Part shown: positions 1-64,000 of the stretch, one piece after another | Position numbering within the stretch: the first letter of the stretch is position 1 | How the letters are laid out: each line of letters opens with the position of its first letter | Assembly (NCBI RefSeq): GCF_014773225.1 | Contig: NZ_JACXAJ010000013.1 | Coordinates: forward strand, 1 to 64,000 | Source of the DNA: Pontibacter aquaedesilientis | GTDB lineage: Bacteria > Bacteroidota > Bacteroidia > Cytophagales > Hymenobacteraceae | Length of the DNA: 64,000 bases | Direction: 5' to 3' | Notes under the pieces: generated by a model | The model's database searches: none | What the model saw: the letters and a program-made list of their open reading frames with translations, nothing else | What the model was told of the DNA's origin: nothing | Position numbers and translations under genes: made by a program

Positions 1-108
1 TTTACTACCTTCATACTGTGGCAGTAGGGGCAATTTACCTGGATAGTTATCTCGCACATAACTTCCTGTAAACACCCTTGCTGCCATACTTATTCCCGCA
101 TCATACAT
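1..108 (-). CDS. Possible 5' end of an unrecognised gene, cut by the window edge
   Basis: On the minus strand an open frame runs from an ATG at 108 to the left edge, 36 codons with no stop. An in-frame stop lies just upstream at 124-126. The residues are mixed and protein-like, including AARVFTGSYVRDNYPGK, while the plus-strand frames here carry stops. I do not recognise a family. It faces away from the barrel gene that begins at 132 and may be the gene or remnant that replaced that gene's 5' end. The frame is short enough to occur by chance, so confidence is low. Confidence 0.2.
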   Translation of the reverse strand, partial: MYDAGISMAARVFTGSYVRDNYPGKLPLLPQYEGSK

Positions 109-131
109 TGTAGACCACAACCGCTAAAAAG

Positions 132-704
132 TTGTATGTGGGGGTTATAGCCAGTACTGTAGGTTACAACCTAAAGTATGCTCATGAGCCAAAAGGCGGT
201 GATTTAAGGCCTGTTGTTACGCCATACCTTAAGTATAAGCTCAACAAGCGTTTCAGTGCGCAAGTAGGTATTTCTTATGACAATTATAAATTTGATGTGG
301 AGCAGATTTATGTAGAATCGCCTGAAAAGTTGGTTTACCTCAGAGATTTTAACCATACCAGGGGAGTGGCTATGCCTATCACAGTAAACTACACCCTCCT
401 TTACCCTTTCAGGAAACTAGAGCTTTATGGTACAGCTATGCTCACGCCTATTTTCAGTACATCAAGAGCCGAAAAATCTGAGCGGGCAGACGGGATTACA
501 ACAGTTACATACAAGGCCAAGACGTCTGGTATAAATACTTACCTTACTGTCGGAATTGGTTTTGGCTACCCTTTGAGCAATCGCTTTGATATCTATGGCA
601 ACTACTATCGCTACAACAGAAACTTCAATAATAAGCTAAGACCAAGAGATGAATATCCTTATCCGGGTTCTCTGGCAATAGGTATAAACTACAGGCTAAA
701 GTAA
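132..704 (+). CDS. Outer-membrane beta-barrel protein, N-terminus missing
   Basis: The 190 residues are almost entirely alternating amphipathic strands ending in an aromatic-rich final strand and a terminal -YRLK, as in PorT/OmpW-like barrels of Bacteroidota. The reading begins at a TTG with LYVGVIAST, which looks like the first barrel strand. No signal peptide precedes it, and the frame is closed by a stop at 111-113. Related Bacteroidota proteins often carry an N-terminal cytoplasmic or linker part before the barrel; here that part is absent. Without a signal peptide it could not be exported, so this may be a 5'-truncated pseudogene. A hairpin terminator follows at 726. Confidence 0.55.
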   Translation: MYVGVIASTVGYNLKYAHEPKGGDLRPVVTPYLKYKLNKRFSAQVGISYDNYKFDVEQIYVESPEKLVYLRDFNHTRGVAMPITVNYTLLYPFRKLELYGTAMLTPIFSTSRAEKSERADGITTVTYKAKTSGINTYLTVGIGFGYPLSNRFDIYGNYYRYNRNFNNKLRPRDEYPYPGSLAIGINYRLK

Positions 705-725
705 CTACATTAAACTCCTTCTAAA

Positions 726-754
726 ACCCACAGGTGCTATACCTGTGGGTTTTT
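726..754 (+). terminator. Rho-independent terminator after the barrel gene
   Basis: A perfect 10-bp stem, ACCCACAGGT with ACCTGTGGGT, closes a 5-nt loop (736-740) and is followed by a run of T. The two arms and loop contain the AGGT...TATACCT word that recurs across the window. Confidence 0.85.
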
Positions 755-872
755 GCTTGTACCTATACCTGTAACCCACGAAATCCCCGCAGACAAACCC
801 CACCTCACTTTAGTTCCACAAACTGGCACAATAATTGGCTTAGCGGAAGTATAAGCTAAAACCTATACTGCC

Positions 873-1592
873 ATGAAAAAGCTTCTACTTCCGTTTCTGT
901 TTGTGCTGTTGGCGCTGCCGGCTTTCGCACAACCCACCGTTGTGACCTTTACCACCCACCGGGGCGAACTCTTCCAGATGGCGCTGGATGGTCGTGTGAT
1001 CAACCGCTCGGCCTCCAACTTCGTGCGCATCACGCACCTGCGGCCCGGCAACCACTATGTCGAGTTCAGGATCAGAGGCCGCCATGGCGTGTACAGAACA
1101 GGTATAAATGCATTTGCCCGGGCCGGTTACGAAACGAACTACTCCGTGCGGGTATCCGGCCGGAAAGTAAGTCTGCAGGTGATCAGTGAAGTGCCGCTGG
1201 GCAGGCCGCCCGTTGTGGTCGTGCCACCGTCTCCCCGCTACCCCGACAGGTATGAGCCCGTTCCGCCGCGCTACGAAGAGCCAGCCAACGACTACTGCCG
1301 CAACCTGCTGGACCGCTACGACGTGGACCGCCTGATCGACGCCATGAAAGGCCGTGACTTCGAGAGTACCCGACTCACCATCGCCCGCGAGGCGGTGCGC
1401 AATGGCAGTATTCTGTCGGAGGACCTGCGCCGTGTGCTGCTAGGTTTCGAGTTTGAGAGCTCCCGCCTTGAGTTCGCCAAGTTCGCCTACGACAGCGTGT
1501 GCGACAAAGAGCGCTTTTACTACATCTACGACATCTTCAAGTTCGACCACCATGTGCGGGAGTTGGAGGAATATACCAGCCGGAGAAGATAG
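873..1592 (+). CDS. DUF4476 domain exported protein
   Basis: This 239-residue protein has a clear Sec signal peptide (residues 1-19, KKLLLPFLFVLLALPAFA then Q). A small beta-rich region (about 20-110) is followed by a Pro-rich linker (about 115-145) and a C-terminal helical domain (about 148-235). That last domain matches DUF4476: paired repeats ending in FEFESSRLEFAKFAYDSVCD and a following aromatic stretch YYIYDIFKF. It is predicted to be periplasmic or surface-exposed. DUF4476 has no established function. The start is the ATG directly before the signal peptide. It converges on the DUF4293 gene, with a shared terminator between them. Confidence 0.8.
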   Translation: MKKLLLPFLFVLLALPAFAQPTVVTFTTHRGELFQMALDGRVINRSASNFVRITHLRPGNHYVEFRIRGRHGVYRTGINAFARAGYETNYSVRVSGRKVSLQVISEVPLGRPPVVVVPPSPRYPDRYEPVPPRYEEPANDYCRNLLDRYDVDRLIDAMKGRDFESTRLTIAREAVRNGSILSEDLRRVLLGFEFESSRLEFAKFAYDSVCDKERFYYIYDIFKFDHHVRELEEYTSRRR

Positions 1593-1593
1593 A

Positions 1594-1636
1594 TAAGTTG
1601 AGGAGTTTGAGAGTTTGGGAGTTAGAGAGTTAAGAA
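1594..1636. repeat. Dispersed GTTGAGGAGTTTGAGAG-type repeat
   Basis: Purine-rich degenerate units of the type AGTTGAGGAGTTTGAGAG, GGGAGTTAGAGAGTT follow the DUF4476 stop. Related units occur at 28842-28868, 38801-38838 and 38928-38985, so this is a dispersed intergenic family. Confidence 0.5.
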
Positions 1637-1640
1637 ATAG

Positions 1641-1677
1641 AAAACGGCTTCTGTTTATCGCAGAAGCCGTTTTCTTT
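1641..1677. terminator. Bidirectional terminator between DUF4476 and DUF4293 genes
   Basis: A 13-bp perfect stem, AAAACGGCTTCTG with CAGAAGCCGTTTT, encloses a 7-nt loop. A-rich and T-rich flanks allow it to work for both converging genes. Confidence 0.85.
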
Positions 1678-1694
1678 TATGCTATACCTATACC

Positions 1695-2192
1695 TTATCG
1701 CAATCTATCGACAGACCTTACCAGGTCCTCATCTCTCTTGATGAAGCGATTGGCCAGTGCATTGAGCAGCAGCGCCAATATCGGCATGTAGAAGCCAGCT
1801 TCATAGGTGCCATCATTGCCTGAAGCCATCACATTGCCTACGTAGTTAGCATAGTAAAACGACGTGCCGAACAGCGCCACCAGCACCAAAGTGTTGATCA
1901 GGCCGAACTTCATCTGGTTAATGCGGCTCTTGTACTGGAAGATCTCATAAAGCGCTATACCTGCCGCTAAAATCGCGAGTATGGCAATAGCAATCGTGCT
2001 GGTGCCTGTCTGCGTGCCAGCCTGCGTTGCTTCGCCTTGTGCGTTCAGCGTCTGAAAAGTCAGGTCCCAGGCGGTCAGCACTACCTCTTCGCCAGACACG
2101 GCATCGACCTTAGACCAGAGCGGTAAAAACAACAACGACACCATCGCAATCACGATGAGCGCCAGAAATACGGTTTGAATTCTTTGTATCAT
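1695..2192 (-). CDS. DUF4293 family membrane protein
   Basis: This 165-residue protein begins MIQRIQTVFLALI and has four predicted membrane segments (about 5-25, 64-84, 94-114 and 132-150). The MIQRIQT start, a soluble loop after helix 1 and a C-terminal basic tail (RFIKRDEDLVRSVDRLR) match the Bacteroidota-specific DUF4293 family. Its function is unknown. It is divergent from the thiolase gene, with a promoter-like sequence in the shared gap. Confidence 0.85.
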   Translation of the reverse strand: MIQRIQTVFLALIVIAMVSLLFLPLWSKVDAVSGEEVVLTAWDLTFQTLNAQGEATQAGTQTGTSTIAIAILAILAAGIALYEIFQYKSRINQMKFGLINTLVLVALFGTSFYYANYVGNVMASGNDGTYEAGFYMPILALLLNALANRFIKRDEDLVRSVDRLR

Positions 2193-2222
2193 AAAGGGGT
2201 TAATTTAACTTGCAATGTGTTG

Positions 2223-2250
2223 CAAAATTAGACAAAGACCTGTAAAACAA
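2223..2250 (-). promoter_or_regulatory. Putative promoter of the DUF4293 gene
   Basis: Read on the minus strand, an exact -7 box TAATTTTG (2223-2230) lies 17 nt downstream of a TTG (2248-2250). The Bacteroidota consensus is TTG-N19-TAnnTTTG, so the spacer is two bases short. Confidence 0.4.
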
Positions 2251-2256
2251 AAATTG

Positions 2257-3456
2257 ATGAGCACAGCTTATATAATTGATATCGTTAGAACACCCGTTGG
2301 CAAGTTTACCGGAGCCCTTAGCAGCGTGCGCCCCGATGACATGGCAGCTCACATACTCAGGGAGTTAATGGCCCGCAATCCGCAGATAGACCCGAGCCTG
2401 ATCGAGGAAGTGGTGCTGGGCGCGGCTAACCAGGCCGGGGAGGACAACCGCAACGTGGCCCGTATGGCGCTTCTGTTGGCCGGGCTTCCGCACGAGATCG
2501 GTGGCGTGACCGTCAACCGCCTTTGCGCTTCCGGCTTACAGTCCATCATCGATGCGGGACGTGCCATTACCTGCGGCGACGGTGCCGTATACCTGGCGGG
2601 CGGCGTGGAGAGCATGACCCGTGCGCCTTTCGTAATGGCCAAAGCCGAGACCGCTTTCGCCCGTACCCCGGAAATCTATGACACCACCATTGGCTGGCGC
2701 TTCGTGAACGACAAGCTTTCGGCTATGCATTACCCCTATGCCATGGGCGAAACGGCCGAGAATGTGGCCGAGCGCTACGGTGTTTCACGTGAAGCGCAGG
2801 ACGAGTTTGCCCACAATTCGCAGCTCAAGTATAAAGCCGCAGCAGAAGCGGGCAAGTTTAAAGACGAGATTATACCTGTACCCGTTCCGCAGCGCAAGGG
2901 CGATCCCATCATCTTCGACACCGACGAGCACCCGCGCCTTTCTTCGGTAGAGAAACTGGGTACCTTGGGCGCAGCCTTCAAAAAAGGCGGTACCGTAACA
3001 GCTGGCAACGCCTCCGGTATAAACGACGGGGCAGCGGCTTCCATTATCGTGAGCGAGGAAATCGTAAAACGCTTCAACCTAAAACCGATGGCCCGCATTG
3101 TGTCGGCGGCAGTGGCAGGTGTGGAGCCAGCCTACATGGGTATGGGGCCAGTGCCCGCCACCTTGAAAGCGTTGAAGCGTGCAGGCCTTACCATCAATGA
3201 TATCAGTTTAGCTGAAGTGAACGAGGCATTCGCGGCACAGGCTATACCTTGCGTGCAGGAGCTCGGCATTAATCCGGAGATCGTGAACGTAAATGGCGGC
3301 TCTATCGCCATTGGGCACCCGCTCGGAGCCAGCGGTACCCGCATTTCGGCCACCCTGCTGCACGAGATGCAGCGCCGCGACAACGTGCGCTTTGGTCTGG
3401 CCACTATGTGCGTGGGCGTAGGACAGGGCGCAGCGGTAATCTACGAAAAGCTGTAG
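2257..3456 (+). CDS. Acetyl-CoA acyltransferase (thiolase, PaaJ/PcaF-like)
   Basis: This 399-residue thiolase cleaves a 3-ketoacyl-CoA with CoA. The nucleophilic Cys90 sits in NRLCASGLQ, the GHPLGASG histidine motif is near residue 355, and the second cysteine is in CVGVGQG near the C-terminus. The segment FDTTIGWRFVN-like (DTTIGWRFVNDK here) together with GEDNRNVARM and MGMGPVPAT resembles 3-oxoadipyl-CoA / 3-oxo-5,6-dehydrosuberyl-CoA thiolases (PaaJ, PcaF). No phenylacetate or adipate genes are nearby, so the substrate stays open. An upstream in-frame ATG at 2215 exists, but MSTAYIIDIVRTPVG at 2257 is the family start. It is followed 7 bp later by truA. Confidence 0.88.
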   Translation: MSTAYIIDIVRTPVGKFTGALSSVRPDDMAAHILRELMARNPQIDPSLIEEVVLGAANQAGEDNRNVARMALLLAGLPHEIGGVTVNRLCASGLQSIIDAGRAITCGDGAVYLAGGVESMTRAPFVMAKAETAFARTPEIYDTTIGWRFVNDKLSAMHYPYAMGETAENVAERYGVSREAQDEFAHNSQLKYKAAAEAGKFKDEIIPVPVPQRKGDPIIFDTDEHPRLSSVEKLGTLGAAFKKGGTVTAGNASGINDGAAASIIVSEEIVKRFNLKPMARIVSAAVAGVEPAYMGMGPVPATLKALKRAGLTINDISLAEVNEAFAAQAIPCVQELGINPEIVNVNGGSIAIGHPLGASGTRISATLLHEMQRRDNVRFGLATMCVGVGQGAAVIYEKL

Positions 3457-3463
3457 AGCCTGC

Positions 3464-4231
3464 ATGCGCTACTTTTTAGAAATAGCTTACGACGGCACAC
3501 GTTTTCATGGCTGGCAGGTGCAGCCCAACGCACTCTCGGTACAAGAGGTGCTCGACGATTGCCTGAGCAAGGTGCTGCGGCAACCAATTAGCTCAACGGG
3601 CAGTGGCCGCACCGACACGGGCGTACATGCGAGTCAGCAGTTTGTGCACTTTGATGTAGACCAGGAGCTGGACCCGGAGCACATGGTTTACCGTTTCAAC
3701 CGCCTGCTGCCAGACGACGTGGTGGCGAAGAACCTATACCTTGTCACCGACGAGGCACACGCCCGCTTCGACGCTTTTGAGCGCACTTACCACTATCACA
3801 TTGCCTTAGCCAAAAACCCCTTCAAAAGATACTACGCCACCTACCTGCCACGCTCCGTGGATGTGGAGAAGATGAATGAGGCGGCCGCTGTTTTGCTTCG
3901 TTACGAGGATTTTACGACCTTTAGCAAAGTCAAGGGCGACACCAAGCACTACCGTTGCAACATCTACGAGGCGGTATGGCGACAGCAAGGCGACGAGCTG
4001 CTTTTTACCATCCGGGCAAACCGCTTTCTGAGAGGCATGGTGCGATTGGTGGTTGGCACGTTGCTGGATGTGGGCCGTGGCAAACTCTCCGTCGCTGATT
4101 TTGAGCGAATCATTGCCAGCCAGGACCGCAGCAAGGCCAGCGGGGCAGCGCCTTCCGAGGGACTATACCTGGCCAAGGTGGCCTACCCGGAACATATTTT
4201 CAAGACATCACCCAAAACAAACCCTTTATAG
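3464..4231 (+). CDS. truA: tRNA pseudouridine synthase A
   Basis: This enzyme converts U38-U40 in the tRNA anticodon stem to pseudouridine. The 255-residue protein starts MRYFLEIAYDGTRFHGWQ and carries the catalytic Asp51 in GSGRTDTGVHA. Further TruA motifs are FHARF-type (AHARFDAFERTYHYHI) and FLRGMVR near residue 190. It sits between the thiolase gene (7-bp gap) and the gamma-synthase gene (1-bp gap), so the three are probably co-transcribed. Confidence 0.95.
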   Translation: MRYFLEIAYDGTRFHGWQVQPNALSVQEVLDDCLSKVLRQPISSTGSGRTDTGVHASQQFVHFDVDQELDPEHMVYRFNRLLPDDVVAKNLYLVTDEAHARFDAFERTYHYHIALAKNPFKRYYATYLPRSVDVEKMNEAAAVLLRYEDFTTFSKVKGDTKHYRCNIYEAVWRQQGDELLFTIRANRFLRGMVRLVVGTLLDVGRGKLSVADFERIIASQDRSKASGAAPSEGLYLAKVAYPEHIFKTSPKTNPL

Positions 4232-4232
4232 C

Positions 4233-5540
4233 ATGCAATTACCAGAAGACCAGAACGGTCCCCATCTTAACGGCAAACACCTTCGCCCCGAAAGCTTAAT
4301 GATGAGCTACGGGTATAACCCCGAGTGGTCAGAAATGGCCGTGAAGGCGCCAATTTATCAAACTTCTACCTTCGTTTTCAAAAATGCGGAAGAAGGAAAG
4401 GCTTTTTTTGAACTAGCGTATGGCTTGCGCGAGAAGCACGCCGAAGAGCAGCTTGGTCTCATCTACAGCCGCCTCAACAACCCCGATTTGGAGATTCTGG
4501 AAAACCGACTCCGCTTCTGGGACGGGGCCGATGAAGCAGCGGTGTTTGCCAGCGGTATGGCCGCTATCAGTACCACCCTTTTAGCCTTGCTCAAGCCGGG
4601 CGACCTGATCCTGCACAGCGAGCCCATCTATGGCGGATCTGATTACTACATCAAGAACATTCTGCCGAAGTTCGGCGTGAAGAGCATGGGCTTCCGTGCC
4701 AATACCCCAATAGAGGAGGTAGAGCAAATGCTCGAGGCATCTGGTATGGCCGACAAACTGGCGATGGTATACCTCGAAACCCCAGCTAACCCGACTAACC
4801 ATTTGGTCGACATCGAGGCTTGCGCGGCCATGGCTAGGAAGCACTCTACTAGTGACAAAAAGGTAGTGGTTGCAGTAGACAATACCTTCCTCGGCCCTGT
4901 GTTCTCGCACCCGCTCAAGCATGGTGCTGATCTCGTATTATATTCCGCTACCAAATACATCGGCGGTCACTCCGACCTGATAGCAGGTGCCTGTGCCGGT
5001 CCAGCTGATTTGATGAAGCAGATAAAAGGCATGCGGACGTTTATGGGCTCCATGGCGAGTCCGTGGACTGGCTGGATGCTGATGCGCAGCTTGGAGACGC
5101 TGAAAATCCGCATGGAGTGTCAGGCTCGTGGGGCCGAAGTAGTGGCTGAATACCTGAAAGAGCACCCGAAAGTGGACCAGATCTACTTCTTGGGCTACCT
5201 GCAGGACAATCCGCAGCAGCAGGCCATATATGACAAACAGTGCAAAGCGGCGGGCTCCATGATCTCTTTCGACATAAAAGGAGGCGAGAAAGAGGCCTTT
5301 ACGTTCCTTAATAACCTGAAGCTGATTAAGCTGGCCGTAAGCTTGGGTGGCACCGAGTCGTTGGCTGAGCACCCTGCCTCCATGACCCACTCCGACATCT
5401 GCCTGGCCGACCGTGCCGTGATGGGAATAGGTGAAGGCATGATCCGTATTTCGGTAGGGGTAGAGCACCCGGAGGATATTATCTCCGACATCGCACAGGC
5501 ACTTGAAAAAGTAGCCGTACCTGTGGAAGCGGAGGTATAG
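4233..5540 (+). CDS. Cys/Met metabolism PLP-dependent enzyme (cystathionine gamma-synthase family)
   Basis: This 435-residue fold-type I PLP enzyme belongs to the group of cystathionine gamma-synthase, gamma-lyase and methionine gamma-lyase. Lys241 in LVLYSATKYIGGHSD is the PLP lysine. Other family motifs are YSRLNNPDLEILE, FASGMAAIST, ETPANPT and the late SLGGTESLAEHPASMTH. It probably acts in sulfur amino-acid metabolism, but the exact reaction cannot be fixed from sequence alone. The ORF stays open well into truA, yet MQLPEDQNGPHLNGKHLRPE at 4233, one base after the truA stop, is the sensible start. A strong terminator follows. Confidence 0.87.
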   Translation: MQLPEDQNGPHLNGKHLRPESLMMSYGYNPEWSEMAVKAPIYQTSTFVFKNAEEGKAFFELAYGLREKHAEEQLGLIYSRLNNPDLEILENRLRFWDGADEAAVFASGMAAISTTLLALLKPGDLILHSEPIYGGSDYYIKNILPKFGVKSMGFRANTPIEEVEQMLEASGMADKLAMVYLETPANPTNHLVDIEACAAMARKHSTSDKKVVVAVDNTFLGPVFSHPLKHGADLVLYSATKYIGGHSDLIAGACAGPADLMKQIKGMRTFMGSMASPWTGWMLMRSLETLKIRMECQARGAEVVAEYLKEHPKVDQIYFLGYLQDNPQQQAIYDKQCKAAGSMISFDIKGGEKEAFTFLNNLKLIKLAVSLGGTESLAEHPASMTHSDICLADRAVMGIGEGMIRISVGVEHPEDIISDIAQALEKVAVPVEAEV

Positions 5541-5560
5541 GTATAAAACTTACTCTGATC

Positions 5561-5596
5561 AAAGCCCTCCTCTGTAAAACAGGGGAGGGCTTTTTT
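5561..5596 (+). terminator. Terminator of the thiolase-truA-PLP enzyme run
   Basis: AAAGCCCTCCTCTG pairs with CAGGGGAGGGCTTT (one unpaired base) and is followed by six T. Confidence 0.85.
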
Positions 5597-6160
5597 ATGG
5601 CTTTGGGGTTGCTGTTGTTTTAGCAGGAAATCCCGAAATTCCTGACGCAAAAACCATTAACTTTGCAGGCGGTTAGGTATAAGCTGTTATATAGTAAGTT
5701 TGCTGTTTATACTGAAGTTTAGGCTATACCGCAAGTTTAGCGACAGCGCAACTTGTGGTTAGATATGAGGCCAGTTTGCAACTGGCGTAACGGGTGCTGC
5801 AGGTATAGCAACCTGTGTTGCTTTGTAGCTTCGCCTGTGCGGCGGGCACTCACTTTTTGTCTTGACACAAAAAGTAAGCAAAAAAGTCAAGACTCCCCAA
5901 ACTCGCTGACCGCTCAAACAGTGGGTAGTCAGTTTGTGCACCTGGCACTGCTGTCTGTTTCATAGCTTCAGTGCGAGTTACTCTTGCAATGCGTGCCAGT
6001 GGTATGTTCAGACAGAGGCTAAAACTACAACGCTTACATGTGTGCATGGTTAGCGGCTGTAAATTCCCCTCCTTGGATAAGGAGGGGTTAGGGGTGGTTG
6101 GACCCGGTATATGCAAGAATCCTGTAAATCTTTGAATCCTGAGAATCCTGATTCAGACTA
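5597..6160. repeat. Gene-free stretch with a cluster of dispersed repeat fragments
   Basis: No credible gene is seen in this 600-bp gap. It holds several pieces that resemble repeats common between Bacteroidota genes: an imperfect hairpin around 5853-5892 built on TTTTTGTCTTGACACAAAAAG, a CCCCTCCTTGGATAAGGAGGGG palindrome followed by TTAGGGGTGGTTGG (about 6066-6102), and AATCCTGAGAATCCTGATTC (about 6133-6155). The AGGTATA word occurs several times. The small ORFs on both strands here have no protein-like features. Confidence 0.5.
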
Positions 6161-6212
6161 AATAGGAAGTGCAGGCAGAACCCCTGAAACAAACAAAACG
6201 AGAACAACAAAC

Positions 6213-7982
6213 TTGGAAGATAAACCACAAAATACAGGCAAGGTATTCGATGCGGACGTCATTCGGCGGCTCTTCACCTTTGTGAAGCCCTACCTGAAGA
6301 CGTTCTATTTCATCGTGTTCCTGACCTTTGCCTCGGCCATATTGGCTGCCGTTCGCCCGTTCCTTATTCAGTATACCGTTGACAACGAAATCCTGCAGAA
6401 CGACTGGGAAGGGCTGAACAAGATGTTCGTAATCCTGGCGGTGCTCTTGGTGGTACATGCCATCGTGCAGTACCTGCATACCTATTTTGCGGGTTGGCTC
6501 GGGCAGCATGTCGTGCGCGACATCCGGGTGCAGCTTTATCGCCACATTCTTAACCTCCGCCTCAAGTTCTTCGACCGCACGCCCATCGGCACGCTCGTGA
6601 CCCGCAACGTGTCCGACGTGGAGACGCTGTCTGATGTGTTCAGCGAGGGTTTGGCGGCCATGATCGGTGATGTGCTGCAACTGGCCTTCATCCTTGGCTT
6701 CATGTTCTACATCGATTGGGAGTTGGCACTGGTCAGTTTGTCTACTTTCCCGATCATGCTCATCAGTACGTACATTTTCAAGGAGAAAATCAAAGATACC
6801 TTTCAGGATGTGCGCACAGCTGTCGCCAGGCTCAACTCTTTTGTGCAGGAGCATATCACGGGCATGAGCATCGTGCAGATCTTCAACAACGAGAAGCGCG
6901 AGATGGAGAAGTTCAAGGAGATCAACAAGGAGCACACCCGCGCCAACGTGCGTTCTGTGCTCTACTACTCCGTTTATTTCCCTGTGGCTGAGATTATCGG
7001 TGCGGCGGGTCTGGGGCTACTGGTATGGTATGGTGCCCACGGCGTGATAGACGATGACGTGTCGCTGGGTACGCTGATGGCCTTTATCCTTTATATCCAG
7101 ATGTTCTTCCGCCCGATCCGCATGATTGCCGACCGTTTCAACACCCTGCAGCTGGGCGTGGTGAGCACCGAGCGCCTCATGCGCCTGCTCGACAGCAAGG
7201 AGATGATCCCGGACAACGGCGACTATAAACCCGAGAAGATCAAGGGCAATGTGAGTTTCAAGGATGTGTGGTTTGCTTACAAAGACGAGGACTGGGTGCT
7301 GCGCAACATCTCACTGGATGTGAAGGCAGGTGAATCAGTGGCGTTTGTGGGGGCCACGGGTGCCGGCAAAACCTCGGTTATCAACCTGCTCAACCGCTTC
7401 TATGAGATCAACAGCGGCCAGATTCTGATTGACGGCCACGACATCAAAGAATACGACTTGAGCGTGCTGCGTCATCACATCGGGTTGGTACTGCAGGATG
7501 TCTTCCTCTTCTCAGGCTCCATCGCCGACAACATCAGCCTGGGCAACAAAGCTATAACCGAAGAGCAGATGTGGCATGCCGCTGATTTGGTGGGCGCCCG
7601 CAAGTTTATCGAGCGACTGCCGGGCGGTTTGCACTATCAGGTAATGGAGCGAGGGGCAACGCTTTCGGTGGGCCAGCGGCAGTTGATTTCTTTTGTGCGG
7701 GCCATGGTCTATAACCCCGAGATTATCATCCTGGACGAGGCCACCTCCAGCGTCGACTCCGAAACCGAGGAACTGATACAGTATGCCATCGACCAGCTCA
7801 TGCACGGGCGTACGTCCATCGTCATCGCCCACCGTCTGTCTACCATCCAGAAGGCAGACAAGATTATCGTGATGGACCGAGGCGAGATAAAAGAAATGGG
7901 TAACCACGAGGAGTTACTGCGCCACAACGGTTACTATGCCCAACTCTACCACATGCAGTACAAAAACATGATTGATTTATGA
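6213..7982 (+). CDS. ABC exporter half-transporter, MdlB/YheH-like subunit
   Basis: This 589-residue protein fuses a six-helix type-I exporter membrane domain (about 20-310) to an ATPase domain (about 340-580). The ATPase has Walker A G380-T387 (GATGAGKT), a divergent signature LSVGQ (484-488), and Walker B IIILDE with a normal catalytic Glu509, then the H-loop IVIAHRLST. The combination of LSVGQ with LDEAT is that of the MdlB/YheH-type subunit of heterodimeric exporters. Its likely partner, with the complementary motifs, is the convergent gene at 10607-12391. The start is a TTG at 6213, and no earlier start is convincing. Its stop overlaps the next ATG (ATGA), so the two genes are coupled. 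Confidence 0.88.
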   Translation: MEDKPQNTGKVFDADVIRRLFTFVKPYLKTFYFIVFLTFASAILAAVRPFLIQYTVDNEILQNDWEGLNKMFVILAVLLVVHAIVQYLHTYFAGWLGQHVVRDIRVQLYRHILNLRLKFFDRTPIGTLVTRNVSDVETLSDVFSEGLAAMIGDVLQLAFILGFMFYIDWELALVSLSTFPIMLISTYIFKEKIKDTFQDVRTAVARLNSFVQEHITGMSIVQIFNNEKREMEKFKEINKEHTRANVRSVLYYSVYFPVAEIIGAAGLGLLVWYGAHGVIDDDVSLGTLMAFILYIQMFFRPIRMIADRFNTLQLGVVSTERLMRLLDSKEMIPDNGDYKPEKIKGNVSFKDVWFAYKDEDWVLRNISLDVKAGESVAFVGATGAGKTSVINLLNRFYEINSGQILIDGHDIKEYDLSVLRHHIGLVLQDVFLFSGSIADNISLGNKAITEEQMWHAADLVGARKFIERLPGGLHYQVMERGATLSVGQRQLISFVRAMVYNPEIIILDEATSSVDSETEELIQYAIDQLMHGRTSIVIAHRLSTIQKADKIIVMDRGEIKEMGNHEELLRHNGYYAQLYHMQYKNMIDL

Positions 7983-8500
7983 ACAGGAAATTCTTGTTGG
8001 TGATGGTGATTCTATCCATCATTGTGGGTGCTTTTTACGCCTATCTGGGTGGTTTCAGTTCAGCCAAAGTTTCGGAAGTGGACTCACAGCAACTCTTCGT
8101 GGCAGGCCGGGCTTTCAAAGGCGCTGTAACGGACAACCTCATCAACGACTCATTTAGAAGGGCGGCCGAGGTGCTCGACAAGAAGGAGCTGGAAGGTATG
8201 CTGGGCAACATCTATTACAACAACCCCGAAGACAGAGGCGACAGCATTCATGCCTTTATCGGGGTGGTTATACCTGACAGCGCCGTCCAACTGCCTGCCG
8301 ACTATGAGTTGCGGGTCGTGCCGGCTGGCCGCCGTGCCTTGCGGAGCGAAGTAAATGCGCACTACATGCTGGCCCCCAACAAACTCTACGAAGCCATTTT
8401 TGATTACGCTAAGGAGAAGAACCTGGGGTTGGAGACTTTCTATGTGGAATGGTTTCCCGAAGACCACCAGGGTATAGTGGAGGTTCCGATAAAGGAGTAG
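7979..8500 (+). CDS. Membrane-anchored GyrI-like domain protein
   Basis: This 173-residue protein has one N-terminal membrane segment (about 4-24) followed by an extracytoplasmic domain. The second half (ELRVVPAGRRALRSEVNAH, LYEAIFDYAKEKNL, ETFYVEWF and a final VEVPIKE) resembles the GyrI-like/SOUL-type small-molecule binding fold, where substrate-binding strands end in -I-x-IP. The assignment comes from pattern only. It overlaps the exporter stop by four bases, so a role alongside that transporter, such as ligand sensing or capture, is an inference. Confidence 0.6.
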   Translation: MNRKFLLVMVILSIIVGAFYAYLGGFSSAKVSEVDSQQLFVAGRAFKGAVTDNLINDSFRRAAEVLDKKELEGMLGNIYYNNPEDRGDSIHAFIGVVIPDSAVQLPADYELRVVPAGRRALRSEVNAHYMLAPNKLYEAIFDYAKEKNLGLETFYVEWFPEDHQGIVEVPIKE

Positions 8501-8530
8501 TTGCAGGTATAGATTATCTCTCTATATTTG
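8501..8530 (+). promoter_or_regulatory. Promoter of the TetR gene, exact Bacteroidota consensus
   Basis: TTG at 8501-8503, a 19-nt spacer and TATATTTG at 8523-8530 give a perfect TTG-N19-TAnnTTTG match. It begins one base after the preceding stop codon. The spacer contains AGGTATAG. Confidence 0.7.
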
Positions 8531-8583
8531 GCGAAAGGGGAGCGGCCATACCTTTCCCCGTGGAACGATAGCAAAATAGCAAA

Positions 8584-9195
8584 TTGGGCAAAAAGGCAGA
8601 GGCAAAAAAGGAGCTGATACTGGAGGCAGCCAAGTCGGTGTTCGGCAAGCTGGGTTACAGTAAAGCCACACTGGACGACATCGCACATGCCATCGGCCTC
8701 AAAAAGCCGTCGCTCTACTATTACTACAAGAGCAAGGAAATGCTCTTTATTGAGGCCTTTTCGCAAGAGTGGAAAGACAGCCTGTACCGGATCAAGAAAA
8801 TAGCGGAGCGGGAAAAAGACCCCCGCGAACGCCTGCTGCTCTACATTCGCTCTTCGCTACGCTACTATCAGGAAATCGTAACGCAGCATACCATCTCTAT
8901 TAAGGTGCTGATCGAAACCCGCATTCTGTTTCAGGAGTTGTTCAAGGAATCACGCGCCAAAGAAGCCAATTTTTATTCCTCCGTCATCAAGGAAGGTATA
9001 GCCAACGGCACTTTCATCAACTGCGAAGCCGATCGGGTGGCTTATTCCATCATGGTGGTTAAAGACCTGATTCAGTTCGAGGAATTCCAGCGTACCCAGT
9101 TCCATAACCTCCCTTCCATCGATTTCCAGAAGATAGAGCGTGAGGTGCTGTTCACCGTGAATCTGATTTTGGAAGGTATACGGGTGAGGGTATAG
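8584..9195 (+). CDS. TetR/AcrR family transcriptional regulator
   Basis: The 203 residues start with a TetR-type HTH (about 10-55): ILEAAKSVFGKLGYSKATLDDIAHAIGLKKPSLYYYYKSKEML, given here as a region of residues 12-54. A helical ligand-binding and dimerisation domain follows. The start is a TTG at 8584, about 50 nt below an exact consensus promoter. TetR repressors often control a neighbouring exporter, so the ABC exporter genes on either side are natural candidate targets; that is inferred from position only. Confidence 0.85.
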   Translation: MGKKAEAKKELILEAAKSVFGKLGYSKATLDDIAHAIGLKKPSLYYYYKSKEMLFIEAFSQEWKDSLYRIKKIAEREKDPRERLLLYIRSSLRYYQEIVTQHTISIKVLIETRILFQELFKESRAKEANFYSSVIKEGIANGTFINCEADRVAYSIMVVKDLIQFEEFQRTQFHNLPSIDFQKIEREVLFTVNLILEGIRVRV

Positions 9196-9253
9196 CTCAC
9201 TTCGAAGAGAAAGGGAGTAAAGTCAAATCGCGCTCACATTTTAATTACTGCAA

Positions 9254-9916
9254 ATGCATTTCCAGAAAACTTCGCTGTTGTTTTTTCTCCTCCTGATGTT
9301 AGGCGGCTGCATTGGCTCTACCAAACACACAGCTATGCCTGGCGGTTGCCTCAAAGCGCTGCAAACAGGCGACCGCATACTGGTTGGTGTCATTCCGAAA
9401 CTCTCGGCAAACCGCTCGTATCAGCTTTATCAGCAACTGGAACAGGAGTTCAGACAAAAAGGGCTCGCGATGGCTTATGTGGTAGAACAGGAGTTTGATT
9501 TGGCAAGCAAAGGTATAAAGCCGAATGCAGCGCCAGATTCTGTTACTTTGTCGCAAATGCGAAAGCTGGGATACACCCATTACCTGGGGCTTGCTGTTGG
9601 GAATGTGGCGTCAGCGATGATGTATGAGCGCATAAGTGCGCAAGAGCATAGGGAAATTCAGCAAGGCTACGGCGCTGCCGAGACCGACGATTCGAAAGCC
9701 ACAGTGCATTTTAAGCTGTATTCAACAGAAGAAAGAAAGGCAATCTATAACTTAGCTACCACCACCAAAATGAGCGGTGTAACACTGCCTGGCAAAGAGT
9801 ATGAAGAGGGGCACAGAAATAGCCATACCGTAAACCTTTCTACCGCTTCGCTTGCCACGGAAAAAGCGCTTAAAAAAGGTGCCAGGGAACTGATGGAAAA
9901 ATGTAAAGCGAATTAA
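9254..9916 (+). CDS. Hypothetical lipoprotein
   Basis: This 220-residue protein has a lipoprotein signal (LLFFLLLMLGGC, Cys19) and no recognised domain. The mature part contains alternating helix and strand, including VGVIPKLSANRSYQLYQQLEQ and a YTHYLGLAVGNV strand. That pattern loosely recalls periplasmic proteins that sum gene-copy or penicillin-binding-activator-like inputs, but I make no assignment. It follows the TetR gene after about 58 bp and is followed by a hairpin. Confidence 0.65.
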   Translation: MHFQKTSLLFFLLLMLGGCIGSTKHTAMPGGCLKALQTGDRILVGVIPKLSANRSYQLYQQLEQEFRQKGLAMAYVVEQEFDLASKGIKPNAAPDSVTLSQMRKLGYTHYLGLAVGNVASAMMYERISAQEHREIQQGYGAAETDDSKATVHFKLYSTEERKAIYNLATTTKMSGVTLPGKEYEEGHRNSHTVNLSTASLATEKALKKGARELMEKCKAN

Positions 9917-9936
9917 CAAGGTATAGTTTCAAACAA

Positions 9937-9975
9937 AATGCCCCAACCTAAGCAAGTCGCTTACATTGGGGCATT
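9937..9975 (+). terminator. Hairpin after the lipoprotein gene
   Basis: AATGCCCCAA pairs perfectly with TTGGGGCATT around a second small TAAGC/GCTTA stem. There is no clear T-run, so it may be a weak terminator or an mRNA 3'-end stabiliser. Confidence 0.55.
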
Positions 9976-10060
9976 ATCATATCAAGCCTTTCCAGGCTGA
10001 AAACTTTTCATAAATCGGGGTGCTAGGGTTGGGCGGTGGGTGCCCAGAGAATGCAGGAGT

Positions 10061-10480
10061 TTAATCCTGCGGGTGACTGGCTTTGTATTCGTCCAGTTTC
10101 GCCTTTAGGGCGTCCACATCGGCGTGGTGGCCTTTGGCTACTTCGGCAGCGTCGAGCTCAATGAGCATGTTCTGCATTTGCTTCAGGTAAGCGGCTTTGT
10201 CTTTCTTGAGGCACCCTTTGTGGTTGTCCTTGCAGGCACCATTCTCATCCATTGGCTTAAACATACTGCCCTCGCCATAAATAAGCCACTGCGGGTTCAG
10301 GTCATGGAAGTGCTTTAAAATAGCTACCAGCTCATCCAACAAGTAATTTTTACCGGAGATGATATTGGCAAGTACCGCTTCGTCGCTACCCGTCATTTCG
10401 AGAAGCTGCGGCATTTCCAGTTCTTTGATATTCGTATAGAAACGGAACCTTTTGCCGATTTGCTGTAAGTCAATAGCCAT
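10061..10480 (-). CDS. Small HTH (XRE-like) protein
   Basis: This 139-residue protein has an N-terminal helical region (about 5-75) with LLEMTGSDEAVLANIISGKNYL, the recognition-like part, followed by LNPQWLIYGEGSMF. The N-P-x-W-L-x-x-G-E-G-x-M-F string is typical of XRE/CI-like regulators in Bacteroidota. The C-terminal half is charged and helical, with a Cys pair (CKDNHKGC) and a predicted coiled coil. The HTH is somewhat degenerate, so DNA binding is likely but not certain. It stands alone, upstream of and on the same strand as the second ABC gene's 3' end. Confidence 0.65.
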   Translation of the reverse strand: MAIDLQQIGKRFRFYTNIKELEMPQLLEMTGSDEAVLANIISGKNYLLDELVAILKHFHDLNPQWLIYGEGSMFKPMDENGACKDNHKGCLKKDKAAYLKQMQNMLIELDAAEVAKGHHADVDALKAKLDEYKASHPQD

Positions 10481-10606
10481 AGATAGAGTGTTAGAAGGTC
10501 ATACAAAATTGCTATACGTACTTATAACAGTTTCTGTATCAAAAAATTCCCTCCGAGAATACGATGCCCTATCACACCGCTCTGTTTTGGCTTTATAATC
10601 AGCGAA

Positions 10607-12391
10607 CTACTGCGAGTCTTCCGCCTGCAGCTGCCTTTCGTAAAGCACCTTATACAGTCCCTGTTGCTGTATCAGCGCCTCATGCGTGCCGTGCTGCACA
10701 ATCTCACCGTCCTCTAACACCAGTATCTTATCGGCCAGCTTAACGGAGGACACGCGGTGTGAAATGATGATTGAGGTGCGGTTGGCCATGATGCGGCGCA
10801 GGCTGTTGAGGATGGCGTTCTCTGTTTTGGTATCCACGGCCGAAAGGGAATCGTCGAGGATGAGGATGCTGGGCTCCCGCACCAGCGCCCTGGCTATGGA
10901 TACCCGCTGTTTTTGACCACCCGAGAGTGTAATACCCCGCTCACCCAGTTTCGTGTCGAACTGTTCCGGGAAGCGCATGATGTTCTCGTATACGTCGGCA
11001 TCTTTGGCGGACTGCACCATTTGCGCTTCCGTGATGCTCGGCAAACCAAAGCCGATATTGTTTCGGATCGAGTCGGAGAAAAGGAACACGTCCTGCGGCA
11101 CATAGCCAATCTGGCTGCGCAAGCTCTCCAGGTTATAGTCGCGCACATCTACGCCGTCAATCAGAATGCGGCCGCTGGTCGTGTCGTACATGCGGGGCAA
11201 AAGCGTCGCAATCGTGCTCTTGCCCGAGCCCGTGTTGCCTATTATCGCCAGTGTCTCACCGTGGTTAATGCGGAACGAGATATTTTTGAGCGCATGGATG
11301 TTCGTGTCAGGGTACACGAAGTCTACGTTTTCGAACACGATATCGCCCTCTATAGGCTTGCTGATGTTCTCGCGTGACACGATGTCGTTTTTGGTGTTCA
11401 GAAATTCGTTGATACGGGCCTGCGAGGCGGCGGCACGCTGCACGAGGCTGGCCGTCCAGCCCAGCGAGGTAACAGGCCATGTGAGCATGTTCACGTAGAT
11501 GATGAACTCGGCAATATTGCCTGTCGTGATGCTGCCGTTGATCACCTCCTGTCCACCGATGTATACCGTAATGATCGTGCTGAGACCGACCAGGAACAAC
11601 ACCAGCGGGAAAAAGAGGGAGTTCACAAAATTGAGCTCCAGCGACTTGTCCTTGTAGTTGTTGCTGGCCTTGTTAAAGTTGTTGTGCGAGTCGTCTTCCC
11701 TTACAAACGACTTCAGCACTCTTATACCTGAAAAGGCCTCCTGCACAAAGGTGGTTATACCTGAGAGGCTTCGCTGTATCTCGTCGGACTTGCGCTCGAT
11801 GATGTTGTTGACATAGTAAATGCTGATGGCCAGAATCGGCAGCGGGATTAAGGTATAGAGCGTGAGCTTCACGTTTACCGACAGCATATAAGGGATCACC
11901 ATCAGGAACAGGATAACCAGATTGAGCCCATACATGATGGCCGGCCCCAGGTACATGCGCACACGGCTCACGTCTTCGGAAATGCGCGACATCAGGTCGC
12001 CGGTGTTGTTTTTGCGGTAGAAGCTGAGCGGCAGGCTTTGGTAGTGCTCATAAATTTCATTCTTGAGGTCGTTCTCAATCAGGCGGCTCATCACAATAAT
12101 GGTCTGCCGCACAAAGAACAGGAAAAGGCCCCGTAGCAAAGCCATCACCAGAATGATGACCCCATAAACCAGAATGCTGCTGGCAAAGGTGTCGTAAACC
12201 GTTTCTTGCTGCGCCATATCTGCGAAAAGGTTGTGCAGGTTGATGCCTTCCTTGATCAGGTTAAAGGCGTGGCGCACTACCTGCGCCGGCAGTATCTGGA
12301 AAAAGTTGGAAATGATAATGAATACCAGACCCCACAGAAGGCGGTATTTATACTTTAGGAGGTATTTGTTGAGGTATCGAAGTGATTTCAC
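10607..12391 (-). CDS. ABC exporter half-transporter, MdlA/YheI-like subunit with degenerate Walker B
   Basis: This 594-residue fused membrane-ATPase exporter has membrane helices in about 18-310. Walker A is at 385-392 (GNTGSGKS), a canonical LSGGQ is at 489-493, and Walker B reads ILILDD, so the catalytic glutamate position holds Asp514. LSGGQ with LDDSLSAVD is the MdlA/YheI-type subunit of heterodimeric exporters such as MdlAB and BmrCD, which combine one full and one degenerate ATP site. The complementary subunit (LSVGQ, LDEAT) is the convergent gene at 6213-7982. The start is a GTG at 12391. Confidence 0.88.
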   Translation of the reverse strand: MKSLRYLNKYLLKYKYRLLWGLVFIIISNFFQILPAQVVRHAFNLIKEGINLHNLFADMAQQETVYDTFASSILVYGVIILVMALLRGLFLFFVRQTIIVMSRLIENDLKNEIYEHYQSLPLSFYRKNNTGDLMSRISEDVSRVRMYLGPAIMYGLNLVILFLMVIPYMLSVNVKLTLYTLIPLPILAISIYYVNNIIERKSDEIQRSLSGITTFVQEAFSGIRVLKSFVREDDSHNNFNKASNNYKDKSLELNFVNSLFFPLVLFLVGLSTIITVYIGGQEVINGSITTGNIAEFIIYVNMLTWPVTSLGWTASLVQRAAASQARINEFLNTKNDIVSRENISKPIEGDIVFENVDFVYPDTNIHALKNISFRINHGETLAIIGNTGSGKSTIATLLPRMYDTTSGRILIDGVDVRDYNLESLRSQIGYVPQDVFLFSDSIRNNIGFGLPSITEAQMVQSAKDADVYENIMRFPEQFDTKLGERGITLSGGQKQRVSIARALVREPSILILDDSLSAVDTKTENAILNSLRRIMANRTSIIISHRVSSVKLADKILVLEDGEIVQHGTHEALIQQQGLYKVLYERQLQAEDSQ

Positions 12392-12441
12392 GGCAAGAAT
12401 ATGGAACTCAGAGGCTTTTACGTAGAGTTATAGCCTACAAA

Positions 12442-12471
12442 TTGAATTAATCAAAAAAAGAATTAATTTTG
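12442..12471 (+). promoter_or_regulatory. Promoter of the leucine dehydrogenase gene, exact consensus
   Basis: TTG at 12442-12444, 19-nt spacer and TAATTTTG at 12464-12471 match TTG-N19-TAnnTTTG exactly. The start codon lies about 70 nt downstream of the -7 box. Confidence 0.75.
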
Positions 12472-12540
12472 CAGCACGAAACGGGAGGCGTCTCTTCCTG
12501 GCTTCTACAAAGATAGAATAACCCTTAATCATATTCATAA

Positions 12541-13641
12541 ATGGTCGAACTAAAAGAAGTTGAACTGAAGAAGGACAAATCGGTCTTCGGTCAGATATCA
12601 GAGTATAACCATGAGAAAGTAGTTTTCTGCCACGATAAAGAAACTGGCCTGAAAGCTATCATTGGTATCCACAATACAGTATTGGGCCCAGCGCTGGGCG
12701 GTACCCGTATGTGGTCTTATGCTTCTGAGGCTGAGGCGCTTGACGATGTACTGCGTCTTTCGAGAGGTATGACTTACAAAGCTGCTATCTCCGGTCTTAA
12801 CCTGGGTGGTGGCAAAGCCGTGATCATCGGCGACGCCAAAAAAGACAAGAACGAAGCTTTACTTCGTCGTTTCGGCCGTTTCGTGAAAAACCTGAACGGT
12901 GCCTACATCACGGCTGAGGACGTGGGGATGACGACCAAAGACATGGAGTACATCCGCATGGAGACTGAGCACGTGTCTGGCTTGCCAGAGTCGATGGGCG
13001 GTGGCGGTGACCCGTCTCCGGTAACGGCTTACGGTACCTACATGGGTATGAAGGCTGCTGCCAAGAAGGCTTTCGGTTCTGACTCACTGGCCGGCAAAAA
13101 AATATCTGTACAGGGTGTTGGCCACGTAGGTGGCTACCTTGTGGAACTGCTCGCCAAAGAGAATGCGCAGATCTTCATCACCGACATCTACGAAGACCGT
13201 CTGCGTGAAGTGTCCGCCAAGTACAACGCCAAAGTGGTAGGTATGGATGAACTCTATGATCTGGACGTGGACATCTATTCACCTTGCGCCCTGGGCGGTA
13301 CCATCAACGACAATACACTTGGCCGTTTGAAGTGCCAGGTAATTGCAGGTTGCGCCAACAACCAGCTGCGCGACGAGAGAGTGCACGGACCTGCGCTGGT
13401 CGACAAAGGCATCGTGTACGCACCAGACTTCCTGATCAATGCAGGTGGTTTGATTAACGTGTACTCTGAGCTGCACGGCTATAACCGTGAGAGTGCTTAT
13501 GCCCAGACAGAGCGTATCTACGGCTATACCCTGGATATCTTTGAACTGGCTGAGAAAGAGGGTATTTATACCCAGCTGGCCGCCACCAAAATGGCTGAGC
13601 AGCGCATCAATAGCATCGGCAAGGTAAGATCCACTTTCTAA
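12541..13641 (+). CDS. Leucine dehydrogenase family (Glu/Leu/Phe/Val dehydrogenase)
   Basis: This 366-residue enzyme oxidatively deaminates branched-chain or related amino acids with NAD+. It has the leucine dehydrogenase pattern GPALGGTRMW (about 49-58), the two active-site lysines Lys80 (GMTYKAAISG) and Lys92 (NLGGGKAVI), and a nucleotide-binding GVGHVGGYL near residue 193. The length fits the Leu/Phe/Val group rather than glutamate dehydrogenases of about 420-450 residues. It has its own exact consensus promoter and terminator, so it is monocistronic. It is one of three paralogues of this superfamily in the window. Confidence 0.9.
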   Translation: MVELKEVELKKDKSVFGQISEYNHEKVVFCHDKETGLKAIIGIHNTVLGPALGGTRMWSYASEAEALDDVLRLSRGMTYKAAISGLNLGGGKAVIIGDAKKDKNEALLRRFGRFVKNLNGAYITAEDVGMTTKDMEYIRMETEHVSGLPESMGGGGDPSPVTAYGTYMGMKAAAKKAFGSDSLAGKKISVQGVGHVGGYLVELLAKENAQIFITDIYEDRLREVSAKYNAKVVGMDELYDLDVDIYSPCALGGTINDNTLGRLKCQVIAGCANNQLRDERVHGPALVDKGIVYAPDFLINAGGLINVYSELHGYNRESAYAQTERIYGYTLDIFELAEKEGIYTQLAATKMAEQRINSIGKVRSTF

Positions 13642-13665
13642 GGGATTCCTTTTGATAAAACAATA

Positions 13666-13704
13666 AAACAAAAGTGCTGCATTAACCTGTAGCACTTTTG
13701 TTTT
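13666..13704 (+). terminator. Terminator of the leucine dehydrogenase gene
   Basis: A perfect 14-bp stem, AAAACAAAAGTGCT with AGCACTTTTGTTTT, encloses an 11-nt loop. Confidence 0.85.
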
Positions 13705-13844
13705 ACACTTACACCATTTTTAGCGCATAGGCTTGCCTTTGCGTATACCTTTACCACAGCAACTTTCGCTGTGTCCGATGCCTGGGCATCACATTAATTG
13801 CAGTAATAATACATATTAACCAACACGTTCTTTAAAATACCATT

Positions 13845-15017
13845 ATGCTCAACCGCAGAACACTTCGAATCAAGGCCATGCAGGCCATTTATGCCTACAA
13901 ACAGGCCGAAGGTTCAGATTATCAGCTGGCTCTCGACCAGATAGCCGATGACTTTGCACCAGACCTGAATTCCATGGAAGTGCAGGACAGAAAGCTGCTC
14001 GAAGGCAAGAAGCAGATCGCCCAGTTGCTCTTTAAAGAGTGGCACGAATCAGGCGAATTCGAAACTGAAGAAACCGACAAGGACGTAATCGATGCGGTAA
14101 ACAGAGCAGTTGTCTATTACCAAAACACCCTTAAGAAGGACTATAAGCACTACAGCAGCCAGATGATAGGCGCCGTGGAGCGAATATACGACCACTACCT
14201 GGGCACCCTGCAGATACTGGACTTGCTAAACGAGTTGGTGGAAGAAGAGGAAGTGAAAAAAGAAAAGCGCTTTACAGAAGCCAAAGGTCCGGACGTGAAG
14301 CGATTCCTGAACAACCGCGTCGCACAGCGCATTCTCCAGAACAAGTCATACCAAGAACACATCATCCGTCGCAACATCAGCTGGGGTTCCGACATCAGCG
14401 AAATCCGTCAGGTATACAAGAGTGTTCTGAAGCAGGATGAGGCCTTTTTGGGCTACCTGGCACTGCCTGAGCCAACCCTGGCAGACGACCTGGAGGTGGT
14501 GAAACATATTTTCAAAAACATTATTTTTAAAGAAAAAAACTTACAATCTTTGTTTGAAGAGCAGGATTTGAACTGGGTGGAGAACAAATCCATCGTGAAA
14601 AGCCTGGTTAACAAGACTGTCAAGATGTTTGGTGAGGACACAGAGGAGGAGCCGGTGCTACTGGACCTTTCTGCCAACTGGGAGGACGACAAGGCCTTCT
14701 TTGAGGAGCTCTACCACCAGACCCTTCAGGACGATGAGAAGTATGAGGCCATGATTGCCGCAAGCGTGAAGAACTGGGATGTGGAGCGTGTGGCCCTGCT
14801 TGACAAGATCATCCTGAAAATGGCGCTTTGCGAGATGCACATCTTCAGAAGCATACCCGTCAAAGTGACCATCAACGAATACATTGAGATTTCTAAGCTA
14901 TACAGTACCCCGAAAAGCAAGCAGTTTGTAAACGGTGTGCTGGACAAGATGGCGCAAGAGCTGACCACTAAGGGTGACATTCGTAAATCGGGCCGTGGTC
15001 TGATCGACAACAAATAA
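13845..15017 (+). CDS. nusB: Transcription antitermination factor NusB, long Bacteroidota form
   Basis: NusB pairs with NusE at boxA in rRNA antitermination. At 390 residues this is far longer than the roughly 140-residue E. coli protein. The canonical NusB fold is in the C-terminal part (about 270-385), with WDVERVALLDKIILKMALCEM, SIPVKVTINEYIEISKLYS and KQFVNGVLDKMAQE. The N-terminus MLNRRTLRIKAMQAIYAYKQ is also NusB-like, and a long helical insertion lies between. This arrangement is normal in Bacteroidota. It heads a run with ytxH-like, icd, DUF1573, yajC, YbbR-like and coaE genes. Confidence 0.9.
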   Translation: MLNRRTLRIKAMQAIYAYKQAEGSDYQLALDQIADDFAPDLNSMEVQDRKLLEGKKQIAQLLFKEWHESGEFETEETDKDVIDAVNRAVVYYQNTLKKDYKHYSSQMIGAVERIYDHYLGTLQILDLLNELVEEEEVKKEKRFTEAKGPDVKRFLNNRVAQRILQNKSYQEHIIRRNISWGSDISEIRQVYKSVLKQDEAFLGYLALPEPTLADDLEVVKHIFKNIIFKEKNLQSLFEEQDLNWVENKSIVKSLVNKTVKMFGEDTEEEPVLLDLSANWEDDKAFFEELYHQTLQDDEKYEAMIAASVKNWDVERVALLDKIILKMALCEMHIFRSIPVKVTINEYIEISKLYSTPKSKQFVNGVLDKMAQELTTKGDIRKSGRGLIDNK

Positions 15018-15097
15018 GGTATGTTTCGGCTGAAATGGCCATTTTACCGTAATAAGGGGAAAATAAGTACCCCATATATAAGTATAGAGATAATCCT

Positions 15098-15403
15098 ATG
15101 AGTAAGAAGACAAGCAACATACTGGCCTTCGTGTCAGGCGCCGCTGTAGGAGCCGTAGCAGGCATCCTGTTCGCCCCGGAAAAAGGAAGAGAAACACGCA
15201 GCTGGCTGAGCTACCGATTGGAAAAATACCGCGACACCCTTTCAGACCTGCTGGAAGAACTGGTGGAGGACCGTAACCTGGTGCCCACAACCGCTAAGTC
15301 TGAAGGACAGCGTGTGATTCAGGACGCCAAGGACAAGGCCGAGAAGCTTCTTGGCGATGTGGACTCACTTATCAACGAGATCAATAGCAGGAAAGAAATA
15401 TAA
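15098..15403 (+). CDS. YtxH-like small protein
   Basis: This 101-residue protein has one glycine- and alanine-rich membrane segment (about 8-26: LAFVSGAAVGAVAGILFAPEKG) followed by a charged helical tail (about 40-100). The GxLFAPxxGxxTR pattern after the helix is the YtxH (general stress/gas-vesicle-like) signature; here it reads GILFAPEKGRETR. The function of YtxH is not established. It is 2 bp upstream of icd. Confidence 0.8.
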   Translation: MSKKTSNILAFVSGAAVGAVAGILFAPEKGRETRSWLSYRLEKYRDTLSDLLEELVEDRNLVPTTAKSEGQRVIQDAKDKAEKLLGDVDSLINEINSRKEI

Positions 15404-15405
15404 AC

Positions 15406-16404
15406 ATGAGAGAAATTACACTGATTCCCGGCGACGGGATAGGACCTGAGATTACAGAAGCCGTTAAAGCCATTTTTGATGCCGCAAACGTGCCTGTAAC
15501 CTGGGAAGAAGAAAACGCAGGACAGACCACTTTCGATTCGATTGGTGAGCTGATTCCTTCTACACTGATTGCTTCGCTTAAGAAGAACAAAGTGGCCCTG
15601 AAAGGCCCTATCACCACGCCGGTAGGCAAAGGTTTTAAGAGCATCAATGTGCAGTTGCGCCAGATGTTCGATCTTTACTCTAACGTGCGCCCTGCCAAAA
15701 CCACGCCTGGCGTAAACACCCGCTTCGAGAACGTGAACCTGGTGCTGTTCCGTGAGAACACCGAAGGCCTTTACTCCGGACTCGAAATGTTTGACGAGCG
15801 TCTGCAGATCTCTGACTCAGTAGCCCGTCTGACCCGCGTTGGTTGCCGCAAGATCATTCGTGCCGCCTTTGAGTATGCCAACAAGCATAACTGCAAAAAA
15901 GTGACGGCGGTGCACAAAGCTAACATCTTGAAGAGCGCTGGCGCCTTGTTCCTGAGCGAGGCCAGCGAGATTGCAAAAGAGTACCCACACATCCAATACG
16001 ACGACAAGATCATCGACAACATGTGCATGCAGCTGGTGATTAAGCCAGAGCAGTTCGATGTGATCGTGACGACTAACTTGTTTGGTGATATCCTGTCTGA
16101 CCTGTGCGCAGGCCTGGTAGGCGGACTGGGCGTAGTGTCCGGTGCCAACGTGGGCAACGACATGGCTATTTTCGAGGCGGTACACGGTTCTGCCCCTGAT
16201 ATTGCCGGACAAGGCAAGGCGAACCCAACTGCCCTGCTGCGCTCTGCCATCATGATGCTGCACCACATCAACATGAAAGACGAGGCTGATCGCATAGAGA
16301 AAGCCTTGGATGCGACACTTGCTAACAGAGAGCAGTGCACCGGCGATCTGGGTGGAAGTGCCAGCACCATGGAATTTACCCAGCATATCATTTCGAAACT
16401 ATAA
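15406..16404 (+). CDS. icd: NAD-dependent isocitrate dehydrogenase
   Basis: This 332-residue enzyme makes 2-oxoglutarate from isocitrate in the TCA cycle. The substrate pocket residues are visible as Ser79, Asn81, Arg85 and Arg95 (SINVQLRQMFDLYSNVRP), plus Arg116 in FRENTEGLYSGLE. NTEGLYSG rather than NTEDLY favours isocitrate over isopropylmalate. The metal-binding aspartates are in LFGDILSDL, and the coenzyme region is EAVHGSAPDIAGQGKANPTA. The length fits the short NAD-type group. It lies between ytxH-like and DUF1573 genes. Confidence 0.88.
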   Translation: MREITLIPGDGIGPEITEAVKAIFDAANVPVTWEEENAGQTTFDSIGELIPSTLIASLKKNKVALKGPITTPVGKGFKSINVQLRQMFDLYSNVRPAKTTPGVNTRFENVNLVLFRENTEGLYSGLEMFDERLQISDSVARLTRVGCRKIIRAAFEYANKHNCKKVTAVHKANILKSAGALFLSEASEIAKEYPHIQYDDKIIDNMCMQLVIKPEQFDVIVTTNLFGDILSDLCAGLVGGLGVVSGANVGNDMAIFEAVHGSAPDIAGQGKANPTALLRSAIMMLHHINMKDEADRIEKALDATLANREQCTGDLGGSASTMEFTQHIISKL

Positions 16405-16429
16405 TCCAGATAAAAGCTGTTAACCTGAT

Positions 16430-16969
16430 ATGAAAAAGAATTTCTTATTAGCCCTAGCACTCGGCACTGCCATGACAGTGACCAGCTGCGACCAGAACAA
16501 CACCACTGAATCGGAGGCAACGACTGCCGAGACAACTGCAGCTGTTGAGCAGCCGCAGCAAATCGATAACCCCAATGTGGTGGCAACCAACCAGACCGCT
16601 TCGGCTGAAAATGCTGCTGTGATGTCTTTCCAGGAGTCAGAGTATGACTTTGGTACCATTAAGCAGGGCGAAGTGGTAGAACATACTTTCACCTTCACCA
16701 ACACAGGCAAAACTCCTCTGGTGATCGAGAGCGCATCCGCGTCTTGCGGCTGTACCGCACCTGATTGGACCAAGGCGCCGGTAGCTCCAGGTGAAAAGGG
16801 AGAAGTAAAAGTAAGATTCGACAGCAATGGCAAAGCCGGTCAGCAGTCTCCGACTGTGACGATCCGTGCCAATACAGAGCCGAACATTATCCGTATCGCC
16901 ATGAAAGGCAATGTGGCTACTTCCAGCATACCTGCCGCAGGTGCTGACGGTCCGGTAAAACTCAACTAA
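16430..16969 (+). CDS. DUF1573 lipoprotein
   Basis: This 179-residue protein has a signal ending in the lipobox VTSC (Cys20), a Ser/Thr/Glu-rich linker (about 21-62), and a DUF1573 Ig-like domain (about 66-165). Family hallmarks are YDFGTIKQGEVVEHTFTFTN, the SCGCTAP pair of cysteines and the VKVRFDSNGKAG strand. DUF1573 is an ASH/MSP-like beta domain common in Bacteroidota lipoproteins, of unknown role. In this phylum such genes often sit just before yajC, as here. Confidence 0.85.
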   Translation: MKKNFLLALALGTAMTVTSCDQNNTTESEATTAETTAAVEQPQQIDNPNVVATNQTASAENAAVMSFQESEYDFGTIKQGEVVEHTFTFTNTGKTPLVIESASASCGCTAPDWTKAPVAPGEKGEVKVRFDSNGKAGQQSPTVTIRANTEPNIIRIAMKGNVATSSIPAAGADGPVKLN

Positions 16970-17003
16970 AAACCACTCTTTAACACAGAGTTCAACCTTT
17001 TTT

Positions 17004-17306
17004 ATGCAAACGATATTCCTACAAGCCGCACCAGATGGAGGTATGCTGCCTCAGTTGCTGATGTTCGGCGCTATTATCCTTGTTTTCTATTTCTTCATGA
17101 TTCGTCCGCAGCAGAAAAAGGCGAAGGACCAGAAAAAATTTCGTGAAGAGCTGACAAAAGGCATGCAAGTAGTTACAATAGGCGGATTGCATGGCCGTTT
17201 AACAGCTGTAAATGAAGACACTGTTGAGATAGAGGTGGACAAAGGCATGCGCCTGGTATTTGATAAGTCTGCTATCTCGCTGGAGGCCACTGCGAAAGTG
17301 CAATAA
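17004..17306 (+). CDS. yajC: Preprotein translocase subunit YajC
   Basis: This 100-residue protein has one membrane helix (about 18-36) followed by the RPQQKKAKDQKKF signature, then a small cytoplasmic domain with KGMQVVTIGGLHGRL and VDKGMRLVFDKSAI. YajC associates with SecDF at the translocon. The DUF1573, yajC, YbbR-like and coaE order continues downstream with short gaps. Confidence 0.92.
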   Translation: MQTIFLQAAPDGGMLPQLLMFGAIILVFYFFMIRPQQKKAKDQKKFREELTKGMQVVTIGGLHGRLTAVNEDTVEIEVDKGMRLVFDKSAISLEATAKVQ

Positions 17307-17318
17307 GGATAAGAAACA

Positions 17319-18296
17319 TTGTCGTTTGAGAAAGCCCGAAATATCATTTTATGGTTTGTAAGGCCATTTAAGCCCCAAACAGAGCATTACTGGCGTATAG
17401 TAGTGCTCTGTTTTGTGGCGGCCTCTACTTTCTGGCTGCTCAACGCCCTCAACAAGCCCTACTCCACACAAACTACCTATCCCATCCGGTTTGTGTTCAA
17501 TGATCAGCGCCTGGTCCCGATCAAACCGCTTCCTGAGGAGGTGACAGTGAATGTGACTGGTAAGGGCTGGAAGCTGTTGCGTAAGTCGCTGAAGGTGGAG
17601 GTGCAACCGGCCGAAATCTATATCCGAAACCTGCCGCGCAACAACTACCTGCTGGGTTCGGCCCTGCGTCCTGCCTTGGTCAATGCCATGGACGGCCTGC
17701 AGCTGAACTTCGTCGTGACCGACACGCTTTTCTTTAACTTCAACACAAAAGTAACGAAGCGTATACCGCTCCAACTCGACCCGAAGCAAAAAGTAACGGA
17801 TGAGCGGCATGCTTTGCTGATGCCTGTCAGGATCACCCCCGATTCCATCAGCTTCAGAGGCCCTTCCTCTATGGTGGATAGCCTGCCAAACCCTTTTCCG
17901 TTGCGCCTGCCGACTACCAACCTGACAGAGTCCACCCGGATTAATGTACCTATTGAGTACGATAACCAGTCACTGGTAAAAGCGGATATCAGCGAGGCAA
18001 CCGTTGTGGTGAGGGTACGGCCTTTGCAGCAGCGCGAACTGCTGGTAACTCCTGAACTGGTGAATGTGCCACTCAAAGCCAAGGTAAACCTGAGACCCAA
18101 CTTAATACTTATCCGCTACCTGGCGCTCGAGGATTCCGGCTTTGTCATCAACCCAAGTGCCTTTAAAGCGATTGTGGATTTCTCGAAGTACAACTCACAG
18201 GATTCCACCGTGACACCGGAGTTGGTGCAAAAGCCGTCCGGAGCACGGAACATCACCCTCTGGCCGGAACGGCTTAAGGCTAGCCTGGAAAAATAA
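17319..18296 (+). CDS. YbbR-like (CdaR) domain protein
   Basis: This 325-residue protein has a short cytoplasmic N-terminus, one membrane helix (about 27-44) and two or three YbbR-like beta repeats outside. YbbR/CdaR proteins in Firmicutes regulate diadenylate cyclase; no cyclase gene is next to this copy, so that role is not implied here. The start is a TTG at 17319, 12 bp after yajC. It is directly followed by coaE after 4 bp. Confidence 0.8.
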   Translation: MSFEKARNIILWFVRPFKPQTEHYWRIVVLCFVAASTFWLLNALNKPYSTQTTYPIRFVFNDQRLVPIKPLPEEVTVNVTGKGWKLLRKSLKVEVQPAEIYIRNLPRNNYLLGSALRPALVNAMDGLQLNFVVTDTLFFNFNTKVTKRIPLQLDPKQKVTDERHALLMPVRITPDSISFRGPSSMVDSLPNPFPLRLPTTNLTESTRINVPIEYDNQSLVKADISEATVVVRVRPLQQRELLVTPELVNVPLKAKVNLRPNLILIRYLALEDSGFVINPSAFKAIVDFSKYNSQDSTVTPELVQKPSGARNITLWPERLKASLEK

Positions 18297-18300
18297 ACAG

Positions 18301-18891
18301 ATGCTAAAAATAGGTATAACCGGAGGAATTGGCGTCGGCAAGACTATTGTGTGCCGCATGTTCCAGGTGCTGGGTATACCTGTGTACGATGCGGACACCC
18401 GGGCCAAATGGGTGATGCAGTATGACCTTGCGCTGAAACAGGAACTCCGGGACGCCTTTGGAGAAGAGACCTATACACCGGCAGGCGATTTAAACCGCAC
18501 TTATCTCGCCTCTATCGTCTTTAATAACCCAGACCGTCTGAACAGGCTTAATGCGCTGGTTCATCCTCATGTTGGCACTGATTTCGAGAAGTGGGTGGCA
18601 GCTCACCCTAATGCTCCATATGTGATCAAAGAGGCGGCCCTCATGTTTGAATCGGAGTCGTGGCGGCAGATGGATGAGATAATCGTGGTCTCGGCTCCGC
18701 TGAATGTGCGATTGAAGCGCCTGTTAAAACGTGACACGCACCGTACCGAAGCGGATATCAAAGCCATTATCAGCAAGCAGTTGAGCGAGGAAGAAAAGAT
18801 TGCCCGTGCCAACCACGTCGTGTTCAATGACGACAAACAGCTTCTTATTCCGCAGGTGCTTGCGCTGCATCAGCAATTCTTATCCCGATAG
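18301..18891 (+). CDS. coaE: Dephospho-CoA kinase
   Basis: CoaE phosphorylates dephospho-CoA in the last step of CoA synthesis. The 196-residue protein has a P-loop GGIGVGKT (8-15), the CoA-domain motif YDADTRAKWVM, HPHVG and a lid segment around RDTHRTEADIKAIISKQ. Length and motif order are normal for the family. It is the last gene of the nusB-coaE run. Confidence 0.93.
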   Translation: MLKIGITGGIGVGKTIVCRMFQVLGIPVYDADTRAKWVMQYDLALKQELRDAFGEETYTPAGDLNRTYLASIVFNNPDRLNRLNALVHPHVGTDFEKWVAAHPNAPYVIKEAALMFESESWRQMDEIIVVSAPLNVRLKRLLKRDTHRTEADIKAIISKQLSEEEKIARANHVVFNDDKQLLIPQVLALHQQFLSR

Positions 18892-18959
18892 CCAAATCAC
18901 ATTTTCTTGGAGATACCTTTAAGGACTAGGCCGCCTGTCGACTCAAACAGGTTAAGGCA

Positions 18960-19001
18960 GGTATAGGTATAGGTATAGGTATAGGTATAGGTGTAGGTAT
19001 A
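18960..19001. repeat. GGTATA hexamer tandem repeat
   Basis: Seven consecutive 6-bp units of GGTATA, one of them altered to GGTGTA, form a microsatellite between coaE and tRNA-Val. The unit is the same word that is dispersed throughout the window. Slippage could vary the copy number, but no promoter or frame is obviously controlled by it. Confidence 0.85.
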
Positions 19002-19104
19002 GCGGATTATACCAGACCGTAAGCTGAAGCGTTAGCTTATAAACTACTGTGCAATTAAGGTCGTGAGAAAGGGCAGATGGGAAGCCAGCCAGAAAAGTAT
19101 GGAC

Positions 19105-19136
19105 ATAAAAAAAGGACAACTTTGCAGTTGTCCTTT
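19105..19136 (-). terminator. Terminator of tRNA-Val
   Basis: On the minus strand AAAGGACAACT pairs perfectly with AGTTGTCCTTT around a 4-nt loop and is followed by a T-run. It begins two bases beyond the tRNA 3' end. Confidence 0.8.
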
Positions 19137-19138
19137 TG

Positions 19139-19213
19139 TGGGGCGTACTGGATTCGAACCAGTGACCCCCTGCTTGTAAGGCAGGTGCTCTGAACCAGCT
19201 GAGCTAACACCCC
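19139..19213 (-). tRNA. tRNA-Val (anticodon TAC)
   Basis: The minus strand folds as a 75-nt cloverleaf. The acceptor stem is GGGGTGT with ACGCCCC (one G-U), the D-arm begins TAGCTCAGCTGGT, and the anticodon stem-loop is CTGCCTTACAAGCAG with anticodon TAC. The T-arm contains GGTTCGAATCC. The CCA end is not encoded. A near-consensus promoter lies upstream at 19255-19284. Confidence 0.95.
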
Positions 19214-19254
19214 GTTTTATCGTTTCGTTGACCTGTTGTCCCCGTTTGATGATG

Positions 19255-19284
19255 CAAATATGGGGTGTTTTTTTGTAACTGCAA
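19255..19284 (-). promoter_or_regulatory. Promoter of tRNA-Val
   Basis: On the minus strand TTG (19282-19284), a 19-nt spacer and CATATTTG (19255-19262) match TTG-N19-TAnnTTTG with one mismatch. It sits about 40 nt upstream of the tRNA. Confidence 0.6.
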
Positions 19285-19333
19285 AACATTTGAAAAAAAA
19301 ATCTTAAAAATTTTTTTCAGGCCCGGGTGGCTA

Positions 19334-19364
19334 TTGCTCGCCTGTATTTACTGCAGTACCTTTA
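19334..19364 (+). promoter_or_regulatory. Putative promoter of the AsmA-like gene
   Basis: TTG (19334-19336), a 20-nt spacer and TACCTTTA (19357-19364) fit the Bacteroidota consensus with one mismatch. The predicted start is 35 nt further on. Confidence 0.45.
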
Positions 19365-19398
19365 GCTTTTGTAAGATGCTTAAAATCTGAACTTTCAC

Positions 19399-21918
19399 TT
19401 GGGACGAAAACGATTTGTGAAAAAAGTGCTATTTTATATCACCCTGATAGTGGTGTCGGTAATCAGCATTTCTGCGGGCTTGGTATACCTGTACCAGGAT
19501 AAGATTGTTGGCATTTTTGTGGCTGAGGCGAACAAGCACATCAAAACAAAGGTCGAGGTTGCTAAAATCTCACTTTCCCTTTTCGATAAATTCCCGCAGG
19601 TGGCCGTGGCCCTGGACCAGGTGAACGTGATAGAAGGAATAGCTGACAGCGAAGAGTCGCTGGCTAGGGCAGAGAAGCTGTACTTCACCTTCAGCATATT
19701 CGATATCATCCGGGGGAGGTATAGCGTAAAGCAGCTCTTCATGGAGAATGGCTCCCTGCATGTTCGGCTACTGGAAAACGGGCAGCCCAACTACCATATC
19801 CTGGCCACAGACACGACCGCCTCCTCCGAAGACTTCTCCTTCAATCTTGAAAAGATAAACCTGACCAATGTGGCGGTACGCTACTCTGATCTGCAACTGA
19901 ACCAGGATATACAGGCCGATGCGCAGCAGTTGGTAGCCGCTATGACCCTATCTTCCGATGCCATTGACCTGCAGGCTACCGGGAAGGCAACAGTCAATGC
20001 CATACGGATTGGGGACAGTGAGTACTTCAAAGGCAAATCGGTGGATCTTAAAACGGCCCTGACCATCAACCGGCAAACGCAAACTATCGCCCTGCAGCCA
20101 TCGGTGGTAAAAATAGAGGGGGCTGCTTACGAAGTGGGAGGGAACATAGCGTATAAAGGCCCCACCGAGCTGGACCTTGAGCTGGAGGGAAAAGACGCGA
20201 ATATACAGTCGCTGCTGTCTCTTTTGCCACAGCGCATCACCCAAGAGTTTAGCCAGTACCGCAGCGAGGGCGCGATCTTCTTCAGTGGGACTGTCAAGGG
20301 AAGGGTGTCCTCCAAAGATAATCCGCAGGTGACGTTTAAGTTTGGCTGCCGCAACGCCTCTTTTTACCATCCGGATGTGAAGCAAAAGGTAGAGGGACTG
20401 AACTTGGAAGGAAGTTTTACCAACGGCGCAAACCGCAATGGCAGTACCTCCGTGCTGGAGCTTAAAAACCTGACAGGTGTGCTCAACAAACGGCCTTTTT
20501 CCGGCAGCCTGACTTATCGCAACTTCGACAATCCTTACTTGGCTTTCGATGCCAAAGGTATGCTGGATGTAGCCTATGTCGTAGGATTGCTGAAGCTGGA
20601 GCAGGTACGCAGTGGCAGTGGTCTGGCCAATGTGCGCATTGCCTTTGCTGGTAACCTCAAGGAGTTCAAGGCAAGGCCCGGTAACAGCACCCTGAGCACC
20701 ACTGGTGACGTTACGCTGCACAATGTGTCGCTGAGCCTGCAGGAGCTTCCCATGCCGCTCAAGGGGCTGTATGGCAACTTTATCTTCAAGAAGAATGATG
20801 TGGCGGTGTCGGACTTCAAAGGCAGCCTGGGAGATTCTGATTTCGTGCTGAATGGCATGTTCCGAAACGTGATGGCCTGGCTACTGCTGGACAAGCAACG
20901 CCTGTTGGTAGAAGCGGATTTCAGCAGCCAATACATGGACCTGGACCAACTGCTCAGCGAGGAGCTGAACACGCCGGTTGCCTCCAGGCAGGCAAGCAGT
21001 AAGGAGGCTTACAAATTCAATGTGTCCCCCGACATAGCCTTCGACCTGAGCGCATCCATCCGTAAGGCCAAGTTCAGAAGGTTCAGGGGTAAAAACATCC
21101 AGGGGGAAGTAAAGCTGCGCAACCAAGTGGTTTCTTCCCCGAATATATCCTTCAGTGCAATCGGAGGTAACTTTGCTGTGCGTGGCAACCTCGATGCCCG
21201 CAACCGCGACCATATCAAGGTAAGCACCGCCACCAAACTCAGCAACATGAGCGTGGACAGCCTTTTCTATGTATTCGAGAATTTTGGTCAGGAATTTATC
21301 AGGGACCGTCACCTGCGCGGTCAGTTAACCGCCAATATCGTGTCAGAGGTATACTTCGACAGTCACCTCAACGCCAAAACAGACCTCCTGCAGGCCGAGA
21401 TAGCAGCCACAGTACGCGACGGGCAGTTAATCAACTTTGCGCCCATGCAGAAAATGTCGGCTTTTGTAAAACGCTCGGAGCTTGCTAACATGAGGTTTGC
21501 GGAGCTCAGCAATAACTTCTGGATTCAGCAGCGGACCATATTTATACCTGAGATGGACATTCGCTCTAATCTGTCTTCTCTGCCAACCTTGTCGATAGCG
21601 GGTACCCATACCTTCGATCAGGACATGGACTACAAAATCAAGCTGCCATTGCTAAATAGCGGCCGCCCGGACAAAGACGCTGTGTATGGGGTGGTCGCCA
21701 AAGACCCGGATGCGGGCAATAGCATGCTTTTCCTGACGCTCAAGGGCAAAGAGAGTGACTTCAAGATAGCCTACGACAATGAGCGGGTGCGCGAAAAGAT
21801 CAAAACGGACTTGAAGCAGGAAGGGCAGGAGTTGCGTAACCTGTTGCGTGGCAAGAAACCCGTGAAGCAAGAGAAGAAAGTCGTGCTTCAGGAAGGGGAG
21901 TACTTCGATTTAAATTGA
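19399..21918 (+). CDS. AsmA-like protein
   Basis: The 839-residue protein has one N-terminal membrane anchor (about 9-30) followed by a very long beta-rich periplasmic region. The start, with VAEANKHIKTKVEVAKISLSLFDKFPQVAVAL, is the AsmA N-terminal pattern. The C-terminal part (about 560-790) matches the AsmA-like C-terminal domain, including DGQLINFAPMQKMSAFV and a final amphipathic helix. AsmA relatives (TamB, YhdP) are thought to form lipid-conducting bridges between the two membranes. The start is a TTG at 19399, because no ATG precedes the membrane helix. It is probably transcribed alone. Confidence 0.82.
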   Translation: MGRKRFVKKVLFYITLIVVSVISISAGLVYLYQDKIVGIFVAEANKHIKTKVEVAKISLSLFDKFPQVAVALDQVNVIEGIADSEESLARAEKLYFTFSIFDIIRGRYSVKQLFMENGSLHVRLLENGQPNYHILATDTTASSEDFSFNLEKINLTNVAVRYSDLQLNQDIQADAQQLVAAMTLSSDAIDLQATGKATVNAIRIGDSEYFKGKSVDLKTALTINRQTQTIALQPSVVKIEGAAYEVGGNIAYKGPTELDLELEGKDANIQSLLSLLPQRITQEFSQYRSEGAIFFSGTVKGRVSSKDNPQVTFKFGCRNASFYHPDVKQKVEGLNLEGSFTNGANRNGSTSVLELKNLTGVLNKRPFSGSLTYRNFDNPYLAFDAKGMLDVAYVVGLLKLEQVRSGSGLANVRIAFAGNLKEFKARPGNSTLSTTGDVTLHNVSLSLQELPMPLKGLYGNFIFKKNDVAVSDFKGSLGDSDFVLNGMFRNVMAWLLLDKQRLLVEADFSSQYMDLDQLLSEELNTPVASRQASSKEAYKFNVSPDIAFDLSASIRKAKFRRFRGKNIQGEVKLRNQVVSSPNISFSAIGGNFAVRGNLDARNRDHIKVSTATKLSNMSVDSLFYVFENFGQEFIRDRHLRGQLTANIVSEVYFDSHLNAKTDLLQAEIAATVRDGQLINFAPMQKMSAFVKRSELANMRFAELSNNFWIQQRTIFIPEMDIRSNLSSLPTLSIAGTHTFDQDMDYKIKLPLLNSGRPDKDAVYGVVAKDPDAGNSMLFLTLKGKESDFKIAYDNERVREKIKTDLKQEGQELRNLLRGKKPVKQEKKVVLQEGEYFDLN

Positions 21919-22273
21919 TCCCACACCAAACAATTTTACGGTAAACCCCTTTCTGGCTTAAAGCCTTAAATCATAGCCTAATTGCGCCAACTAAGGCGAC
22001 TAAACAGTGGCATCGTTAATTTTATATTTTACTTACATGCGTTGTTAAGATTTGTTTACCTGTGTTATGGGGGTGTTTATTAAAAAAATACTGTTTGGTG
22101 TATAACCGCAGGCAGGAATGGCCGTTAAATAAATCAAAATTACAAAAACAGGTTTTTTGTTGATGATTTGGTAAAGAAAGGAAAGTTTTGCGTGTCTCCT
22201 TGATAAGATTATATCTGTTGCTTAAGGTATCATAAATAGCATCAAGGGAATCGCAAATTGAAAATATAAGGGT
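21919..22273. other. AT-rich gene-free stretch
   Basis: About 355 bp between the AsmA-like gene and the MscS terminator carry no credible ORF on either strand. The composition is clearly AT-rich (for example around 22015-22070 and 22115-22165) compared with the flanking genes. I saw no RNA fold I could name and no clear hairpin directly after the AsmA-like stop. Confidence 0.4.
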
Positions 22274-22276
22274 GAA

Positions 22277-22306
22277 AAAAAAGCCGGAGCTTCTCCGGCT
22301 TTTTTG
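22277..22306. terminator. Terminator at the end of the MscS gene
   Basis: AAGCCGGAG pairs with CTCCGGCTT around a CTT loop, with A-run and T-run flanks on either side. It ends the minus-strand MscS transcript and could work in both directions. Confidence 0.85.
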
Positions 22307-22314
22307 TTTGTCTT

Positions 22315-23475
22315 TTACTGGATATCAGTGGACGGAAAGTGAACCGTTTTGGGCGGCTGAGGAGCGGTTACTTTGCTCTCCTGAAATAGATGGAGCGTTT
22401 GGGTTGGGAAGGCAAATTCAGCGCCATGCCTCTCCACCACTTCCACGATCTTGTATGCCACTTCCTCTTTGATGTTTATGAACTCATTCCAGTCCAGCGC
22501 CTCCACAAAATACAGTACCATCACGTCTTTGGAGCTGGCTCCTAAATTCTGGAAACGTATGCGACCATCCTGGTTGGTGTGCGGATGGTTGTCTATATAA
22601 TCCTGCAGCTCGGTGGTGATAGCCTTTATTTGCTGCGAGGTGGTGTCATAAGTCAGGTTGACGTCAAAATGCACCCTACGGAAAGTACGAAGGGTCAGGT
22701 TGTTGAGCGGCTTGTCAATCATGCTTTTGTTAGGTACGGTCACAAAGGTCTTCTCCAGTGTGCGTATGCGAGTGCTTCGGAATCCGATTTTCTCAATCAC
22801 GCCTGTTATGCCATCCACTTCCACCAAATCGCCAACCACAAAAGGATGGTCCAGGAAGATAGTAAAAGAGGCCAGCAGATTCTCCAGGCTCTCTTTGGCT
22901 GCAAAAGCGATCGCCAGACCACCCACACCCAGACCGGCTATCATGCCCGCCACATTGACATTGAACACAGAGGCCAGCACCACCAGAAAAGCGAAGATAT
23001 AGATCATCACCTTCATGAAGTCCTTAAAGAAAGGCACCAGCTGATCGTCCATTTTGGAGGTAGTGCGTGAGGCCCTGTTCTGGAATATCAGCCCGATAAA
23101 GTCTACAAAGCGGGTGATGACCCACGTAATGGCCACGATGATAAAGATCTGGTAGGTGCGCAGCATGAACGCCTTCATGAAAGGTGTTCCCTCGCTGCCA
23201 GGATCTACTGGGTACTGCAGAACATTCACCGCCAAAAACAGGAATACCAGGAAAACAACTACTTCCAGCGGCTGGATGAGAAGCCGTTTTAAGTTGGCCT
23301 GGCCCTCTTCGTCCGAAAACCGCTTCACCAACCTGAAAATAATGCTGGTGATTAGCTTGGACAGCAGCGTTTTGAAAATATACCCAAACAACAAGATGCC
23401 GGCAAACCAAAGGTATGCCGACATGCTGTTGCCCAGGAACTCGTAAGATAAATACTCTCTAAAATCCGTCAACAT
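22315..23475 (-). CDS. MscS family mechanosensitive ion channel
   Basis: This 386-residue channel releases solutes on hypo-osmotic shock. Four or five membrane helices occupy about 15-190. The pore-lining TM3 region is VNVAGMIAGLGVGGLAIAFAAKESLENLLASF (about 175-206), followed by the MscS beta-domain opening HPFVVGDLVEV and a C-terminal cytoplasmic domain. The start is 4 bp downstream of the amino-acid dehydrogenase stop, so both are probably on one mRNA. This pairing is unusual and could reflect osmolyte (glutamate) metabolism, which is an inference. Confidence 0.9.
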   Translation of the reverse strand: MLTDFREYLSYEFLGNSMSAYLWFAGILLFGYIFKTLLSKLITSIIFRLVKRFSDEEGQANLKRLLIQPLEVVVFLVFLFLAVNVLQYPVDPGSEGTPFMKAFMLRTYQIFIIVAITWVITRFVDFIGLIFQNRASRTTSKMDDQLVPFFKDFMKVMIYIFAFLVVLASVFNVNVAGMIAGLGVGGLAIAFAAKESLENLLASFTIFLDHPFVVGDLVEVDGITGVIEKIGFRSTRIRTLEKTFVTVPNKSMIDKPLNNLTLRTFRRVHFDVNLTYDTTSQQIKAITTELQDYIDNHPHTNQDGRIRFQNLGASSKDVMVLYFVEALDWNEFINIKEEVAYKIVEVVERHGAEFAFPTQTLHLFQESKVTAPQPPKTVHFPSTDIQ

Positions 23476-23479
23476 GGTG

Positions 23480-24706
23480 TTACAATAACTGGCTCAGAGC
23501 GATCTCAAAAGAGTTTTTCGCGATCTCGGTCTTCGCCTGATTTTTGACATGGGTTTTCTCCAGTGCATTGAAGATCGTGTTGGAGATGTCATGGAAAATG
23601 GCGCCGTCGGTAATCTCCACTTCGTTTTCCATGAGGTAGGCAAACACGCGGGCCATGCCACAATTGGCAATGAAATCAGGTATGACGGAAATGTTCCGGT
23701 CCGCAAATTCTCCGGTAGGGCCAAAGAAAATCTCCGGATCCTGGAAAGGCACGTTCGCACCGGAGGAGATAACCTCTAACCCGCTGGCAATCATCTGCTC
23801 CAACTGCCCGCGTGTCACCAGTCTGGATGCTGCGGCAGGTATAAATATTTCCGCTTGCAGTGACCAGATGCGGTTATTCACTTCCTCAAAAGGGAGGAGA
23901 TCTTCAGCATACAAAGCATTGCCCTGGCGGTTGAGGAATAGGTCACGGATCTCCTCGAATGTAAAGCCCTCTGGTTTGATCAATCCACCGGCCCGGTCGA
24001 TGATGCCCACAATAGCGACGCCCTTGGAGGCGAGGTAGAAAGCAGCGGCAGCCCCTACGTTGCCCCAGCCCTGGATGATGGCATGCTTGCCCTCGGAAGT
24101 TCCGCCCCAGATACTGTAATAATGCCGCACGGCCTCTGCCACACCGTATCCTGTGATCATATCAGCCACAGTATACTTGCGGGCCGTGGCCGGGGTATAG
24201 GTTGGGTCTTCTATGACCTTGATCACGCCTTGGCGCAGTTGGCCTATTTTGTTGATCTTCTGAGGTTCGGTCGCGTTAAAGTGTCCGTTCACAATTCCTT
24301 CCTGCGGATGCCACAGGCCATAATCTTCCGTGATTGGAATCACTTCGTGTATCTCATCCACGTTGAGGTCGCCGCCAGTGCCGTAGTAGTTCTTGAGCAG
24401 TGGAATAACGGCTTTGTACCAGCGTTCCAGCACGCCTCGCTTGCGGGGGTCGGCCGGATCGAAGTTGATGCCTGATTTAGCGCCGCCGATAGCTGGCCCC
24501 GACACGGTGAACTTTACTTCCATAGTCTTGGCCAGCGATTCCACTTCGCGTTTGTCCAGGCCTTTGCGCATACGTGTGCCTCCTCCGGCTGCACCACCGC
24601 GCAGCGAGTTGATCACCACCCAGCCCTCGGCCTCAGTTTCGGCGTCTTTCCATTCAAAAACTATTTCAGGGCGTTTATTTTCAAATTTAGCCAGCAGTTC
24701 TTTCAT
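23480..24706 (-). CDS. Glu/Leu/Phe/Val dehydrogenase family enzyme
   Basis: This 408-residue protein is an amino-acid dehydrogenase of the ELFV superfamily. It has the substrate strand RGGAAGGGTRM (about 36-46), lysines Lys65 (MEVKFTVSGP) and Lys77 (GGAKSGINFDP), GGDLNVDE in place of the PAPDMGT motif, and a Rossmann region IIQGWGNVGAAAAFYLASKG. The mix of Leu-dehydrogenase and glutamate-dehydrogenase traits leaves the substrate open. The ORF extends 54 codons upstream, but MKELLAKFENKRPEIVFEW at 24706 fits the family and lies just below a -7 box. The MscS gene follows after 4 bp. Confidence 0.85.
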   Translation of the reverse strand: MKELLAKFENKRPEIVFEWKDAETEAEGWVVINSLRGGAAGGGTRMRKGLDKREVESLAKTMEVKFTVSGPAIGGAKSGINFDPADPRKRGVLERWYKAVIPLLKNYYGTGGDLNVDEIHEVIPITEDYGLWHPQEGIVNGHFNATEPQKINKIGQLRQGVIKVIEDPTYTPATARKYTVADMITGYGVAEAVRHYYSIWGGTSEGKHAIIQGWGNVGAAAAFYLASKGVAIVGIIDRAGGLIKPEGFTFEEIRDLFLNRQGNALYAEDLLPFEEVNNRIWSLQAEIFIPAAASRLVTRGQLEQMIASGLEVISSGANVPFQDPEIFFGPTGEFADRNISVIPDFIANCGMARVFAYLMENEVEITDGAIFHDISNTIFNALEKTHVKNQAKTEIAKNSFEIALSQLL

Positions 24707-24735
24707 GTATTTATCAGTTGTTAAGGGTTTTGCCA

Positions 24736-24743
24736 CAAAGGTA
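24736..24743 (-). promoter_or_regulatory. -7 box of the dehydrogenase-MscS transcript
   Basis: On the minus strand TACCTTTG matches TAnnTTTG exactly, about 30 nt before the chosen start at 24706. The -33 TTG is not seen at the ideal distance. The box supports the shorter start, since the upstream ATG at 24868 would place the promoter inside the gene. Confidence 0.5.
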
Positions 24744-25175
24744 CGAATAACCCGTGAGATGCGGGAAAGGTATAGGAGGAGGCTCTGAGGCAGGTATAGA
24801 GAAGGCTCGCGGGGAAACAGTTTGGGCAGGCATCGAACTGTAAGAGGCGAATACATCATGTCTGGCACTCTGGCTGCAGGAAGTCAAGTAGTAGAAATAG
24901 CTGGTTCATTCCTTCCCGAAAGGATTCAATCCAGGTATAGCCATATAGTAATGTATTAGCATTAAGTATTTTATATATCCAATTTTATTTTTTATACGTA
25001 AATCAACAAAATGCCGCTCCAGGCCATGTGTCTGACTAGGTAGTATTTACGTTATATGTGAGTATAGACGATAATTAATGAAAATCATTCGAAGGTAAAT
25101 CAGCCAAATGTCGCTATTGTCGTATATATCTTAATATGAATTGAATTGTTTAAATGTATGTAGAAACTGTTAGGT
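24744..25175. other. AT-rich gene-free stretch upstream of the ArsR gene
   Basis: About 430 bp without a credible gene. The left part is mixed in composition and the right part (24950-25175) is strongly AT-rich. It includes ACGTAAAT at about 24998 and ATTTACGT at about 25045, which resemble the ACGT palindromes at 39986 and 54022. No clear RNA fold was recognised. Confidence 0.35.
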
Positions 25176-25190
25176 ATAATTATTAATTAT
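25176..25190. promoter_or_regulatory. Candidate ArsR operator overlapping the start codon
   Basis: ATAATTATTAATTAT is a perfect inverted repeat of two 7-nt arms around one central base. It runs into the ATG of the ArsR gene. Proteins of this family usually bind AT-rich dyads at their own promoters, so autoregulation is likely by inference. Confidence 0.45.
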
Positions 25191-25497
25191 GAAAAGTTTG
25201 TTGTCTAGAATTGAATCTAAAAAAATAGATAAGGCGGCAGCCATGCTGAAAGTACTGGCTCACCCGAAAAGACTGGCGATAGTGGACTTGCTCGGCAAGG
25301 AGGAGAAAATGACGGTGACAGAGATATATAAATACTTGGATCTGCCACAAGCAATTGCTTCTCAACACCTTATTACGCTTAAAGACAAAGGGGTACTATC
25401 TTCTTTTAAGGTAGGGACAAAGATATATTATTCGCTTTCTATCCCTAAACTGATAGATGTAATTGATTGTCTTGAAGAATGCTGCATTGATATTTAG
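25189..25497 (+). CDS. ArsR family winged-helix regulator
   Basis: This 102-residue protein has the ArsR fold. It contains LKVLAHPKRLAIVDLL (about 21-36), TEIYKYLDLPQAIASQHLITLKDKGVLSSFKVGTKIYY as the HTH and wing (44-81), and a final dimerisation helix. The usual ELCVCDL metal site is absent, but three cysteines (94, 98, 99) cluster at the C-terminus. They could bind a metal or sense thiol oxidation. No target gene is adjacent on the same strand; it converges on a lipoprotein gene. Confidence 0.85.
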   Translation: MKSLLSRIESKKIDKAAAMLKVLAHPKRLAIVDLLGKEEKMTVTEIYKYLDLPQAIASQHLITLKDKGVLSSFKVGTKIYYSLSIPKLIDVIDCLEECCIDI

Positions 25498-25545
25498 GCA
25501 TTAGCGTGCTGGGTGCCTTGCGGTGCCCGGAATGGCAAGTGCCTG

Positions 25546-25604
25546 AAAGCCAAAGGTCCCCGTCACCTTCTAAACGAAGCTGGCGGGGACCTTTGGCTTT
25601 TTTA
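25546..25604 (+). terminator. Long-stem terminator of the ArsR gene
   Basis: A perfect 17-bp stem (AAAGCCAAAGGTCCCCG with its complement) encloses a loop of about 19 nt and is followed by six T. The stem is longer than usual. Confidence 0.85.
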
Positions 25605-25629
25605 CGCAATGAGTATACCTTCTACAGCA

Positions 25630-26037
25630 TTACAACAGGATTCTGCTATCCGGTTTACTTTGTTTTTTGGCTTTCGACTCCACCTTTTTCTTGCTGGGGT
25701 TTGTGTCAGTTTTGTCCTTCTTCATAGCCCGCTCTATTTCCCGTTTCAGGATTTCGTGGCCTTCTATGGTGGTTGCTGCCGAAAGCGCTACTGCGTCAGT
25801 GCGACGTTTCACACGCGAGGACGTAGCCACCACATGTGGCTTAGAGGCAGCCATCCACTTGGCGTCTGCGTCAGCATGGGCAGGTTTGTTTGCTACCATG
25901 GTGAAGTCCGCCCTTTGGATAGGATTGACGCCGTCATTTGCCACATCTCGCTCCGTCAGCATAAAAGAATGGCTGGTGCAAGCGCTAAGGAGCAAAACAA
26001 CAGTGATGATGGCCAGAAGGTTGAAGTTAGATTTCAT
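25630..26037 (-). CDS. Hypothetical lipoprotein
   Basis: This 135-residue protein has a lipoprotein signal (NLLAIITVVLLLSAC, Cys20). The mature part is hydrophilic and ends in a lysine-rich tail (KKDKTDTNPSKKKVESKAKK). There is no known domain. Two longer plus-strand frames across the same DNA have no protein-like features, and the clean signal peptide supports this strand. The function is unknown. Confidence 0.55.
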   Translation of the reverse strand: MKSNFNLLAIITVVLLLSACTSHSFMLTERDVANDGVNPIQRADFTMVANKPAHADADAKWMAASKPHVVATSSRVKRRTDAVALSAATTIEGHEILKREIERAMKKDKTDTNPSKKKVESKAKKQSKPDSRILL

Positions 26038-26216
26038 GATGCAATAACTAAAGCAATAGAGAGAATGAGGGCTTTTCTGTTGACGAATAGGCTAGCTACA
26101 CCCGTCTGGATCATTTACAACTACACAGCGCTACCAGGATATAGTCAAAAGAATTGCCCGAATCTTATTATGTGCAAAGATATGTATATATAATTACATA
26201 CTACAAATGTGTGAAT

Positions 26217-26246
26217 AAAAAAGCTGACTTTTTTGAGTCAGCTTTA
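26217..26246 (-). terminator. Terminator of hemA
   Basis: On the minus strand AAAGCTGACT pairs perfectly with AGTCAGCTTT around a 5-6 nt loop and is followed by a T-run. Confidence 0.8.
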
Positions 26247-26269
26247 TAATAAATTGATATTTTCGGAGT

Positions 26270-27544
26270 TTATAAGGATTCGGTAGATTGCTTCTCCAGA
26301 TCAAACAAATCGTTGAGCAGATCAATCAGGGTTTCTGCTTCACCCCGTTTGCAGGCCGCCTTGAGTTGTAAAACCGGCAATTTAATGACTTTCTGCATCA
26401 TCGACTTGGTAATGCTATCCATCATTTTGGCTTCTTTCGGGCCTAATTTTTTCATGTAGCGGGCCATTTCCTCCTGGCGGATGGCCTCCAGCGCATTCTT
26501 CAGTTTATTAATTGTAGGCGAAACCATCATCTCTTTTGACCAGTCGTTGAACTGCTCAATGGACTCATATATGATCGCCTTTACTTTGGGAACAGAGTTG
26601 ATGCGCTGCTGAAGCGCCGCAGAAGCTTTGTTCTGAATCGTATCGATGTTGTATACCAACACACCAGGTACAGCCTCGGCTTCGGCCTCTACGCTGCGTG
26701 GCACAGACAAGTCGATAAAAAACTTGAATGTGAGTACGTTTAGGCGCAGAATCATCTCTTTGGTGAAGAAAGGTGTTTCGCGGGCAACAGAAGAGATAAT
26801 GACATCCGCTTCTTTCAAACCCTGTACGATTTCTTCGAATGGGAGCACTTCCAGTCCACACTCATCGGCCAGGTGCTGTGCTTTGGCCAGGGTACGGTTC
26901 GTAATTTTTACATGCTGGTAGCCTTTGTCCTTGAGGTGACGGCACACATCGGCACCTATCTCGCCTAAACCTACCACCAATATCTTTGGCTCGGCCACCA
27001 CATCGGCAGTCAATTCTTCAATCAGTTCGATAGCTGCGTAAGAAGTGGAGGCGGCCCCATCGCGGAAGGCGGTCTCTTGCACCACACGCTTGTTCGTGAA
27101 GAAGATGGTATGCATCAGGCGGTGCAGGAAAGGCCCGGCTGTTTCGTTGTCGGCTGCCCATTGGTAAGACTGTTTCACCTGATTCGTGATCTGCATATCG
27201 CCTACTACCTGCGACTCCAGACCCATACTTACCTCAAATAAATGCTGCACAGCATCGTTGTGTTGGTTCAGAATGGTGAAGTAGTCGAGGTACTGGGTGA
27301 TGTTGTCTATACCCTTTGTGATACCGAGGAGCTTAACGATTTCGGTACTGTAATCTATGTCGGCATTGTAGTACACCTCGGTGCGGTTGCAAGTGGAGAG
27401 TACCAAAATGTCAGAAGCCTGGATGAAGCCTTTCAGCGTCTGAAGAAACTGCCTGCACGAATTCTCATCTAAGGCAATCAGTTCCCTGATATCCAGCGGC
27501 GCTTTCTTGTATGACAGGCTGATTGCTTTAAAGTTCTGAAGCAT
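26270..27544 (-). CDS. hemA: Glutamyl-tRNA reductase
   Basis: HemA reduces glutamyl-tRNA to glutamate-1-semialdehyde, the first step of the C5 pathway to haem. The 424-residue protein has the catalytic Cys52 in LSTCNRTEVY, the substrate region GLESQVVGDMQI (about 109-120), the NADPH site VVGLGEIGADV (about 191-201) and the C-terminal dimerisation helices. The length is normal. It is divergent from a histidine kinase gene. Unlike many Bacteroidota, no other haem gene is adjacent. Confidence 0.95.
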   Translation of the reverse strand: MLQNFKAISLSYKKAPLDIRELIALDENSCRQFLQTLKGFIQASDILVLSTCNRTEVYYNADIDYSTEIVKLLGITKGIDNITQYLDYFTILNQHNDAVQHLFEVSMGLESQVVGDMQITNQVKQSYQWAADNETAGPFLHRLMHTIFFTNKRVVQETAFRDGAASTSYAAIELIEELTADVVAEPKILVVGLGEIGADVCRHLKDKGYQHVKITNRTLAKAQHLADECGLEVLPFEEIVQGLKEADVIISSVARETPFFTKEMILRLNVLTFKFFIDLSVPRSVEAEAEAVPGVLVYNIDTIQNKASAALQQRINSVPKVKAIIYESIEQFNDWSKEMMVSPTINKLKNALEAIRQEEMARYMKKLGPKEAKMMDSITKSMMQKVIKLPVLQLKAACKRGEAETLIDLLNDLFDLEKQSTESL

Positions 27545-27569
27545 AACTAACGTTCGGAATACTAAAGTG

Positions 27570-27577
27570 CAAAATTA
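27570..27577 (-). promoter_or_regulatory. -7 box of the hemA promoter
   Basis: On the minus strand TAATTTTG matches TAnnTTTG exactly. The triplet 19 nt upstream is TTC rather than TTG. It sits about 26 nt before the hemA start. Confidence 0.5.
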
Positions 27578-27658
27578 CTGTATTGATGATTAAAATGAAA
27601 CTTCCTTGACCTTATTAATTAATTTATACTAATTTCAGATAATTTTCGCGCACCCTTC

Positions 27659-28834
27659 ATGATACCGATCTATTCGCAAAAGAACCGAATAAAGTTCATT
27701 GTCGTTATTGTGGCACTCATTATTGGGGCTGCCACTATCACCTATACCAACATCTTGGTTAGCAAACTGTCTGAGCGTGAGCAGGAGTTAGTGCAACTGT
27801 ATGCAAAGGGCCTCCGCTACATGATCAATGCGCCCAGCGACGACAATATCGTCTTTATCGAAGAAGAAATCCTGTCCTCGAACACGACAGTGCCTGTTAT
27901 CCTGACAGATGAGCACGAAAATATTCTCGACTTTAAGAACATCAGCTTTCCCGAAAACATTTCAGACAGGCGGAAAAATCAACTTTTGCAGCGTGAGATA
28001 GCCCGCATGAAGGCCCAACATGCGCCCATTGTGGTGCCTTGGGCAGAGGGGTCTGAAAACTATGTGTTCTACAAAGACTCTGCCCTGCTCTCGCAGCTGC
28101 GCTACTACCCCTATGTGCAGCTGTTGGTAATCGCCTGCTTCGCGCTGATGGCTTACTTTGCGTTTAGCTACTCCCGCAAGGCGGAGCAGAACAGGGTGTG
28201 GGTAGGCCTCGCCAAGGAGACCGCTCACCAGTTGGGTACGCCGCTGTCGTCGCTCATGGCTTGGTATGAGTACATGAAATCCAGCCCCAAGTTTGAGAAC
28301 GAGCCCATTACGGCAGAGCTTTGGAAAGATATCAGGAGGCTGGAGATCATCACAGAGCGCTTCTCCAATATTGGGTCTGTGCCGTTGCTGCGCGACGAGA
28401 ATATCCTGCAGGTAACCGAAAATGCCATTAACTACCTGCAGAACCGTATCTCGAGCAAAGTAGATTTCACGGTTGCCTCCAGTTTCGCGCCCGAAATTAC
28501 CGCCAAGGTCAATGTGCCGCTCTTTGACTGGGTGATCGAGAACATCTGCAAGAACGCCGTGGACGCCATGGAGGGTCGGGGCAGCATCAGGCTGCAACTG
28601 TCGCTGCTCGGAAAAAGCCAGATCGCGCTCGACATTAGCGACACCGGCAAAGGTATACCCAAGAGCAAGGTAGACTCGGTGTTCCTGCCGGGCTATACCA
28701 CCAAGAAGCGCGGCTGGGGGCTCGGGCTGGCACTGGCCAAACGGATTATCGACAATTACCACAGGGGCAGGCTCTATGTGAAGTCCTCAGAAATTGGGAA
28801 AGGCACTACCTTTCGGATTGTGCTCAACAGGTGA
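27659..28834 (+). CDS. Sensor histidine kinase, membrane-bound and orphan
   Basis: This 391-residue kinase has two membrane segments (about 12-30 and 151-170) around a periplasmic domain of about 120 residues. The phospho-acceptor His190 lies in the variant H-box KETAHQLGTPLSSL. The ATPase domain has the N-box ENICKNAVDAMEG, the G1 box DISDTGKGIP and the G2 box GWGLGLALAKRII. HQLGTP in place of HELRTP is a recognised group in Bacteroidota. There is no response regulator next to it, and the signal sensed is unknown. It is divergent from hemA and has its own terminator. Confidence 0.9.
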   Translation: MIPIYSQKNRIKFIVVIVALIIGAATITYTNILVSKLSEREQELVQLYAKGLRYMINAPSDDNIVFIEEEILSSNTTVPVILTDEHENILDFKNISFPENISDRRKNQLLQREIARMKAQHAPIVVPWAEGSENYVFYKDSALLSQLRYYPYVQLLVIACFALMAYFAFSYSRKAEQNRVWVGLAKETAHQLGTPLSSLMAWYEYMKSSPKFENEPITAELWKDIRRLEIITERFSNIGSVPLLRDENILQVTENAINYLQNRISSKVDFTVASSFAPEITAKVNVPLFDWVIENICKNAVDAMEGRGSIRLQLSLLGKSQIALDISDTGKGIPKSKVDSVFLPGYTTKKRGWGLGLALAKRIIDNYHRGRLYVKSSEIGKGTTFRIVLNR

Positions 28835-28883
28835 TTTCAGTTGGGAAGTTAGAAAGTTTGTAAGTTGACAGGTATAACAGTAG

Positions 28884-28911
28884 GGACAGGTCGCGGCCTG
28901 TCCGCCTTTTT
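28884..28911 (+). terminator. Terminator of the histidine kinase gene
   Basis: GGACAGG pairs perfectly with CCTGTCC around TCGCGG, then GCCTTTTTG. A fragment of the AGTTAGAAAGTT repeat family lies just upstream (28842-28868). Confidence 0.7.
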
Positions 28912-29009
28912 GTAGATATAGCATTCAGTTCAGGTATAGCCTGTATCACAATGAATAGCCCTTCATTAAAATAAAGTGTTCATCAAAAACAAGTCTTTAT
29001 CAGTTAGCA

Positions 29010-29945
29010 ATGGTAGAAGTCGTCAGGTATAGCGGCAGGTATAAGTCGGAATGGGATGCCTTTGTGCGGGCTTCCAAAAACGGCACTTTTATACTATTGC
29101 GCGACTACATGGCGTATCATGCCGACCGGTTTGAAGATTATTCCCTTCTCTTCTATAGGAATGAAGAACTGGTGGCGGTCTTACCAGCCAATGTTGCGGA
29201 AGGGGCGTTGCATGCGCATGCCGGGCTGAGCTATAGCGGTGTATTATGCGGCTCTGGCATGAAGGCAGTCCTTATGCTACAGGTGTTTGACGCCCTAATT
29301 GCTTATTGTAGGACACAGGGTTTTCATGCGCTTTACTACAAGGCTATACCTCATATCTACCACCAACTGCCAGCCGAGGAAGACCTGTATGCCCTGTTCC
29401 GAAGTGGCGCCGTGCTACACCAGCGCACTTTGAATTCGGTAATAACCCCGGAAAATAAGCTGCCCTATACCCAACTGCGCAAAAGGAAGATCAAGCGGGC
29501 GGCCAGGTATGGCCTGCAGGTGCGCCAGAGCCAGGACTACCAGGTATACATGCAACTGGTGGCGCAGGTGTTAAAAGAGAAGTACAAGCTAGAGCCTACC
29601 CACACCGCCGACGAACTCGCGCGACTTGCCACTGTCTTCCCCGAAAACATTAATCTATTCGCTGTCTTTGAGGGCGAAACGATGGTTGCGGGTATGGTCA
29701 TGTACGAATCAGCCACAGTAGCGCACAGCCAATACATAGCCTCCACTGCCCGGGGCCGCGAGATTGCCGCACTTGACTTCCTGACAGATTTCCTCCTGAC
29801 ACAGGTATACCCGCATAAAAAGTACTTCAGCTTCGGAGTTTCTACCGAGCAGCAAGGCCTATACCTGAACGAGGGGCTTGTTAACAACAAGGAAAGCTAC
29901 GGTGCCCGCACGGTAGTGCACGATTTTTACCGACTAGAGTTTTAA
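29010..29945 (+). CDS. GNAT / FemAB-like acyltransferase
   Basis: This 311-residue protein has the double-GNAT layout of the FemAB-like group (acetyltransferase 6 type). YSLLFYRNEELVAVLPAN and YSGVLCGSGMK occur in the first half. LRKRKIKRAARYGLQVR, a LKEKYKLEPTHT helix and a C-terminal FSFGVSTEQQGLYLNEGLVNNKESYG follow in the second half. Family members transfer acyl or aminoacyl groups in cell-wall or surface-polysaccharide synthesis. The substrate cannot be read from sequence. It stands alone between two terminators. Confidence 0.75.
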   Translation: MVEVVRYSGRYKSEWDAFVRASKNGTFILLRDYMAYHADRFEDYSLLFYRNEELVAVLPANVAEGALHAHAGLSYSGVLCGSGMKAVLMLQVFDALIAYCRTQGFHALYYKAIPHIYHQLPAEEDLYALFRSGAVLHQRTLNSVITPENKLPYTQLRKRKIKRAARYGLQVRQSQDYQVYMQLVAQVLKEKYKLEPTHTADELARLATVFPENINLFAVFEGETMVAGMVMYESATVAHSQYIASTARGREIAALDFLTDFLLTQVYPHKKYFSFGVSTEQQGLYLNEGLVNNKESYGARTVVHDFYRLEF

Positions 29946-29963
29946 GCAGGATATCGCCATAAA

Positions 29964-29996
29964 GAAGAAAGGCTGCTCAAATTGGCAGCCTTTCTT
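29964..29996 (+). terminator. Terminator after the acyltransferase gene
   Basis: AAGAAAGGCTGC pairs with GCAGCCTTTCTT around an 8-nt loop. The gene converges on the antiporter gene, so it may act for both. Confidence 0.8.
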
Positions 29997-30018
29997 GTAT
30001 GTATCTGATCAAGTCAAC

Positions 30019-32007
30019 TTATCGGGTTGCTTCCGCTAAAACGGGCTTTTCCACAATTTCTTTACCGAAGAGCTTAATAATTCCCCAAAGCAGGGCGGCC
30101 CCAATCAGGTATACCAGGAGCCAGTGCACGCCCCAGCTGGAAAGGTTCGTGCAAACCAGGTTCGCCACCAACGCCACGGTAAGCGCATAGGGCAGCTGTG
30201 TCTTCACATGGTCGATGTGGTTGCAGCCCGAGGCCAGCGAGCTCAGGATAGTGGTGTCTGAGATCGGGGAGCAATGGTCGCCGAACACAGCGCCGGCCAG
30301 TACCACTGAGATCACATTGTACATAATCGGCATGGTTTCTTCCACGCTCAGGCCATGTTGCTGGCTCACAAACCAGGCGGCGGGCAGCATCAGAGGGTAA
30401 AGAATGGCCATGGTGCCCCAACTGGAACCAGTCGAAAAGGCGATGATAGCTGCCAGGAAGAACGTGATCTCGGGCAGGAAGCGTGGCGACACATTGCCAG
30501 AGAAAAGCGAGGTCAGGTACTCGGCGGTGTAAAGCTCTTTCGTAACCTGTGCCAGCGACCAGGCCAATACCAGGATGAGCATGGCAGGCAGCATGGTTTT
30601 GAAGCCCGTCACCAGCGACTCCATCGTTTCATACAGACTCATGATGCGCTGGCTCACTGTCAGGGCAATGGCTACGGCCACACCCGAGAGGGAAGCCCAA
30701 ATCAGGGCGGTATAGGAATTGGAGTCACCGATGGTCATGGAGAGTTTCCGGAAAAAGCCTATGCTGGCATCAGCCCAGGTGTCGGGGTTATATCCGGTGT
30801 AGAGCAGGCCAATCACGGTTCCGAAAATAACTACCAGTACAGGTATAAGCGCATTGAAGGCACGCGTGCGATTCGGGTCTACGGCATCGAACTCTGCCAT
30901 TTCCTGTTGCTGGCGGGCATCGCTGCGGCTGTCGGGACGGTGGTTGCTCACGGCGCCGGTGGTGCGAGCGCGATCCTCTGCCTTGTGCATCAGGCCAAAG
31001 TCCCGGTTCATCAAAATAAGCATCAGCATGAACACCAGCGTGAGAATAGGGTAGTAGGCATACTCCAGCGAGTGGAAGAAAAGCGAGTAAGCGCCCTCCT
31101 CTATACCTAGCGTGGTGGCGGCGTCTTTGATGTAGCCCAGCTCGGCACCTACCCAGGTTGTCACGAAGGCGATGGCCGCTACCGGGGCGGCGGTGCTGTC
31201 CACGATGTAAGCCAGCTTCTCGCGCGAAACGCGGTGCTTATCGGTGACAGGCCGCATGGTGTTGCCCACGATCAGGGTGTTGGCATAGTCGTCGAAGAAT
31301 ATGGCAATGCCCAGTGCCCAGGTCACCAGCTGGGTGCTGCGGGCTGAGCGGGCATAGCGGGAAAGCTGGTTGACGACGCCGGCCATACCGCCGTTCTTGG
31401 AGATAATCGCCACCATGCCCCCGATCATCATCGAGAACAGGATTACTGCGATATGGTCCGAATCTGTTAGTGCACTTACCAGGTATGTGTCAGCAACGGC
31501 CAGCAGACCAGTGAAAATAGATTTTACAGTCAGCCCATAGATCACAAATCCGCCTACCCAGATGCCGGCAAAGAGAGCCAGCAACACCTCCCGGAAAATC
31601 AACGCAAGGATGATAGCGATGAGCGGCGGCAGGATGGAAAGCCACATCGGGAAATGGCGCACCCCATGCTCAGCCTCTGAGTCGAGTCGGTAGAGGCGGG
31701 CGATGGTATGGCTGCCTATATTGGCACTCACCTGTATCAGATTGGCTTTGGCGGGCAGTGAGAAACGTGCCTCGCCCTCGGTGAAGCTAATGTCCTGCAG
31801 GTTTCCGTTGACCCGCACAGGAAGCGGACCGCTATACTTGACCAGGTTACCCGACTCATTGGTGGTGCGCAATGCGAAAGCGGTGTCGTTGACAGCCTGC
31901 AGTTTCAGTTCTTCTATGGCTAAATCAGTGCTATCTTCCTGCGCCACTGCCTGAAACGCTAGCAGAAGCAGGAGCATGAGACTCAAAAGGGTCTGGAATA
32001 ACCTCAT
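30019..32007 (-). CDS. NhaC-family Na+/H+ antiporter with an added exported N-terminal domain
   Basis: This 662-residue protein starts with a cleavable-looking signal peptide (LLSLMLLLLLAFQAVAQ) and a beta-type region (about 25-115) before the membrane part. Roughly a dozen helices follow. Typical NhaC-family parts are WALGIAIFFDDYANTLIVGNTMRPVTDKH, KLAYIVDSTAAPVAAIAF, FSTGSSWGTMAILYPLMLP and a late VFGDHCSPISDTTILSS. These motifs predict sodium- or other cation-proton exchange. Ordinary NhaC proteins of about 450-500 residues lack the N-terminal exported domain. It is encoded alone. Confidence 0.87.
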   Translation of the reverse strand: MRLFQTLLSLMLLLLLAFQAVAQEDSTDLAIEELKLQAVNDTAFALRTTNESGNLVKYSGPLPVRVNGNLQDISFTEGEARFSLPAKANLIQVSANIGSHTIARLYRLDSEAEHGVRHFPMWLSILPPLIAIILALIFREVLLALFAGIWVGGFVIYGLTVKSIFTGLLAVADTYLVSALTDSDHIAVILFSMMIGGMVAIISKNGGMAGVVNQLSRYARSARSTQLVTWALGIAIFFDDYANTLIVGNTMRPVTDKHRVSREKLAYIVDSTAAPVAAIAFVTTWVGAELGYIKDAATTLGIEEGAYSLFFHSLEYAYYPILTLVFMLMLILMNRDFGLMHKAEDRARTTGAVSNHRPDSRSDARQQQEMAEFDAVDPNRTRAFNALIPVLVVIFGTVIGLLYTGYNPDTWADASIGFFRKLSMTIGDSNSYTALIWASLSGVAVAIALTVSQRIMSLYETMESLVTGFKTMLPAMLILVLAWSLAQVTKELYTAEYLTSLFSGNVSPRFLPEITFFLAAIIAFSTGSSWGTMAILYPLMLPAAWFVSQQHGLSVEETMPIMYNVISVVLAGAVFGDHCSPISDTTILSSLASGCNHIDHVKTQLPYALTVALVANLVCTNLSSWGVHWLLVYLIGAALLWGIIKLFGKEIVEKPVLAEATR

Positions 32008-32103
32008 GTGGTGTAGGGTCGGTTTTTTGTAAACCCTTAAATAAGCAAATATTTAAGATAATCGGAAATGATAGCAGCAGGAAGCGGTGGGAAAACTTAA
32101 AAT

Positions 32104-32140
32104 AAAACAGCCCCTGCGCCAAGGGCACAGGGGCTGTTTC
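32104..32140 (-). terminator. Terminator of the subtilase gene
   Basis: AAACAGCCCCTG pairs with CAGGGGCTGTTT around an 11-nt loop, followed on the minus strand by a T-rich tail. Confidence 0.8.
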
Positions 32141-32155
32141 TGGAAGTCCTGCTGA

Positions 32156-35100
32156 TTAGTGCTGGATTACTACTTTGCGGGTGATGGTTCGGTTCTGGAG
32201 TGACACCTGAAGGATGTAAACCCCTTTCGGTGCGTTCGCCATGTTCACCTGTTGCTCATAGTGGCCAGAGAAACTATTCTGTGTGTCCTCCAGCATGACC
32301 TGTCCTACGGCATTGACCAATCGCACGCTCACTTTGCCTGTCTCTTCGGCAGTGAAGCTGATCGTGAACCTGCCCGCACTAGGGTTAGGATAGGCTTTCA
32401 GGCTAAGGCCGTCCTGCATCTCCTGCTCGCCTGCTAAAGCGTAGTGGACAGAGTGGGCGTTAGGCATAGGTATAGCCTTGGCTGGTGCTGAGGTAGCCGA
32501 GCAGCCGTTGCCGTCTGTCACGGTCACGGTGTAGGTGTGGTTGCCCGGGCGCACAGAGATGGATGCCTTCGTTTCGCCGTTGCTCCACAGGTACTTGTTT
32601 CCTTGCCCTGCCGGAGAAGCCGTTAAAGTAACGAATCCGAATTTATTTGCCTCAGAAACGGAGATGGCCGCTACTGGAAGCGCATTCACCGTGACAGTCA
32701 CCGCAGCAGTGTATACCTCGCTGCAGCCTCCGTTCCGTACCAGGGCACGGTAGCTGGTGGTCTGCGTCAAGTTCAGGAACTGCAGGGTGGTGGCAGACCC
32801 CTCAACCGTAGTCCAGGATGCTCCTGCTGTAGAAGCCTCCCATCTTACCAGGCTGCCGGTTTGGCCACTGAGGGTGATGGTGCCACCGTTGCTGCCATAG
32901 CAAACCGACTCGGCGCTCGTGCTCAGGGTGCCAGCTACGGTAGCCGGTGTCAATGTCACAGGCACGCTCACGCGAGGTGCGGTGCTGCAGCTGGCTGCGC
33001 TTACCTGCCAGTCATAAAGGAAGTAGTAGAAGCTGCTCGGCGCTGTCTGGTTGTTGCCTGTAATGCTGGCTATGCCTGGCAGGGTATAAGGGTAGACTGC
33101 TGAGTTGGTGGTGTTGTTACGGTAGGCTGTAGCCCCACCCCCAAATGCAGACACTTGTATGCCGTAATTCTTGCCGGCCGCAGGCACGAGCAGGTTTAAG
33201 TCATACTCTCTCACACCTGGTACCACATTGATGGTAGTAGAGGCGATCACCGTATTGCTCAAGTCTTTGTCAAGGAGCACTACAGTCATTGTGCCCGCTG
33301 TGGCCACGTTGATCGTCGACTTCTGCAGTACGAACGGCACCTGTGCGTCGAAGTACATTCTGCCGCCTGTGAAGCTGGTATGTCCACCATTCACGCTATG
33401 GTTTTTAGAGCCCAGATTGCCGACCGTCTCGTTGCTGGCCGCCACATAGTAAGTGGTGTTTTGCGTTAGAACCGGAGTCGCAAAAGTTTCTCCGATGTGC
33501 AGCAGCGTGCCTTCCGTGGCGGCGTCAAACCAGTATAGCTTGCCTGCATTGGTCTGCGCTGCCAAGTTGGCGCTGCCGCTGGTGCCGCATATTTCGCCGG
33601 CCGGAGCGGTAACCGTTGCCACGTCATTGTTGACAGCAACCGGAGTGGCTGTGGTCGTTCCGCATGGCGTCGTTACGCTAACCGTATAGTTGCCACTGGT
33701 GCTGGCCATGTAAGTAGCGCCCGCCGCGTTCGCGATAGGTGCCCCGTTTCTGGTCCACTGGTAGGTATAACCTTCTGACTGACCGCCCGTCTCGGCGCGA
33801 AGCTCCAGCGTGAAGTCCTGACCCGGGCAGATGCCGAATCCGAAGTTTTTGCTGATAGACACTGCCGTTGGCGGGAGTGGGTTCACAGTAACGGCTACCG
33901 CCTGTGAGGTCTGAGGGCATCCGTTCGCAGCAGTCACGGTTACCGTGTAGTTGCCGGAGGCAGTCGCCTCGTAAGTTGCTGCCGTCGCGTTCTCGATCAT
34001 TTTCCCATCCTTGCGCCAGGTATAGCTTAGGCCGGACCCAGTGTTGGCGTTGAGCACGACAGAGCCGCCTACGCAAAACTCAGCAGGGCCAGCCGGTGTG
34101 ATGGCAGCCACGGTGGCTGGGGCAGCAGTAGTCGTAACGGCTACCCGCGGACTGGCGCAACCGGTTGCTTTTACCTTCATGTTGTACAGGAAGTAGTAGA
34201 AAGCAGTAGGAGTGCTCGCGTTGTTACCCGTAAAAGATACCACATTCGGAATAGTAAACGGATAGGCAGCAGCGTTTGTCGTGTTGTTGCGGTAAGCTGT
34301 TGCGCCCCCACCGAAGGCAGACACCATCAGGGTGTAGTTCTTGCCGGCAGTAGGTATAGGGAGGTTCAGAATGTACTCGTTCACGCCAGGCACCACCGTG
34401 ATGACGGTGCTTGCGATCACGTTTCCGCTCAGGTCCTTGTCCAGCAGGTCGACCGTCATGGTACCACCGGTGCCAACGTTAATGGTGGCTTTGTCGAGGA
34501 TGAAGGGGATTTCCGCATCGAAGTACATTCGACCGTTGGTGAAGCTAGACATCGCGCCGCCTGAAGTAGGACTGGCAGCAGGCACAGTGCCTGAGAAGTC
34601 GTTTAGGGCAGCATAGTATGTTTTGTTGACTGTCGCATTCTCTAGAGTTGCCTCCTTGCCGATGGTTACCAGGTTGCCGCCCGTCATGGCGTCGTACCAG
34701 AACACCGTGCCATTGCCGGAAGCGCGCAACACGGTTGGGCCACTGCCGCAAACCGTAGCCGAGGCGACAGGGGCGTCAGTCGGGCTGCTGGTAGAGAGCA
34801 CCTGCACCAGTCGGTTGTTGCCTGCGTTCTGATCGTTGGTCAGGGCCGTGGCAGCTGTAAAGGTATAAGAGGTGTTCGCCGCCGCGTTGAATGTGCCCGG
34901 CAGGAAGAAGCGAGCCTCGCTGTTTGAGCTGATCGTTGCAGTGTAGGTGCCGGTGAGCGTGGCTACCTGCCCATTGCTGTTGCTGATGCCCACTGTCACC
35001 GGGATGTTGCTCTGGGCTGCCGTGCCGAAGTTGCGAATTACCACTTCCACATTTTGAGCAGGGTTGGCGCAGAAACCTTGCAATGGGAACATCACTGCCG

Positions 35101-37360
35101 TAATGCCCACGTCTTTGCTGGCTGCCAGGAACCTTACTCTGTAATCATGCGTCTCGCCTTTGCCATAGGTGCCGCAGGCACTTACATCATTCGGGTTGGT
35201 TGTCTCTACCAGCACGACACGCATACGGCTGATATTGCCTTCCTGCACAGAGGTTGGTACTGTTACCGTAGAGGTGTAAGTTTGGGTGTTGTTTACGACG
35301 CCAGTGGTGGCCACCAGTTCGCCTTCGTCCTCAAAATCACCGTCGTTGTTCCAGTCGATGTATACCTTGCCCACTTTGTTGTTGTCCGCGCCGCAGGTGC
35401 CCAGCGTCAGGCTCAACGGCACCGTCTGGCCTATTTCCAGGTTCGCTGTCAGGTTGGTGTAGTCAGCGGAGGCGCTGCAGCCAGCAGCCGGGGTATTGCT
35501 CAGGGCACCCAACGTGAACTGCGTGATCTTGGAGTCAGCATTGGAAAGGGCGCTGGAGGCACAGTAAGCCGAGCCGCCTATGCCGCTAACCAACAAGGAG
35601 TAGGCCTGTGGGCCATTCACCAATGTGCCTTTGTGGCGTATGGTAATGGTGTAGTTCTCTCCCGGCACGGCATTGGCAATGTATACCTGCTCCACGTTGT
35701 CACGGAAGTTGTCGCCGAAGCTGGCGGCCAGCGCAGGGTTGGCCGGATCCATTACCCAAGGCATGTAAGTGGTCAGCCCTTTGGACACACGCACATCCAG
35801 GTCATTCACCAGGCGCGGGGAGCGGTTGTTCAGCGCAGATGGGCCAACAGAAATAACCTGGCCTTCCACGTCTGTCCAGGAGATGGTAACCATAAGCGGA
35901 CCGGCACCGGATGCTGTCACATTGAAGGTATATGTCTCGCCTTGAGCCAGTGTGCGCTCATTGATCAGGTTGTTGCCCGAGTTGGAAATCATGCGGGCGG
36001 CCTTCTCTATGTTCAGTAAGCCCCAGCCATACACGTAGTCCGGGCCAGGCGTCGTGCCTGCCTCATCAGCCGTGTGGATAGCCAGTCCTTTGAGAGTCGC
36101 GGCGCGCATAAATTCGCCGGATTTGTTGTGGTAGTGCTCCTGCAGCAGGTTCAAAGAACCCGACACGTTAGGGGCCGACATGGAGGTACCGTTCATGGAA
36201 GAATACGCATCGTCAGCCGTGCCTACGGAAGACAGCAGCCCAACTCCGTTGCCCACGATATCCGGCTTGATACGGCCGTCATCTGTCGGGCCCCACGAGC
36301 TGAACGAGGAGATTTTTACATCCGCAGCCGTTTTGTAACCGTTGGCAATCGGTTCAACAGCGCCTACCGTCAGGATGTTTTTGGCGTTGCCGTAGGTAGC
36401 AATGATGTCGTAACCGTTGTTGCTGCTGATGCCTGCCTGGCGCTGTGCTTCCAGTACCCAGGCGCCTGTGCTGTTGAGTTTCCAGTAAGGTTGGCCAACT
36501 GCCGGGCCTGTCTGGTTGCGGTTGTTACCCGCCGACTTCACCATCAGGTAATAAGGTGCGTTGTAAGCGATCTGGTCCCAGAGCTGTGCAGCTGAGTTGT
36601 AGTAACCAAAGTTGTAGTCTTCGGTAGTGCTCACATTCGGGTTAGCCCGGAACTCCCAGAAAGGATTTGTCGCCGTGCCGGCACGGCCTGTGTTATAGTA
36701 CCAACCAGCAATAGTGCCATACGAGTGGTTGGAGATCAGGAGTTCGTGTGCGGCAGCCGCCATTTCAGGGGTGTCGTTGCTGAAGTCCCAAGCCTGCAGG
36801 TTCCTGGCGCCGAATGACATGCCTTTTGCCAGCGGGTTAACACCGGAGGCTATCATAGTGCCTGATACGTGCACAGCATGGTCGCTGATGGCGGTTGCCC
36901 CGTCGCGTTGCGTTACCCTGCCCAATAGTTCCTGGTGCGACAGCCTGACGGCGCCGCCATCCCAAACACCGAGTTTGCCTCTGAGCGCATCGCTGCTGCC
37001 GCTCAGGTTAAGCCCTGTGCCGCCGCCTGGCCATACCTGGTCTGTCTTCACAGAGGCCGCCGCCCGCGTATTGTTTTCAGTGATATAGTGGATCGGGAAT
37101 CCGCGCTCATCTACACCTTCCAGCGAGATTACCGTTCCGTTTTCCTCCACATGCCGTACCACCCAGTTTTTTTGCCGGGCCAACTGTAGCGCATGCTCCT
37201 TGTTCGATTTGGCCTTTGGCGCGATCTCGTTGTGGATACTTTGCAGGGCCGCTTTGTTAGTGGCCTGTTCCTGTCCTTTGGCGTTAGGCTTTTGCGCCAG
37301 CACAGGCGCAGCGGTCATACATAGGATGACTGCTGCCATTGACAACATTCTGTTTCTCAT
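32156..37360 (-). CDS. Secreted S8 subtilisin-like protease, T9SS substrate
   Basis: This 1734-residue protein has a signal peptide (1-22), a propeptide region and an S8 domain (about 110-455). The triad is Asp134 (GVWDGG), His161 (DHAVHVSG) and Ser393 (NGTSMSAP). A P-domain-like region follows (460-600), then a GEVED-type beta domain with VYIDWNNDGDFEDEGE (about 670-745) and a CARDB-like domain. After these come Ig-like modules, including two copies of a 150-residue unit. The end (about 1655-1734) is a type A T9SS sorting domain (LKAYPNPSAGRFTIS ... KVVIQH). It should cross the outer membrane by the type IX system. HAVHVSG replaces the usual HGTHVAG. Confidence 0.93.
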   Translation of the reverse strand: MRNRMLSMAAVILCMTAAPVLAQKPNAKGQEQATNKAALQSIHNEIAPKAKSNKEHALQLARQKNWVVRHVEENGTVISLEGVDERGFPIHYITENNTRAAASVKTDQVWPGGGTGLNLSGSSDALRGKLGVWDGGAVRLSHQELLGRVTQRDGATAISDHAVHVSGTMIASGVNPLAKGMSFGARNLQAWDFSNDTPEMAAAAHELLISNHSYGTIAGWYYNTGRAGTATNPFWEFRANPNVSTTEDYNFGYYNSAAQLWDQIAYNAPYYLMVKSAGNNRNQTGPAVGQPYWKLNSTGAWVLEAQRQAGISSNNGYDIIATYGNAKNILTVGAVEPIANGYKTAADVKISSFSSWGPTDDGRIKPDIVGNGVGLLSSVGTADDAYSSMNGTSMSAPNVSGSLNLLQEHYHNKSGEFMRAATLKGLAIHTADEAGTTPGPDYVYGWGLLNIEKAARMISNSGNNLINERTLAQGETYTFNVTASGAGPLMVTISWTDVEGQVISVGPSALNNRSPRLVNDLDVRVSKGLTTYMPWVMDPANPALAASFGDNFRDNVEQVYIANAVPGENYTITIRHKGTLVNGPQAYSLLVSGIGGSAYCASSALSNADSKITQFTLGALSNTPAAGCSASADYTNLTANLEIGQTVPLSLTLGTCGADNNKVGKVYIDWNNDGDFEDEGELVATTGVVNNTQTYTSTVTVPTSVQEGNISRMRVVLVETTNPNDVSACGTYGKGETHDYRVRFLAASKDVGITAVMFPLQGFCANPAQNVEVVIRNFGTAAQSNIPVTVGISNSNGQVATLTGTYTATISSNSEARFFLPGTFNAAANTSYTFTAATALTNDQNAGNNRLVQVLSTSSPTDAPVASATVCGSGPTVLRASGNGTVFWYDAMTGGNLVTIGKEATLENATVNKTYYAALNDFSGTVPAASPTSGGAMSSFTNGRMYFDAEIPFILDKATINVGTGGTMTVDLLDKDLSGNVIASTVITVVPGVNEYILNLPIPTAGKNYTLMVSAFGGGATAYRNNTTNAAAYPFTIPNVVSFTGNNASTPTAFYYFLYNMKVKATGCASPRVAVTTTAAPATVAAITPAGPAEFCVGGSVVLNANTGSGLSYTWRKDGKMIENATAATYEATASGNYTVTVTAANGCPQTSQAVAVTVNPLPPTAVSISKNFGFGICPGQDFTLELRAETGGQSEGYTYQWTRNGAPIANAAGATYMASTSGNYTVSVTTPCGTTTATPVAVNNDVATVTAPAGEICGTSGSANLAAQTNAGKLYWFDAATEGTLLHIGETFATPVLTQNTTYYVAASNETVGNLGSKNHSVNGGHTSFTGGRMYFDAQVPFVLQKSTINVATAGTMTVVLLDKDLSNTVIASTTINVVPGVREYDLNLLVPAAGKNYGIQVSAFGGGATAYRNNTTNSAVYPYTLPGIASITGNNQTAPSSFYYFLYDWQVSAASCSTAPRVSVPVTLTPATVAGTLSTSAESVCYGSNGGTITLSGQTGSLVRWEASTAGASWTTVEGSATTLQFLNLTQTTSYRALVRNGGCSEVYTAAVTVTVNALPVAAISVSEANKFGFVTLTASPAGQGNKYLWSNGETKASISVRPGNHTYTVTVTDGNGCSATSAPAKAIPMPNAHSVHYALAGEQEMQDGLSLKAYPNPSAGRFTISFTAEETGKVSVRLVNAVGQVMLEDTQNSFSGHYEQQVNMANAPKGVYILQVSLQNRTITRKVVIQH

Positions 37361-37835
37361 AATATTCAGGATGATACTATAAGGGAATGGTGGCCAGTAA
37401 GCCCTTGCTCAAGGGAATATAGGAAGGGGTGCCGGGTGCTGCTTGAGGGCGCAGCAAGGCTGGCAATGCTTTTAGCCATAGGGCGGCATGCCGTGTTAGG
37501 TAGTAGTAGAGGTGTTGCATAAGGCGGATAAAGTGTGTTTGTTAGGATTAATTAATTATTTTATTAAAAATTAAACCTCTAAAGCTAATACAGAATTTGG
37601 AAAATCATACTATAGTAATAGTCTAATACAAAAATATTTTTTCGTGGAAAGTTCTGATAACTAATGAAGTAGGGTGGAAGCTGCGGCTAAAAACCCCTAT
37701 GCTGCAACTCAGGCCATCTTTTTGATAATAAAAGGAAGAGGATTGATAGTAAAAGGGAGAAGAGATTGGTCTATATATATGATAATATTGCACTATCTAT
37801 ATATTTATGGCATGCCTTCTAAATAGGGCGGGCAC
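37361..37835. other. Gene-free upstream region of the subtilase gene
   Basis: About 475 bp with no credible ORF. The part next to the gene is mixed, and the middle and left parts (37540-37650, 37770-37810) are strongly AT-rich with TATATA runs. Promoter elements for the subtilase must lie here, but no clean TTG-N19-TAnnTTTG was found. Confidence 0.4.
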
Positions 37836-37867
37836 TAAAAAAAGCCCTTGCTGTCAGCAAGGGCTTT
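37836..37867 (-). terminator. Terminator of the EamA transporter gene
   Basis: AAAGCCCTTGCT pairs perfectly with AGCAAGGGCTTT around a 3-nt loop, followed on the minus strand by seven T. Confidence 0.85.
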
Positions 37868-37897
37868 GGATATGAAATCACTGCATTTTGTCTGGCC

Positions 37898-38752
37898 CTA
37901 TCTGGCTCTATTCACAATAAACACCCCGGCCAGAATAATGACCATGCCCACATAGTGCCACAATTGGATAACCTCACCGTCCAGCACCCCCCACATGAGC
38001 GCCACGACAGGTATAAGGTATGTCGAAGAGCTGGCGAATAGCGTAGTGCTCATGTGAATAAGCTTGTTGAACAGTACCAGCCCAACGGCCGTGCTGAAAA
38101 TGGCCAGTATGGCAATGTACATAAACGCTTCCCAGGCACCGGGCGTGCTTTGCAGCTTTGGCACCACATCTGTCGTGAACATATAGGCGATTGCCAGCGG
38201 CCCAACTGTGAGCAGCGCCATGCTTGACATCACCAGCGGCTTCATGCCCTGCAACCGGTGCTTGATGATGTTCACGCTGCCACCGTAGCAGATTGTGGCG
38301 ATGACGATGTAGATACCATAAAAGGTGTTGTCCAGGCTGGTGTCACTACCCGAGAAGATAAGGATGGCCGTGCCTACTATACCGATGATAATGCCTAGCA
38401 TGCGCATCCAGGTAATGGCCTGTTGGAAGAAGATGGCTCCAACCAGCAAAGTAAAGAGGGCCGTCAGTGAGTTGAGTACCCCCGCCAGACCGCTGGCCAG
38501 CTGCGTCTCAGCGTAGGCGAAGAGGAAAGCCGGGAACAAATTGCCCAGCAAGCCACTGCCCAGCAGGTATTTCCAACGGTGCGGCTCTACCTGTCGGATA
38601 TGTTTAATAGCAAAAGGAGACAAAGTCAGGAAAGCGATGGCAATCCGGATAGCTCCCAGTTCGTTGGAGCTGAACACGACCAGGCCCTTTTTGATCAGGA
38701 TAAAAGACGTGCCCCAGATCAGGGCCAGTATGATAAGCAGGAACCAGGCCAG
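37898..38752 (-). CDS. EamA/DMT superfamily transporter with no standard start codon
   Basis: The protein has the ten-helix DMT layout in two EamA repeats. The longest frame with a standard start is a GTG at 38677 (259 residues), but that loses the first helix. In-frame codons upstream encode it: LAWFLLIILALIWGTSFILIKKGLV, residues just before VFSSNELGAIRIA. The frame is then open to a stop at 38804-38806 without any ATG, GTG or TTG. The natural start IKTSLAPAPEK would follow a codon that reads CTT where an ATG is expected, at the edge of a repeat (38801-38838). I give the CTG at 38752 as a provisional start. It may be a pseudogene. Confidence 0.7.
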   Translation of the reverse strand: MAWFLLIILALIWGTSFILIKKGLVVFSSNELGAIRIAIAFLTLSPFAIKHIRQVEPHRWKYLLGSGLLGNLFPAFLFAYAETQLASGLAGVLNSLTALFTLLVGAIFFQQAITWMRMLGIIIGIVGTAILIFSGSDTSLDNTFYGIYIVIATICYGGSVNIIKHRLQGMKPLVMSSMALLTVGPLAIAYMFTTDVVPKLQSTPGAWEAFMYIAILAIFSTAVGLVLFNKLIHMSTTLFASSSTYLIPVVALMWGVLDGEVIQLWHYVGMVIILAGVFIVNRAR

Positions 38753-38800
38753 TGGCGGGGTACCTGTTTTCTCCGGTGCGGGTGCGAGAGAGGTTTTGAT

Positions 38801-38956
38801 AAGTTAGAAAGTTTAGAAGTTAGAAAGTTAGAAAGTTGTCTCGGATGATGGACGACCTCCCAACTAAGATGCAAATATAAAAGGAGTTGAAGTCTCAACA
38901 TGCATGCTGAACCCTCAACTCCCTTAAAACTTTCTAACTTCTAAACTTTCTAACTT
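38801..38956. repeat. 29-bp inverted repeat around a short spacer
   Basis: The 29 bases at 38801-38829 are the exact reverse complement of 38928-38956. The arms are made of AGTTAGAAAGTTTAGA-type units that also occur at 1594 and 28842. Inside them lies a second small hairpin (GGAGTTGA 38883-38890, TCAACTCC 38915-38922). The left arm abuts the missing start of the EamA gene, and the right arm runs to the end of dusB. It resembles a small non-autonomous repeat element, but no target-site duplication is evident. Confidence 0.75.
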
Positions 38957-38965
38957 CTAAACTTT

Positions 38966-39967
38966 CTAACTATCTAACTCCTCAACTTCATACGCCATGG
39001 TCTGGGCGATCTCGTCCAGCGTGTCGTAGATCTCCTGAATGTCTTCGGACTGCACCAGTTTCATGCGCAGCGGCTTAAAGTGCGGCAGGCCCCGGAAATA
39101 GTTGGTGTAGTGGCGGCGCATCTCGAAGATGCCCAGTTTGTCGCCTTTCCACTCCAGCGAGTGCGTGAAGTGCTGGCGGCAAACCTCTACACGTTCTTCC
39201 AGAGTTGGCGGTGCCAGCATTTCGCCGGTTGCCATGTAGTGTTTGATCTCGTTGAAGATCCATGGGTGGCCAATGGAGGCGCGGCCAATCATGATGCCGT
39301 CTACGCCATACCTGTTTTTATATTCCAGTGCTTTCTGCGGAGAATCGATATCACCGTTCCCGAAGATCGGGATTTGCATGCGCGGGTTGTTCTTCACCTC
39401 GGCAATCAGGGTCCAGTCGGCTTCGCCTTTGTACATCTGCACACGGGTGCGGCCATGTATGCTCAACGCCTTTATACCAATGTCCTGCAGTCTTTCGGCG
39501 GTTTCTACAATAAATTTGGTGTCTTCGTCCCAGCCCAGTCGCGTCTTCACCGTCACGGGCAGATGCGTGGCTTTCACGATTTCCTCAGTCATCTTCACCA
39601 TCTTAGGAATGTCGCGCAGCAATGCGGCGCCGGCACCCTTGCAGGCCACGTTCTTTACAGGGCAGCCGTAGTTGATGTCGATCAGGTCGGGGCCGGCCTG
39701 CGACGACACGATGGCGGCTTCGCGCATCGAGTCGATGTCCGAGCCGAAAATCTGAATACCGATGGGGCGCTCGTAGTCAAAAATGTCGAGTTTCTGCACA
39801 CTTTTGGCGGCGTCACGTATCAGACCCTCAGAAGAGATGAACTCGGTGTACATCAGGTCTGCGCCGTTGGCCTTGCACACTTTTCGGAAGGGCGGATCGC
39901 TCACATCCTCCATCGGTGCCAGCAGCAGCGGGAAATCGCCCAGTTCTATGTTCGCTATCTTTACCAA
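38966..39967 (-). CDS. dusB: tRNA-dihydrouridine synthase B
   Basis: DusB uses FMN to reduce uridine in the tRNA D-loop. The 333-residue protein has LLLAPMEDVSDPPFRKVC at the N-terminus, the catalytic Cys102 in INYGCPVKNVACKGAGAALL, the SIHGRTRVQMYKG motif and IMIGRASIGHPWIF in the FMN site. The length is normal. The last codons (EVEELDS and the stop) are spelled by the AGTTGAGGAGTTAGATAG repeat family. The gene is divergent from the CPBP protease gene, with an ACGT palindrome between. Confidence 0.95.
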   Translation of the reverse strand: MVKIANIELGDFPLLLAPMEDVSDPPFRKVCKANGADLMYTEFISSEGLIRDAAKSVQKLDIFDYERPIGIQIFGSDIDSMREAAIVSSQAGPDLIDINYGCPVKNVACKGAGAALLRDIPKMVKMTEEIVKATHLPVTVKTRLGWDEDTKFIVETAERLQDIGIKALSIHGRTRVQMYKGEADWTLIAEVKNNPRMQIPIFGNGDIDSPQKALEYKNRYGVDGIMIGRASIGHPWIFNEIKHYMATGEMLAPPTLEERVEVCRQHFTHSLEWKGDKLGIFEMRRHYTNYFRGLPHFKPLRMKLVQSEDIQEIYDTLDEIAQTMAYEVEELDS

Positions 39968-39985
39968 AGCAAAATTTAAAATTTC

Positions 39986-39999
39986 ACGTAAATTTACGT
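39986..39999. promoter_or_regulatory. Candidate operator, perfect 14-bp palindrome
   Basis: ACGTAAATTTACGT is a perfect palindrome in the 53-bp gap between divergent dusB and the CPBP protease gene. A close relative, ACGTAAATGTCACGT, lies in the other divergent gap at 54022-54036. A shared regulator is an inference. Confidence 0.4.
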
Positions 40000-40020
40000 C
40001 AATTAAACCTAATCTTCTCT

Positions 40021-40983
40021 ATGAAAGGTTTCATCTCCGAAGGCAGGCACCCGTTTTTTGTCCTGTTGCTCCTCCTGGGGTTCATGCTATTGGGCTATTT
40101 TGTGGCTTCTATCCTGTTTATAGCGGTGAGCCCGCTGTTAGGTATAGAGGTATTGGACATCACCAACCTGCTGGCCAATCCCACTGAAAACCCGAAGGGC
40201 GCAGACGCGCTCCTGGTCTTTCAGGGCTTTGTGCAGTTCACCTCTTTTGTGGTGGCCCCGCTGCTCATGCTGCGCTTCATGAACGTGAACATCGACTCCT
40301 ACCTGAACTGGAAGAAAATCCCTTTACCCGCGCTACTCCTGTTGGCTGGCTTGTTGATTATCTTCATCATGCCGGCCAACTCGCTCATCATTAACTGGAA
40401 TGCCAAGCTGAACCTGCCCGATTTTATGGCGGGTTTCGAAGCATGGGCGCGAGCCAAGGAAGACGAGCTGGCAGAGCTGACCAAACTCATTGCCAATTTC
40501 GGCACGTTGCCGCGTTTGTTGGCAGGCCTGTTGGTTATTGCGGTTATACCTGCCATCGGCGAAGAACTGGTGTTCAGAGGGGTGATGCAACGGCAGGTAC
40601 ACCGCTGGTCTGGCAATGCGCATGTGGCGGTTTGGGTGGCAGCCATCATTTTCTCCACGATCCACGTGCAATTTTTTGGTTTTGTGCCCCGCATGCTGTT
40701 GGGGGCCTTGTTTGGTTACCTATACCTGTGGTCAGGCAATATCTGGGTGCCGATTGTCGCCCACTTCTTCAACAACGGCTTCACGGTGTTTTTGCTATAC
40801 CTGCAGCAGACGGGCGCGATTGATTTCAATGTCGAGTCCACGGAGCCGATGCCGTTCTATACCATTTTATTGTCGGCTGTATTGAGTGCTGCCGTAATCT
40901 ATTACCTTTACAAGCAGTTTATGCAGACGCCCACCCGCCCCGAAAGTATAGCCGAGGCCGCTGAGGAGCGTCAGAACCAATAA
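40021..40983 (+). CDS. CPBP family intramembrane metalloprotease
   Basis: This 320-residue protein has eight or so membrane helices and the CAAX/Abi protease motifs. They are Glu181-Glu182 with Arg186 (GEELVFRG), His215 (FSTIHVQF) and His248 with Asn252 (VAHFFNN). These residues form the metal site of CPBP (Rce1-like) proteases. Bacterial members have mostly unknown substrates. The frame is open further upstream, but the ATG at 40021 begins a normal KGFISEGRHPFFVLLL N-terminus. cdsA follows after 47 bp. Confidence 0.88.
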   Translation: MKGFISEGRHPFFVLLLLLGFMLLGYFVASILFIAVSPLLGIEVLDITNLLANPTENPKGADALLVFQGFVQFTSFVVAPLLMLRFMNVNIDSYLNWKKIPLPALLLLAGLLIIFIMPANSLIINWNAKLNLPDFMAGFEAWARAKEDELAELTKLIANFGTLPRLLAGLLVIAVIPAIGEELVFRGVMQRQVHRWSGNAHVAVWVAAIIFSTIHVQFFGFVPRMLLGALFGYLYLWSGNIWVPIVAHFFNNGFTVFLLYLQQTGAIDFNVESTEPMPFYTILLSAVLSAAVIYYLYKQFMQTPTRPESIAEAAEERQNQ

Positions 40984-41030
40984 TTGATTGACAAACCCAC
41001 CGGCTATACCTTGCCGGTTATCTACACCCG

Positions 41031-41858
41031 ATGAGCACAAAGATTTCTGCCCTTAGTAATTTGCAACAACGCCTGATTGTAGGAGTATTGGGGGCAGCCC
41101 TTTTAATTGGGGGGATCATCTTCAGTGAGTGGACCTTCTCCCTGCTGTTTCTGGGGCTCACGCTACTGGGCACGCTGGAGTTTTATAAACTAGCGGGTAC
41201 GGCAGGTATACAGCCAAACAAAACCTTGGGCGCTGTGCTGGCGGCGGGCGTTTTTATCTCTGTTTTATTGATAGACAAGGAGTACATGCCGGCCGAGGTG
41301 CTATACCTGGCACCGCCAGCCTTCTTCCTGGTGTTCGTACTGGAGCTGTACCGCAAAGAGCCGCAGCCTTTCACCAACATCGCGTTTACTATATTAGGTG
41401 TAATCTACATCGCCGTGCCATTCTCATTATTGCAGCTGCTGGGTCACCTGCAAGGAGAATATAGCTGGCAGCCTATCCTGGGTCTCTTGCTGCTTATCTG
41501 GTCAGCCGACACAGGAGCTTACATAGCGGGCAAAAACTTTGGCAAGCACAAACTCCTGGAGCGCGTGTCGCCGGGCAAAACCTGGGAAGGCTGGGTTGGC
41601 GGCACTATCCTGACCATACTGGTGGGCTGGGGGCTTGCTGTCCTGTTTCATGACCTGGAGCTGTACCAATGGCTCGGCATCGCCGCTATCGTGTCGGTGT
41701 TCGGCGTGCTGGGCGACCTGACCGAGTCGCTGCTGAAACGTAGCCTGGGCGTAAAAGACTCTGGTACGCTGCTGCCTGGCCACGGCGGCATTCTGGACCG
41801 CTTCGACAGCCTGATCATGGTCATTCCCTTCATCGTGGCGTTCCTCAAAATTTTCTAA
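41031..41858 (+). CDS. cdsA: Phosphatidate cytidylyltransferase
   Basis: CdsA makes CDP-diacylglycerol for phospholipid synthesis. The 275-residue membrane protein has about eight helices and the family signature SVFGVLGDLTESLLKRSLG then KDSGTLLPGHGGILDRFDS (about 222-260). The psd gene for the same pathway lies 1.5 kb downstream, beyond a glutamate dehydrogenase gene. Confidence 0.93.
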   Translation: MSTKISALSNLQQRLIVGVLGAALLIGGIIFSEWTFSLLFLGLTLLGTLEFYKLAGTAGIQPNKTLGAVLAAGVFISVLLIDKEYMPAEVLYLAPPAFFLVFVLELYRKEPQPFTNIAFTILGVIYIAVPFSLLQLLGHLQGEYSWQPILGLLLLIWSADTGAYIAGKNFGKHKLLERVSPGKTWEGWVGGTILTILVGWGLAVLFHDLELYQWLGIAAIVSVFGVLGDLTESLLKRSLGVKDSGTLLPGHGGILDRFDSLIMVIPFIVAFLKIF

Positions 41859-41951
41859 ATTATTGTTGATTAAGGTGTAGGTGTGTGTAAATAATATTTA
41901 CATAACTTTACCGCCATAATTGTTAATCACTGATTAATTCACAAACTTAAA

Positions 41952-43229
41952 ATGATGTTATACAAAGAGCCTGCACCGATCAAGGATAGAGAGAATCCTT
42001 TCGAATCGATGATGTCGCGTTTCAACATCGCGGCAGAGGTACTTGGGCTGGATGAGGAGGTTTACAATGTCCTTAAGACTCCAACGCGTCAGGTAATCGT
42101 GAACGTGCCTGTAACGATGGATGACGGCAAAGTGCGTGTGTTTGAAGGTTACCGCGTGATTCACTCTACTATCCTGGGCCCGTCGAAAGGCGGTATCCGC
42201 TTTGCGCCGGACGTGTTCCTGGACGAGGTGAAGGCCCTGGCTGCCTGGATGACCTGGAAGTGTGCTGTGGTGGATATACCTTACGGTGGTGCCAAAGGCG
42301 GTATCATCTGCGACCCCTATGCGATGTCGGCTGGTGAGATGGAGCGTCTGACAAGAGCCTATACCCAGGCTTTGATTGACATTTTCGGCCCTGACCAAGA
42401 TATACCTGCTCCTGACATGGGCACAGGCCCACGTGAGATGGCCTGGCTGATGGACGAATACTCTAAAACCAAAGGATCGACCGTGCACGCCGTGGTAACA
42501 GGCAAGCCGCTTGTACTGGGTGGCTCACTGGGCCGCGTAGAAGCGACCGGTCGCGGTGTAATGGTGTCGGCCATGGCTGCTATGGAGAAACTGGGTATGA
42601 ACCCGGCCAAATCTACTGCAGTGGTGCAGGGCTTCGGTAACGTAGGTGCCTGGGCCGCCAAGCTGATGGCTGAGCGTGGTGTGAAAATACTGGGTGTGAG
42701 CGATGTGAGCGGTGCTTACTGGAACGACAACGGTATCGACATTGAGGAAGCGATCGAATACAAGAACAATAACAACGGCCGCCTGGAAGGCTACAAAAAT
42801 GCCGAAAAGATCAGCAACGACGACTTGCTCATCGCCAAGGTTGACGTGCTGGTGCCGGCTGCCGTGGAGGATGTGATCACGATCAAAAACGTAGACCAGA
42901 TTCAGGCCCGCCTGATTGTGGAAGGCGCTAACGGTCCTACCTCATACAAAGCCGACAACGTTATCAACGAAAAAGGCATTATGGTGGTGCCGGATATCCT
43001 GGCGAACTCTGGTGGCGTGACCGTATCTTACTTTGAGTGGGTGCAGAACCGCATGGGCTTTAAGTGGACGCTTGATCGGGTGAATGGCCGTGCCGAGCGT
43101 ATCATGCACGAGTCGTTTGAGCGCGTGTACGCCGCTTCGCAGAAGTATAACGTGCCGATGCGTATTGCCGCCTACATTGTGGCTATCGACAAGGTAGCCA
43201 TGACTTATAAGTATCGCGGCGGTTTCTAA
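41952..43229 (+). CDS. Glutamate dehydrogenase (Glu/Leu/Phe/Val dehydrogenase family)
   Basis: This 425-residue hexameric-type enzyme interconverts glutamate and 2-oxoglutarate plus ammonia. It has Lys79 (GPSKGGIRF), Lys103 (TWKCAVVDIP) and Lys115 (YGGAKGGI), with the catalytic aspartate in PAPDMGTG. The nucleotide motif is VVQGFGNVGAWAA, and the substrate loop is LANSGGVTVSYFEW. The length and the EVLGLDEEVYNVLK region match the RocG/GudB type, which is usually NAD-dependent. A weak promoter (GTG-N19-TAACTTTA, about 41881-41910) precedes it. It separates cdsA from psd. Confidence 0.92.
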   Translation: MMLYKEPAPIKDRENPFESMMSRFNIAAEVLGLDEEVYNVLKTPTRQVIVNVPVTMDDGKVRVFEGYRVIHSTILGPSKGGIRFAPDVFLDEVKALAAWMTWKCAVVDIPYGGAKGGIICDPYAMSAGEMERLTRAYTQALIDIFGPDQDIPAPDMGTGPREMAWLMDEYSKTKGSTVHAVVTGKPLVLGGSLGRVEATGRGVMVSAMAAMEKLGMNPAKSTAVVQGFGNVGAWAAKLMAERGVKILGVSDVSGAYWNDNGIDIEEAIEYKNNNNGRLEGYKNAEKISNDDLLIAKVDVLVPAAVEDVITIKNVDQIQARLIVEGANGPTSYKADNVINEKGIMVVPDILANSGGVTVSYFEWVQNRMGFKWTLDRVNGRAERIMHESFERVYAASQKYNVPMRIAAYIVAIDKVAMTYKYRGGF

Positions 43230-43242
43230 GCAAAGATTTTTA

Positions 43243-43272
43243 TTAAAATAAACGAAAGTTTATATAATTTTG
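43243..43272 (+). promoter_or_regulatory. Putative promoter of psd
   Basis: TTA (43243-43245), a 19-nt spacer and an exact TAATTTTG (43265-43272). The transcript would begin close to the hairpin at 43281, so that hairpin might sit at the 5' end of the psd mRNA rather than, or as well as, ending the gdh transcript. Confidence 0.4.
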
Positions 43273-43280
43273 AAACAGAT

Positions 43281-43312
43281 AATAGCCCATCTACGAAACT
43301 GGATGGGCTATT
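43281..43312 (+). terminator. Hairpin between glutamate dehydrogenase and psd genes
   Basis: AATAGCCCATC pairs perfectly with GATGGGCTATT around a 10-nt loop. The flank lacks a proper T-run, so termination may be weak. Confidence 0.6.
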
Positions 43313-43351
43313 ATAAATTATATAAAGACCTGTAGCATTTAGTTTTCACGG

Positions 43352-44035
43352 ATGAAAATTCACAAGGAAGGAAGAAGAATTTTATTTTTCACATTGCTTA
43401 TTTTGTTGGTGCTTAACCTGTTACTCTACAATTTCAATGCAGATAACAATACCTTCAACAGAATTTTCTCCGGTGTTTCTGCCGTTCTTTTTCTGCTCAT
43501 TCTGCAATTTTTCCGCAGCCCTTACCGCAACCTGTTGCTGCACGAAGATTTGATCGTGGCCCCTGCCGACGGCAAGGTGGTGGTGATAGAGGAAGTGGAG
43601 GAGACGGAGTACTTCAAAGACAAACGCAAGCAGATCTCCATTTTTATGTCGCCGATCAACGTGCACATTACCCGTAACCCGGTGTCAGGGATTGTGAGCT
43701 ACTTCAAATACCATCCAGGTAACTATTTTGTGGCCTGGCACCCAAAGTCAAGTACGCAAAACGAGCGTACGACTGTGGTTGTAGAGTCAACTGCCGGCCC
43801 TGAGGTGCTGTTTCGCCAGATTGCCGGTGCGATGGCGCGCCGCATTGTGTGGTACGTGAACGAGGGCGACGAAGTAAGTCAAGGTGAGGAGTTCGGTTTC
43901 ATCAAGTTCGGCTCCCGCGTAGATATCTTCCTGCCATTGGATACGGAGGTGAAAGTGGACTTGGGACAGAAGACCAAGGGCGGCCAGACGGTAATTGCAC
44001 AACTCAAGACAGCACCACCGACATTGTTCGGATAA
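43352..44035 (+). CDS. psd: Phosphatidylserine decarboxylase family protein
   Basis: This enzyme makes phosphatidylethanolamine. The 227-residue precursor has two N-terminal membrane helices (about 9-27 and 36-52) and the short PSD-A-type domain. VAPADGKVVVIEE, ISIFMSPINVHITRNPVSG and the self-cleavage site Gly187-Ser188 in KFGSRVDIFLP are present. Ser188 would become the pyruvoyl group. The length fits the short class found in Bacteroidota and Alphaproteobacteria. Confidence 0.93.
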   Translation: MKIHKEGRRILFFTLLILLVLNLLLYNFNADNNTFNRIFSGVSAVLFLLILQFFRSPYRNLLLHEDLIVAPADGKVVVIEEVEETEYFKDKRKQISIFMSPINVHITRNPVSGIVSYFKYHPGNYFVAWHPKSSTQNERTTVVVESTAGPEVLFRQIAGAMARRIVWYVNEGDEVSQGEEFGFIKFGSRVDIFLPLDTEVKVDLGQKTKGGQTVIAQLKTAPPTLFG

Positions 44036-44073
44036 TATTTGAAGGTATAGCCATGCCTTTCGTAACTTATATA

Positions 44074-44115
44074 AGAGGCCGAATCAGGAAGTTAACCTGG
44101 TTCGGCCTCTTTGTT
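44074..44115 (+). terminator. Terminator of psd
   Basis: AGAGGCCGAATCAGG pairs with CCTGGTTCGGCCTCT (one G-U) around a 7-nt loop, then TTTGTTTT. Confidence 0.85.
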
Positions 44116-44212
44116 TTGCCGGCCATGCCCCTGGCCAAAAGCCGCCGCACTAACATTCTTTTCCGGAAAGCGTTAGCAGAAAGGAAGAATAACCGCGCCG
44201 CCTTTTGCAGCT

Positions 44213-45025
44213 ATGAAGAATATTTACCCCCTTTTACTAGGATTAACGCTGTTTTTACTCTCCTCTTGTGAGGAGCTGTTCGAATACCATCCCAACCAGA
44301 TCATACTCCAAGATGATGAGCGCGACCTCACGGCCCGCAACCTCGCAAAACTGGAAAGCCAACAACCCGGCGATACGCTGCATCTGCTTTTGATGGGAGA
44401 TACCCAGCGCTTTTATGACGCCGCCAGCGCCTTTGTGGACAAAGCCAATACTTTCCCGCATATCGATTTTGTGATTCACCAGGGCGATATTTCTGACTTT
44501 GGCCTGTCGCAGGAGTTCAAGTGGGTGCACAATATCATGAAAGGTCTGAAATGGCCATACCTGACGGTAGTGGGCAACCACGACATGCTGGCCAATGGAC
44601 GCAAGGTATACCGGCAAATGTACGGCGACTTTAACTATTCCTTCGTGTACGGTCATACGAAGTTTGTAATGATCGACACAAACGGGCGGGAGTACGGCTT
44701 TAACGGCAAAGTGCCTGACCTGGACTGGTTAAGCAAGGAACTCACCCGCCAGCCGGGCGACACATGGCATCAGGCCATTGTCGTGTCGCATATGCCACCC
44801 TACGACGGTGATTTTGACACTAGCCTGGAGTTGCCCTTTCATGAAACATTGAAGGAAAGCGACCGGGTACAGCTGAGTCTCCATGGCCATATCCATAACT
44901 GGCGCACAGAAGAGACTTATGACAATACTATACTATACCATGCCACCACCACTGTGAAGAAGCGCGGATTCACCTATCTGAAGGTATGGCGCGGCGGGTT
45001 CGAAATTGAAAGGATAGCCTATTAG
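44213..45025 (+). CDS. Metallophosphoesterase lipoprotein
   Basis: This 270-residue protein has a lipoprotein signal (LLGLTLFLLSSC, Cys19) and a calcineurin-like phosphoesterase domain. The metal ligands appear in order: MGDTQ, HQGDISD, VGNHDM, VSHMPPYDGD and LHGHIHN. It should act outside the cytoplasm on phosphoester bonds; the substrate is unknown. MGDTQ in place of the more common SDxH is typical of a subgroup. Its stop is followed at once by the ATG of the next gene, so the two are coupled. Confidence 0.87.
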   Translation: MKNIYPLLLGLTLFLLSSCEELFEYHPNQIILQDDERDLTARNLAKLESQQPGDTLHLLLMGDTQRFYDAASAFVDKANTFPHIDFVIHQGDISDFGLSQEFKWVHNIMKGLKWPYLTVVGNHDMLANGRKVYRQMYGDFNYSFVYGHTKFVMIDTNGREYGFNGKVPDLDWLSKELTRQPGDTWHQAIVVSHMPPYDGDFDTSLELPFHETLKESDRVQLSLHGHIHNWRTEETYDNTILYHATTTVKKRGFTYLKVWRGGFEIERIAY

Positions 45026-45026
45026 G

Positions 45027-45611
45027 ATGAATATGAAAGTACTCTTGCTGGTGTTAGGTTTCGTGCTTCTGCTTAGCCCTGATAAGGTATACAGCCAGGA
45101 GCAAGCCGCGTCGCCCTATCATGCCAAGGTGCAGTATGCAGGCAGTTTGGGCTTAGTATCTTTGGGGGCAGGCAGATCCTTCTTCCACGAAAAGCTGGAA
45201 ACGGATGTTTTCCTGGGATACCTGCCTGAGAAATTCGGAGGAGACAGGATCTTCACGGCCGCCCTGAAAGCTACGTATGTTCCGTTTAAGCCCATTCCGA
45301 TCAGGTCAGTAAACTGGCAGCCGCTCCGGACGGGCCTGCAATTAGGTTATACCTTCGGAGATGAGTATTTCGTGTCTGAGCCACGCGACAAGTACCCTAA
45401 AAGCTACTATGGCTTCCCCACTGCGCTGCACCTATACCTGTACCTGGGCGGGCAGGTGGACTTTACGCGGAAAGAAAAACTGAGCAGGTTTGGGGTTTAC
45501 TACGAAGTGGGCTCCAGCGCCGAGTATCTCATCTCTTATATCCAGAACCCGAAGTACCTGGGGCCGGGCAAGATCTTCAATCTGGCTCTTGGGCTAAGAA
45601 TGCGGTTGTAA
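45027..45611 (+). CDS. Exported barrel-like protein of unknown function
   Basis: This 194-residue protein has a signal peptide (about 1-23, ending VYSQ). It then shows alternating beta strands with aromatic girdles, such as AGSLGLVSLGAGRSFF and LHLYLYLGGQVDF, and ends in -ALGLRMRL, like a small outer-membrane barrel. No family is recognised. It begins 1 bp after the metallophosphoesterase stop. Confidence 0.7.
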   Translation: MNMKVLLLVLGFVLLLSPDKVYSQEQAASPYHAKVQYAGSLGLVSLGAGRSFFHEKLETDVFLGYLPEKFGGDRIFTAALKATYVPFKPIPIRSVNWQPLRTGLQLGYTFGDEYFVSEPRDKYPKSYYGFPTALHLYLYLGGQVDFTRKEKLSRFGVYYEVGSSAEYLISYIQNPKYLGPGKIFNLALGLRMRL

Positions 45612-45662
45612 AAGAGTCTGAACAACATACATCCTCCACTGTTGTCAGCATAAGAGCCTTTT

Positions 45663-45743
45663 GTTATTTCGAATACAGAGAGAAATCTGGCCTATTTCAT
45701 GATCCCGCAATATTCCAGATTTCTCACTGCGTTCGAAATGACA
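45663..45743. repeat. Palindromic intergenic repeat (ATTTCGAA ... TTCGAAAT)
   Basis: An arm of about 25 bp (45666-45690, ATTTCGAATACAGAGAGAAA...) is nearly complementary to 45716-45740 (...TTTCTCACTGCGTTCGAAAT), with two or three mismatches and a 25-nt spacer. From memory, the CGAACGCAGTGAGAAATCT arm is a recurring intergenic sequence in Bacteroidota genomes. It lies between convergent genes. Confidence 0.7.
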
Positions 45744-45758
45744 GTGAGCAGCTGGAAG

Positions 45759-46241
45759 CTAATACCAGCTCTCCACCAATTTCATGAGCTGCTCCAGGTA
45801 CTTCTGGTCTGTTTCGTCAAAGTCGTTGAGCTTGTCGCTGTCCACATCGAGCACCAGTTTCACTTCGCCGTCTTTCATCACCGGTATCACGATTTCAGAC
45901 TTGGAGTCGCTGCTGCAGGCAATATGGCCCGGAAAGGCTTCGACATCTGGCACCAAAATGGTTTCTTGGCGGGTGTAGCAGGCACCGCACACGCCTTTGT
46001 GGTAAGGTATACGGGTGCAGGCAACAGGCCCTTGAAACGGACCAAGCACCAGCTGCCCCTCTTTGTTAAAGTACACGCCTACCCAGAAGAAGCCCATCCC
46101 CTGGCGCAGGGCGGCCATCATGTTCGAGAGGTTGGCGATCAGGTCGGTTTCGCCGGTTACCAGCGCTTCGATCTGTGGTACGAGGGCTTTGTATCTTTCT
46201 TCTTTGCTAAGGTTTTGGTCAATTATAAGCGATTCAGCCAT
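45759..46241 (-). CDS. msrC: GAF-domain free methionine-(R)-sulfoxide reductase
   Basis: This 160-residue single GAF domain matches fRMsr. Three cysteines at the catalytic spacing are present: Cys75 (GPVACTRI), Cys85 (HKGVCGAC) and Cys109 (FPGHIACSSDSKSEIV), with an additional Cys88. The enzyme repairs free Met-R-sulfoxide using thioredoxin. VLDVDSDKLNDFDETDQKYLE closes the fold. It is downstream of ribD on the same strand after about 80 bp. Confidence 0.9.
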   Translation of the reverse strand: MAESLIIDQNLSKEERYKALVPQIEALVTGETDLIANLSNMMAALRQGMGFFWVGVYFNKEGQLVLGPFQGPVACTRIPYHKGVCGACYTRQETILVPDVEAFPGHIACSSDSKSEIVIPVMKDGEVKLVLDVDSDKLNDFDETDQKYLEQLMKLVESWY

Positions 46242-46321
46242 TGCGTTCTGTATTAAGGTAATTTATGAAAGTGTGCGTTCAGGCATAGCCTTCCCCATGG
46301 GCTATCGGCACACGGCCAAAG

Positions 46322-47377
46322 TTAAGGATTATGTCTTGGTGATGGGTCGTTTTTGTAATGAAAGAGCTGGTCTGCCCCCACATGCTGTACCTCCAGCAAC
46401 TGGCCATGCGCCATCGGCGGAGCCTGCGTGCCTTCCCCAATGACCCGGGACATGCTTCTGAAGCAGCGTGCCTCATCCCACAGGTTTTCCTTCAACAAGC
46501 TCTTGATCAGGTAAGTGCCGCCTTCCACAAGCAGCGACAAAACTTTGCGGGCATGGAGGTCTGCCATGATCTGATCCAGCAGCGACTCATCTTCGCTTAC
46601 CTGTACATACTGCAGGTGGTCGTGCAGTTGTTCTTTCTGTTTATAGGTATACACTACCGTGGGCTGACTTTTGTCGAAGAGGTGCAGGTGGTCAGGAAGT
46701 CGCAGTTTGCGGTCGATCACAACGCGAAGCGGACTGTGTCCGGGCCAGAAGCGGGTGTCGAGGCGGGGGTTGTCGTAAGCCGCCGTGTGGCTGCCCACCA
46801 TAATTGCCTGCTCTTCGGAGCGCCACTTGTGCACCAGCCTGCGCGACAAGGGGCCGCTGATCTGTATCTGCTCGTAGTTGGGCCCGCTGATAAAACCATC
46901 TGCCGACTCGGCCCATTTGAGCACAATATAAGGCCGCTTTTGGGTATAAAAGGTGAAAAAGCGCTTGTTCAGTTCCAATCCTTCGTTCTCCAGCACACCT
47001 ACCTTTACCTGCGCGCCCGCCTCAAACAGTTTCTTAATGCCGCGCCCAGCCACCAAAGGGTTTGGGTCTGTATTGCAGATAACCACATCGCGTACGCCGC
47101 TGCTGATAAGCAGGTCGGCACAGGGAGGCGTTTTCCCGAAGTGCGAACAGGGCTCCAACGTAACGTACACCCGGCTTTTGGGCAACAGGCTTTTGTCCTG
47201 CACGCTAGCGATAGCGTTGACCTCGGCATGCGGTCCCCCAAAAGCCCTGTGCCAGCCCTCGCCGATGATGCGCCCTTCGTGCACCACTACGCAACCCACC
47301 ATCGGGTTGGGCGAGGTATAGCCGCTGCCCATTTTGGCCAGTTCCAGGGCACGTCGCATGTACAGTTCGTCGTTCAA
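46322..47377 (-). CDS. ribD: Riboflavin biosynthesis bifunctional protein RibD
   Basis: RibD deaminates and then reduces the pyrimidine intermediate of riboflavin synthesis. The N-terminal deaminase has the zinc motif HAEVNA and PCSHFGKTPPC (about 54-90). The C-terminal reductase begins at about 150 (RPYIVLKWAESADGFI) and contains VGSHTAAYDNP and LVEGGTYL. The open frame extends to 47515. The first ATG after the poorly conserved part is at 47359, but the TTG at 47377 gives MNDELYMRRALELAKMGSG, the usual N-terminus. That start also avoids most of the promoter region shared with divergent prmC. Confidence 0.92.
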   Translation of the reverse strand: MNDELYMRRALELAKMGSGYTSPNPMVGCVVVHEGRIIGEGWHRAFGGPHAEVNAIASVQDKSLLPKSRVYVTLEPCSHFGKTPPCADLLISSGVRDVVICNTDPNPLVAGRGIKKLFEAGAQVKVGVLENEGLELNKRFFTFYTQKRPYIVLKWAESADGFISGPNYEQIQISGPLSRRLVHKWRSEEQAIMVGSHTAAYDNPRLDTRFWPGHSPLRVVIDRKLRLPDHLHLFDKSQPTVVYTYKQKEQLHDHLQYVQVSEDESLLDQIMADLHARKVLSLLVEGGTYLIKSLLKENLWDEARCFRSMSRVIGEGTQAPPMAHGQLLEVQHVGADQLFHYKNDPSPRHNP

Positions 47378-47523
47378 GTTTAGGGGTTTAGCGTTAGAGA
47401 TTTTAGGAGTCAACAGGTGTAAAATCGTCCAGACAAAGAGTGGGTTGATTCCATATCCGTGACTTATACGCAATAAAACTTTACTTTTGCAAAGGTACCC
47501 AAAAACATAAAACAATTATACCT

Positions 47524-48378
47524 GTGGCCACGATCCAACAAACAGCCCAATACATCCGTGAGAACATCCAGACGGTTTACCCAGAGCCGGAAGCGGGCGC
47601 TATTGCACAACTGGTGCTGGAGCATGTGCTGCACAAATCGCAGGTGCAGCTGAGTCTGGGGCAACAGGAGGAAATAACCCCGGCCCAAGAGGCGCAGGTA
47701 CAGCAGGCTGTCGGGCGACTCAGGCGGCAGGAGCCGGTGCAGTACGTGCTGGGTATGGCGCATTTTTATGGCTTGGACCTGCAAGTAGATGAGCGGGTGC
47801 TCATACCGCGTCCGGAAACGGAAGAACTGGTAGACTTGGTCGTGCGGGAGCACAAAGGTCAGCAAAACCTCAGTGTAATGGATATCTGCGCCGGAAGCGG
47901 GTGCATTCCTTTGGCACTGGCCGCCAACCTGCAAGTCGACAAGGTATACGGGCTGGAGTTATCGGAAGGAGCGCTGCAGGTGGCCCGGGCCAACGCCGAG
48001 CGGTATAGCCTGCCAGTGGAATGGTTGCAGCAGGATGTGTTTGATCCGATAGAAGGTATAGCCCCTCATTCGCTTGACATTGTTACCAGCAACCCGCCTT
48101 ACGTGATGGAGCAGGAGAAAGCACTCATGCGTCCCAATGTGTTGGCGTATGAGCCACATTTGGCGCTCTTCGTACCCGACAGCGAGCCGCTCAAATATTA
48201 TAAGCGGATTGCTGAACTGGGCGCTGGCTTGTTAAAAAAAGGTGGTCAGCTGTACTTCGAAATTAATGAGCAGTATGGGGAGGAAGTGCGCCAACTGCTG
48301 CTTCAGTATGGCTTTGCAGAGGCAGAGGTGGTGCAGGACTTGTTCAACAAAAACCGGATCGTGAAAGCGGTGTTATAA
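47524..48378 (+). CDS. prmC: Release factor glutamine methyltransferase
   Basis: PrmC methylates the GGQ glutamine of peptide-chain release factors. The 284-residue protein has a helical N-terminal domain (1-80). The Rossmann core carries SAM motif I DICAGSGCI (120-128) and the NPPY active-site motif at 190-193. VLIPRPETEELV (92-103) is the usual entry to the catalytic domain. The start is a GTG at 47524. Confidence 0.92.
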   Translation: MATIQQTAQYIRENIQTVYPEPEAGAIAQLVLEHVLHKSQVQLSLGQQEEITPAQEAQVQQAVGRLRRQEPVQYVLGMAHFYGLDLQVDERVLIPRPETEELVDLVVREHKGQQNLSVMDICAGSGCIPLALAANLQVDKVYGLELSEGALQVARANAERYSLPVEWLQQDVFDPIEGIAPHSLDIVTSNPPYVMEQEKALMRPNVLAYEPHLALFVPDSEPLKYYKRIAELGAGLLKKGGQLYFEINEQYGEEVRQLLLQYGFAEAEVVQDLFNKNRIVKAVL

Positions 48379-48444
48379 GGTATAGCTTAGGGTGGCTGAG
48401 AATAGTTAATCCCACTATTATACCTGATTAATATATTTATCTTA

Positions 48445-48452
48445 TATTTTTG
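48445..48452 (+). promoter_or_regulatory. -7 box of the galE promoter
   Basis: TATTTTTG matches TAnnTTTG exactly, with a weak CTG 18 nt upstream. The leader to the galE ATG is about 115 nt and contains AAAGGTATAGG. Confidence 0.4.
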
Positions 48453-48573
48453 CTGAGGTGAGCGTCAGAAACTCACCCTGAATAAGTTTAAATTTAAGGT
48501 TAAAGGTATAGGTGCTGCAAAGCTAACCGACCATCAACAGGCGAAGCTGTCAAGAGGCTTGAAAACAAATCAA

Positions 48574-49605
48574 ATGAAGAAGATATTAGTAACTGGGGGG
48601 GCTGGCTACATAGGCTCCCATACTGTAGTAGAGCTGGTAGAGGCAGGGTATGAGCCCATCATCATCGATAATTTCTCTAACACCGAAGAGCGTTCGCTGC
48701 AGGGTATAGCCGATATACTGGGCAGGGAAGTAACCTGTCACCGGATAGACTGTACAGATGCAGGCGCCTTGCGCAGTGTGTTTGAGCAGGAGTCAGGTAT
48801 AGCTGGTGTCATTCACTTTGCTGCTTACAAAGCCGTAGGCGAGTCGGTGGCTGAGCCTCTCAAATATTACCACAATAATGTCGGGTCACTGGTGGCGCTG
48901 CTGCAGGTGATGGATGAGTTTAAGGTGAGCAAACTGGTTTTCTCCTCCTCCTGCACCGTGTACGGCATACCCGAGCAATTGCCCGTAACAGAGCAAACGC
49001 CAGTTCAGAAAGCAAATTCCCCGTACGGCAACACCAAGAAAATCTGCGAAGAAATACTGACCGATCTGGCTATCAGCGGTAGCGAAATGCATACAATTGC
49101 CCTCCGTTATTTTAACCCGATTGGGGCGCACCCTTCTGCTAAAATTGGCGAGTTGCCTTTGGGTATTCCGAATAACCTGGTGCCGTTCATTACGCAAACA
49201 GCCGTTGGCATTCGCGAGCAGCTCACCATATTCGGCAATGATTATGACACCCTGGATGGTACCTGCGTACGCGATTATGTACATGTGGTCGATTTGGCCA
49301 AAGCACATGTAGTTGCTATCGACAGGCTTCTGTCAGATAAAACCGAGCATATTGAGTTCTTCAATGTAGGAACTGGCACCGGCAACACCGTATTGGAAGC
49401 GGTGCAGGCTTTTGAGCGCGCTACCGGAGAGAAACTGAACTATAAAATTGGTCCGCGCCGTCCGGGTGATGTGCCGAAAATATACGCAGACGTTACCAAA
49501 GCCACGGAAGAACTCGGTTTCAAAACAACCAGTACCCTGGAGGAAGCCATGCAAAGTGCCTGGGACTGGCAATTGAATTTACAGAAAACATCAGAGCAGG
49601 TATAG
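48574..49605 (+). CDS. galE: UDP-glucose 4-epimerase
   Basis: GalE interconverts UDP-glucose and UDP-galactose. The 343-residue SDR enzyme has NAD site GGAGYIGSH, the FSSSCTVYG strand and the catalytic YxxxK in SPYGNTKKICEE. IGAHPSAKIGELP and LRYFNPIGAHPS are family-specific. An in-frame TTG at 48559 exists, but the ATG at 48574 gives the usual MKKILVTGG start. Its composition, including five AGGTATA-type words in or next to it, is like the rest of the window. The next gene, only 2 bp away, is clearly different. Confidence 0.93.
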   Translation: MKKILVTGGAGYIGSHTVVELVEAGYEPIIIDNFSNTEERSLQGIADILGREVTCHRIDCTDAGALRSVFEQESGIAGVIHFAAYKAVGESVAEPLKYYHNNVGSLVALLQVMDEFKVSKLVFSSSCTVYGIPEQLPVTEQTPVQKANSPYGNTKKICEEILTDLAISGSEMHTIALRYFNPIGAHPSAKIGELPLGIPNNLVPFITQTAVGIREQLTIFGNDYDTLDGTCVRDYVHVVDLAKAHVVAIDRLLSDKTEHIEFFNVGTGTGNTVLEAVQAFERATGEKLNYKIGPRRPGDVPKIYADVTKATEELGFKTTSTLEEAMQSAWDWQLNLQKTSEQV

Positions 49606-49607
49606 CG

Positions 49608-50657
49608 ATGAACCTATTGATCACCGGCGGGGCCGGCTTCATCGGCTCGCACGTGGTGCGGCTATTCGTGGAGACTTACCCGCAATACAACATCTTCAAC
49701 CTCGACGCGCTCACCTACGCGGGCAACTTGCAGAACCTGCGGGACGTGGAGGACCGGGAGAACTATACCTTTTTGAAGGGCGACATCACCGACGCTGGTT
49801 ATCTGGAGCAGATCTTCCAAGAGCATAAGTTTGAGGCGGTGATCCACCTGGCGGCCGAGTCGCACGTGGACCGCTCGATCTCCGGGCCCATGGCCTTCGT
49901 TCAGACCAACGTGATCGGCACGGTCAACCTGCTGGAGGCCTGCCGCCGCGCCTGGGCTGGTCAGTATGAGGGCAGGCTATTCTACCACGTCTCCACCGAC
50001 GAGGTGTACGGCTCGCTGGGTGCCGAGGGCCTGTTCACCGAGCAGACGGCCTACGACCCGCGCTCGCCCTACTCGGCCTCCAAGGCCGCCTCGGACCACT
50101 TCGTGCGGGCCTGGCACCACACCTACGGGCTGCCCGTCAAGCTCAGCAACTGCTCCAACAACTACGGCCCCAACCACTTCCCCGAGAAGCTCATCCCGCT
50201 GTCCATCCACAACATCAAGACCGGCAAGCCCGTGCCCGTGTACGGCAAGGGCGAGAACGTGCGCGACTGGCTCTATGTGCTGGACCACGCCCGGGCCATC
50301 GACGCCATCTTCCACAGCGGCAAGGTGGGCGAGACCTACAACGTGGGCGGGGTGAACGAGTGGCGCAATATCGACCTCATCGAGCTGCTCTGCGATGTGA
50401 TGGACGAGAAGCTGGGAAGGGAGGCGGGCAGCAGCCGCAAGCTCATCGCCTTCGTCCAGGACCGCCCCGGCCACGACGCCCGCTACGCCATCGACTCCTC
50501 CAAATTGATGAACGAGCTGGGCTGGAAACCCTCGGTCACCTTCGAGGAGGGGCTCAGAAGGACCGTGGACTGGTACCTGGAGAACGGAGCCTGGCTGGAG
50601 TTGGTGACAAGCGGCCACTACCGCGACTATTACCGCAAGCAGTACGAGCAACGATGA
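49608..50657 (+). CDS. rfbB: dTDP-glucose 4,6-dehydratase
   Basis: RfbB makes dTDP-4-keto-6-deoxyglucose for deoxysugars of surface polysaccharide. The 349-residue SDR protein has GGAGFIGSHVVR, the catalytic STDEVYG segment (about 128-134) and the YxxxK in SPYSASKAASDHF (about 160). The family motif SNCSNNYGPNHFPEKLIPL follows. Third codon positions between about 49960 and 50340 are almost all G or C, quite unlike galE just upstream, and the AGGTATA word is nearly absent. This suggests recent transfer. The matching rfbC and rfbD genes are not in this window. Confidence 0.94.
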   Translation: MNLLITGGAGFIGSHVVRLFVETYPQYNIFNLDALTYAGNLQNLRDVEDRENYTFLKGDITDAGYLEQIFQEHKFEAVIHLAAESHVDRSISGPMAFVQTNVIGTVNLLEACRRAWAGQYEGRLFYHVSTDEVYGSLGAEGLFTEQTAYDPRSPYSASKAASDHFVRAWHHTYGLPVKLSNCSNNYGPNHFPEKLIPLSIHNIKTGKPVPVYGKGENVRDWLYVLDHARAIDAIFHSGKVGETYNVGGVNEWRNIDLIELLCDVMDEKLGREAGSSRKLIAFVQDRPGHDARYAIDSSKLMNELGWKPSVTFEEGLRRTVDWYLENGAWLELVTSGHYRDYYRKQYEQR

Positions 50658-50813
50658 TGTCGTTATCCGTTGATAGTTACCCGTTGTTTGTGTGACTTGC
50701 CTATAGTGTAGGGAGCAAACCGGCAACAGCCTGGTAACGATCAGCGGTCAACGATTTGCCGATGACGATCGAGGAATAACGAGCAACAAGTAACGCATAA
50801 CGATCAACGAAAT
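50658..50813. repeat. Spacer of inverted TAACGATCAACGA-type repeats between rfbB and rfbA
   Basis: The left part (50660-50692) has CGTTATCCGTTGATAGTTACCCGTTG, and the right part (50760-50810) has degenerate inverse units such as AACGAGCAACAAGTAACGC and AACGATCAACGAA. The two sides could fold together. No ORF of note is present, and the spacing is unusual for genes that are otherwise coupled. Confidence 0.5.
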
Positions 50814-51689
50814 ATGAAAGGCATCATCCTGGCCGGGGGCTCCGGCACCCGGCTGCACCCCCTGACACTGGCTGTGAGCAAGCAGCTCATGCCCGTCTAC
50901 GACAAGCCTATGATCTACTACCCGCTCTCCACGCTGCTGCTGGCCGGCATCCGGGAGGTGCTGATCATCTCCACGCCCCACGACCTGCCACTGTTCGAGC
51001 GGCTGCTGGGGGACGGCTCCCGTATCGGCTGCCGCTTTGAGTATAAGGTGCAGGAAGAGCCCAACGGGCTGGCGCAGGCCTTCGTGATCGGGGAGGAATT
51101 CATCGGGGGCGACAAGGTGGCGCTCGTGCTGGGCGACAACATCTTCTACGGCTCGGGTATGGGGGCGGTGCTGCGAGAGAACGCCGACCCCGAGGGCGGG
51201 GTGGTGTACGCCTACCACGTCACAGACCCGGAGCGCTACGGGGTGGTGGAGTTCGACGAGAGCGGAAAGGCCGTCTCCATCGAGGAGAAGCCCCAGAAGC
51301 CCAAGTCCAACTACGCCGTGCCGGGTTTGTACTTCTACGACAACGAGGTCGTAAGCATTGCCAAAAACCTGGAGCCGAGCGCAAGGGGGGAGTACGAGAT
51401 CACGGACGTGAACCGCGAGTACCTCAGAAGAGGCAAGCTGAAGGTGGGCGTGCTCAACCGGGGCACGGCCTGGCTCGACACGGGCACGGTCCAGTCGCTG
51501 ATGCAGGCGGCCACGTTCGTGCAGGTGATCGAGGAGCGGCAGGGCCTTAAGATCGGCTGCATCGAGGAGGTGGCCTGGCGCATGGGATTCATCACAGACG
51601 AGCAGCTGCGCCAAATAGCAGAGCCCCTCAGAAAGAGTGGATATGGCGAGTACCTGCTCCGCATCATGAAAGAAAAAACTTATCGGTAA
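50814..51689 (+). CDS. rfbA: Glucose-1-phosphate thymidylyltransferase
   Basis: RfbA forms dTDP-glucose from glucose-1-phosphate and dTTP, the step before RfbB. The 291-residue protein has the nucleotide site [13 protein letters not shown], the [17 protein letters not shown] signature, [16 protein letters not shown] and GTAWLDTGT. Codon use is as GC-rich as that of rfbB, so the two probably arrived together despite the repeat-filled spacer. A terminator follows. Confidence 0.95.
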
Positions 51690-51715
51690 GTATAGTCTTA
51701 ACTGAATCAGCAAGG

Positions 51716-51750
51716 AAGCTGCCTGTGCAAAAGCATGGGCAGCTTTTTAA
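51716..51750 (+). terminator. Terminator of rfbA
   Basis: A 13-nt stem AAGCTGCCTGTGC with GCATGGGCAGCTT (two wobble pairs) and a 4-nt loop is followed by TTTT. Confidence 0.75.
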
Positions 51751-51782
51751 TTAGGTATAGCCTGGTTCAGGTATAGCGCTGC

Positions 51783-52952
51783 TTAAAATATAAAGCCCAA
51801 GGCAAATCCTACTAGAATCAGGATCGGGGCAGGTATGCGGGTGAATAGCAGTAGGGCAAAGGTCGCCACCACGATCCCAAAGTTGAGCGGAGTATTATCA
51901 ATAGGGCGGTAGAGCATAATGGCAGCGGCTACTACCATGCCGGAGCTGACGGCGCTTATACCTTCCAGAGAGGCCCGCACGACCCTGTACTTCTTGAGTT
52001 CATCCCAAAAGCGAATCACGAAGAATATCAGGAAAGTGCCCGGCAGGAAAATACCGACTGTGGCCACTAAAGAGCCTAGCAGTTGTCCCCATACACCGTG
52101 CTCACGCATAGCCAGGTTGCCTATGAAGGAACAGAAGGAGAAAACCGGGCCGGGCAGCGCCTGCACAATCGCAAAACCGGATAGAAATTCTTCTGCGGTG
52201 AGGTAACGCTTAAAATCCACGAACTCCGTGAACATGAGCGGGATGAGCACCTGTCCGCCCCCGAAAACCAGACTGCCGTTTCGGTAAAAGTTCTCAAACA
52301 GCCTGATCGGGAGCGATGAGGTGGCCCCACCCAGTACGGCTGCGGTAATCAGCACGGCCAGGTATAGGATAAAGTTCGCCCACTGAATATCGAGTTTTTT
52401 ATCTTTCTCCTGCGGGTGTTGCTTAAAGCGCAGTGCTGTGATGGCACCACCTGCTAACAGCAAAAGCGGGTATACCCACGGGGAGTGAAAAAAGTAGGCC
52501 AGGATACCCGAAACAACCATAATGCCCACCGCCAGTTTGGTTTGCACCACTTTAGAGCTGATGGCATATGCCGCATAGGCCACAAAACCGACGGCCATGG
52601 GTTGAATGAATCTTAAAAACCGCAAGGAGATATCATGCTCTTGCAGGTATGAAATGCTGATTGCGGCGGCAGCCATAATGCTGGCAGCCGGCAATAGCCA
52701 GATCAGTAAGGTGAGGTAAGCGAGGTTAGGGCCGCCGATACGGTAGCCAATGGCCGTGATAGTTTGGGTGGAGGTTGGGCCCGGCAGAATCTGGCAAAGG
52801 GCATTAAGCTCGATCAATTCCTGTTCGGTGAGATAGCGCCGCTTATCGACCAGCAGCCGGAACATCATAGAGATATGGGCCTGCGGCCCCCCAAATGCAG
52901 TCAGGGCAAGCAATAGTACGTCTTTCAGGAAGATGTAGTAGCGCAGACTCAT
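51783..52952 (-). CDS. chrA: Chromate transporter, ChrA type
   Basis: The 389-residue membrane protein is the long CHR form, made of two homologous halves. Each half has the family pair: FGGPQAHI with LPGPTSTQ (about 20-65), and FGGGQVLIP with LPGPVFSF (about 235-280). ChrA exports chromate in studied species. In soil organisms it is also widespread without known chromate exposure. No other chromate gene is nearby, so the physiological substrate is uncertain. Confidence 0.9.
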   Translation of the reverse strand: MSLRYYIFLKDVLLLALTAFGGPQAHISMMFRLLVDKRRYLTEQELIELNALCQILPGPTSTQTITAIGYRIGGPNLAYLTLLIWLLPAASIMAAAAISISYLQEHDISLRFLRFIQPMAVGFVAYAAYAISSKVVQTKLAVGIMVVSGILAYFFHSPWVYPLLLLAGGAITALRFKQHPQEKDKKLDIQWANFILYLAVLITAAVLGGATSSLPIRLFENFYRNGSLVFGGGQVLIPLMFTEFVDFKRYLTAEEFLSGFAIVQALPGPVFSFCSFIGNLAMREHGVWGQLLGSLVATVGIFLPGTFLIFFVIRFWDELKKYRVVRASLEGISAVSSGMVVAAAIMLYRPIDNTPLNFGIVVATFALLLFTRIPAPILILVGFALGFIF

Positions 52953-52962
52953 GCCTTAGATC

Positions 52963-53000
52963 AAAAAAAGAGAGACAGCGCGGGCACCGTCTCTCTTTTT
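52963..53000 (-). terminator. Terminator of the oxygenase gene
   Basis: AAAGAGAGAC pairs with GTCTCTCTTT around a 12-nt loop and is followed on the minus strand by seven T. Confidence 0.8.
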
Positions 53001-53015
53001 GTTAGCAAATCAGGT

Positions 53016-53999
53016 TTATGCTTTTTTCAGTCCCAGCTCAACAAGGCGCTCGTTCAGGTACTCACCTGCTGTGGCATCCGGGTAGGCTTTCGGGTTACGC
53101 TCATCTATGCAGCTCTCCAGGCAGGTCAGGTCCATTTCAGAACGTGGGTGCATGAAGAAAGGGATAGAGAAGCGGGAAGTGTTCATCAATTCGCGTGGTG
53201 GGTTCACCACACGGTGGATCGTCGACTTCAGTTTGTTATTGGTCAGGCGGGCCAGCATATCGCCTACATTCACTATTACCTGCTCAGGCAGGGCCGTAAT
53301 CGGGATCCACTGTCCGTCGCGGCGCAACACTTGCAGGCCGTCGGCGCTAGCGCCCATCAGCAATGTAATCAGGTTGATATCGCCGTGCTCAGCGGCACGT
53401 ACGGCGTCAGCCGGTACTTTGTCCGGGTCTTCTATTGGGAAATAGTGGATAGGGCGCAGGATGCTGTTGCCGTATTTCACTTTCTCGTCGAAGTAGTTTT
53501 CTTCCAAGCCAAGGTGTAAGGCTATGGCACGCAGTACCTGCTTACCGGCTGCTTCCAGTTTACGGTAAGCCTCCAGTGTCACCTCCTCCAACTCTGGCAC
53601 TTCTGATGGCCAGATATTGGCCGGGTACTCTGCTTTGATCGGGTCGCTGTCCGGAATACCGTTCAGGTCTTGGCCAACATGATAAAACTCTTTCAGGTCG
53701 CCAGTATTGAAGCCTTTGGCTTTTTCTCTGCCTTTCCCCACATAGCCGCGCTGTCCTGCCAGCTCGGGGTTCTCGTACTTTTGCTTCACATCGTCAGGCA
53801 ATGCAAAGAACTTTTTAACGGCTGCGTAGAGTCTCTCCGTCAGGTCATCGCTCAGGCCGTGGTTTTTCAGGGCAATAAAGCCAATGTTCTGGTAAGCGTC
53901 TCCTAACTGCTGCACAAATTGTGCTCTGCGTCCTTCGTCTCCCGATGTAAAATCAGCTAAGTCCAATGAAGGCACTTCATCAAACAAAATCTCGCTCAT
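53016..53999 (-). CDS. Isopenicillin N synthase-like 2-oxoglutarate/Fe(II) oxygenase
   Basis: The 327-residue protein has the N-terminal DIOX_N region (about 10-110) and the jelly-roll 2OG-Fe(II) domain. Iron ligands are His205, Asp207 (EHGDINL) and His262 (TIHRVV). Arg276 and Ser278 (TSRFSIP) would hold 2-oxoglutarate. Related enzymes hydroxylate or desaturate a wide range of small molecules, so the substrate is open. The frame is open to 54077, but the ATG at 53999 gives the usual start. It is divergent from a lipoprotein gene, across a gap rich in palindromes. Confidence 0.87.
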   Translation of the reverse strand: MSEILFDEVPSLDLADFTSGDEGRRAQFVQQLGDAYQNIGFIALKNHGLSDDLTERLYAAVKKFFALPDDVKQKYENPELAGQRGYVGKGREKAKGFNTGDLKEFYHVGQDLNGIPDSDPIKAEYPANIWPSEVPELEEVTLEAYRKLEAAGKQVLRAIALHLGLEENYFDEKVKYGNSILRPIHYFPIEDPDKVPADAVRAAEHGDINLITLLMGASADGLQVLRRDGQWIPITALPEQVIVNVGDMLARLTNNKLKSTIHRVVNPPRELMNTSRFSIPFFMHPRSEMDLTCLESCIDERNPKAYPDATAGEYLNERLVELGLKKA

Positions 54000-54021
54000 A
54001 TAGTCTTTTTTGTATACTTTT

Positions 54022-54036
54022 ACGTAAATGTCACGT
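54022..54036. promoter_or_regulatory. Candidate operator ACGTAAATGTCACGT
   Basis: An imperfect ACGT-flanked dyad in the divergent gap. It resembles the perfect palindrome ACGTAAATTTACGT at 39986, sharing ACGT...TTTACGT on the opposite strand. Confidence 0.35.
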
Positions 54037-54042
54037 AGTGCG

Positions 54043-54069
54043 CAATATACAAATAAATTCAGTATATTG
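54043..54069. promoter_or_regulatory. Candidate operator, inverted repeat CAATATAC / GTATATTG
   Basis: A perfect 8-bp inverted repeat with an 11-nt spacer, followed by a TAGCATGCTA palindrome at 54072-54081. All lie in the 99-bp gap between the oxygenase and lipoprotein genes, which suggests joint control. Confidence 0.4.
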
Positions 54070-54098
54070 GCTAGCATGCTAATCCAAACCCTTTTTAG

Positions 54099-54935
54099 AT
54101 GAAAAAAACATATTTGCTCCTTGCCACCGCCTTCATGTTAGGCTTTGCTGCCTGTGATACGGCCCGCCAGACGCAGGATGATGAAACGCGTATACCTGCC
54201 ACTCCCACCTCTTCTGGCCCAACTCCGGTCGGTGCAGTCATGAGCAAGGGCGGCCTGCGTGTGTTTGCCTTTGACGATTCACAGCGATACCCTGAATCCC
54301 AACTCCGCCTGAGTACGCCTCCTGCCAACGCTGTGGTACAGCCTGGTCCGGTTGAGTTTGTATACGAGCTGTCAAACTTCCAACTGACCCGCATGACGCC
54401 ACACTCTAACGCGGAGCAGATGGCCAACTCAAAAGAAGGACAGCACATTCACAATATCGTGGACAATGAGCCTTACACAGCGCATTACAAAACCACTTTC
54501 ACCAAAGAGATGGAAGAGGGAGACCACGTGGTGCTTTCTTTCCTTTCGCGCTCATACCATGAAAGCCTGAAACACAGAGGCGCCTACGACCTGCGCATGA
54601 TCACAGTAGGCAGACCGCAGCAGCGCATGGAGTTTGACATGAAAGCGCCGCATATGTTCTACAGCCGTCCGAAAGGCGAGTATGTAGGCAGCGATACCCG
54701 CCGTATCATGCTGGATTTCTACCTGGTGAACACAGACCTGTCTACAACCGGTAACAAGGTACGCGCTACCATCAACGGAAACGAGTTTATCCTGGATAAG
54801 TGGATGCCACACATCATCGAGGGCTTGCCTATGGGCGAAACAACCATTAAGCTGGAACTGATTAACGACTCCGGTGCCGTGGTGCCAGGTCCTTACAACT
54901 CAGTAACACGCACAATCACATTGAAAGAAAGCTAG
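54099..54935 (+). CDS. Hypothetical lipoprotein
   Basis: This 278-residue protein has a lipoprotein signal ending FAAC (Cys19), then a linker rich in Thr, Pro and Ser. A beta-rich body follows with EFVYELSNFQLTRMTPHSNAEQ, HIHNIVDNEPYTAHY and LDFYLVNTDLS. The HIHNIVDNEP histidine pair could bind a metal. I do not recognise the family. It is divergent from the oxygenase gene and has its own strong terminator. Confidence 0.7.
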   Translation: MKKTYLLLATAFMLGFAACDTARQTQDDETRIPATPTSSGPTPVGAVMSKGGLRVFAFDDSQRYPESQLRLSTPPANAVVQPGPVEFVYELSNFQLTRMTPHSNAEQMANSKEGQHIHNIVDNEPYTAHYKTTFTKEMEEGDHVVLSFLSRSYHESLKHRGAYDLRMITVGRPQQRMEFDMKAPHMFYSRPKGEYVGSDTRRIMLDFYLVNTDLSTTGNKVRATINGNEFILDKWMPHIIEGLPMGETTIKLELINDSGAVVPGPYNSVTRTITLKES

Positions 54936-54956
54936 GATTAGCAGCAATCATATAGG

Positions 54957-54988
54957 AGGCCCGTGGCATTTGTCACGGGCCTTTTTTA
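54957..54988 (+). terminator. Terminator of the lipoprotein gene
   Basis: AGGCCCGTG pairs perfectly with CACGGGCCT around an 8-nt loop, followed by TTTTTT. Confidence 0.85.
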
Positions 54989-55067
54989 TGCGTGTGAGCT
55001 GATGTCTAATACCTTCCTGCTCAGGTATAGGCTGTCGATAGTACGGGCTCGGCAGGTATAGACAGGA

Positions 55068-55111
55068 CAAAAACACAGCGGCCATACCTGGTTCAGGTAT
55101 GGCCGCTGTGT
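55068..55111 (-). terminator. Terminator of floA
   Basis: A perfect 18-bp stem runs from 55073-55090 to 55094-55111 around a 3-nt loop. The arms contain CATACCTG and CAGGTATG, variants of the window-wide word. The minus strand continues with a T-run. Confidence 0.85.
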
Positions 55112-55134
55112 CTTGTAGCAGAATTTAGTGCCTG

Positions 55135-56121
55135 TTACTCCTTCGGCTTGTTCGGGCCACCTTGTCCGGGATTAGCGATCGAGTTGCGCATGTCCGTGTC
55201 AGACTGGATGTTCTGCATTTTGTAGTAGTCCATGATACCCAGGTTACCGCTGCGGAAGGCCGCCGCGATAGCTTGCGGAATCTCCACCTCAGCCGCAATA
55301 ACAGAGGCCCGGGCTTCCTGCGCTTTGGCTTTCATTTCCTGCTCCACGGCTACGGCCATGGCGCGACGCTCCTCCGCCTTCGCCTCGGCCACTTTTAAGT
55401 CGGCTCCTGCCTGGTCTATTTGCAGCTTAGCGCCGATGTTCTCACCCACGTCAATATCGGCAATGTCAATCGACAGGATCTCATAGGCCGTGCCGGCGTC
55501 AAGTCCCTTCTGCAGTACCAGCTTCGAGATGATGTCCGGGTTTTCCAATACGCTTTTATGCGACACCGAAGAGCCGATGGATGTTACGATGCCTTCGCCT
55601 ACACGTGCCAGGATGGTTTCCTCGCCCGCACCACCTACCAGTTGCATGATGTTGGCGCGCACCGTTACGCGGGCTTTGGCAATCAGTTGAATGCCGTCCT
55701 GCGCCACAGCGGCTACGTTTGGCGTGTTAATCACTTTTGGATTCACAGACGTTGTGACGGCCTCAAAAACGTCGCGGCCTGCCAGGTCGATGGCCGTGGC
55801 CTGCTTAAAGGAAAGCGGTATGTTGGCTTTGTCAGCCGAGATGAGCGCCTTGATCACGTTAGGCACATTGCCACCAGCCAGGTAGTGTGTTTCCAGCTCG
55901 GTGGTGGTTACGTCTATACCTGCTTTGGTGGCATTGATCATGGAGTTGACGATGAGGCTCGGCGGTACCTTTCGGATACGCATGAACACGAGCTCCAGCA
56001 AGCCTACCTTCACGCCGGAGAACAGAGCCGTGATCCAGAGACTGATAGGTACAAAATACAAGAAGATGAGTAGCAGGATAATGCCGCCTGCTATCAGAAA
56101 TAAGACTGAAAAGTTTTCCAT
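55135..56121 (-). CDS. floA: Flotillin-like protein FloA
   Basis: The 328-residue SPFH-type scaffold has one membrane-inserted segment (about 5-35) and a band-7-like domain with [19 protein letters not shown] and [19 protein letters not shown] (about 85-135). A long coiled-coil (about 225-285) is rich in Ala, Glu and Lys. FloA marks membrane microdomains and partners NfeD. nfeD is directly upstream with a 9-bp gap, the standard pair. Confidence 0.93.
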
Positions 56122-56130
56122 TGGCTTGTT

Positions 56131-56604
56131 TTAAGTGATTGCTTCTACGGTGATTTTATTGGCTACTATTTTGATGATGCGAACAGGTGTGTTGGGGGAT
56201 AGGAAGGCACCGGTGGTCTGCACCTCGTGGTGCCGCTCCTTGAAGACTGCGGTACCTTGCGGACGTAGCGCCGAAACAGTTCGCCCCTCTTCACCCACTT
56301 CCAGCAGATGGGGGTTTTCTTCGTTGACCCGGCTCTTGATAGCGCCTTTAAGCGCAAACCGCGACCAAGCCTCCGACCTGAAACTATAGAACAGGGCCAG
56401 TCCGCCGATAAGCACCGAGGCCGCCAGGATGATGTGGCCTGTCGTGGTTCCCAGCGCAGCATACCCGATCCAGATGCCAACCGCCACCAGGATGAACCCA
56501 AGTATGCCCACAATAGTAACGCCCGGTACAAAAATCAACTCCACGACAATCAGAACAAGTCCGATGCCGATAAGCAGTATAACCGTAACCCAGTCTAATA
56601 CCAT
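56131..56604 (-). CDS. NfeD family membrane protein
   Basis: This 157-residue protein has three membrane helices (about 8-26, 30-50 and 56-74) and a C-terminal OB-fold (about 100-157) with GEEGRTVSALRPQGTAVF and VRIIKIVANKITVEAI. NfeD proteins are partners of flotillin-like proteins, and the gene is placed just before floA. It lacks the serine-protease part of the long NfeD form. Confidence 0.9.
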   Translation of the reverse strand: MVLDWVTVILLIGIGLVLIVVELIFVPGVTIVGILGFILVAVGIWIGYAALGTTTGHIILAASVLIGGLALFYSFRSEAWSRFALKGAIKSRVNEENPHLLEVGEEGRTVSALRPQGTAVFKERHHEVQTTGAFLSPNTPVRIIKIVANKITVEAIT

Positions 56605-56700
56605 AAATTGTCAGTGCTGTTATGAGTAAATATAGCGATTTTACGATTCACTTTGATCGTATTATGTCATTTTATACCTATTTATACTGTTTATAAAGTA

Positions 56701-56733
56701 AAAGAGCCACTCCCTGGCAGGAATGGCTCTTCG
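56701..56733 (-). terminator. Terminator of proS
   Basis: AGAGCCACTCC pairs with GGAATGGCTCT (one G-U) around a 6-nt loop, and the minus strand continues TTTTACTTT. Confidence 0.75.
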
Positions 56734-56768
56734 ATTAGTAAAAGTTAACAGGTATGGAACAACCTGGT

Positions 56769-58247
56769 TTAGTAAGCCTTGGCAAAGTACACCCGCTGTT
56801 TCGACGGTTTACCGGAGATCATGTCCACGCCATCTTCTTCAGGTGTGTCTAAGGCAATGCAACGGATAGTTGCCTTTGTCTCTTCCTTGATGCGCTCTTC
56901 CGTTTCCGGGGTGCCGTCCCAGTGAGCCAGTATAAAACCGCCTTTGGTTTCAAGCACCTGCTTAAACTCCTCGTAGCTGTCTACCTTGGTTGTGTTTTCC
57001 TCCCGGAAGGTATAGGCGCGGTTGTAGATGTTCTCCTGAATCTCGTCGAGCAAGGCCGGAATATAAGTGGCCAGGCTGTCGAATTGCTGCGTGCTTTTCT
57101 CCTTGGTGTCGCGGCGGGCCACTTCGGCTGTGCCATTCTCCAGGTCGCGGGCTCCGATCGCCAGACGCACCGGCACACCCTTCAGCTCCCACTCGGCAAA
57201 CTTAAAGCCAGGACGCTCGGTGTCGCGGTTGTCGAACTTCACGCTGATTCCTTTGGCTTCGAGTTCTTTCTTCAACTGGAGCACTTTCTCGCTGATCTGA
57301 GCCAGCTGCTCTTCGCCTTTGTAGATTGGCACAATTACCACCTGGATTGGAGCCAGCTTTGGAGGGAGCACCAGGCCTTCGTCGTCGGAGTGGGCCATTA
57401 CGAGCGCACCCATCAGGCGTGTGCTCACACCCCAGGAAGTACCCCAAACATACTCCAGTCCGCCTTCTTTGGTAGCAAACTTCACATCAAATGCCTTGGC
57501 GAAGTTCTGTCCCAGGAAGTGGGAGGTGCCCGCCTGCAGCGCCTTGCCATCCTGCATGAGCCCTTCGATGCAGTAGGTGTCTAGTGCACCGGCGAAACGT
57601 TCGTTTGGTGTCTTCACACCCCGGATAACCGGCAGCGCAATGTATTGCTCAGCAAAGGTGGCGTATACCTCCAGCATTTGCTTTGTTTCAGCAATGGCCT
57701 CGTCGGCAGTGGCATGGGCCGTGTGGCCTTCCTGCCACAGGAACTCCGCCGTGCGCAGGAAAAGGCGCGTTCGCATTTCCCAGCGTACCACGTTTGCCCA
57801 CTGGTTAATGAGCAGAGGCAGGTCGCGGTAGCTTTGGATCCAGCCTTTGTAGGTATTCCAGATCACCGCCTCAGAGGTAGGGCGCACAATAAGTTCCTCC
57901 TCCAGACGGGCGTTCGGGTCCACGCGTAGTTTGCCTGGCTTGTCTGGGTCGGCCTGTAGGCGGTAGTGTGTTACCACAGCGCACTCCTTTGCAAAGCCTT
58001 CTGCATTCTGCTCTTCGGCCTCAAACAAGCTCTTGGGTACAAACAGCGGGAAGTAAGCGTTCTCGTGGCCTGTTGCCTTAAACATGTCATCCAGCACACG
58101 TTGCATTTTTTCCCAGATGGCGAATCCGTACGGCTTGATCACCATACAACCGCGCACGGCGGAGTTCTCCGCCAGGCCGGCTTTTTTCACCAGCTCGTTA
58201 TACCATAAGGAGTAGTCTTCGCTTCTTTTTGGCAGCCCTTTGCTCAT
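56769..58247 (-). CDS. proS: Prolyl-tRNA synthetase, archaeal/eukaryotic-like form
   Basis: The 492-residue class II synthetase charges tRNA-Pro. Motif 2 is the stretch [21 protein letters not shown] (as a region about 147-167), and motif 3 includes [23 protein letters not shown]. The anticodon-binding domain follows (about 290-400), then the extra C-terminal domain that ends -YFAKAY. The absence of the bacterial editing insertion and the terminal tyrosine define the archaeal/eukaryotic-like ProRS type, normal in Bacteroidota. Confidence 0.95.
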
Positions 58248-58393
58248 TTTAAAAAATATTTATCGAGTATCTGTATTTATTAATCTTTTTGGAATGAATA
58301 TTGCTTTCCACATAGGAAAGATTTAATATCAATCCGGCTCAAAATTACGTTAATATATTGTACTATTGATAAGGTTTTGCGCTATTGTGTTTA

Positions 58394-58401
58394 TATCTTT
58401 G
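58394..58401 (+). promoter_or_regulatory. -7 box upstream of the low-complexity lipoprotein gene
   Basis: TATCTTTG matches TAnnTTTG exactly, 30 nt before the start codon at 58431. TTG triplets occur 14 and 25 nt upstream, neither at the ideal 19. Confidence 0.4.
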
Positions 58402-58430
58402 ATATAGAAGCACTTTATTGACAGACGGCC

Positions 58431-59660
58431 ATGAAAAAGACTACCTTATACTACGCAATAGCTCCTGTAATTGCACTTTTCGCAGTAGGCTGTAGCAGCC
58501 CGACCGCTATGCAGTCTACGGAGTATGATGACATGTACTACAGTTCATCAGACCGAACCGAATACGTGCAGCCTCAGGCTCCGGAGCAGCAGTATGCTCA
58601 AGCCGAGGAGAGCGACGCGAGTGCGCAGCGTTCAGCAGGAAACGTAACGGATAATTACTATGCAGACGAGTATTACGATGGTCGCACCTACCGGCCGCAG
58701 GCAACCTGGGCTTCTCCCAATTATGCTTACGTAGACCCCTACTGGACAACAAGCCATCTGCGGCGCATAAACCGTTACAGTGCATTTTACGACCCGCTTT
58801 TCTACGATCCGTTCTATGACCCTTTCTACGATCCATTCTTCCCAACTAACAGGTTTATGGTCAGTGTGAGTATTGGCAATGCATGGGGATCGGGCTGGAA
58901 TCGTTGGGGAAGCCCGTACGACCCATTCTATGGAAACAGATGGTGGCCTTACAACAACTACTACAGTGGTTTTTACCATGGTTACCATCACGGATATTAT
59001 AGCGGCAACAGGTATGTGTACGACCGTCCGATAAACGTGCAGCCCCGTAAGGTGCAGTACGGGCCTCGTGATGATAGAAGCTCCGTGCCAGCCACTGGCG
59101 GCGACCGTGTAGTTGGCCGACCGGATAGAACGCAGTCTGCCCGGGATGAGCAGCGTGCCGTGCAGCCAGGAGTTGACTATGCCCGTCCGGCGCGTGCAAC
59201 GCGTTCAGGAGCAGATACCAGAGGTCAACAGCGTGCAAATCCAACGGAAGACACCAAACAGGTGCTTCCTGCCAGGCCAGCCACCACGCGCGGTTACGAC
59301 CCACAAAGCGGACAGGTAAGGCCGTCCAGACAGCAGCCGGTGAACGAACAGCCCGTGCAGCGCATGTCCCCATCAAGAGAGCGTAGTGCCTATCCGGCTA
59401 CACAGCCAAGACCCGTGCAGCGCCAGGAAAGGGAGCAGCCCGTGCAGCGCCAACAGCCAGTTCAACGTCAGGAGAGAGCCCAGCCCGTGCAGCGAACGCA
59501 GCCGGTTCAGCGTGAGCAGCGCAGTTCGCCAAGCTACGAGCGGAGCCAGCCAGTGCAGAGAGAGTCTAGCTATACGCCATCCAGAAGTTCAGGCACATCC
59601 AGCCCTCCGGAGCGTTCCAATTCAAGCAGCGGTGGCCGTCCAGAAAGAAGAGGACAATAA
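58431..59660 (+). CDS. Low-complexity surface lipoprotein, Tyr/Asp- and QPVQR-rich
   Basis: This 409-residue protein has a lipoprotein signal (IAPVIALFAVGC, Cys21). It continues with an acidic Tyr-rich stretch, a run of FYDPFYDPF units (about 119-138), a Gly/Tyr/His-rich part (HGYHHGYYSG) and a long tail of about 200 residues with repeated QPVQRQ units. It has almost no hydrophobic core and is probably disordered. The composition suggests a surface, adhesive or envelope-associated role, but no family is recognised. It is followed 17 bp later by the FadL-like gene, so the two may be co-transcribed. Confidence 0.75.
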   Translation: MKKTTLYYAIAPVIALFAVGCSSPTAMQSTEYDDMYYSSSDRTEYVQPQAPEQQYAQAEESDASAQRSAGNVTDNYYADEYYDGRTYRPQATWASPNYAYVDPYWTTSHLRRINRYSAFYDPLFYDPFYDPFYDPFFPTNRFMVSVSIGNAWGSGWNRWGSPYDPFYGNRWWPYNNYYSGFYHGYHHGYYSGNRYVYDRPINVQPRKVQYGPRDDRSSVPATGGDRVVGRPDRTQSARDEQRAVQPGVDYARPARATRSGADTRGQQRANPTEDTKQVLPARPATTRGYDPQSGQVRPSRQQPVNEQPVQRMSPSRERSAYPATQPRPVQRQEREQPVQRQQPVQRQERAQPVQRTQPVQREQRSSPSYERSQPVQRESSYTPSRSSGTSSPPERSNSSSGGRPERRGQ

Positions 59661-59677
59661 TCTCAAACAGCTAACCC

Positions 59678-61249
59678 ATGAAAATAAGTAAGATTGTTTC
59701 GGCCAGCCTGGCACTAATGCTGGGCTGGGGCGGAACCGCTTTTGCCCAAAACGAGGTAGACGCCCTGCGCTATACCCGTTACGGCCTGACCGGATCCGCA
59801 CGCATACAAGGTATAGGAGGTGCTCAGGCAGCCCTCGGTGCAGATGTTTCTACTATGGCAACCAACCCTGCGGGCTTGGGTATGTTCAGAAGATCGGAGT
59901 TTAGTTTTAGCCTAGGACAGCAGTCTATGGATGCAAGCACTCTCTCGAATGTTGGGCAAGCGTCTGATCAGGAAAGTCGGTTTGTAGTCCCGCAAATGGG
60001 GGTAGTGCTTCCTAGCAGAAGTACAGGCAATGAAGGCAGCGATTGGAAGGGCATCACGTTCGGTATAGGGTTTACAAGGTTGAATAACTTCAACGAAACC
60101 TTTTCCTACCAAAACACTGCTGTGCCCCCAAACACAATCGTTGACTATTTTGCCGATTTGGCCAATGGCAGAACGCTAAGTCCCGGACAAACTTTGCTGC
60201 AAAATCTTGATGCTGAGTACAATGCAGGTATACAGACCCTTTCAGGCTTGGCATATGGTACATACCTGATAGATGTGTTTGAGGATGCGAACGGCAGTCA
60301 GTTTGCAGATGGTTTGTATACATTTGGAAATAGTAGTCAGCAGGAGCGCGTGCAGCGCAGTGGCTCTCAAAGTCAAATTGATATTGGCGCAGGTACGAGC
60401 TACAGGGACAAAATCTACCTAGGAGCTTCCATGGGCATAGTAACCACTGATTTCAAGCAGGAGAGCCTGTTTCAAGAGTCGGGCAACTATGTGGCTATAT
60501 TCGACGAAAGTGGCAACCCTGATGTGGAAAGCCCTTACAGTTTGGCACTTCGTGATGAGTTCAGGTCGCGCGGCACAGGCATCAACTTAAAGCTAGGGCT
60601 GATCGCTAGGCCAACGGATGCCCTGCGGTTTGGCGTGAGTCTGCAGACTCCTACGGTTTATCAGTTTAGTGACACCTATCAAAGTGTGCTTTCAGCAACT
60701 ACTTTGAACCCGACTACACTGCAGTCTGAAACAATCACAGAGGCGACTTTCCCCGGTGAGTTTGATTACCGGCTGACTACGCCGCTTCGCGCAACAGGCG
60801 GTGTCGCTTTCTTTATCAACAAGTATGGCTTTATCACAGCAGATGTGGAGTACGTGAACTATACCAACATGCGCTTCTCAGAAAGAGATAATATGAGCTC
60901 GTCGAGCGATTATTTCACCAATGTCAACAACAGCATTGGGAATACATTCCAGTCTGCAATAAACTATAGGGTAGGGGCTGAGGGCAGATATGAGGTGTTT
61001 AGAGTGAGAGCAGGTTATGCGCATACGGGCGATCCCTACAGCAATTCAAGTGTGGATGGTTCTGTTAGCTCCTATACCCTCGGTGCAGGTGTTAGGCTGA
61101 AGAACTATTACGTCGACTTAGCCTATGTGAATAGCAAAATGGAGAGCCCTTACTCGCCTTATGTATTCAGTTCAGGGGGAGGAGAGCCTGTTATTGATAT
61201 AGAGAACAAGCAGAGCACTGTTATGCTGACATTCGGCTATAACTTCTAG
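59678..61249 (+). CDS. OmpP1/FadL-like outer-membrane transport protein
   Basis: The 523-residue protein has a signal peptide (1-23, ending AFAQ). The FadL N-terminal hatch pattern is QGIGGAQAALGADVSTMATNPAGLGMFRRSEFSF (about 44-77), where the NPAG motif is characteristic. A 14-stranded barrel-like body ends with SRTVMLTFGYNF-type residues (STVMLTFGYNF here). The family imports hydrophobic compounds such as fatty acids. The ligand is not predictable from sequence. Confidence 0.87.
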   Translation: MKISKIVSASLALMLGWGGTAFAQNEVDALRYTRYGLTGSARIQGIGGAQAALGADVSTMATNPAGLGMFRRSEFSFSLGQQSMDASTLSNVGQASDQESRFVVPQMGVVLPSRSTGNEGSDWKGITFGIGFTRLNNFNETFSYQNTAVPPNTIVDYFADLANGRTLSPGQTLLQNLDAEYNAGIQTLSGLAYGTYLIDVFEDANGSQFADGLYTFGNSSQQERVQRSGSQSQIDIGAGTSYRDKIYLGASMGIVTTDFKQESLFQESGNYVAIFDESGNPDVESPYSLALRDEFRSRGTGINLKLGLIARPTDALRFGVSLQTPTVYQFSDTYQSVLSATTLNPTTLQSETITEATFPGEFDYRLTTPLRATGGVAFFINKYGFITADVEYVNYTNMRFSERDNMSSSSDYFTNVNNSIGNTFQSAINYRVGAEGRYEVFRVRAGYAHTGDPYSNSSVDGSVSSYTLGAGVRLKNYYVDLAYVNSKMESPYSPYVFSSGGGEPVIDIENKQSTVMLTFGYNF

Positions 61250-61269
61250 GCAAAAATTTCCTGTTTTCA

Positions 61270-61308
61270 GAAAGGCGGCTTTATCCGAAAGGGTTGCCGC
61301 TTTTTTGT
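61270..61308 (+). terminator. Probable terminator of the FadL-like gene
   Basis: AAAGGCGGC can pair with GCCGCTTT (one mismatch) around a loop of about 16 nt, followed by six T. Confidence 0.55.
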
Positions 61309-61409
61309 TGCGCTATACCTGATGGAGGAACGGTTTTGACGGCTAGGTATGGCAAAAACCATATTATTCTGATAAATTAGCAATCTAAACGTTAACAACC
61401 CTTAAACAC

Positions 61410-63644
61410 ATGCATATCAACCTTAAAACCAATTTTCTGGCTGTGGTGCTTTTGTGCTTTGCCTTTATAGCGCAGGCCCAGCAGAAAAAAGAAATCACGC
61501 TGGAGGACATTTACCGCAAGGGCACCTTCTCGCCAAAGTCGGTGTACGGCGTGAACTGGATGAATGACGGCCGCTATTACAGTTCGCAGGTGGCCGACGA
61601 AAAGAACGGCGTGACCGACATCGTGAAGTATGATGTAACGACTGGCCAGCCGGTAAGCACCATCATCGAAGGCGAAGACCTGAAGCCGGAAGGCAGCGAT
61701 AAGCCCATCAAATTTGATAGCTATACCTTCAGCTCAGACGAGAAAAAAGTGCTATTCGCGACTGAAAAGGAGCAGATCTATCGTCGCTCTTCCAAAGCTG
61801 AATTTTATGTGTATGACATCGCTTCGAAGAAACTGACCAAGTTGAGCAACGGCGGCAAGCAGCTGTACGCTACCTTCTCGCCAGATGCCAAGCGTGTAGC
61901 TTTTGCCCGCGAAGGCAACATGTTCTTCGTGGACTTGGGTAATATGAAGGAAACGCAGATTACCAACACAGGTAAGTTCAACTCGATCATCAACGGGTAT
62001 GCGGACTGGGTATACGAGGAGGAATTCTCATTCGCGCAAGGCTTCCACTGGTCACCGGACGGCTCTAAGATCGCCTTCTATACCTTCGACGAGACCAATG
62101 TACCGGAATTCAACATGCAGATGTGGGGTGAGTTATACCCGCAGGACTACAAGTTTAAGTACCCGAAAGCCGGTGAGGCCAACTCTGCCGTGACTGTGTC
62201 GGTGTATAACGTGGGCAACGGCCAGACCGTGAAAATGGACACCGGCAACGAGACTGATATCTATATCCCGCGCATTAAGTGGACCAACGACAGCAACCTG
62301 CTTTCCATCCAGAAGATGAACCGTTTGCAGAACACACTCGAGATTCTGCATGCCAACGCGACAACGGGCAAAGCCAACGTGGTATTGAAGGAGACGGACA
62401 AAGCCTACATTGACATCACCGACGACCTGACTTACCTCAACGACGGCAAAAGCTTCATCCACTCTTCGGAAAAAGACGGCTTCAACCACCTATACCTGTA
62501 CAGCATGAATGGCAAACTGGTGCGGCAGATCACAAAAGGCAACTGGGAAGTGAGCAACTTCATCGGGTTTGATGAGAAGAATGACGTGCTGTACTACATG
62601 TCTACAGAGGTGTCGCCGCTGGAGCGCCACTTGTACAGCATCAACAGCAAAGGAAAAAACAAGAAGCGTCTGACCACTGAGTCGGGAACTTACAACGTGA
62701 ACATGAGCAAGGACTACAAATATTACCTTGCCTACCACACAGCCGCTAACACTCCGCTTACCGTGAGCCTGCACACCGCCAAAGACGGCAAATTGGTGAA
62801 GGTGCTGGAAGACAACCAGAAGCTTCGCAACACACTGGCTCAGTATGACATCGCCAAGCAGGAGTTCTTCACCATGAAAACGCCTGACGGCACGCAGCTG
62901 AACGGCTGGATGATCAAGCCGACAGATTTCGACCCGAAGAAGAAGTACCCGGTGCTGATGTTTGTGTACGGTGGTCCGGGATCGCAGACGGTGAACAACA
63001 GTTGGGGCGGTGCCAACTATATGTGGTACCAAGTGCTGGCCAGCAAAGGCGCTATTGTGGTGAGCGTGGACAACCGCGGCACAGGCGCCCGTGGCGCTGA
63101 CTTCAAGAAAGTGACGTATGCGAACTTAGGCAAGTACGAGATCGAAGACCAGATTGAAGCGGCCAAGTGGTTGGGCAACCAGCCGTACGTGGACAAAGAC
63201 CGTATAGGCATCTGGGGACATAGCTATGGTGGTTACATGACGCTGCTTGGCCTGGCCAAAGGCAATGGTGTGTTCCGTGCCGGTATCTCGGTGGCTCCGG
63301 TTACGAACTGGCGCTTCTACGACTCCATCTATACCGAACGCTACCTGAAAACGCCTCAGGAGAACGCTACTGGCTACGACGATAACTCGCCGCTGTTCTT
63401 TGCCGACAAACTGCAGGGCGACCTATTGCTTATCCACGGCACCGGCGACGACAACGTGCACTTCCAGAATGCGGTGGCTATGCAGGATGCCCTGATCAGC
63501 GCCAACAAACAGTTCGAGAGCTTCTACTACCCGAACCGTAACCACGGTGTGGGTGGCGGCATCACGAGCCTGCACCGCTTTAAGATGATGACCGACTTCC
63601 TGGAGCGCAAGCTGATCAACCCGACTTCTGAGAAGAACCAATAA
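61410..63644 (+). CDS. Dipeptidyl peptidase IV (S9 family)
   Basis: This 744-residue exported peptidase removes X-Pro or X-Ala dipeptides from N-termini. It has a signal peptide (1-23), an eight-bladed propeller (about 40-480) and an alpha/beta-hydrolase domain. Catalytic residues are Ser605 (GHSYGGYM), an Asp in GTGDDNVHF (680/681) and His712 (NRNHGV). DWVYEEEF (about 202-209) is the double-Glu motif that binds the substrate N-terminus in DPP-IV. It would work in the periplasm on peptides released by secreted proteases. Confidence 0.93.
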   Translation: MHINLKTNFLAVVLLCFAFIAQAQQKKEITLEDIYRKGTFSPKSVYGVNWMNDGRYYSSQVADEKNGVTDIVKYDVTTGQPVSTIIEGEDLKPEGSDKPIKFDSYTFSSDEKKVLFATEKEQIYRRSSKAEFYVYDIASKKLTKLSNGGKQLYATFSPDAKRVAFAREGNMFFVDLGNMKETQITNTGKFNSIINGYADWVYEEEFSFAQGFHWSPDGSKIAFYTFDETNVPEFNMQMWGELYPQDYKFKYPKAGEANSAVTVSVYNVGNGQTVKMDTGNETDIYIPRIKWTNDSNLLSIQKMNRLQNTLEILHANATTGKANVVLKETDKAYIDITDDLTYLNDGKSFIHSSEKDGFNHLYLYSMNGKLVRQITKGNWEVSNFIGFDEKNDVLYYMSTEVSPLERHLYSINSKGKNKKRLTTESGTYNVNMSKDYKYYLAYHTAANTPLTVSLHTAKDGKLVKVLEDNQKLRNTLAQYDIAKQEFFTMKTPDGTQLNGWMIKPTDFDPKKKYPVLMFVYGGPGSQTVNNSWGGANYMWYQVLASKGAIVVSVDNRGTGARGADFKKVTYANLGKYEIEDQIEAAKWLGNQPYVDKDRIGIWGHSYGGYMTLLGLAKGNGVFRAGISVAPVTNWRFYDSIYTERYLKTPQENATGYDDNSPLFFADKLQGDLLLIHGTGDDNVHFQNAVAMQDALISANKQFESFYYPNRNHGVGGGITSLHRFKMMTDFLERKLINPTSEKNQ

Positions 63645-63696
63645 GGTATAGCAACAAGTGTCCGGATTTTAGGCACACGACCTATAGATAACTGAG

Positions 63697-63726
63697 AGAC
63701 CCGTCAGCAATGGCGGGTCTTTTTGT
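63697..63726 (+). terminator. Terminator of the dipeptidyl peptidase gene
   Basis: AGACCCG pairs perfectly with CGGGTCT around a 10-nt loop, followed by TTTT. Confidence 0.8.
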
Positions 63727-63826
63727 ATGGGTACAGGTAGCAAGTGAAGTGCCTGAAAAAATAAGTAACGAGCTGTAGGTATAGCGACTATATGTGCTAA
63801 ATTTAGGATAGCTATACCTGTTCGCT

Positions 63827-64000
63827 ATGAAGAAACTACTCTTTATGATCTTGCCGTTTATGCTATGTGCTTTTCAGGGCTCAGAAGCAAGCCGTGACAA
63901 AGCGCTTGCCAGTATGGTAGAAGCCGAAAGAAGCTTTGCCACCACTTCCGTTGAGAAAGGTATAAGGGCAGCCTTTTTGGAATATCTGGCAGATGACGCC
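63827..64000 (+). CDS. Exported protein, possibly NTF2/DUF4440-like, cut by the window edge
   Basis: The first 58 codons are open to the right edge. A signal peptide (KKLLFMILPFMLCAFQGSEA) is followed by LASMVEAERSFATTSVEKGIRAAFLEYLADDA. The pattern of an acidic residue in VEAERSFA followed by GxRxAFLEYLADDA is typical of SnoaL/DUF4440-like (NTF2-fold) exported proteins in Bacteroidota. That identification rests on the short N-terminal part only. The body of the protein lies beyond the window. Confidence 0.65.
   Translation, partial: MKKLLFMILPFMLCAFQGSEASRDKALASMVEAERSFATTSVEKGIRAAFLEYLADDA

Follow-up and report, generated by a model that had tools for sequence, protein, structure and literature searches.

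Short intergenic inverted repeats present in many copies are known as REP/REPIN elements with RAYT transposases. BrickBuilt, a MITE of Porphyromonas gingivalis, has a minisatellite of 23-nt repeats flanked by a leader, a tail and terminal inverted repeats (PMC4596501). Closest in print to the repeats described here are the direct repeats of the heptamer TAACTGA in Beggiatoaceae, Cyanobacteria and five Bacteroidetes, for which the mechanism is given as unknown (MacGregor 2015, PMC4679880). In the parts of that paper drawn on here, the arrays mostly read forward toward a start codon located within a few nucleotides, some lie reversed past a stop codon, stop codons occur in all frames in one orientation and the distribution is patchy; related heptamers are rare as repeats, and one indirect repeat stands beside 169 direct sets. 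Long simple sequence repeats and phase-variation microsatellites, also tandem arrays of short units, are mentioned in the same source (PMC4679880). A search of open-access literature for repeats of Pontibacter and Hymenobacter found none, and nothing closer than PMC4679880.

The Pontibacter repeats are like the TAACTGA arrays in being short tandem AAC-containing units beside genes. The published unit, in the same parts of that paper, is one fixed heptamer that mostly faces starts (PMC4679880); the Pontibacter units are octamers with a fixed AACT and four free spacer letters, which lie mainly at stop borders and often form pairs that face outward. A unit directed at a start codon a few nucleotides downstream is found in a minority (22 of 70 tracts, 12 of them within 10 nt). 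Unit length, free spacers, preference for stop borders and outward-facing pairs thus set the Pontibacter tracts apart. Unlike microsatellites, they have mostly non-identical adjacent units, are polar and lie at gene borders. BrickBuilt resembles them in combining tandem with inverted repeats in a Bacteroidota genome, but as described it is one element with terminal inverted repeats (PMC4596501), whereas in Pontibacter the octamer tracts themselves are the arms and the interiors are unrelated.

The window, as we call the whole stretch of 64,000 nt analysed here, contains an inverted repeat between an EamA-type transporter gene and dusB. The following features were identified at this locus.

37898..38677, minus strand: open reading frame of an EamA-type transporter (name from the sequence-only reading that preceded this analysis), called from GTG, with its frame open up to the tract
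38801..38837, minus strand: octamer tract AACTTTCT/AACTTCTA on the EamA side; AACT reads toward EamA, and the outer end abuts a conserved ATC/ATT codon at 38800-38798
38880..38927, minus strand: terminator-like hairpin with a T-rich tail, read by eye; ancestral, outside the repeat, and shared by near relatives whether or not they have clear tracts
38928..38989, plus strand: octamer tract on the dusB side; AACT reads toward the dusB stop, and the tract overlaps the last dusB codons
38966..39967, minus strand: dusB, tRNA-dihydrouridine synthase (name from the same reading), with a stop codon supplied by the tract

The sequence-only reading had described perfect 29-bp arms around about 98 bp with an inner hairpin, and both parts of this description were confirmed. 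The arms at 38801-38829 and 38928-38956 are fully complementary with 98 bp between them; the hairpin is present at about 38880-38927, a position not listed by a simple terminator scan. Imperfect longer arms exist at the same locus as well, among them arms of 36 nt (92%) and of 34 nt (94%). The predicted RNA fold of 38781-38990 has -71.5 kcal/mol, whereas 200 shuffles gave -39.3 +/- 4.4 (z = -7.3). Both 29-nt arms turned out to be parts of tandem tracts with period 8, one at 38801-38837 (4.6 copies of 8 bp) and one at 38928-38989 (starting at about 38927/38928), so that the repeat, which had been thought to end at 38968, actually runs on to 38989. The sequence AACTTTCTAAC, with at most one mismatch, has 10 matches in the window against 0.95 expected, a number reached in none of 100 shuffles. 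Units of the same family had been noticed near 1594 and 28842; they were found there, with these precise spans:

1596..1631, minus strand: octamer tract 3 nt past the stop of the upstream open reading frame, followed by a terminator-like hairpin (by eye)
28839..28866, minus strand: octamer tract 4 nt past the stop of the upstream open reading frame, with a tract at the orthologous border in two relatives (G015 and G047)

An Rfam search of the window returned one tRNA and nothing else at the gathering score.

The dusB-EamA spacer of near relatives holds the same terminator-like hairpin, and in one of them (G011) the spacer has one unit only (stop, GAGTTAGAACTC, then hairpin); the centre therefore predates the arms, which are tracts in their own right. 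No tract was seen by eye after the dusB stop in Rufibacter, Sabulibacter and P. arcticus. The EamA/dusB inverted repeat consists of two separate border tracts, each facing outward from one intergenic region. The inverted repeat and the long hairpin are by-products of tract polarity and of a vocabulary of units common to the tracts.

The repeat had also been said to reshape both gene ends. For dusB this holds: its last codons, GAA GTT GAG GAG TTA GAT AGT TAG, are built of octamers as had been noted, the stop lies inside the tract, and C-termini vary between species (EVEELDS*, EEV*, AELES*). The EamA frame 37898-38800 contains no ATG, GTG or TTG before 38677, and 124 nt separate the tract from the called GTG start; in relatives, a conserved ATC/ATT codon (CTTATCAAAAC-like) directly adjoins the EamA-side tract. 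This codon, at 38800-38798, may well be the start of EamA, possibly a non-standard one; taking it as such, we infer that the tract has not destroyed the gene.

Each unit is composed of AACT and four letters chosen from A, C and T (no G), repeated with a period of 8 nt. Since tract detection requires AACT and no G, the scarcity of G is partly built in. In 338 units of 65 strict tracts from the genome of the window (G000), the most frequent spacers were TTCT (124), TCCA (36), TCTA (29) and CCTA (22), at sites fetched only where the exact core AACTTTCTAACTT, which itself contains TTCT, occurs. Tracts have 3 to about 11 units; most are 20-60 nt long and a few reach 70-84 nt.

Searching the genome for further copies, as the sequence-only reading had proposed, revealed a dispersed repeat: the core has 100 matches in 4.12 Mb and the reversed pattern has 0. 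Among named dusB sequences the best match is that of P. ramchanderi (99%), in keeping with a Pontibacter genome. A single copy per genome, or a terminator conserved in all relatives, had been named as outcomes that would speak against such a repeat; the copies are many, and they do not occur in all relatives. The core is present in 48 of 50 Pontibacter genomes (several with a single match). Of all 99 genomes searched, G000 among them, 60 contain it; beyond the genus the count is 0 or 1, except in a genus of the same family (g3), where three of three genomes have 7-9 matches. A looser three-unit pattern is present in 49 of 50 Pontibacter genomes, and match numbers range from 0 to 539; the tracts are therefore dispensable. 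Species differ in how much they use the core, although the matches counted overlap and lack independence: core and three-unit matches number 100 and 283 in G000, and 3 and 101 in G047. GC content is similar, 0.505 in the G047 block and 0.516 in the window. One genome (G035) has 94 forward versus 7 reverse core matches, perhaps one long array; most other genomes are balanced. Unselected DNA, a small sample of five syntenic blocks (about 360 kb), yielded 13 tracts, with 0 in the reversed text. A four-unit pattern matched 35 of 395 genomes across the phylum, G000 among them; the matches listed were mostly single loci or AACTAACT runs. As one genome from another family of the phylum (G349) has 19 + 27 scattered matches of four AACT octamers (control 0), and so forms a second tract-rich lineage, the tracts are not confined to Pontibacter.

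Pontibacter tracts mostly flank a gene directly, in the commonest case by overlapping its stop codon or touching it, and almost all of them read AACT toward the gene. Among 70 tracts of the genome and the window, 47 point at a stop codon, 22 at a start and 1 lies inside an ORF. Forty-three of the 47 overlap the stop or begin at most 4 nt from it; the other four are 34, 165, 197 and 480 nt off. A greedy ORF caller underlies these positions, and where an ORF runs into a tract it tends to end there. Tracts favour stop over start borders (47 vs 22, expected share 0.51, p = 0.005), with no enrichment of convergent gene pairs (20 of 47, expected share 0.44, p = 0.88). At distances up to 600 bp, neighbouring tracts formed 20 '-+', 0 '+-', 2 '++' and 0 '--' pairs. 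A slightly different scan of the sites of the same genome (n = 61) placed 54 tracts nearer to the gene in front than to the gene behind and 1 inside a gene, with 6 breaking the rule as scored; in the unselected blocks, AACT octamers obeyed it in 10 cases and violated it in 0.

Genome G030 served as an independent check, with sites taken by the skeleton pattern alone. The first 30 of its 115 matches gave 20 tracts, 17 at stops (all but one of them within 5 nt, the exception at 450 nt) and 3 at starts; by distance to the genes in front and behind, 17 obeyed the rule and 3 broke it. A tract near 947917, bordered in one frame by a stop codon, was lost to the no-G filter. Among the G030 matches listed, 7 '-+' pairs and no '+-' pair within 600 bp were counted by eye. 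Stretches of 30 nt without C mark just 6 of 160 unselected 3' ends, each of them a tract; border tracts thus do not reflect a general base skew.

When arrays detected by TRF were scored by G-free/C-free polarity, 66 of those with AACT or AGTT obeyed and 4 violated; for all others the numbers were 9 and 6. Octamers without AACT obeyed the border rule in 5 cases and violated it in 7. Units of 7 nt with the AAC skeleton numbered 11 in unselected DNA versus 16 in reversed text, and 14 versus 6 at the sites of the same genome; the arrays themselves probably contaminate the reversed text (AACAATC read backwards once more has AAC every 7 nt), so that this control proves nothing either way. The window has a second border pair, at 50655-50816, in which heptamers AACGANN face a stop codon on one side and a start codon on the other:

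50662..50692, minus strand: heptamer tract (AACGANN-like) 4 nt past a stop codon, a possible relative of the octamer tracts
50778..50808, plus strand: heptamer tract (AACGANN-like) in inverted orientation, 5 nt before the ATG at 50814 (by eye)

The automatic scan measured 974 nt from the second of these to a different border and counted it as breaking the rule. By eye, neighbouring heptamer tracts among the matches listed formed 10 '-+' and 0 '+-' pairs, in a scan whose controls have the same flaw as the reversed text. Together with the 50662-50808 pair, these counts weakly suggest that the border rule extends to heptamers.

Two other repeats were noticed in the window. The 7-mer AGGTATA (TATACCT) occurs 115 times in the 64 kb versus 4.4 expected under a first-order Markov model (a second count gave 111), and 91-163 times per block in each of four relatives (G015, G011, G047 and G005). 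Within genes it is found on both strands and in all frames at 1.1-1.6 per kb, and between genes it is denser, at 2.2-4.3 per kb; in about half of cases C precedes or G follows. In these respects it resembles signals of the HIP1, Chi or uptake type. The same motif forms a tandem array of the hexamer AGGTAT (7.3 copies) at 18959-19002. A palindrome family, GGACAGGTCGCGACCTGTCC, has a copy at 28884-28903 and 23 sites in the genome at up to 2 mismatches (reversed control 0); some copies adjoin octamer tracts (e.g. at L048 and L057).

The window is collinear with these four relatives and about 81-83% identical to them (about 17-19% diverged) over aligned DNA. G015 has tracts at the borders that correspond to 1596, 28839 and 38801-38989, and G047 has them at most of these; the syntenic block of G005 has one tract, at the EamA side, and none was found in the block of G011. 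After the tract that follows 1592 (window 1631-1635), G015 and G047 hold about 7.4-7.5 kb extra between the flanking genes.

A comparison of occupied and empty sites, suggested by the sequence-only reading, covered the three window sites and 15 further sites of the genome; a border was considered occupied if it had at least 24 consecutive letters without C, two AGTT units among them. Occupied orthologous borders, with different spacers, made up 10 of 16 in G015 and 11 of 17 in G047. Site L036 was excluded, as its G047 match is not orthologous; its G015 match is orthologous and has a tract-like end. Clearly empty are L069, L037 and L034 in both relatives and L045 and L041 in G047; two 'empty' borders of G015 are doubtful, L052, where a C interrupts a visible tract, and L041, which has an array of a different unit. 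Both kinds of border thus exist among relatives: many tracts occupy the same borders in related species, and others are present in one species and absent in the next.

Core and spacers have had different fates at these borders. After an AGTT anchor, the next unit agrees at 0.73 of AGTT positions versus 0.40 of spacer positions (82 anchors at 33 borders of G015 and G047, located by orthology with G000 sites). Units following the anchors have C at 14 of 656 letters, and successive AGTT are 8 nt apart in 40 of 61 cases; AGTT was counted 82 times against 11.9 expected, in runs accepted for holding two AGTT. The match probability of spacer units is 0.057 between loci within a genome, 0.057 between loci of different genomes and 0.096 for the same locus in G015 and G047. 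It follows that the spacers have nearly turned over and the phased tetranucleotide persists. An apparent signal of concerted evolution within genomes (p = 0.0005) was an artefact of choosing G000 sites via AACTTTCT; retests gave p = 0.22 without the AACTTTCT unit and p = 0.47 for G015 and G047 alone.

We infer a reader of these sites because the phased core is retained (0.73 vs 0.40). The phased AACT (AGTT in the outgoing transcript) would be a functional row of sites for a putative factor at gene ends, an explanation that we consider plausible, if just short of probable. Such a factor would be a multi-domain or ring-shaped nucleic-acid-binding protein acting where the transcript of a gene ends or begins. 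Copy number would shift via tandem duplication and loss, and growth of a tract would halt at the gene, where further coding DNA would be impassable; on the stop side the tract itself would supply the stop codons. Speaking against a reader, the tracts are dispensable, convergent gene pairs are not enriched, no reader protein was found, and since tract orientation is opposite at starts and stops, a reader of single-stranded RNA would see a different sequence at each. Hfq was rejected as the agent, with matches in 0 of 50 genomes of the genus.

Neutral tandem duplication is the main rival, though in our judgement an unlikely one. Unit-like gene ends (..AGT TAG, ..GAA GTT TAG) would expand by slippage and be tolerated only beside genes, as elsewhere they would destroy promoters or terminators. 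Gene ends that have no tract do hold unit-like seeds (..GGAGTTAGAAG in G047 at L034, ..AAGTTAA in G015 at L065), and the patchy occupancy of borders fits this scheme. In G000, identical units two apart are enriched against within-tract shuffles (0.188 vs 0.136, p = 0.011), not against across-tract shuffles (0.164, p = 0.17). A slippage array of simple sequence would show an excess of identical neighbours, but adjacent identical units are depleted (0.103 vs 0.163 in across-tract shuffles, p = 0.001; 0.135 in within-tract shuffles, p = 0.027), the reverse of single-unit slippage, which speaks against this process as the whole story. Neutral decay, moreover, would erode AGTT and spacers equally, and local seeding leaves unexplained the single octamer vocabulary across loci and the tracts that precede starts.

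The RNA reading into the gene is G-poor and unstructured, with regularly spaced C, like a Rho utilisation site; a tract could thus be a Rho-loading insulator stopping transcripts that enter the gene from outside. Judged by this RNA, polarity is indeed the same at starts and stops. Rho, as described in the part of the literature used here, prefers unstructured, C-rich, G-poor RNA with spaced cytosines, 70-80 nt long with C every 11-13 nt (PMC6407284). Most tracts, at 20-60 nt, are shorter than that, although some are 70-84 nt long, and their units repeat every 8 nt. A factor reading composition would not keep AACT itself, and the absence of enrichment at convergent pairs, for which insulation of convergent genes was rejected, also counts against this improbable reading.

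The sequence-only reading had proposed one small mobile or self-copying element, of MITE or REPIN type, which now appears very unlikely. Copies are dispersed in the genome, occupied and empty borders coexist among relatives as expected of a MITE, and three-unit strings common to different tracts exceed the shuffles (102 vs 53 within-tract, p = 0.001, and 68 across-tract, p = 0.04). The interiors, however, which a MITE would share, are unrelated: for 20 pairs of tracts in the genome, with interiors of 1-436 nt, the 19 of at least 20 nt gave 1 match (19 nt, E <= 0.01) in 171 comparisons. The centre of the EamA/dusB locus is ancestral, 30 of 70 tracts lack a partner at the detection limit, placement at gene borders is precise and tracts are inherited in place between species. 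Like REPINs, the tracts produce short intergenic inverted repeats in many copies, but they have no fixed ends that we could see and are independent of Y1 genes: seven genomes that have no match to the Y1 transposase (PF01797) carry 14-106 three-unit matches, and Y1 and tract counts are not significantly correlated over 50 genomes (Spearman 0.20, p = 0.16). Reverse transcriptase (RVT_1) had no match in 26 of 50 genomes, including the tract-rich G039, G020, G037, G046 and G030. Both enzymes were rejected as agents, as genomes lacking a match to the one or to the other are still rich in tracts.

A selected RNA hairpin of the two arms (a processing or 3'-end stabilising stem) is just as improbable: the predicted fold at the EamA/dusB locus is strong, but arms of one locus align no better than permuted arms (22.65 vs 23.28, p = 0.85, 20 pairs), so that neither selection for a hairpin nor arm-to-arm copying shows, and 30 of 70 tracts have no detected partner, some partners being perhaps too degenerate for the scan. 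Bidirectional intrinsic terminators likewise form an inverted repeat between gene ends; here the arms flank a distinct terminator-like hairpin. They are themselves rich in A and T, are followed by no T tract, and also precede starts.

Returning to phased sites for a gene-border factor, a wider version may be considered, although we find it rather doubtful. Tandem units of 7-8 nt, phased by AAC and facing genes, would be gene-border marks across Bacteroidota and perhaps also in Cyanobacteria and Beggiatoaceae, quickly rewritten with the core kept, and read by a putative factor at starts and stops alike.

For Pontibacter, the arrays alter protein C-termini and annotated gene ends. A place and direction that follow gene borders, together with a core that outlives its spacers, point to a putative sequence-reading step at gene ends, in a genus with no detected Hfq (0 of 50 genomes). 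The range of 0 to 539 matches within one genus provides a natural comparison series in which a reader may be sought.
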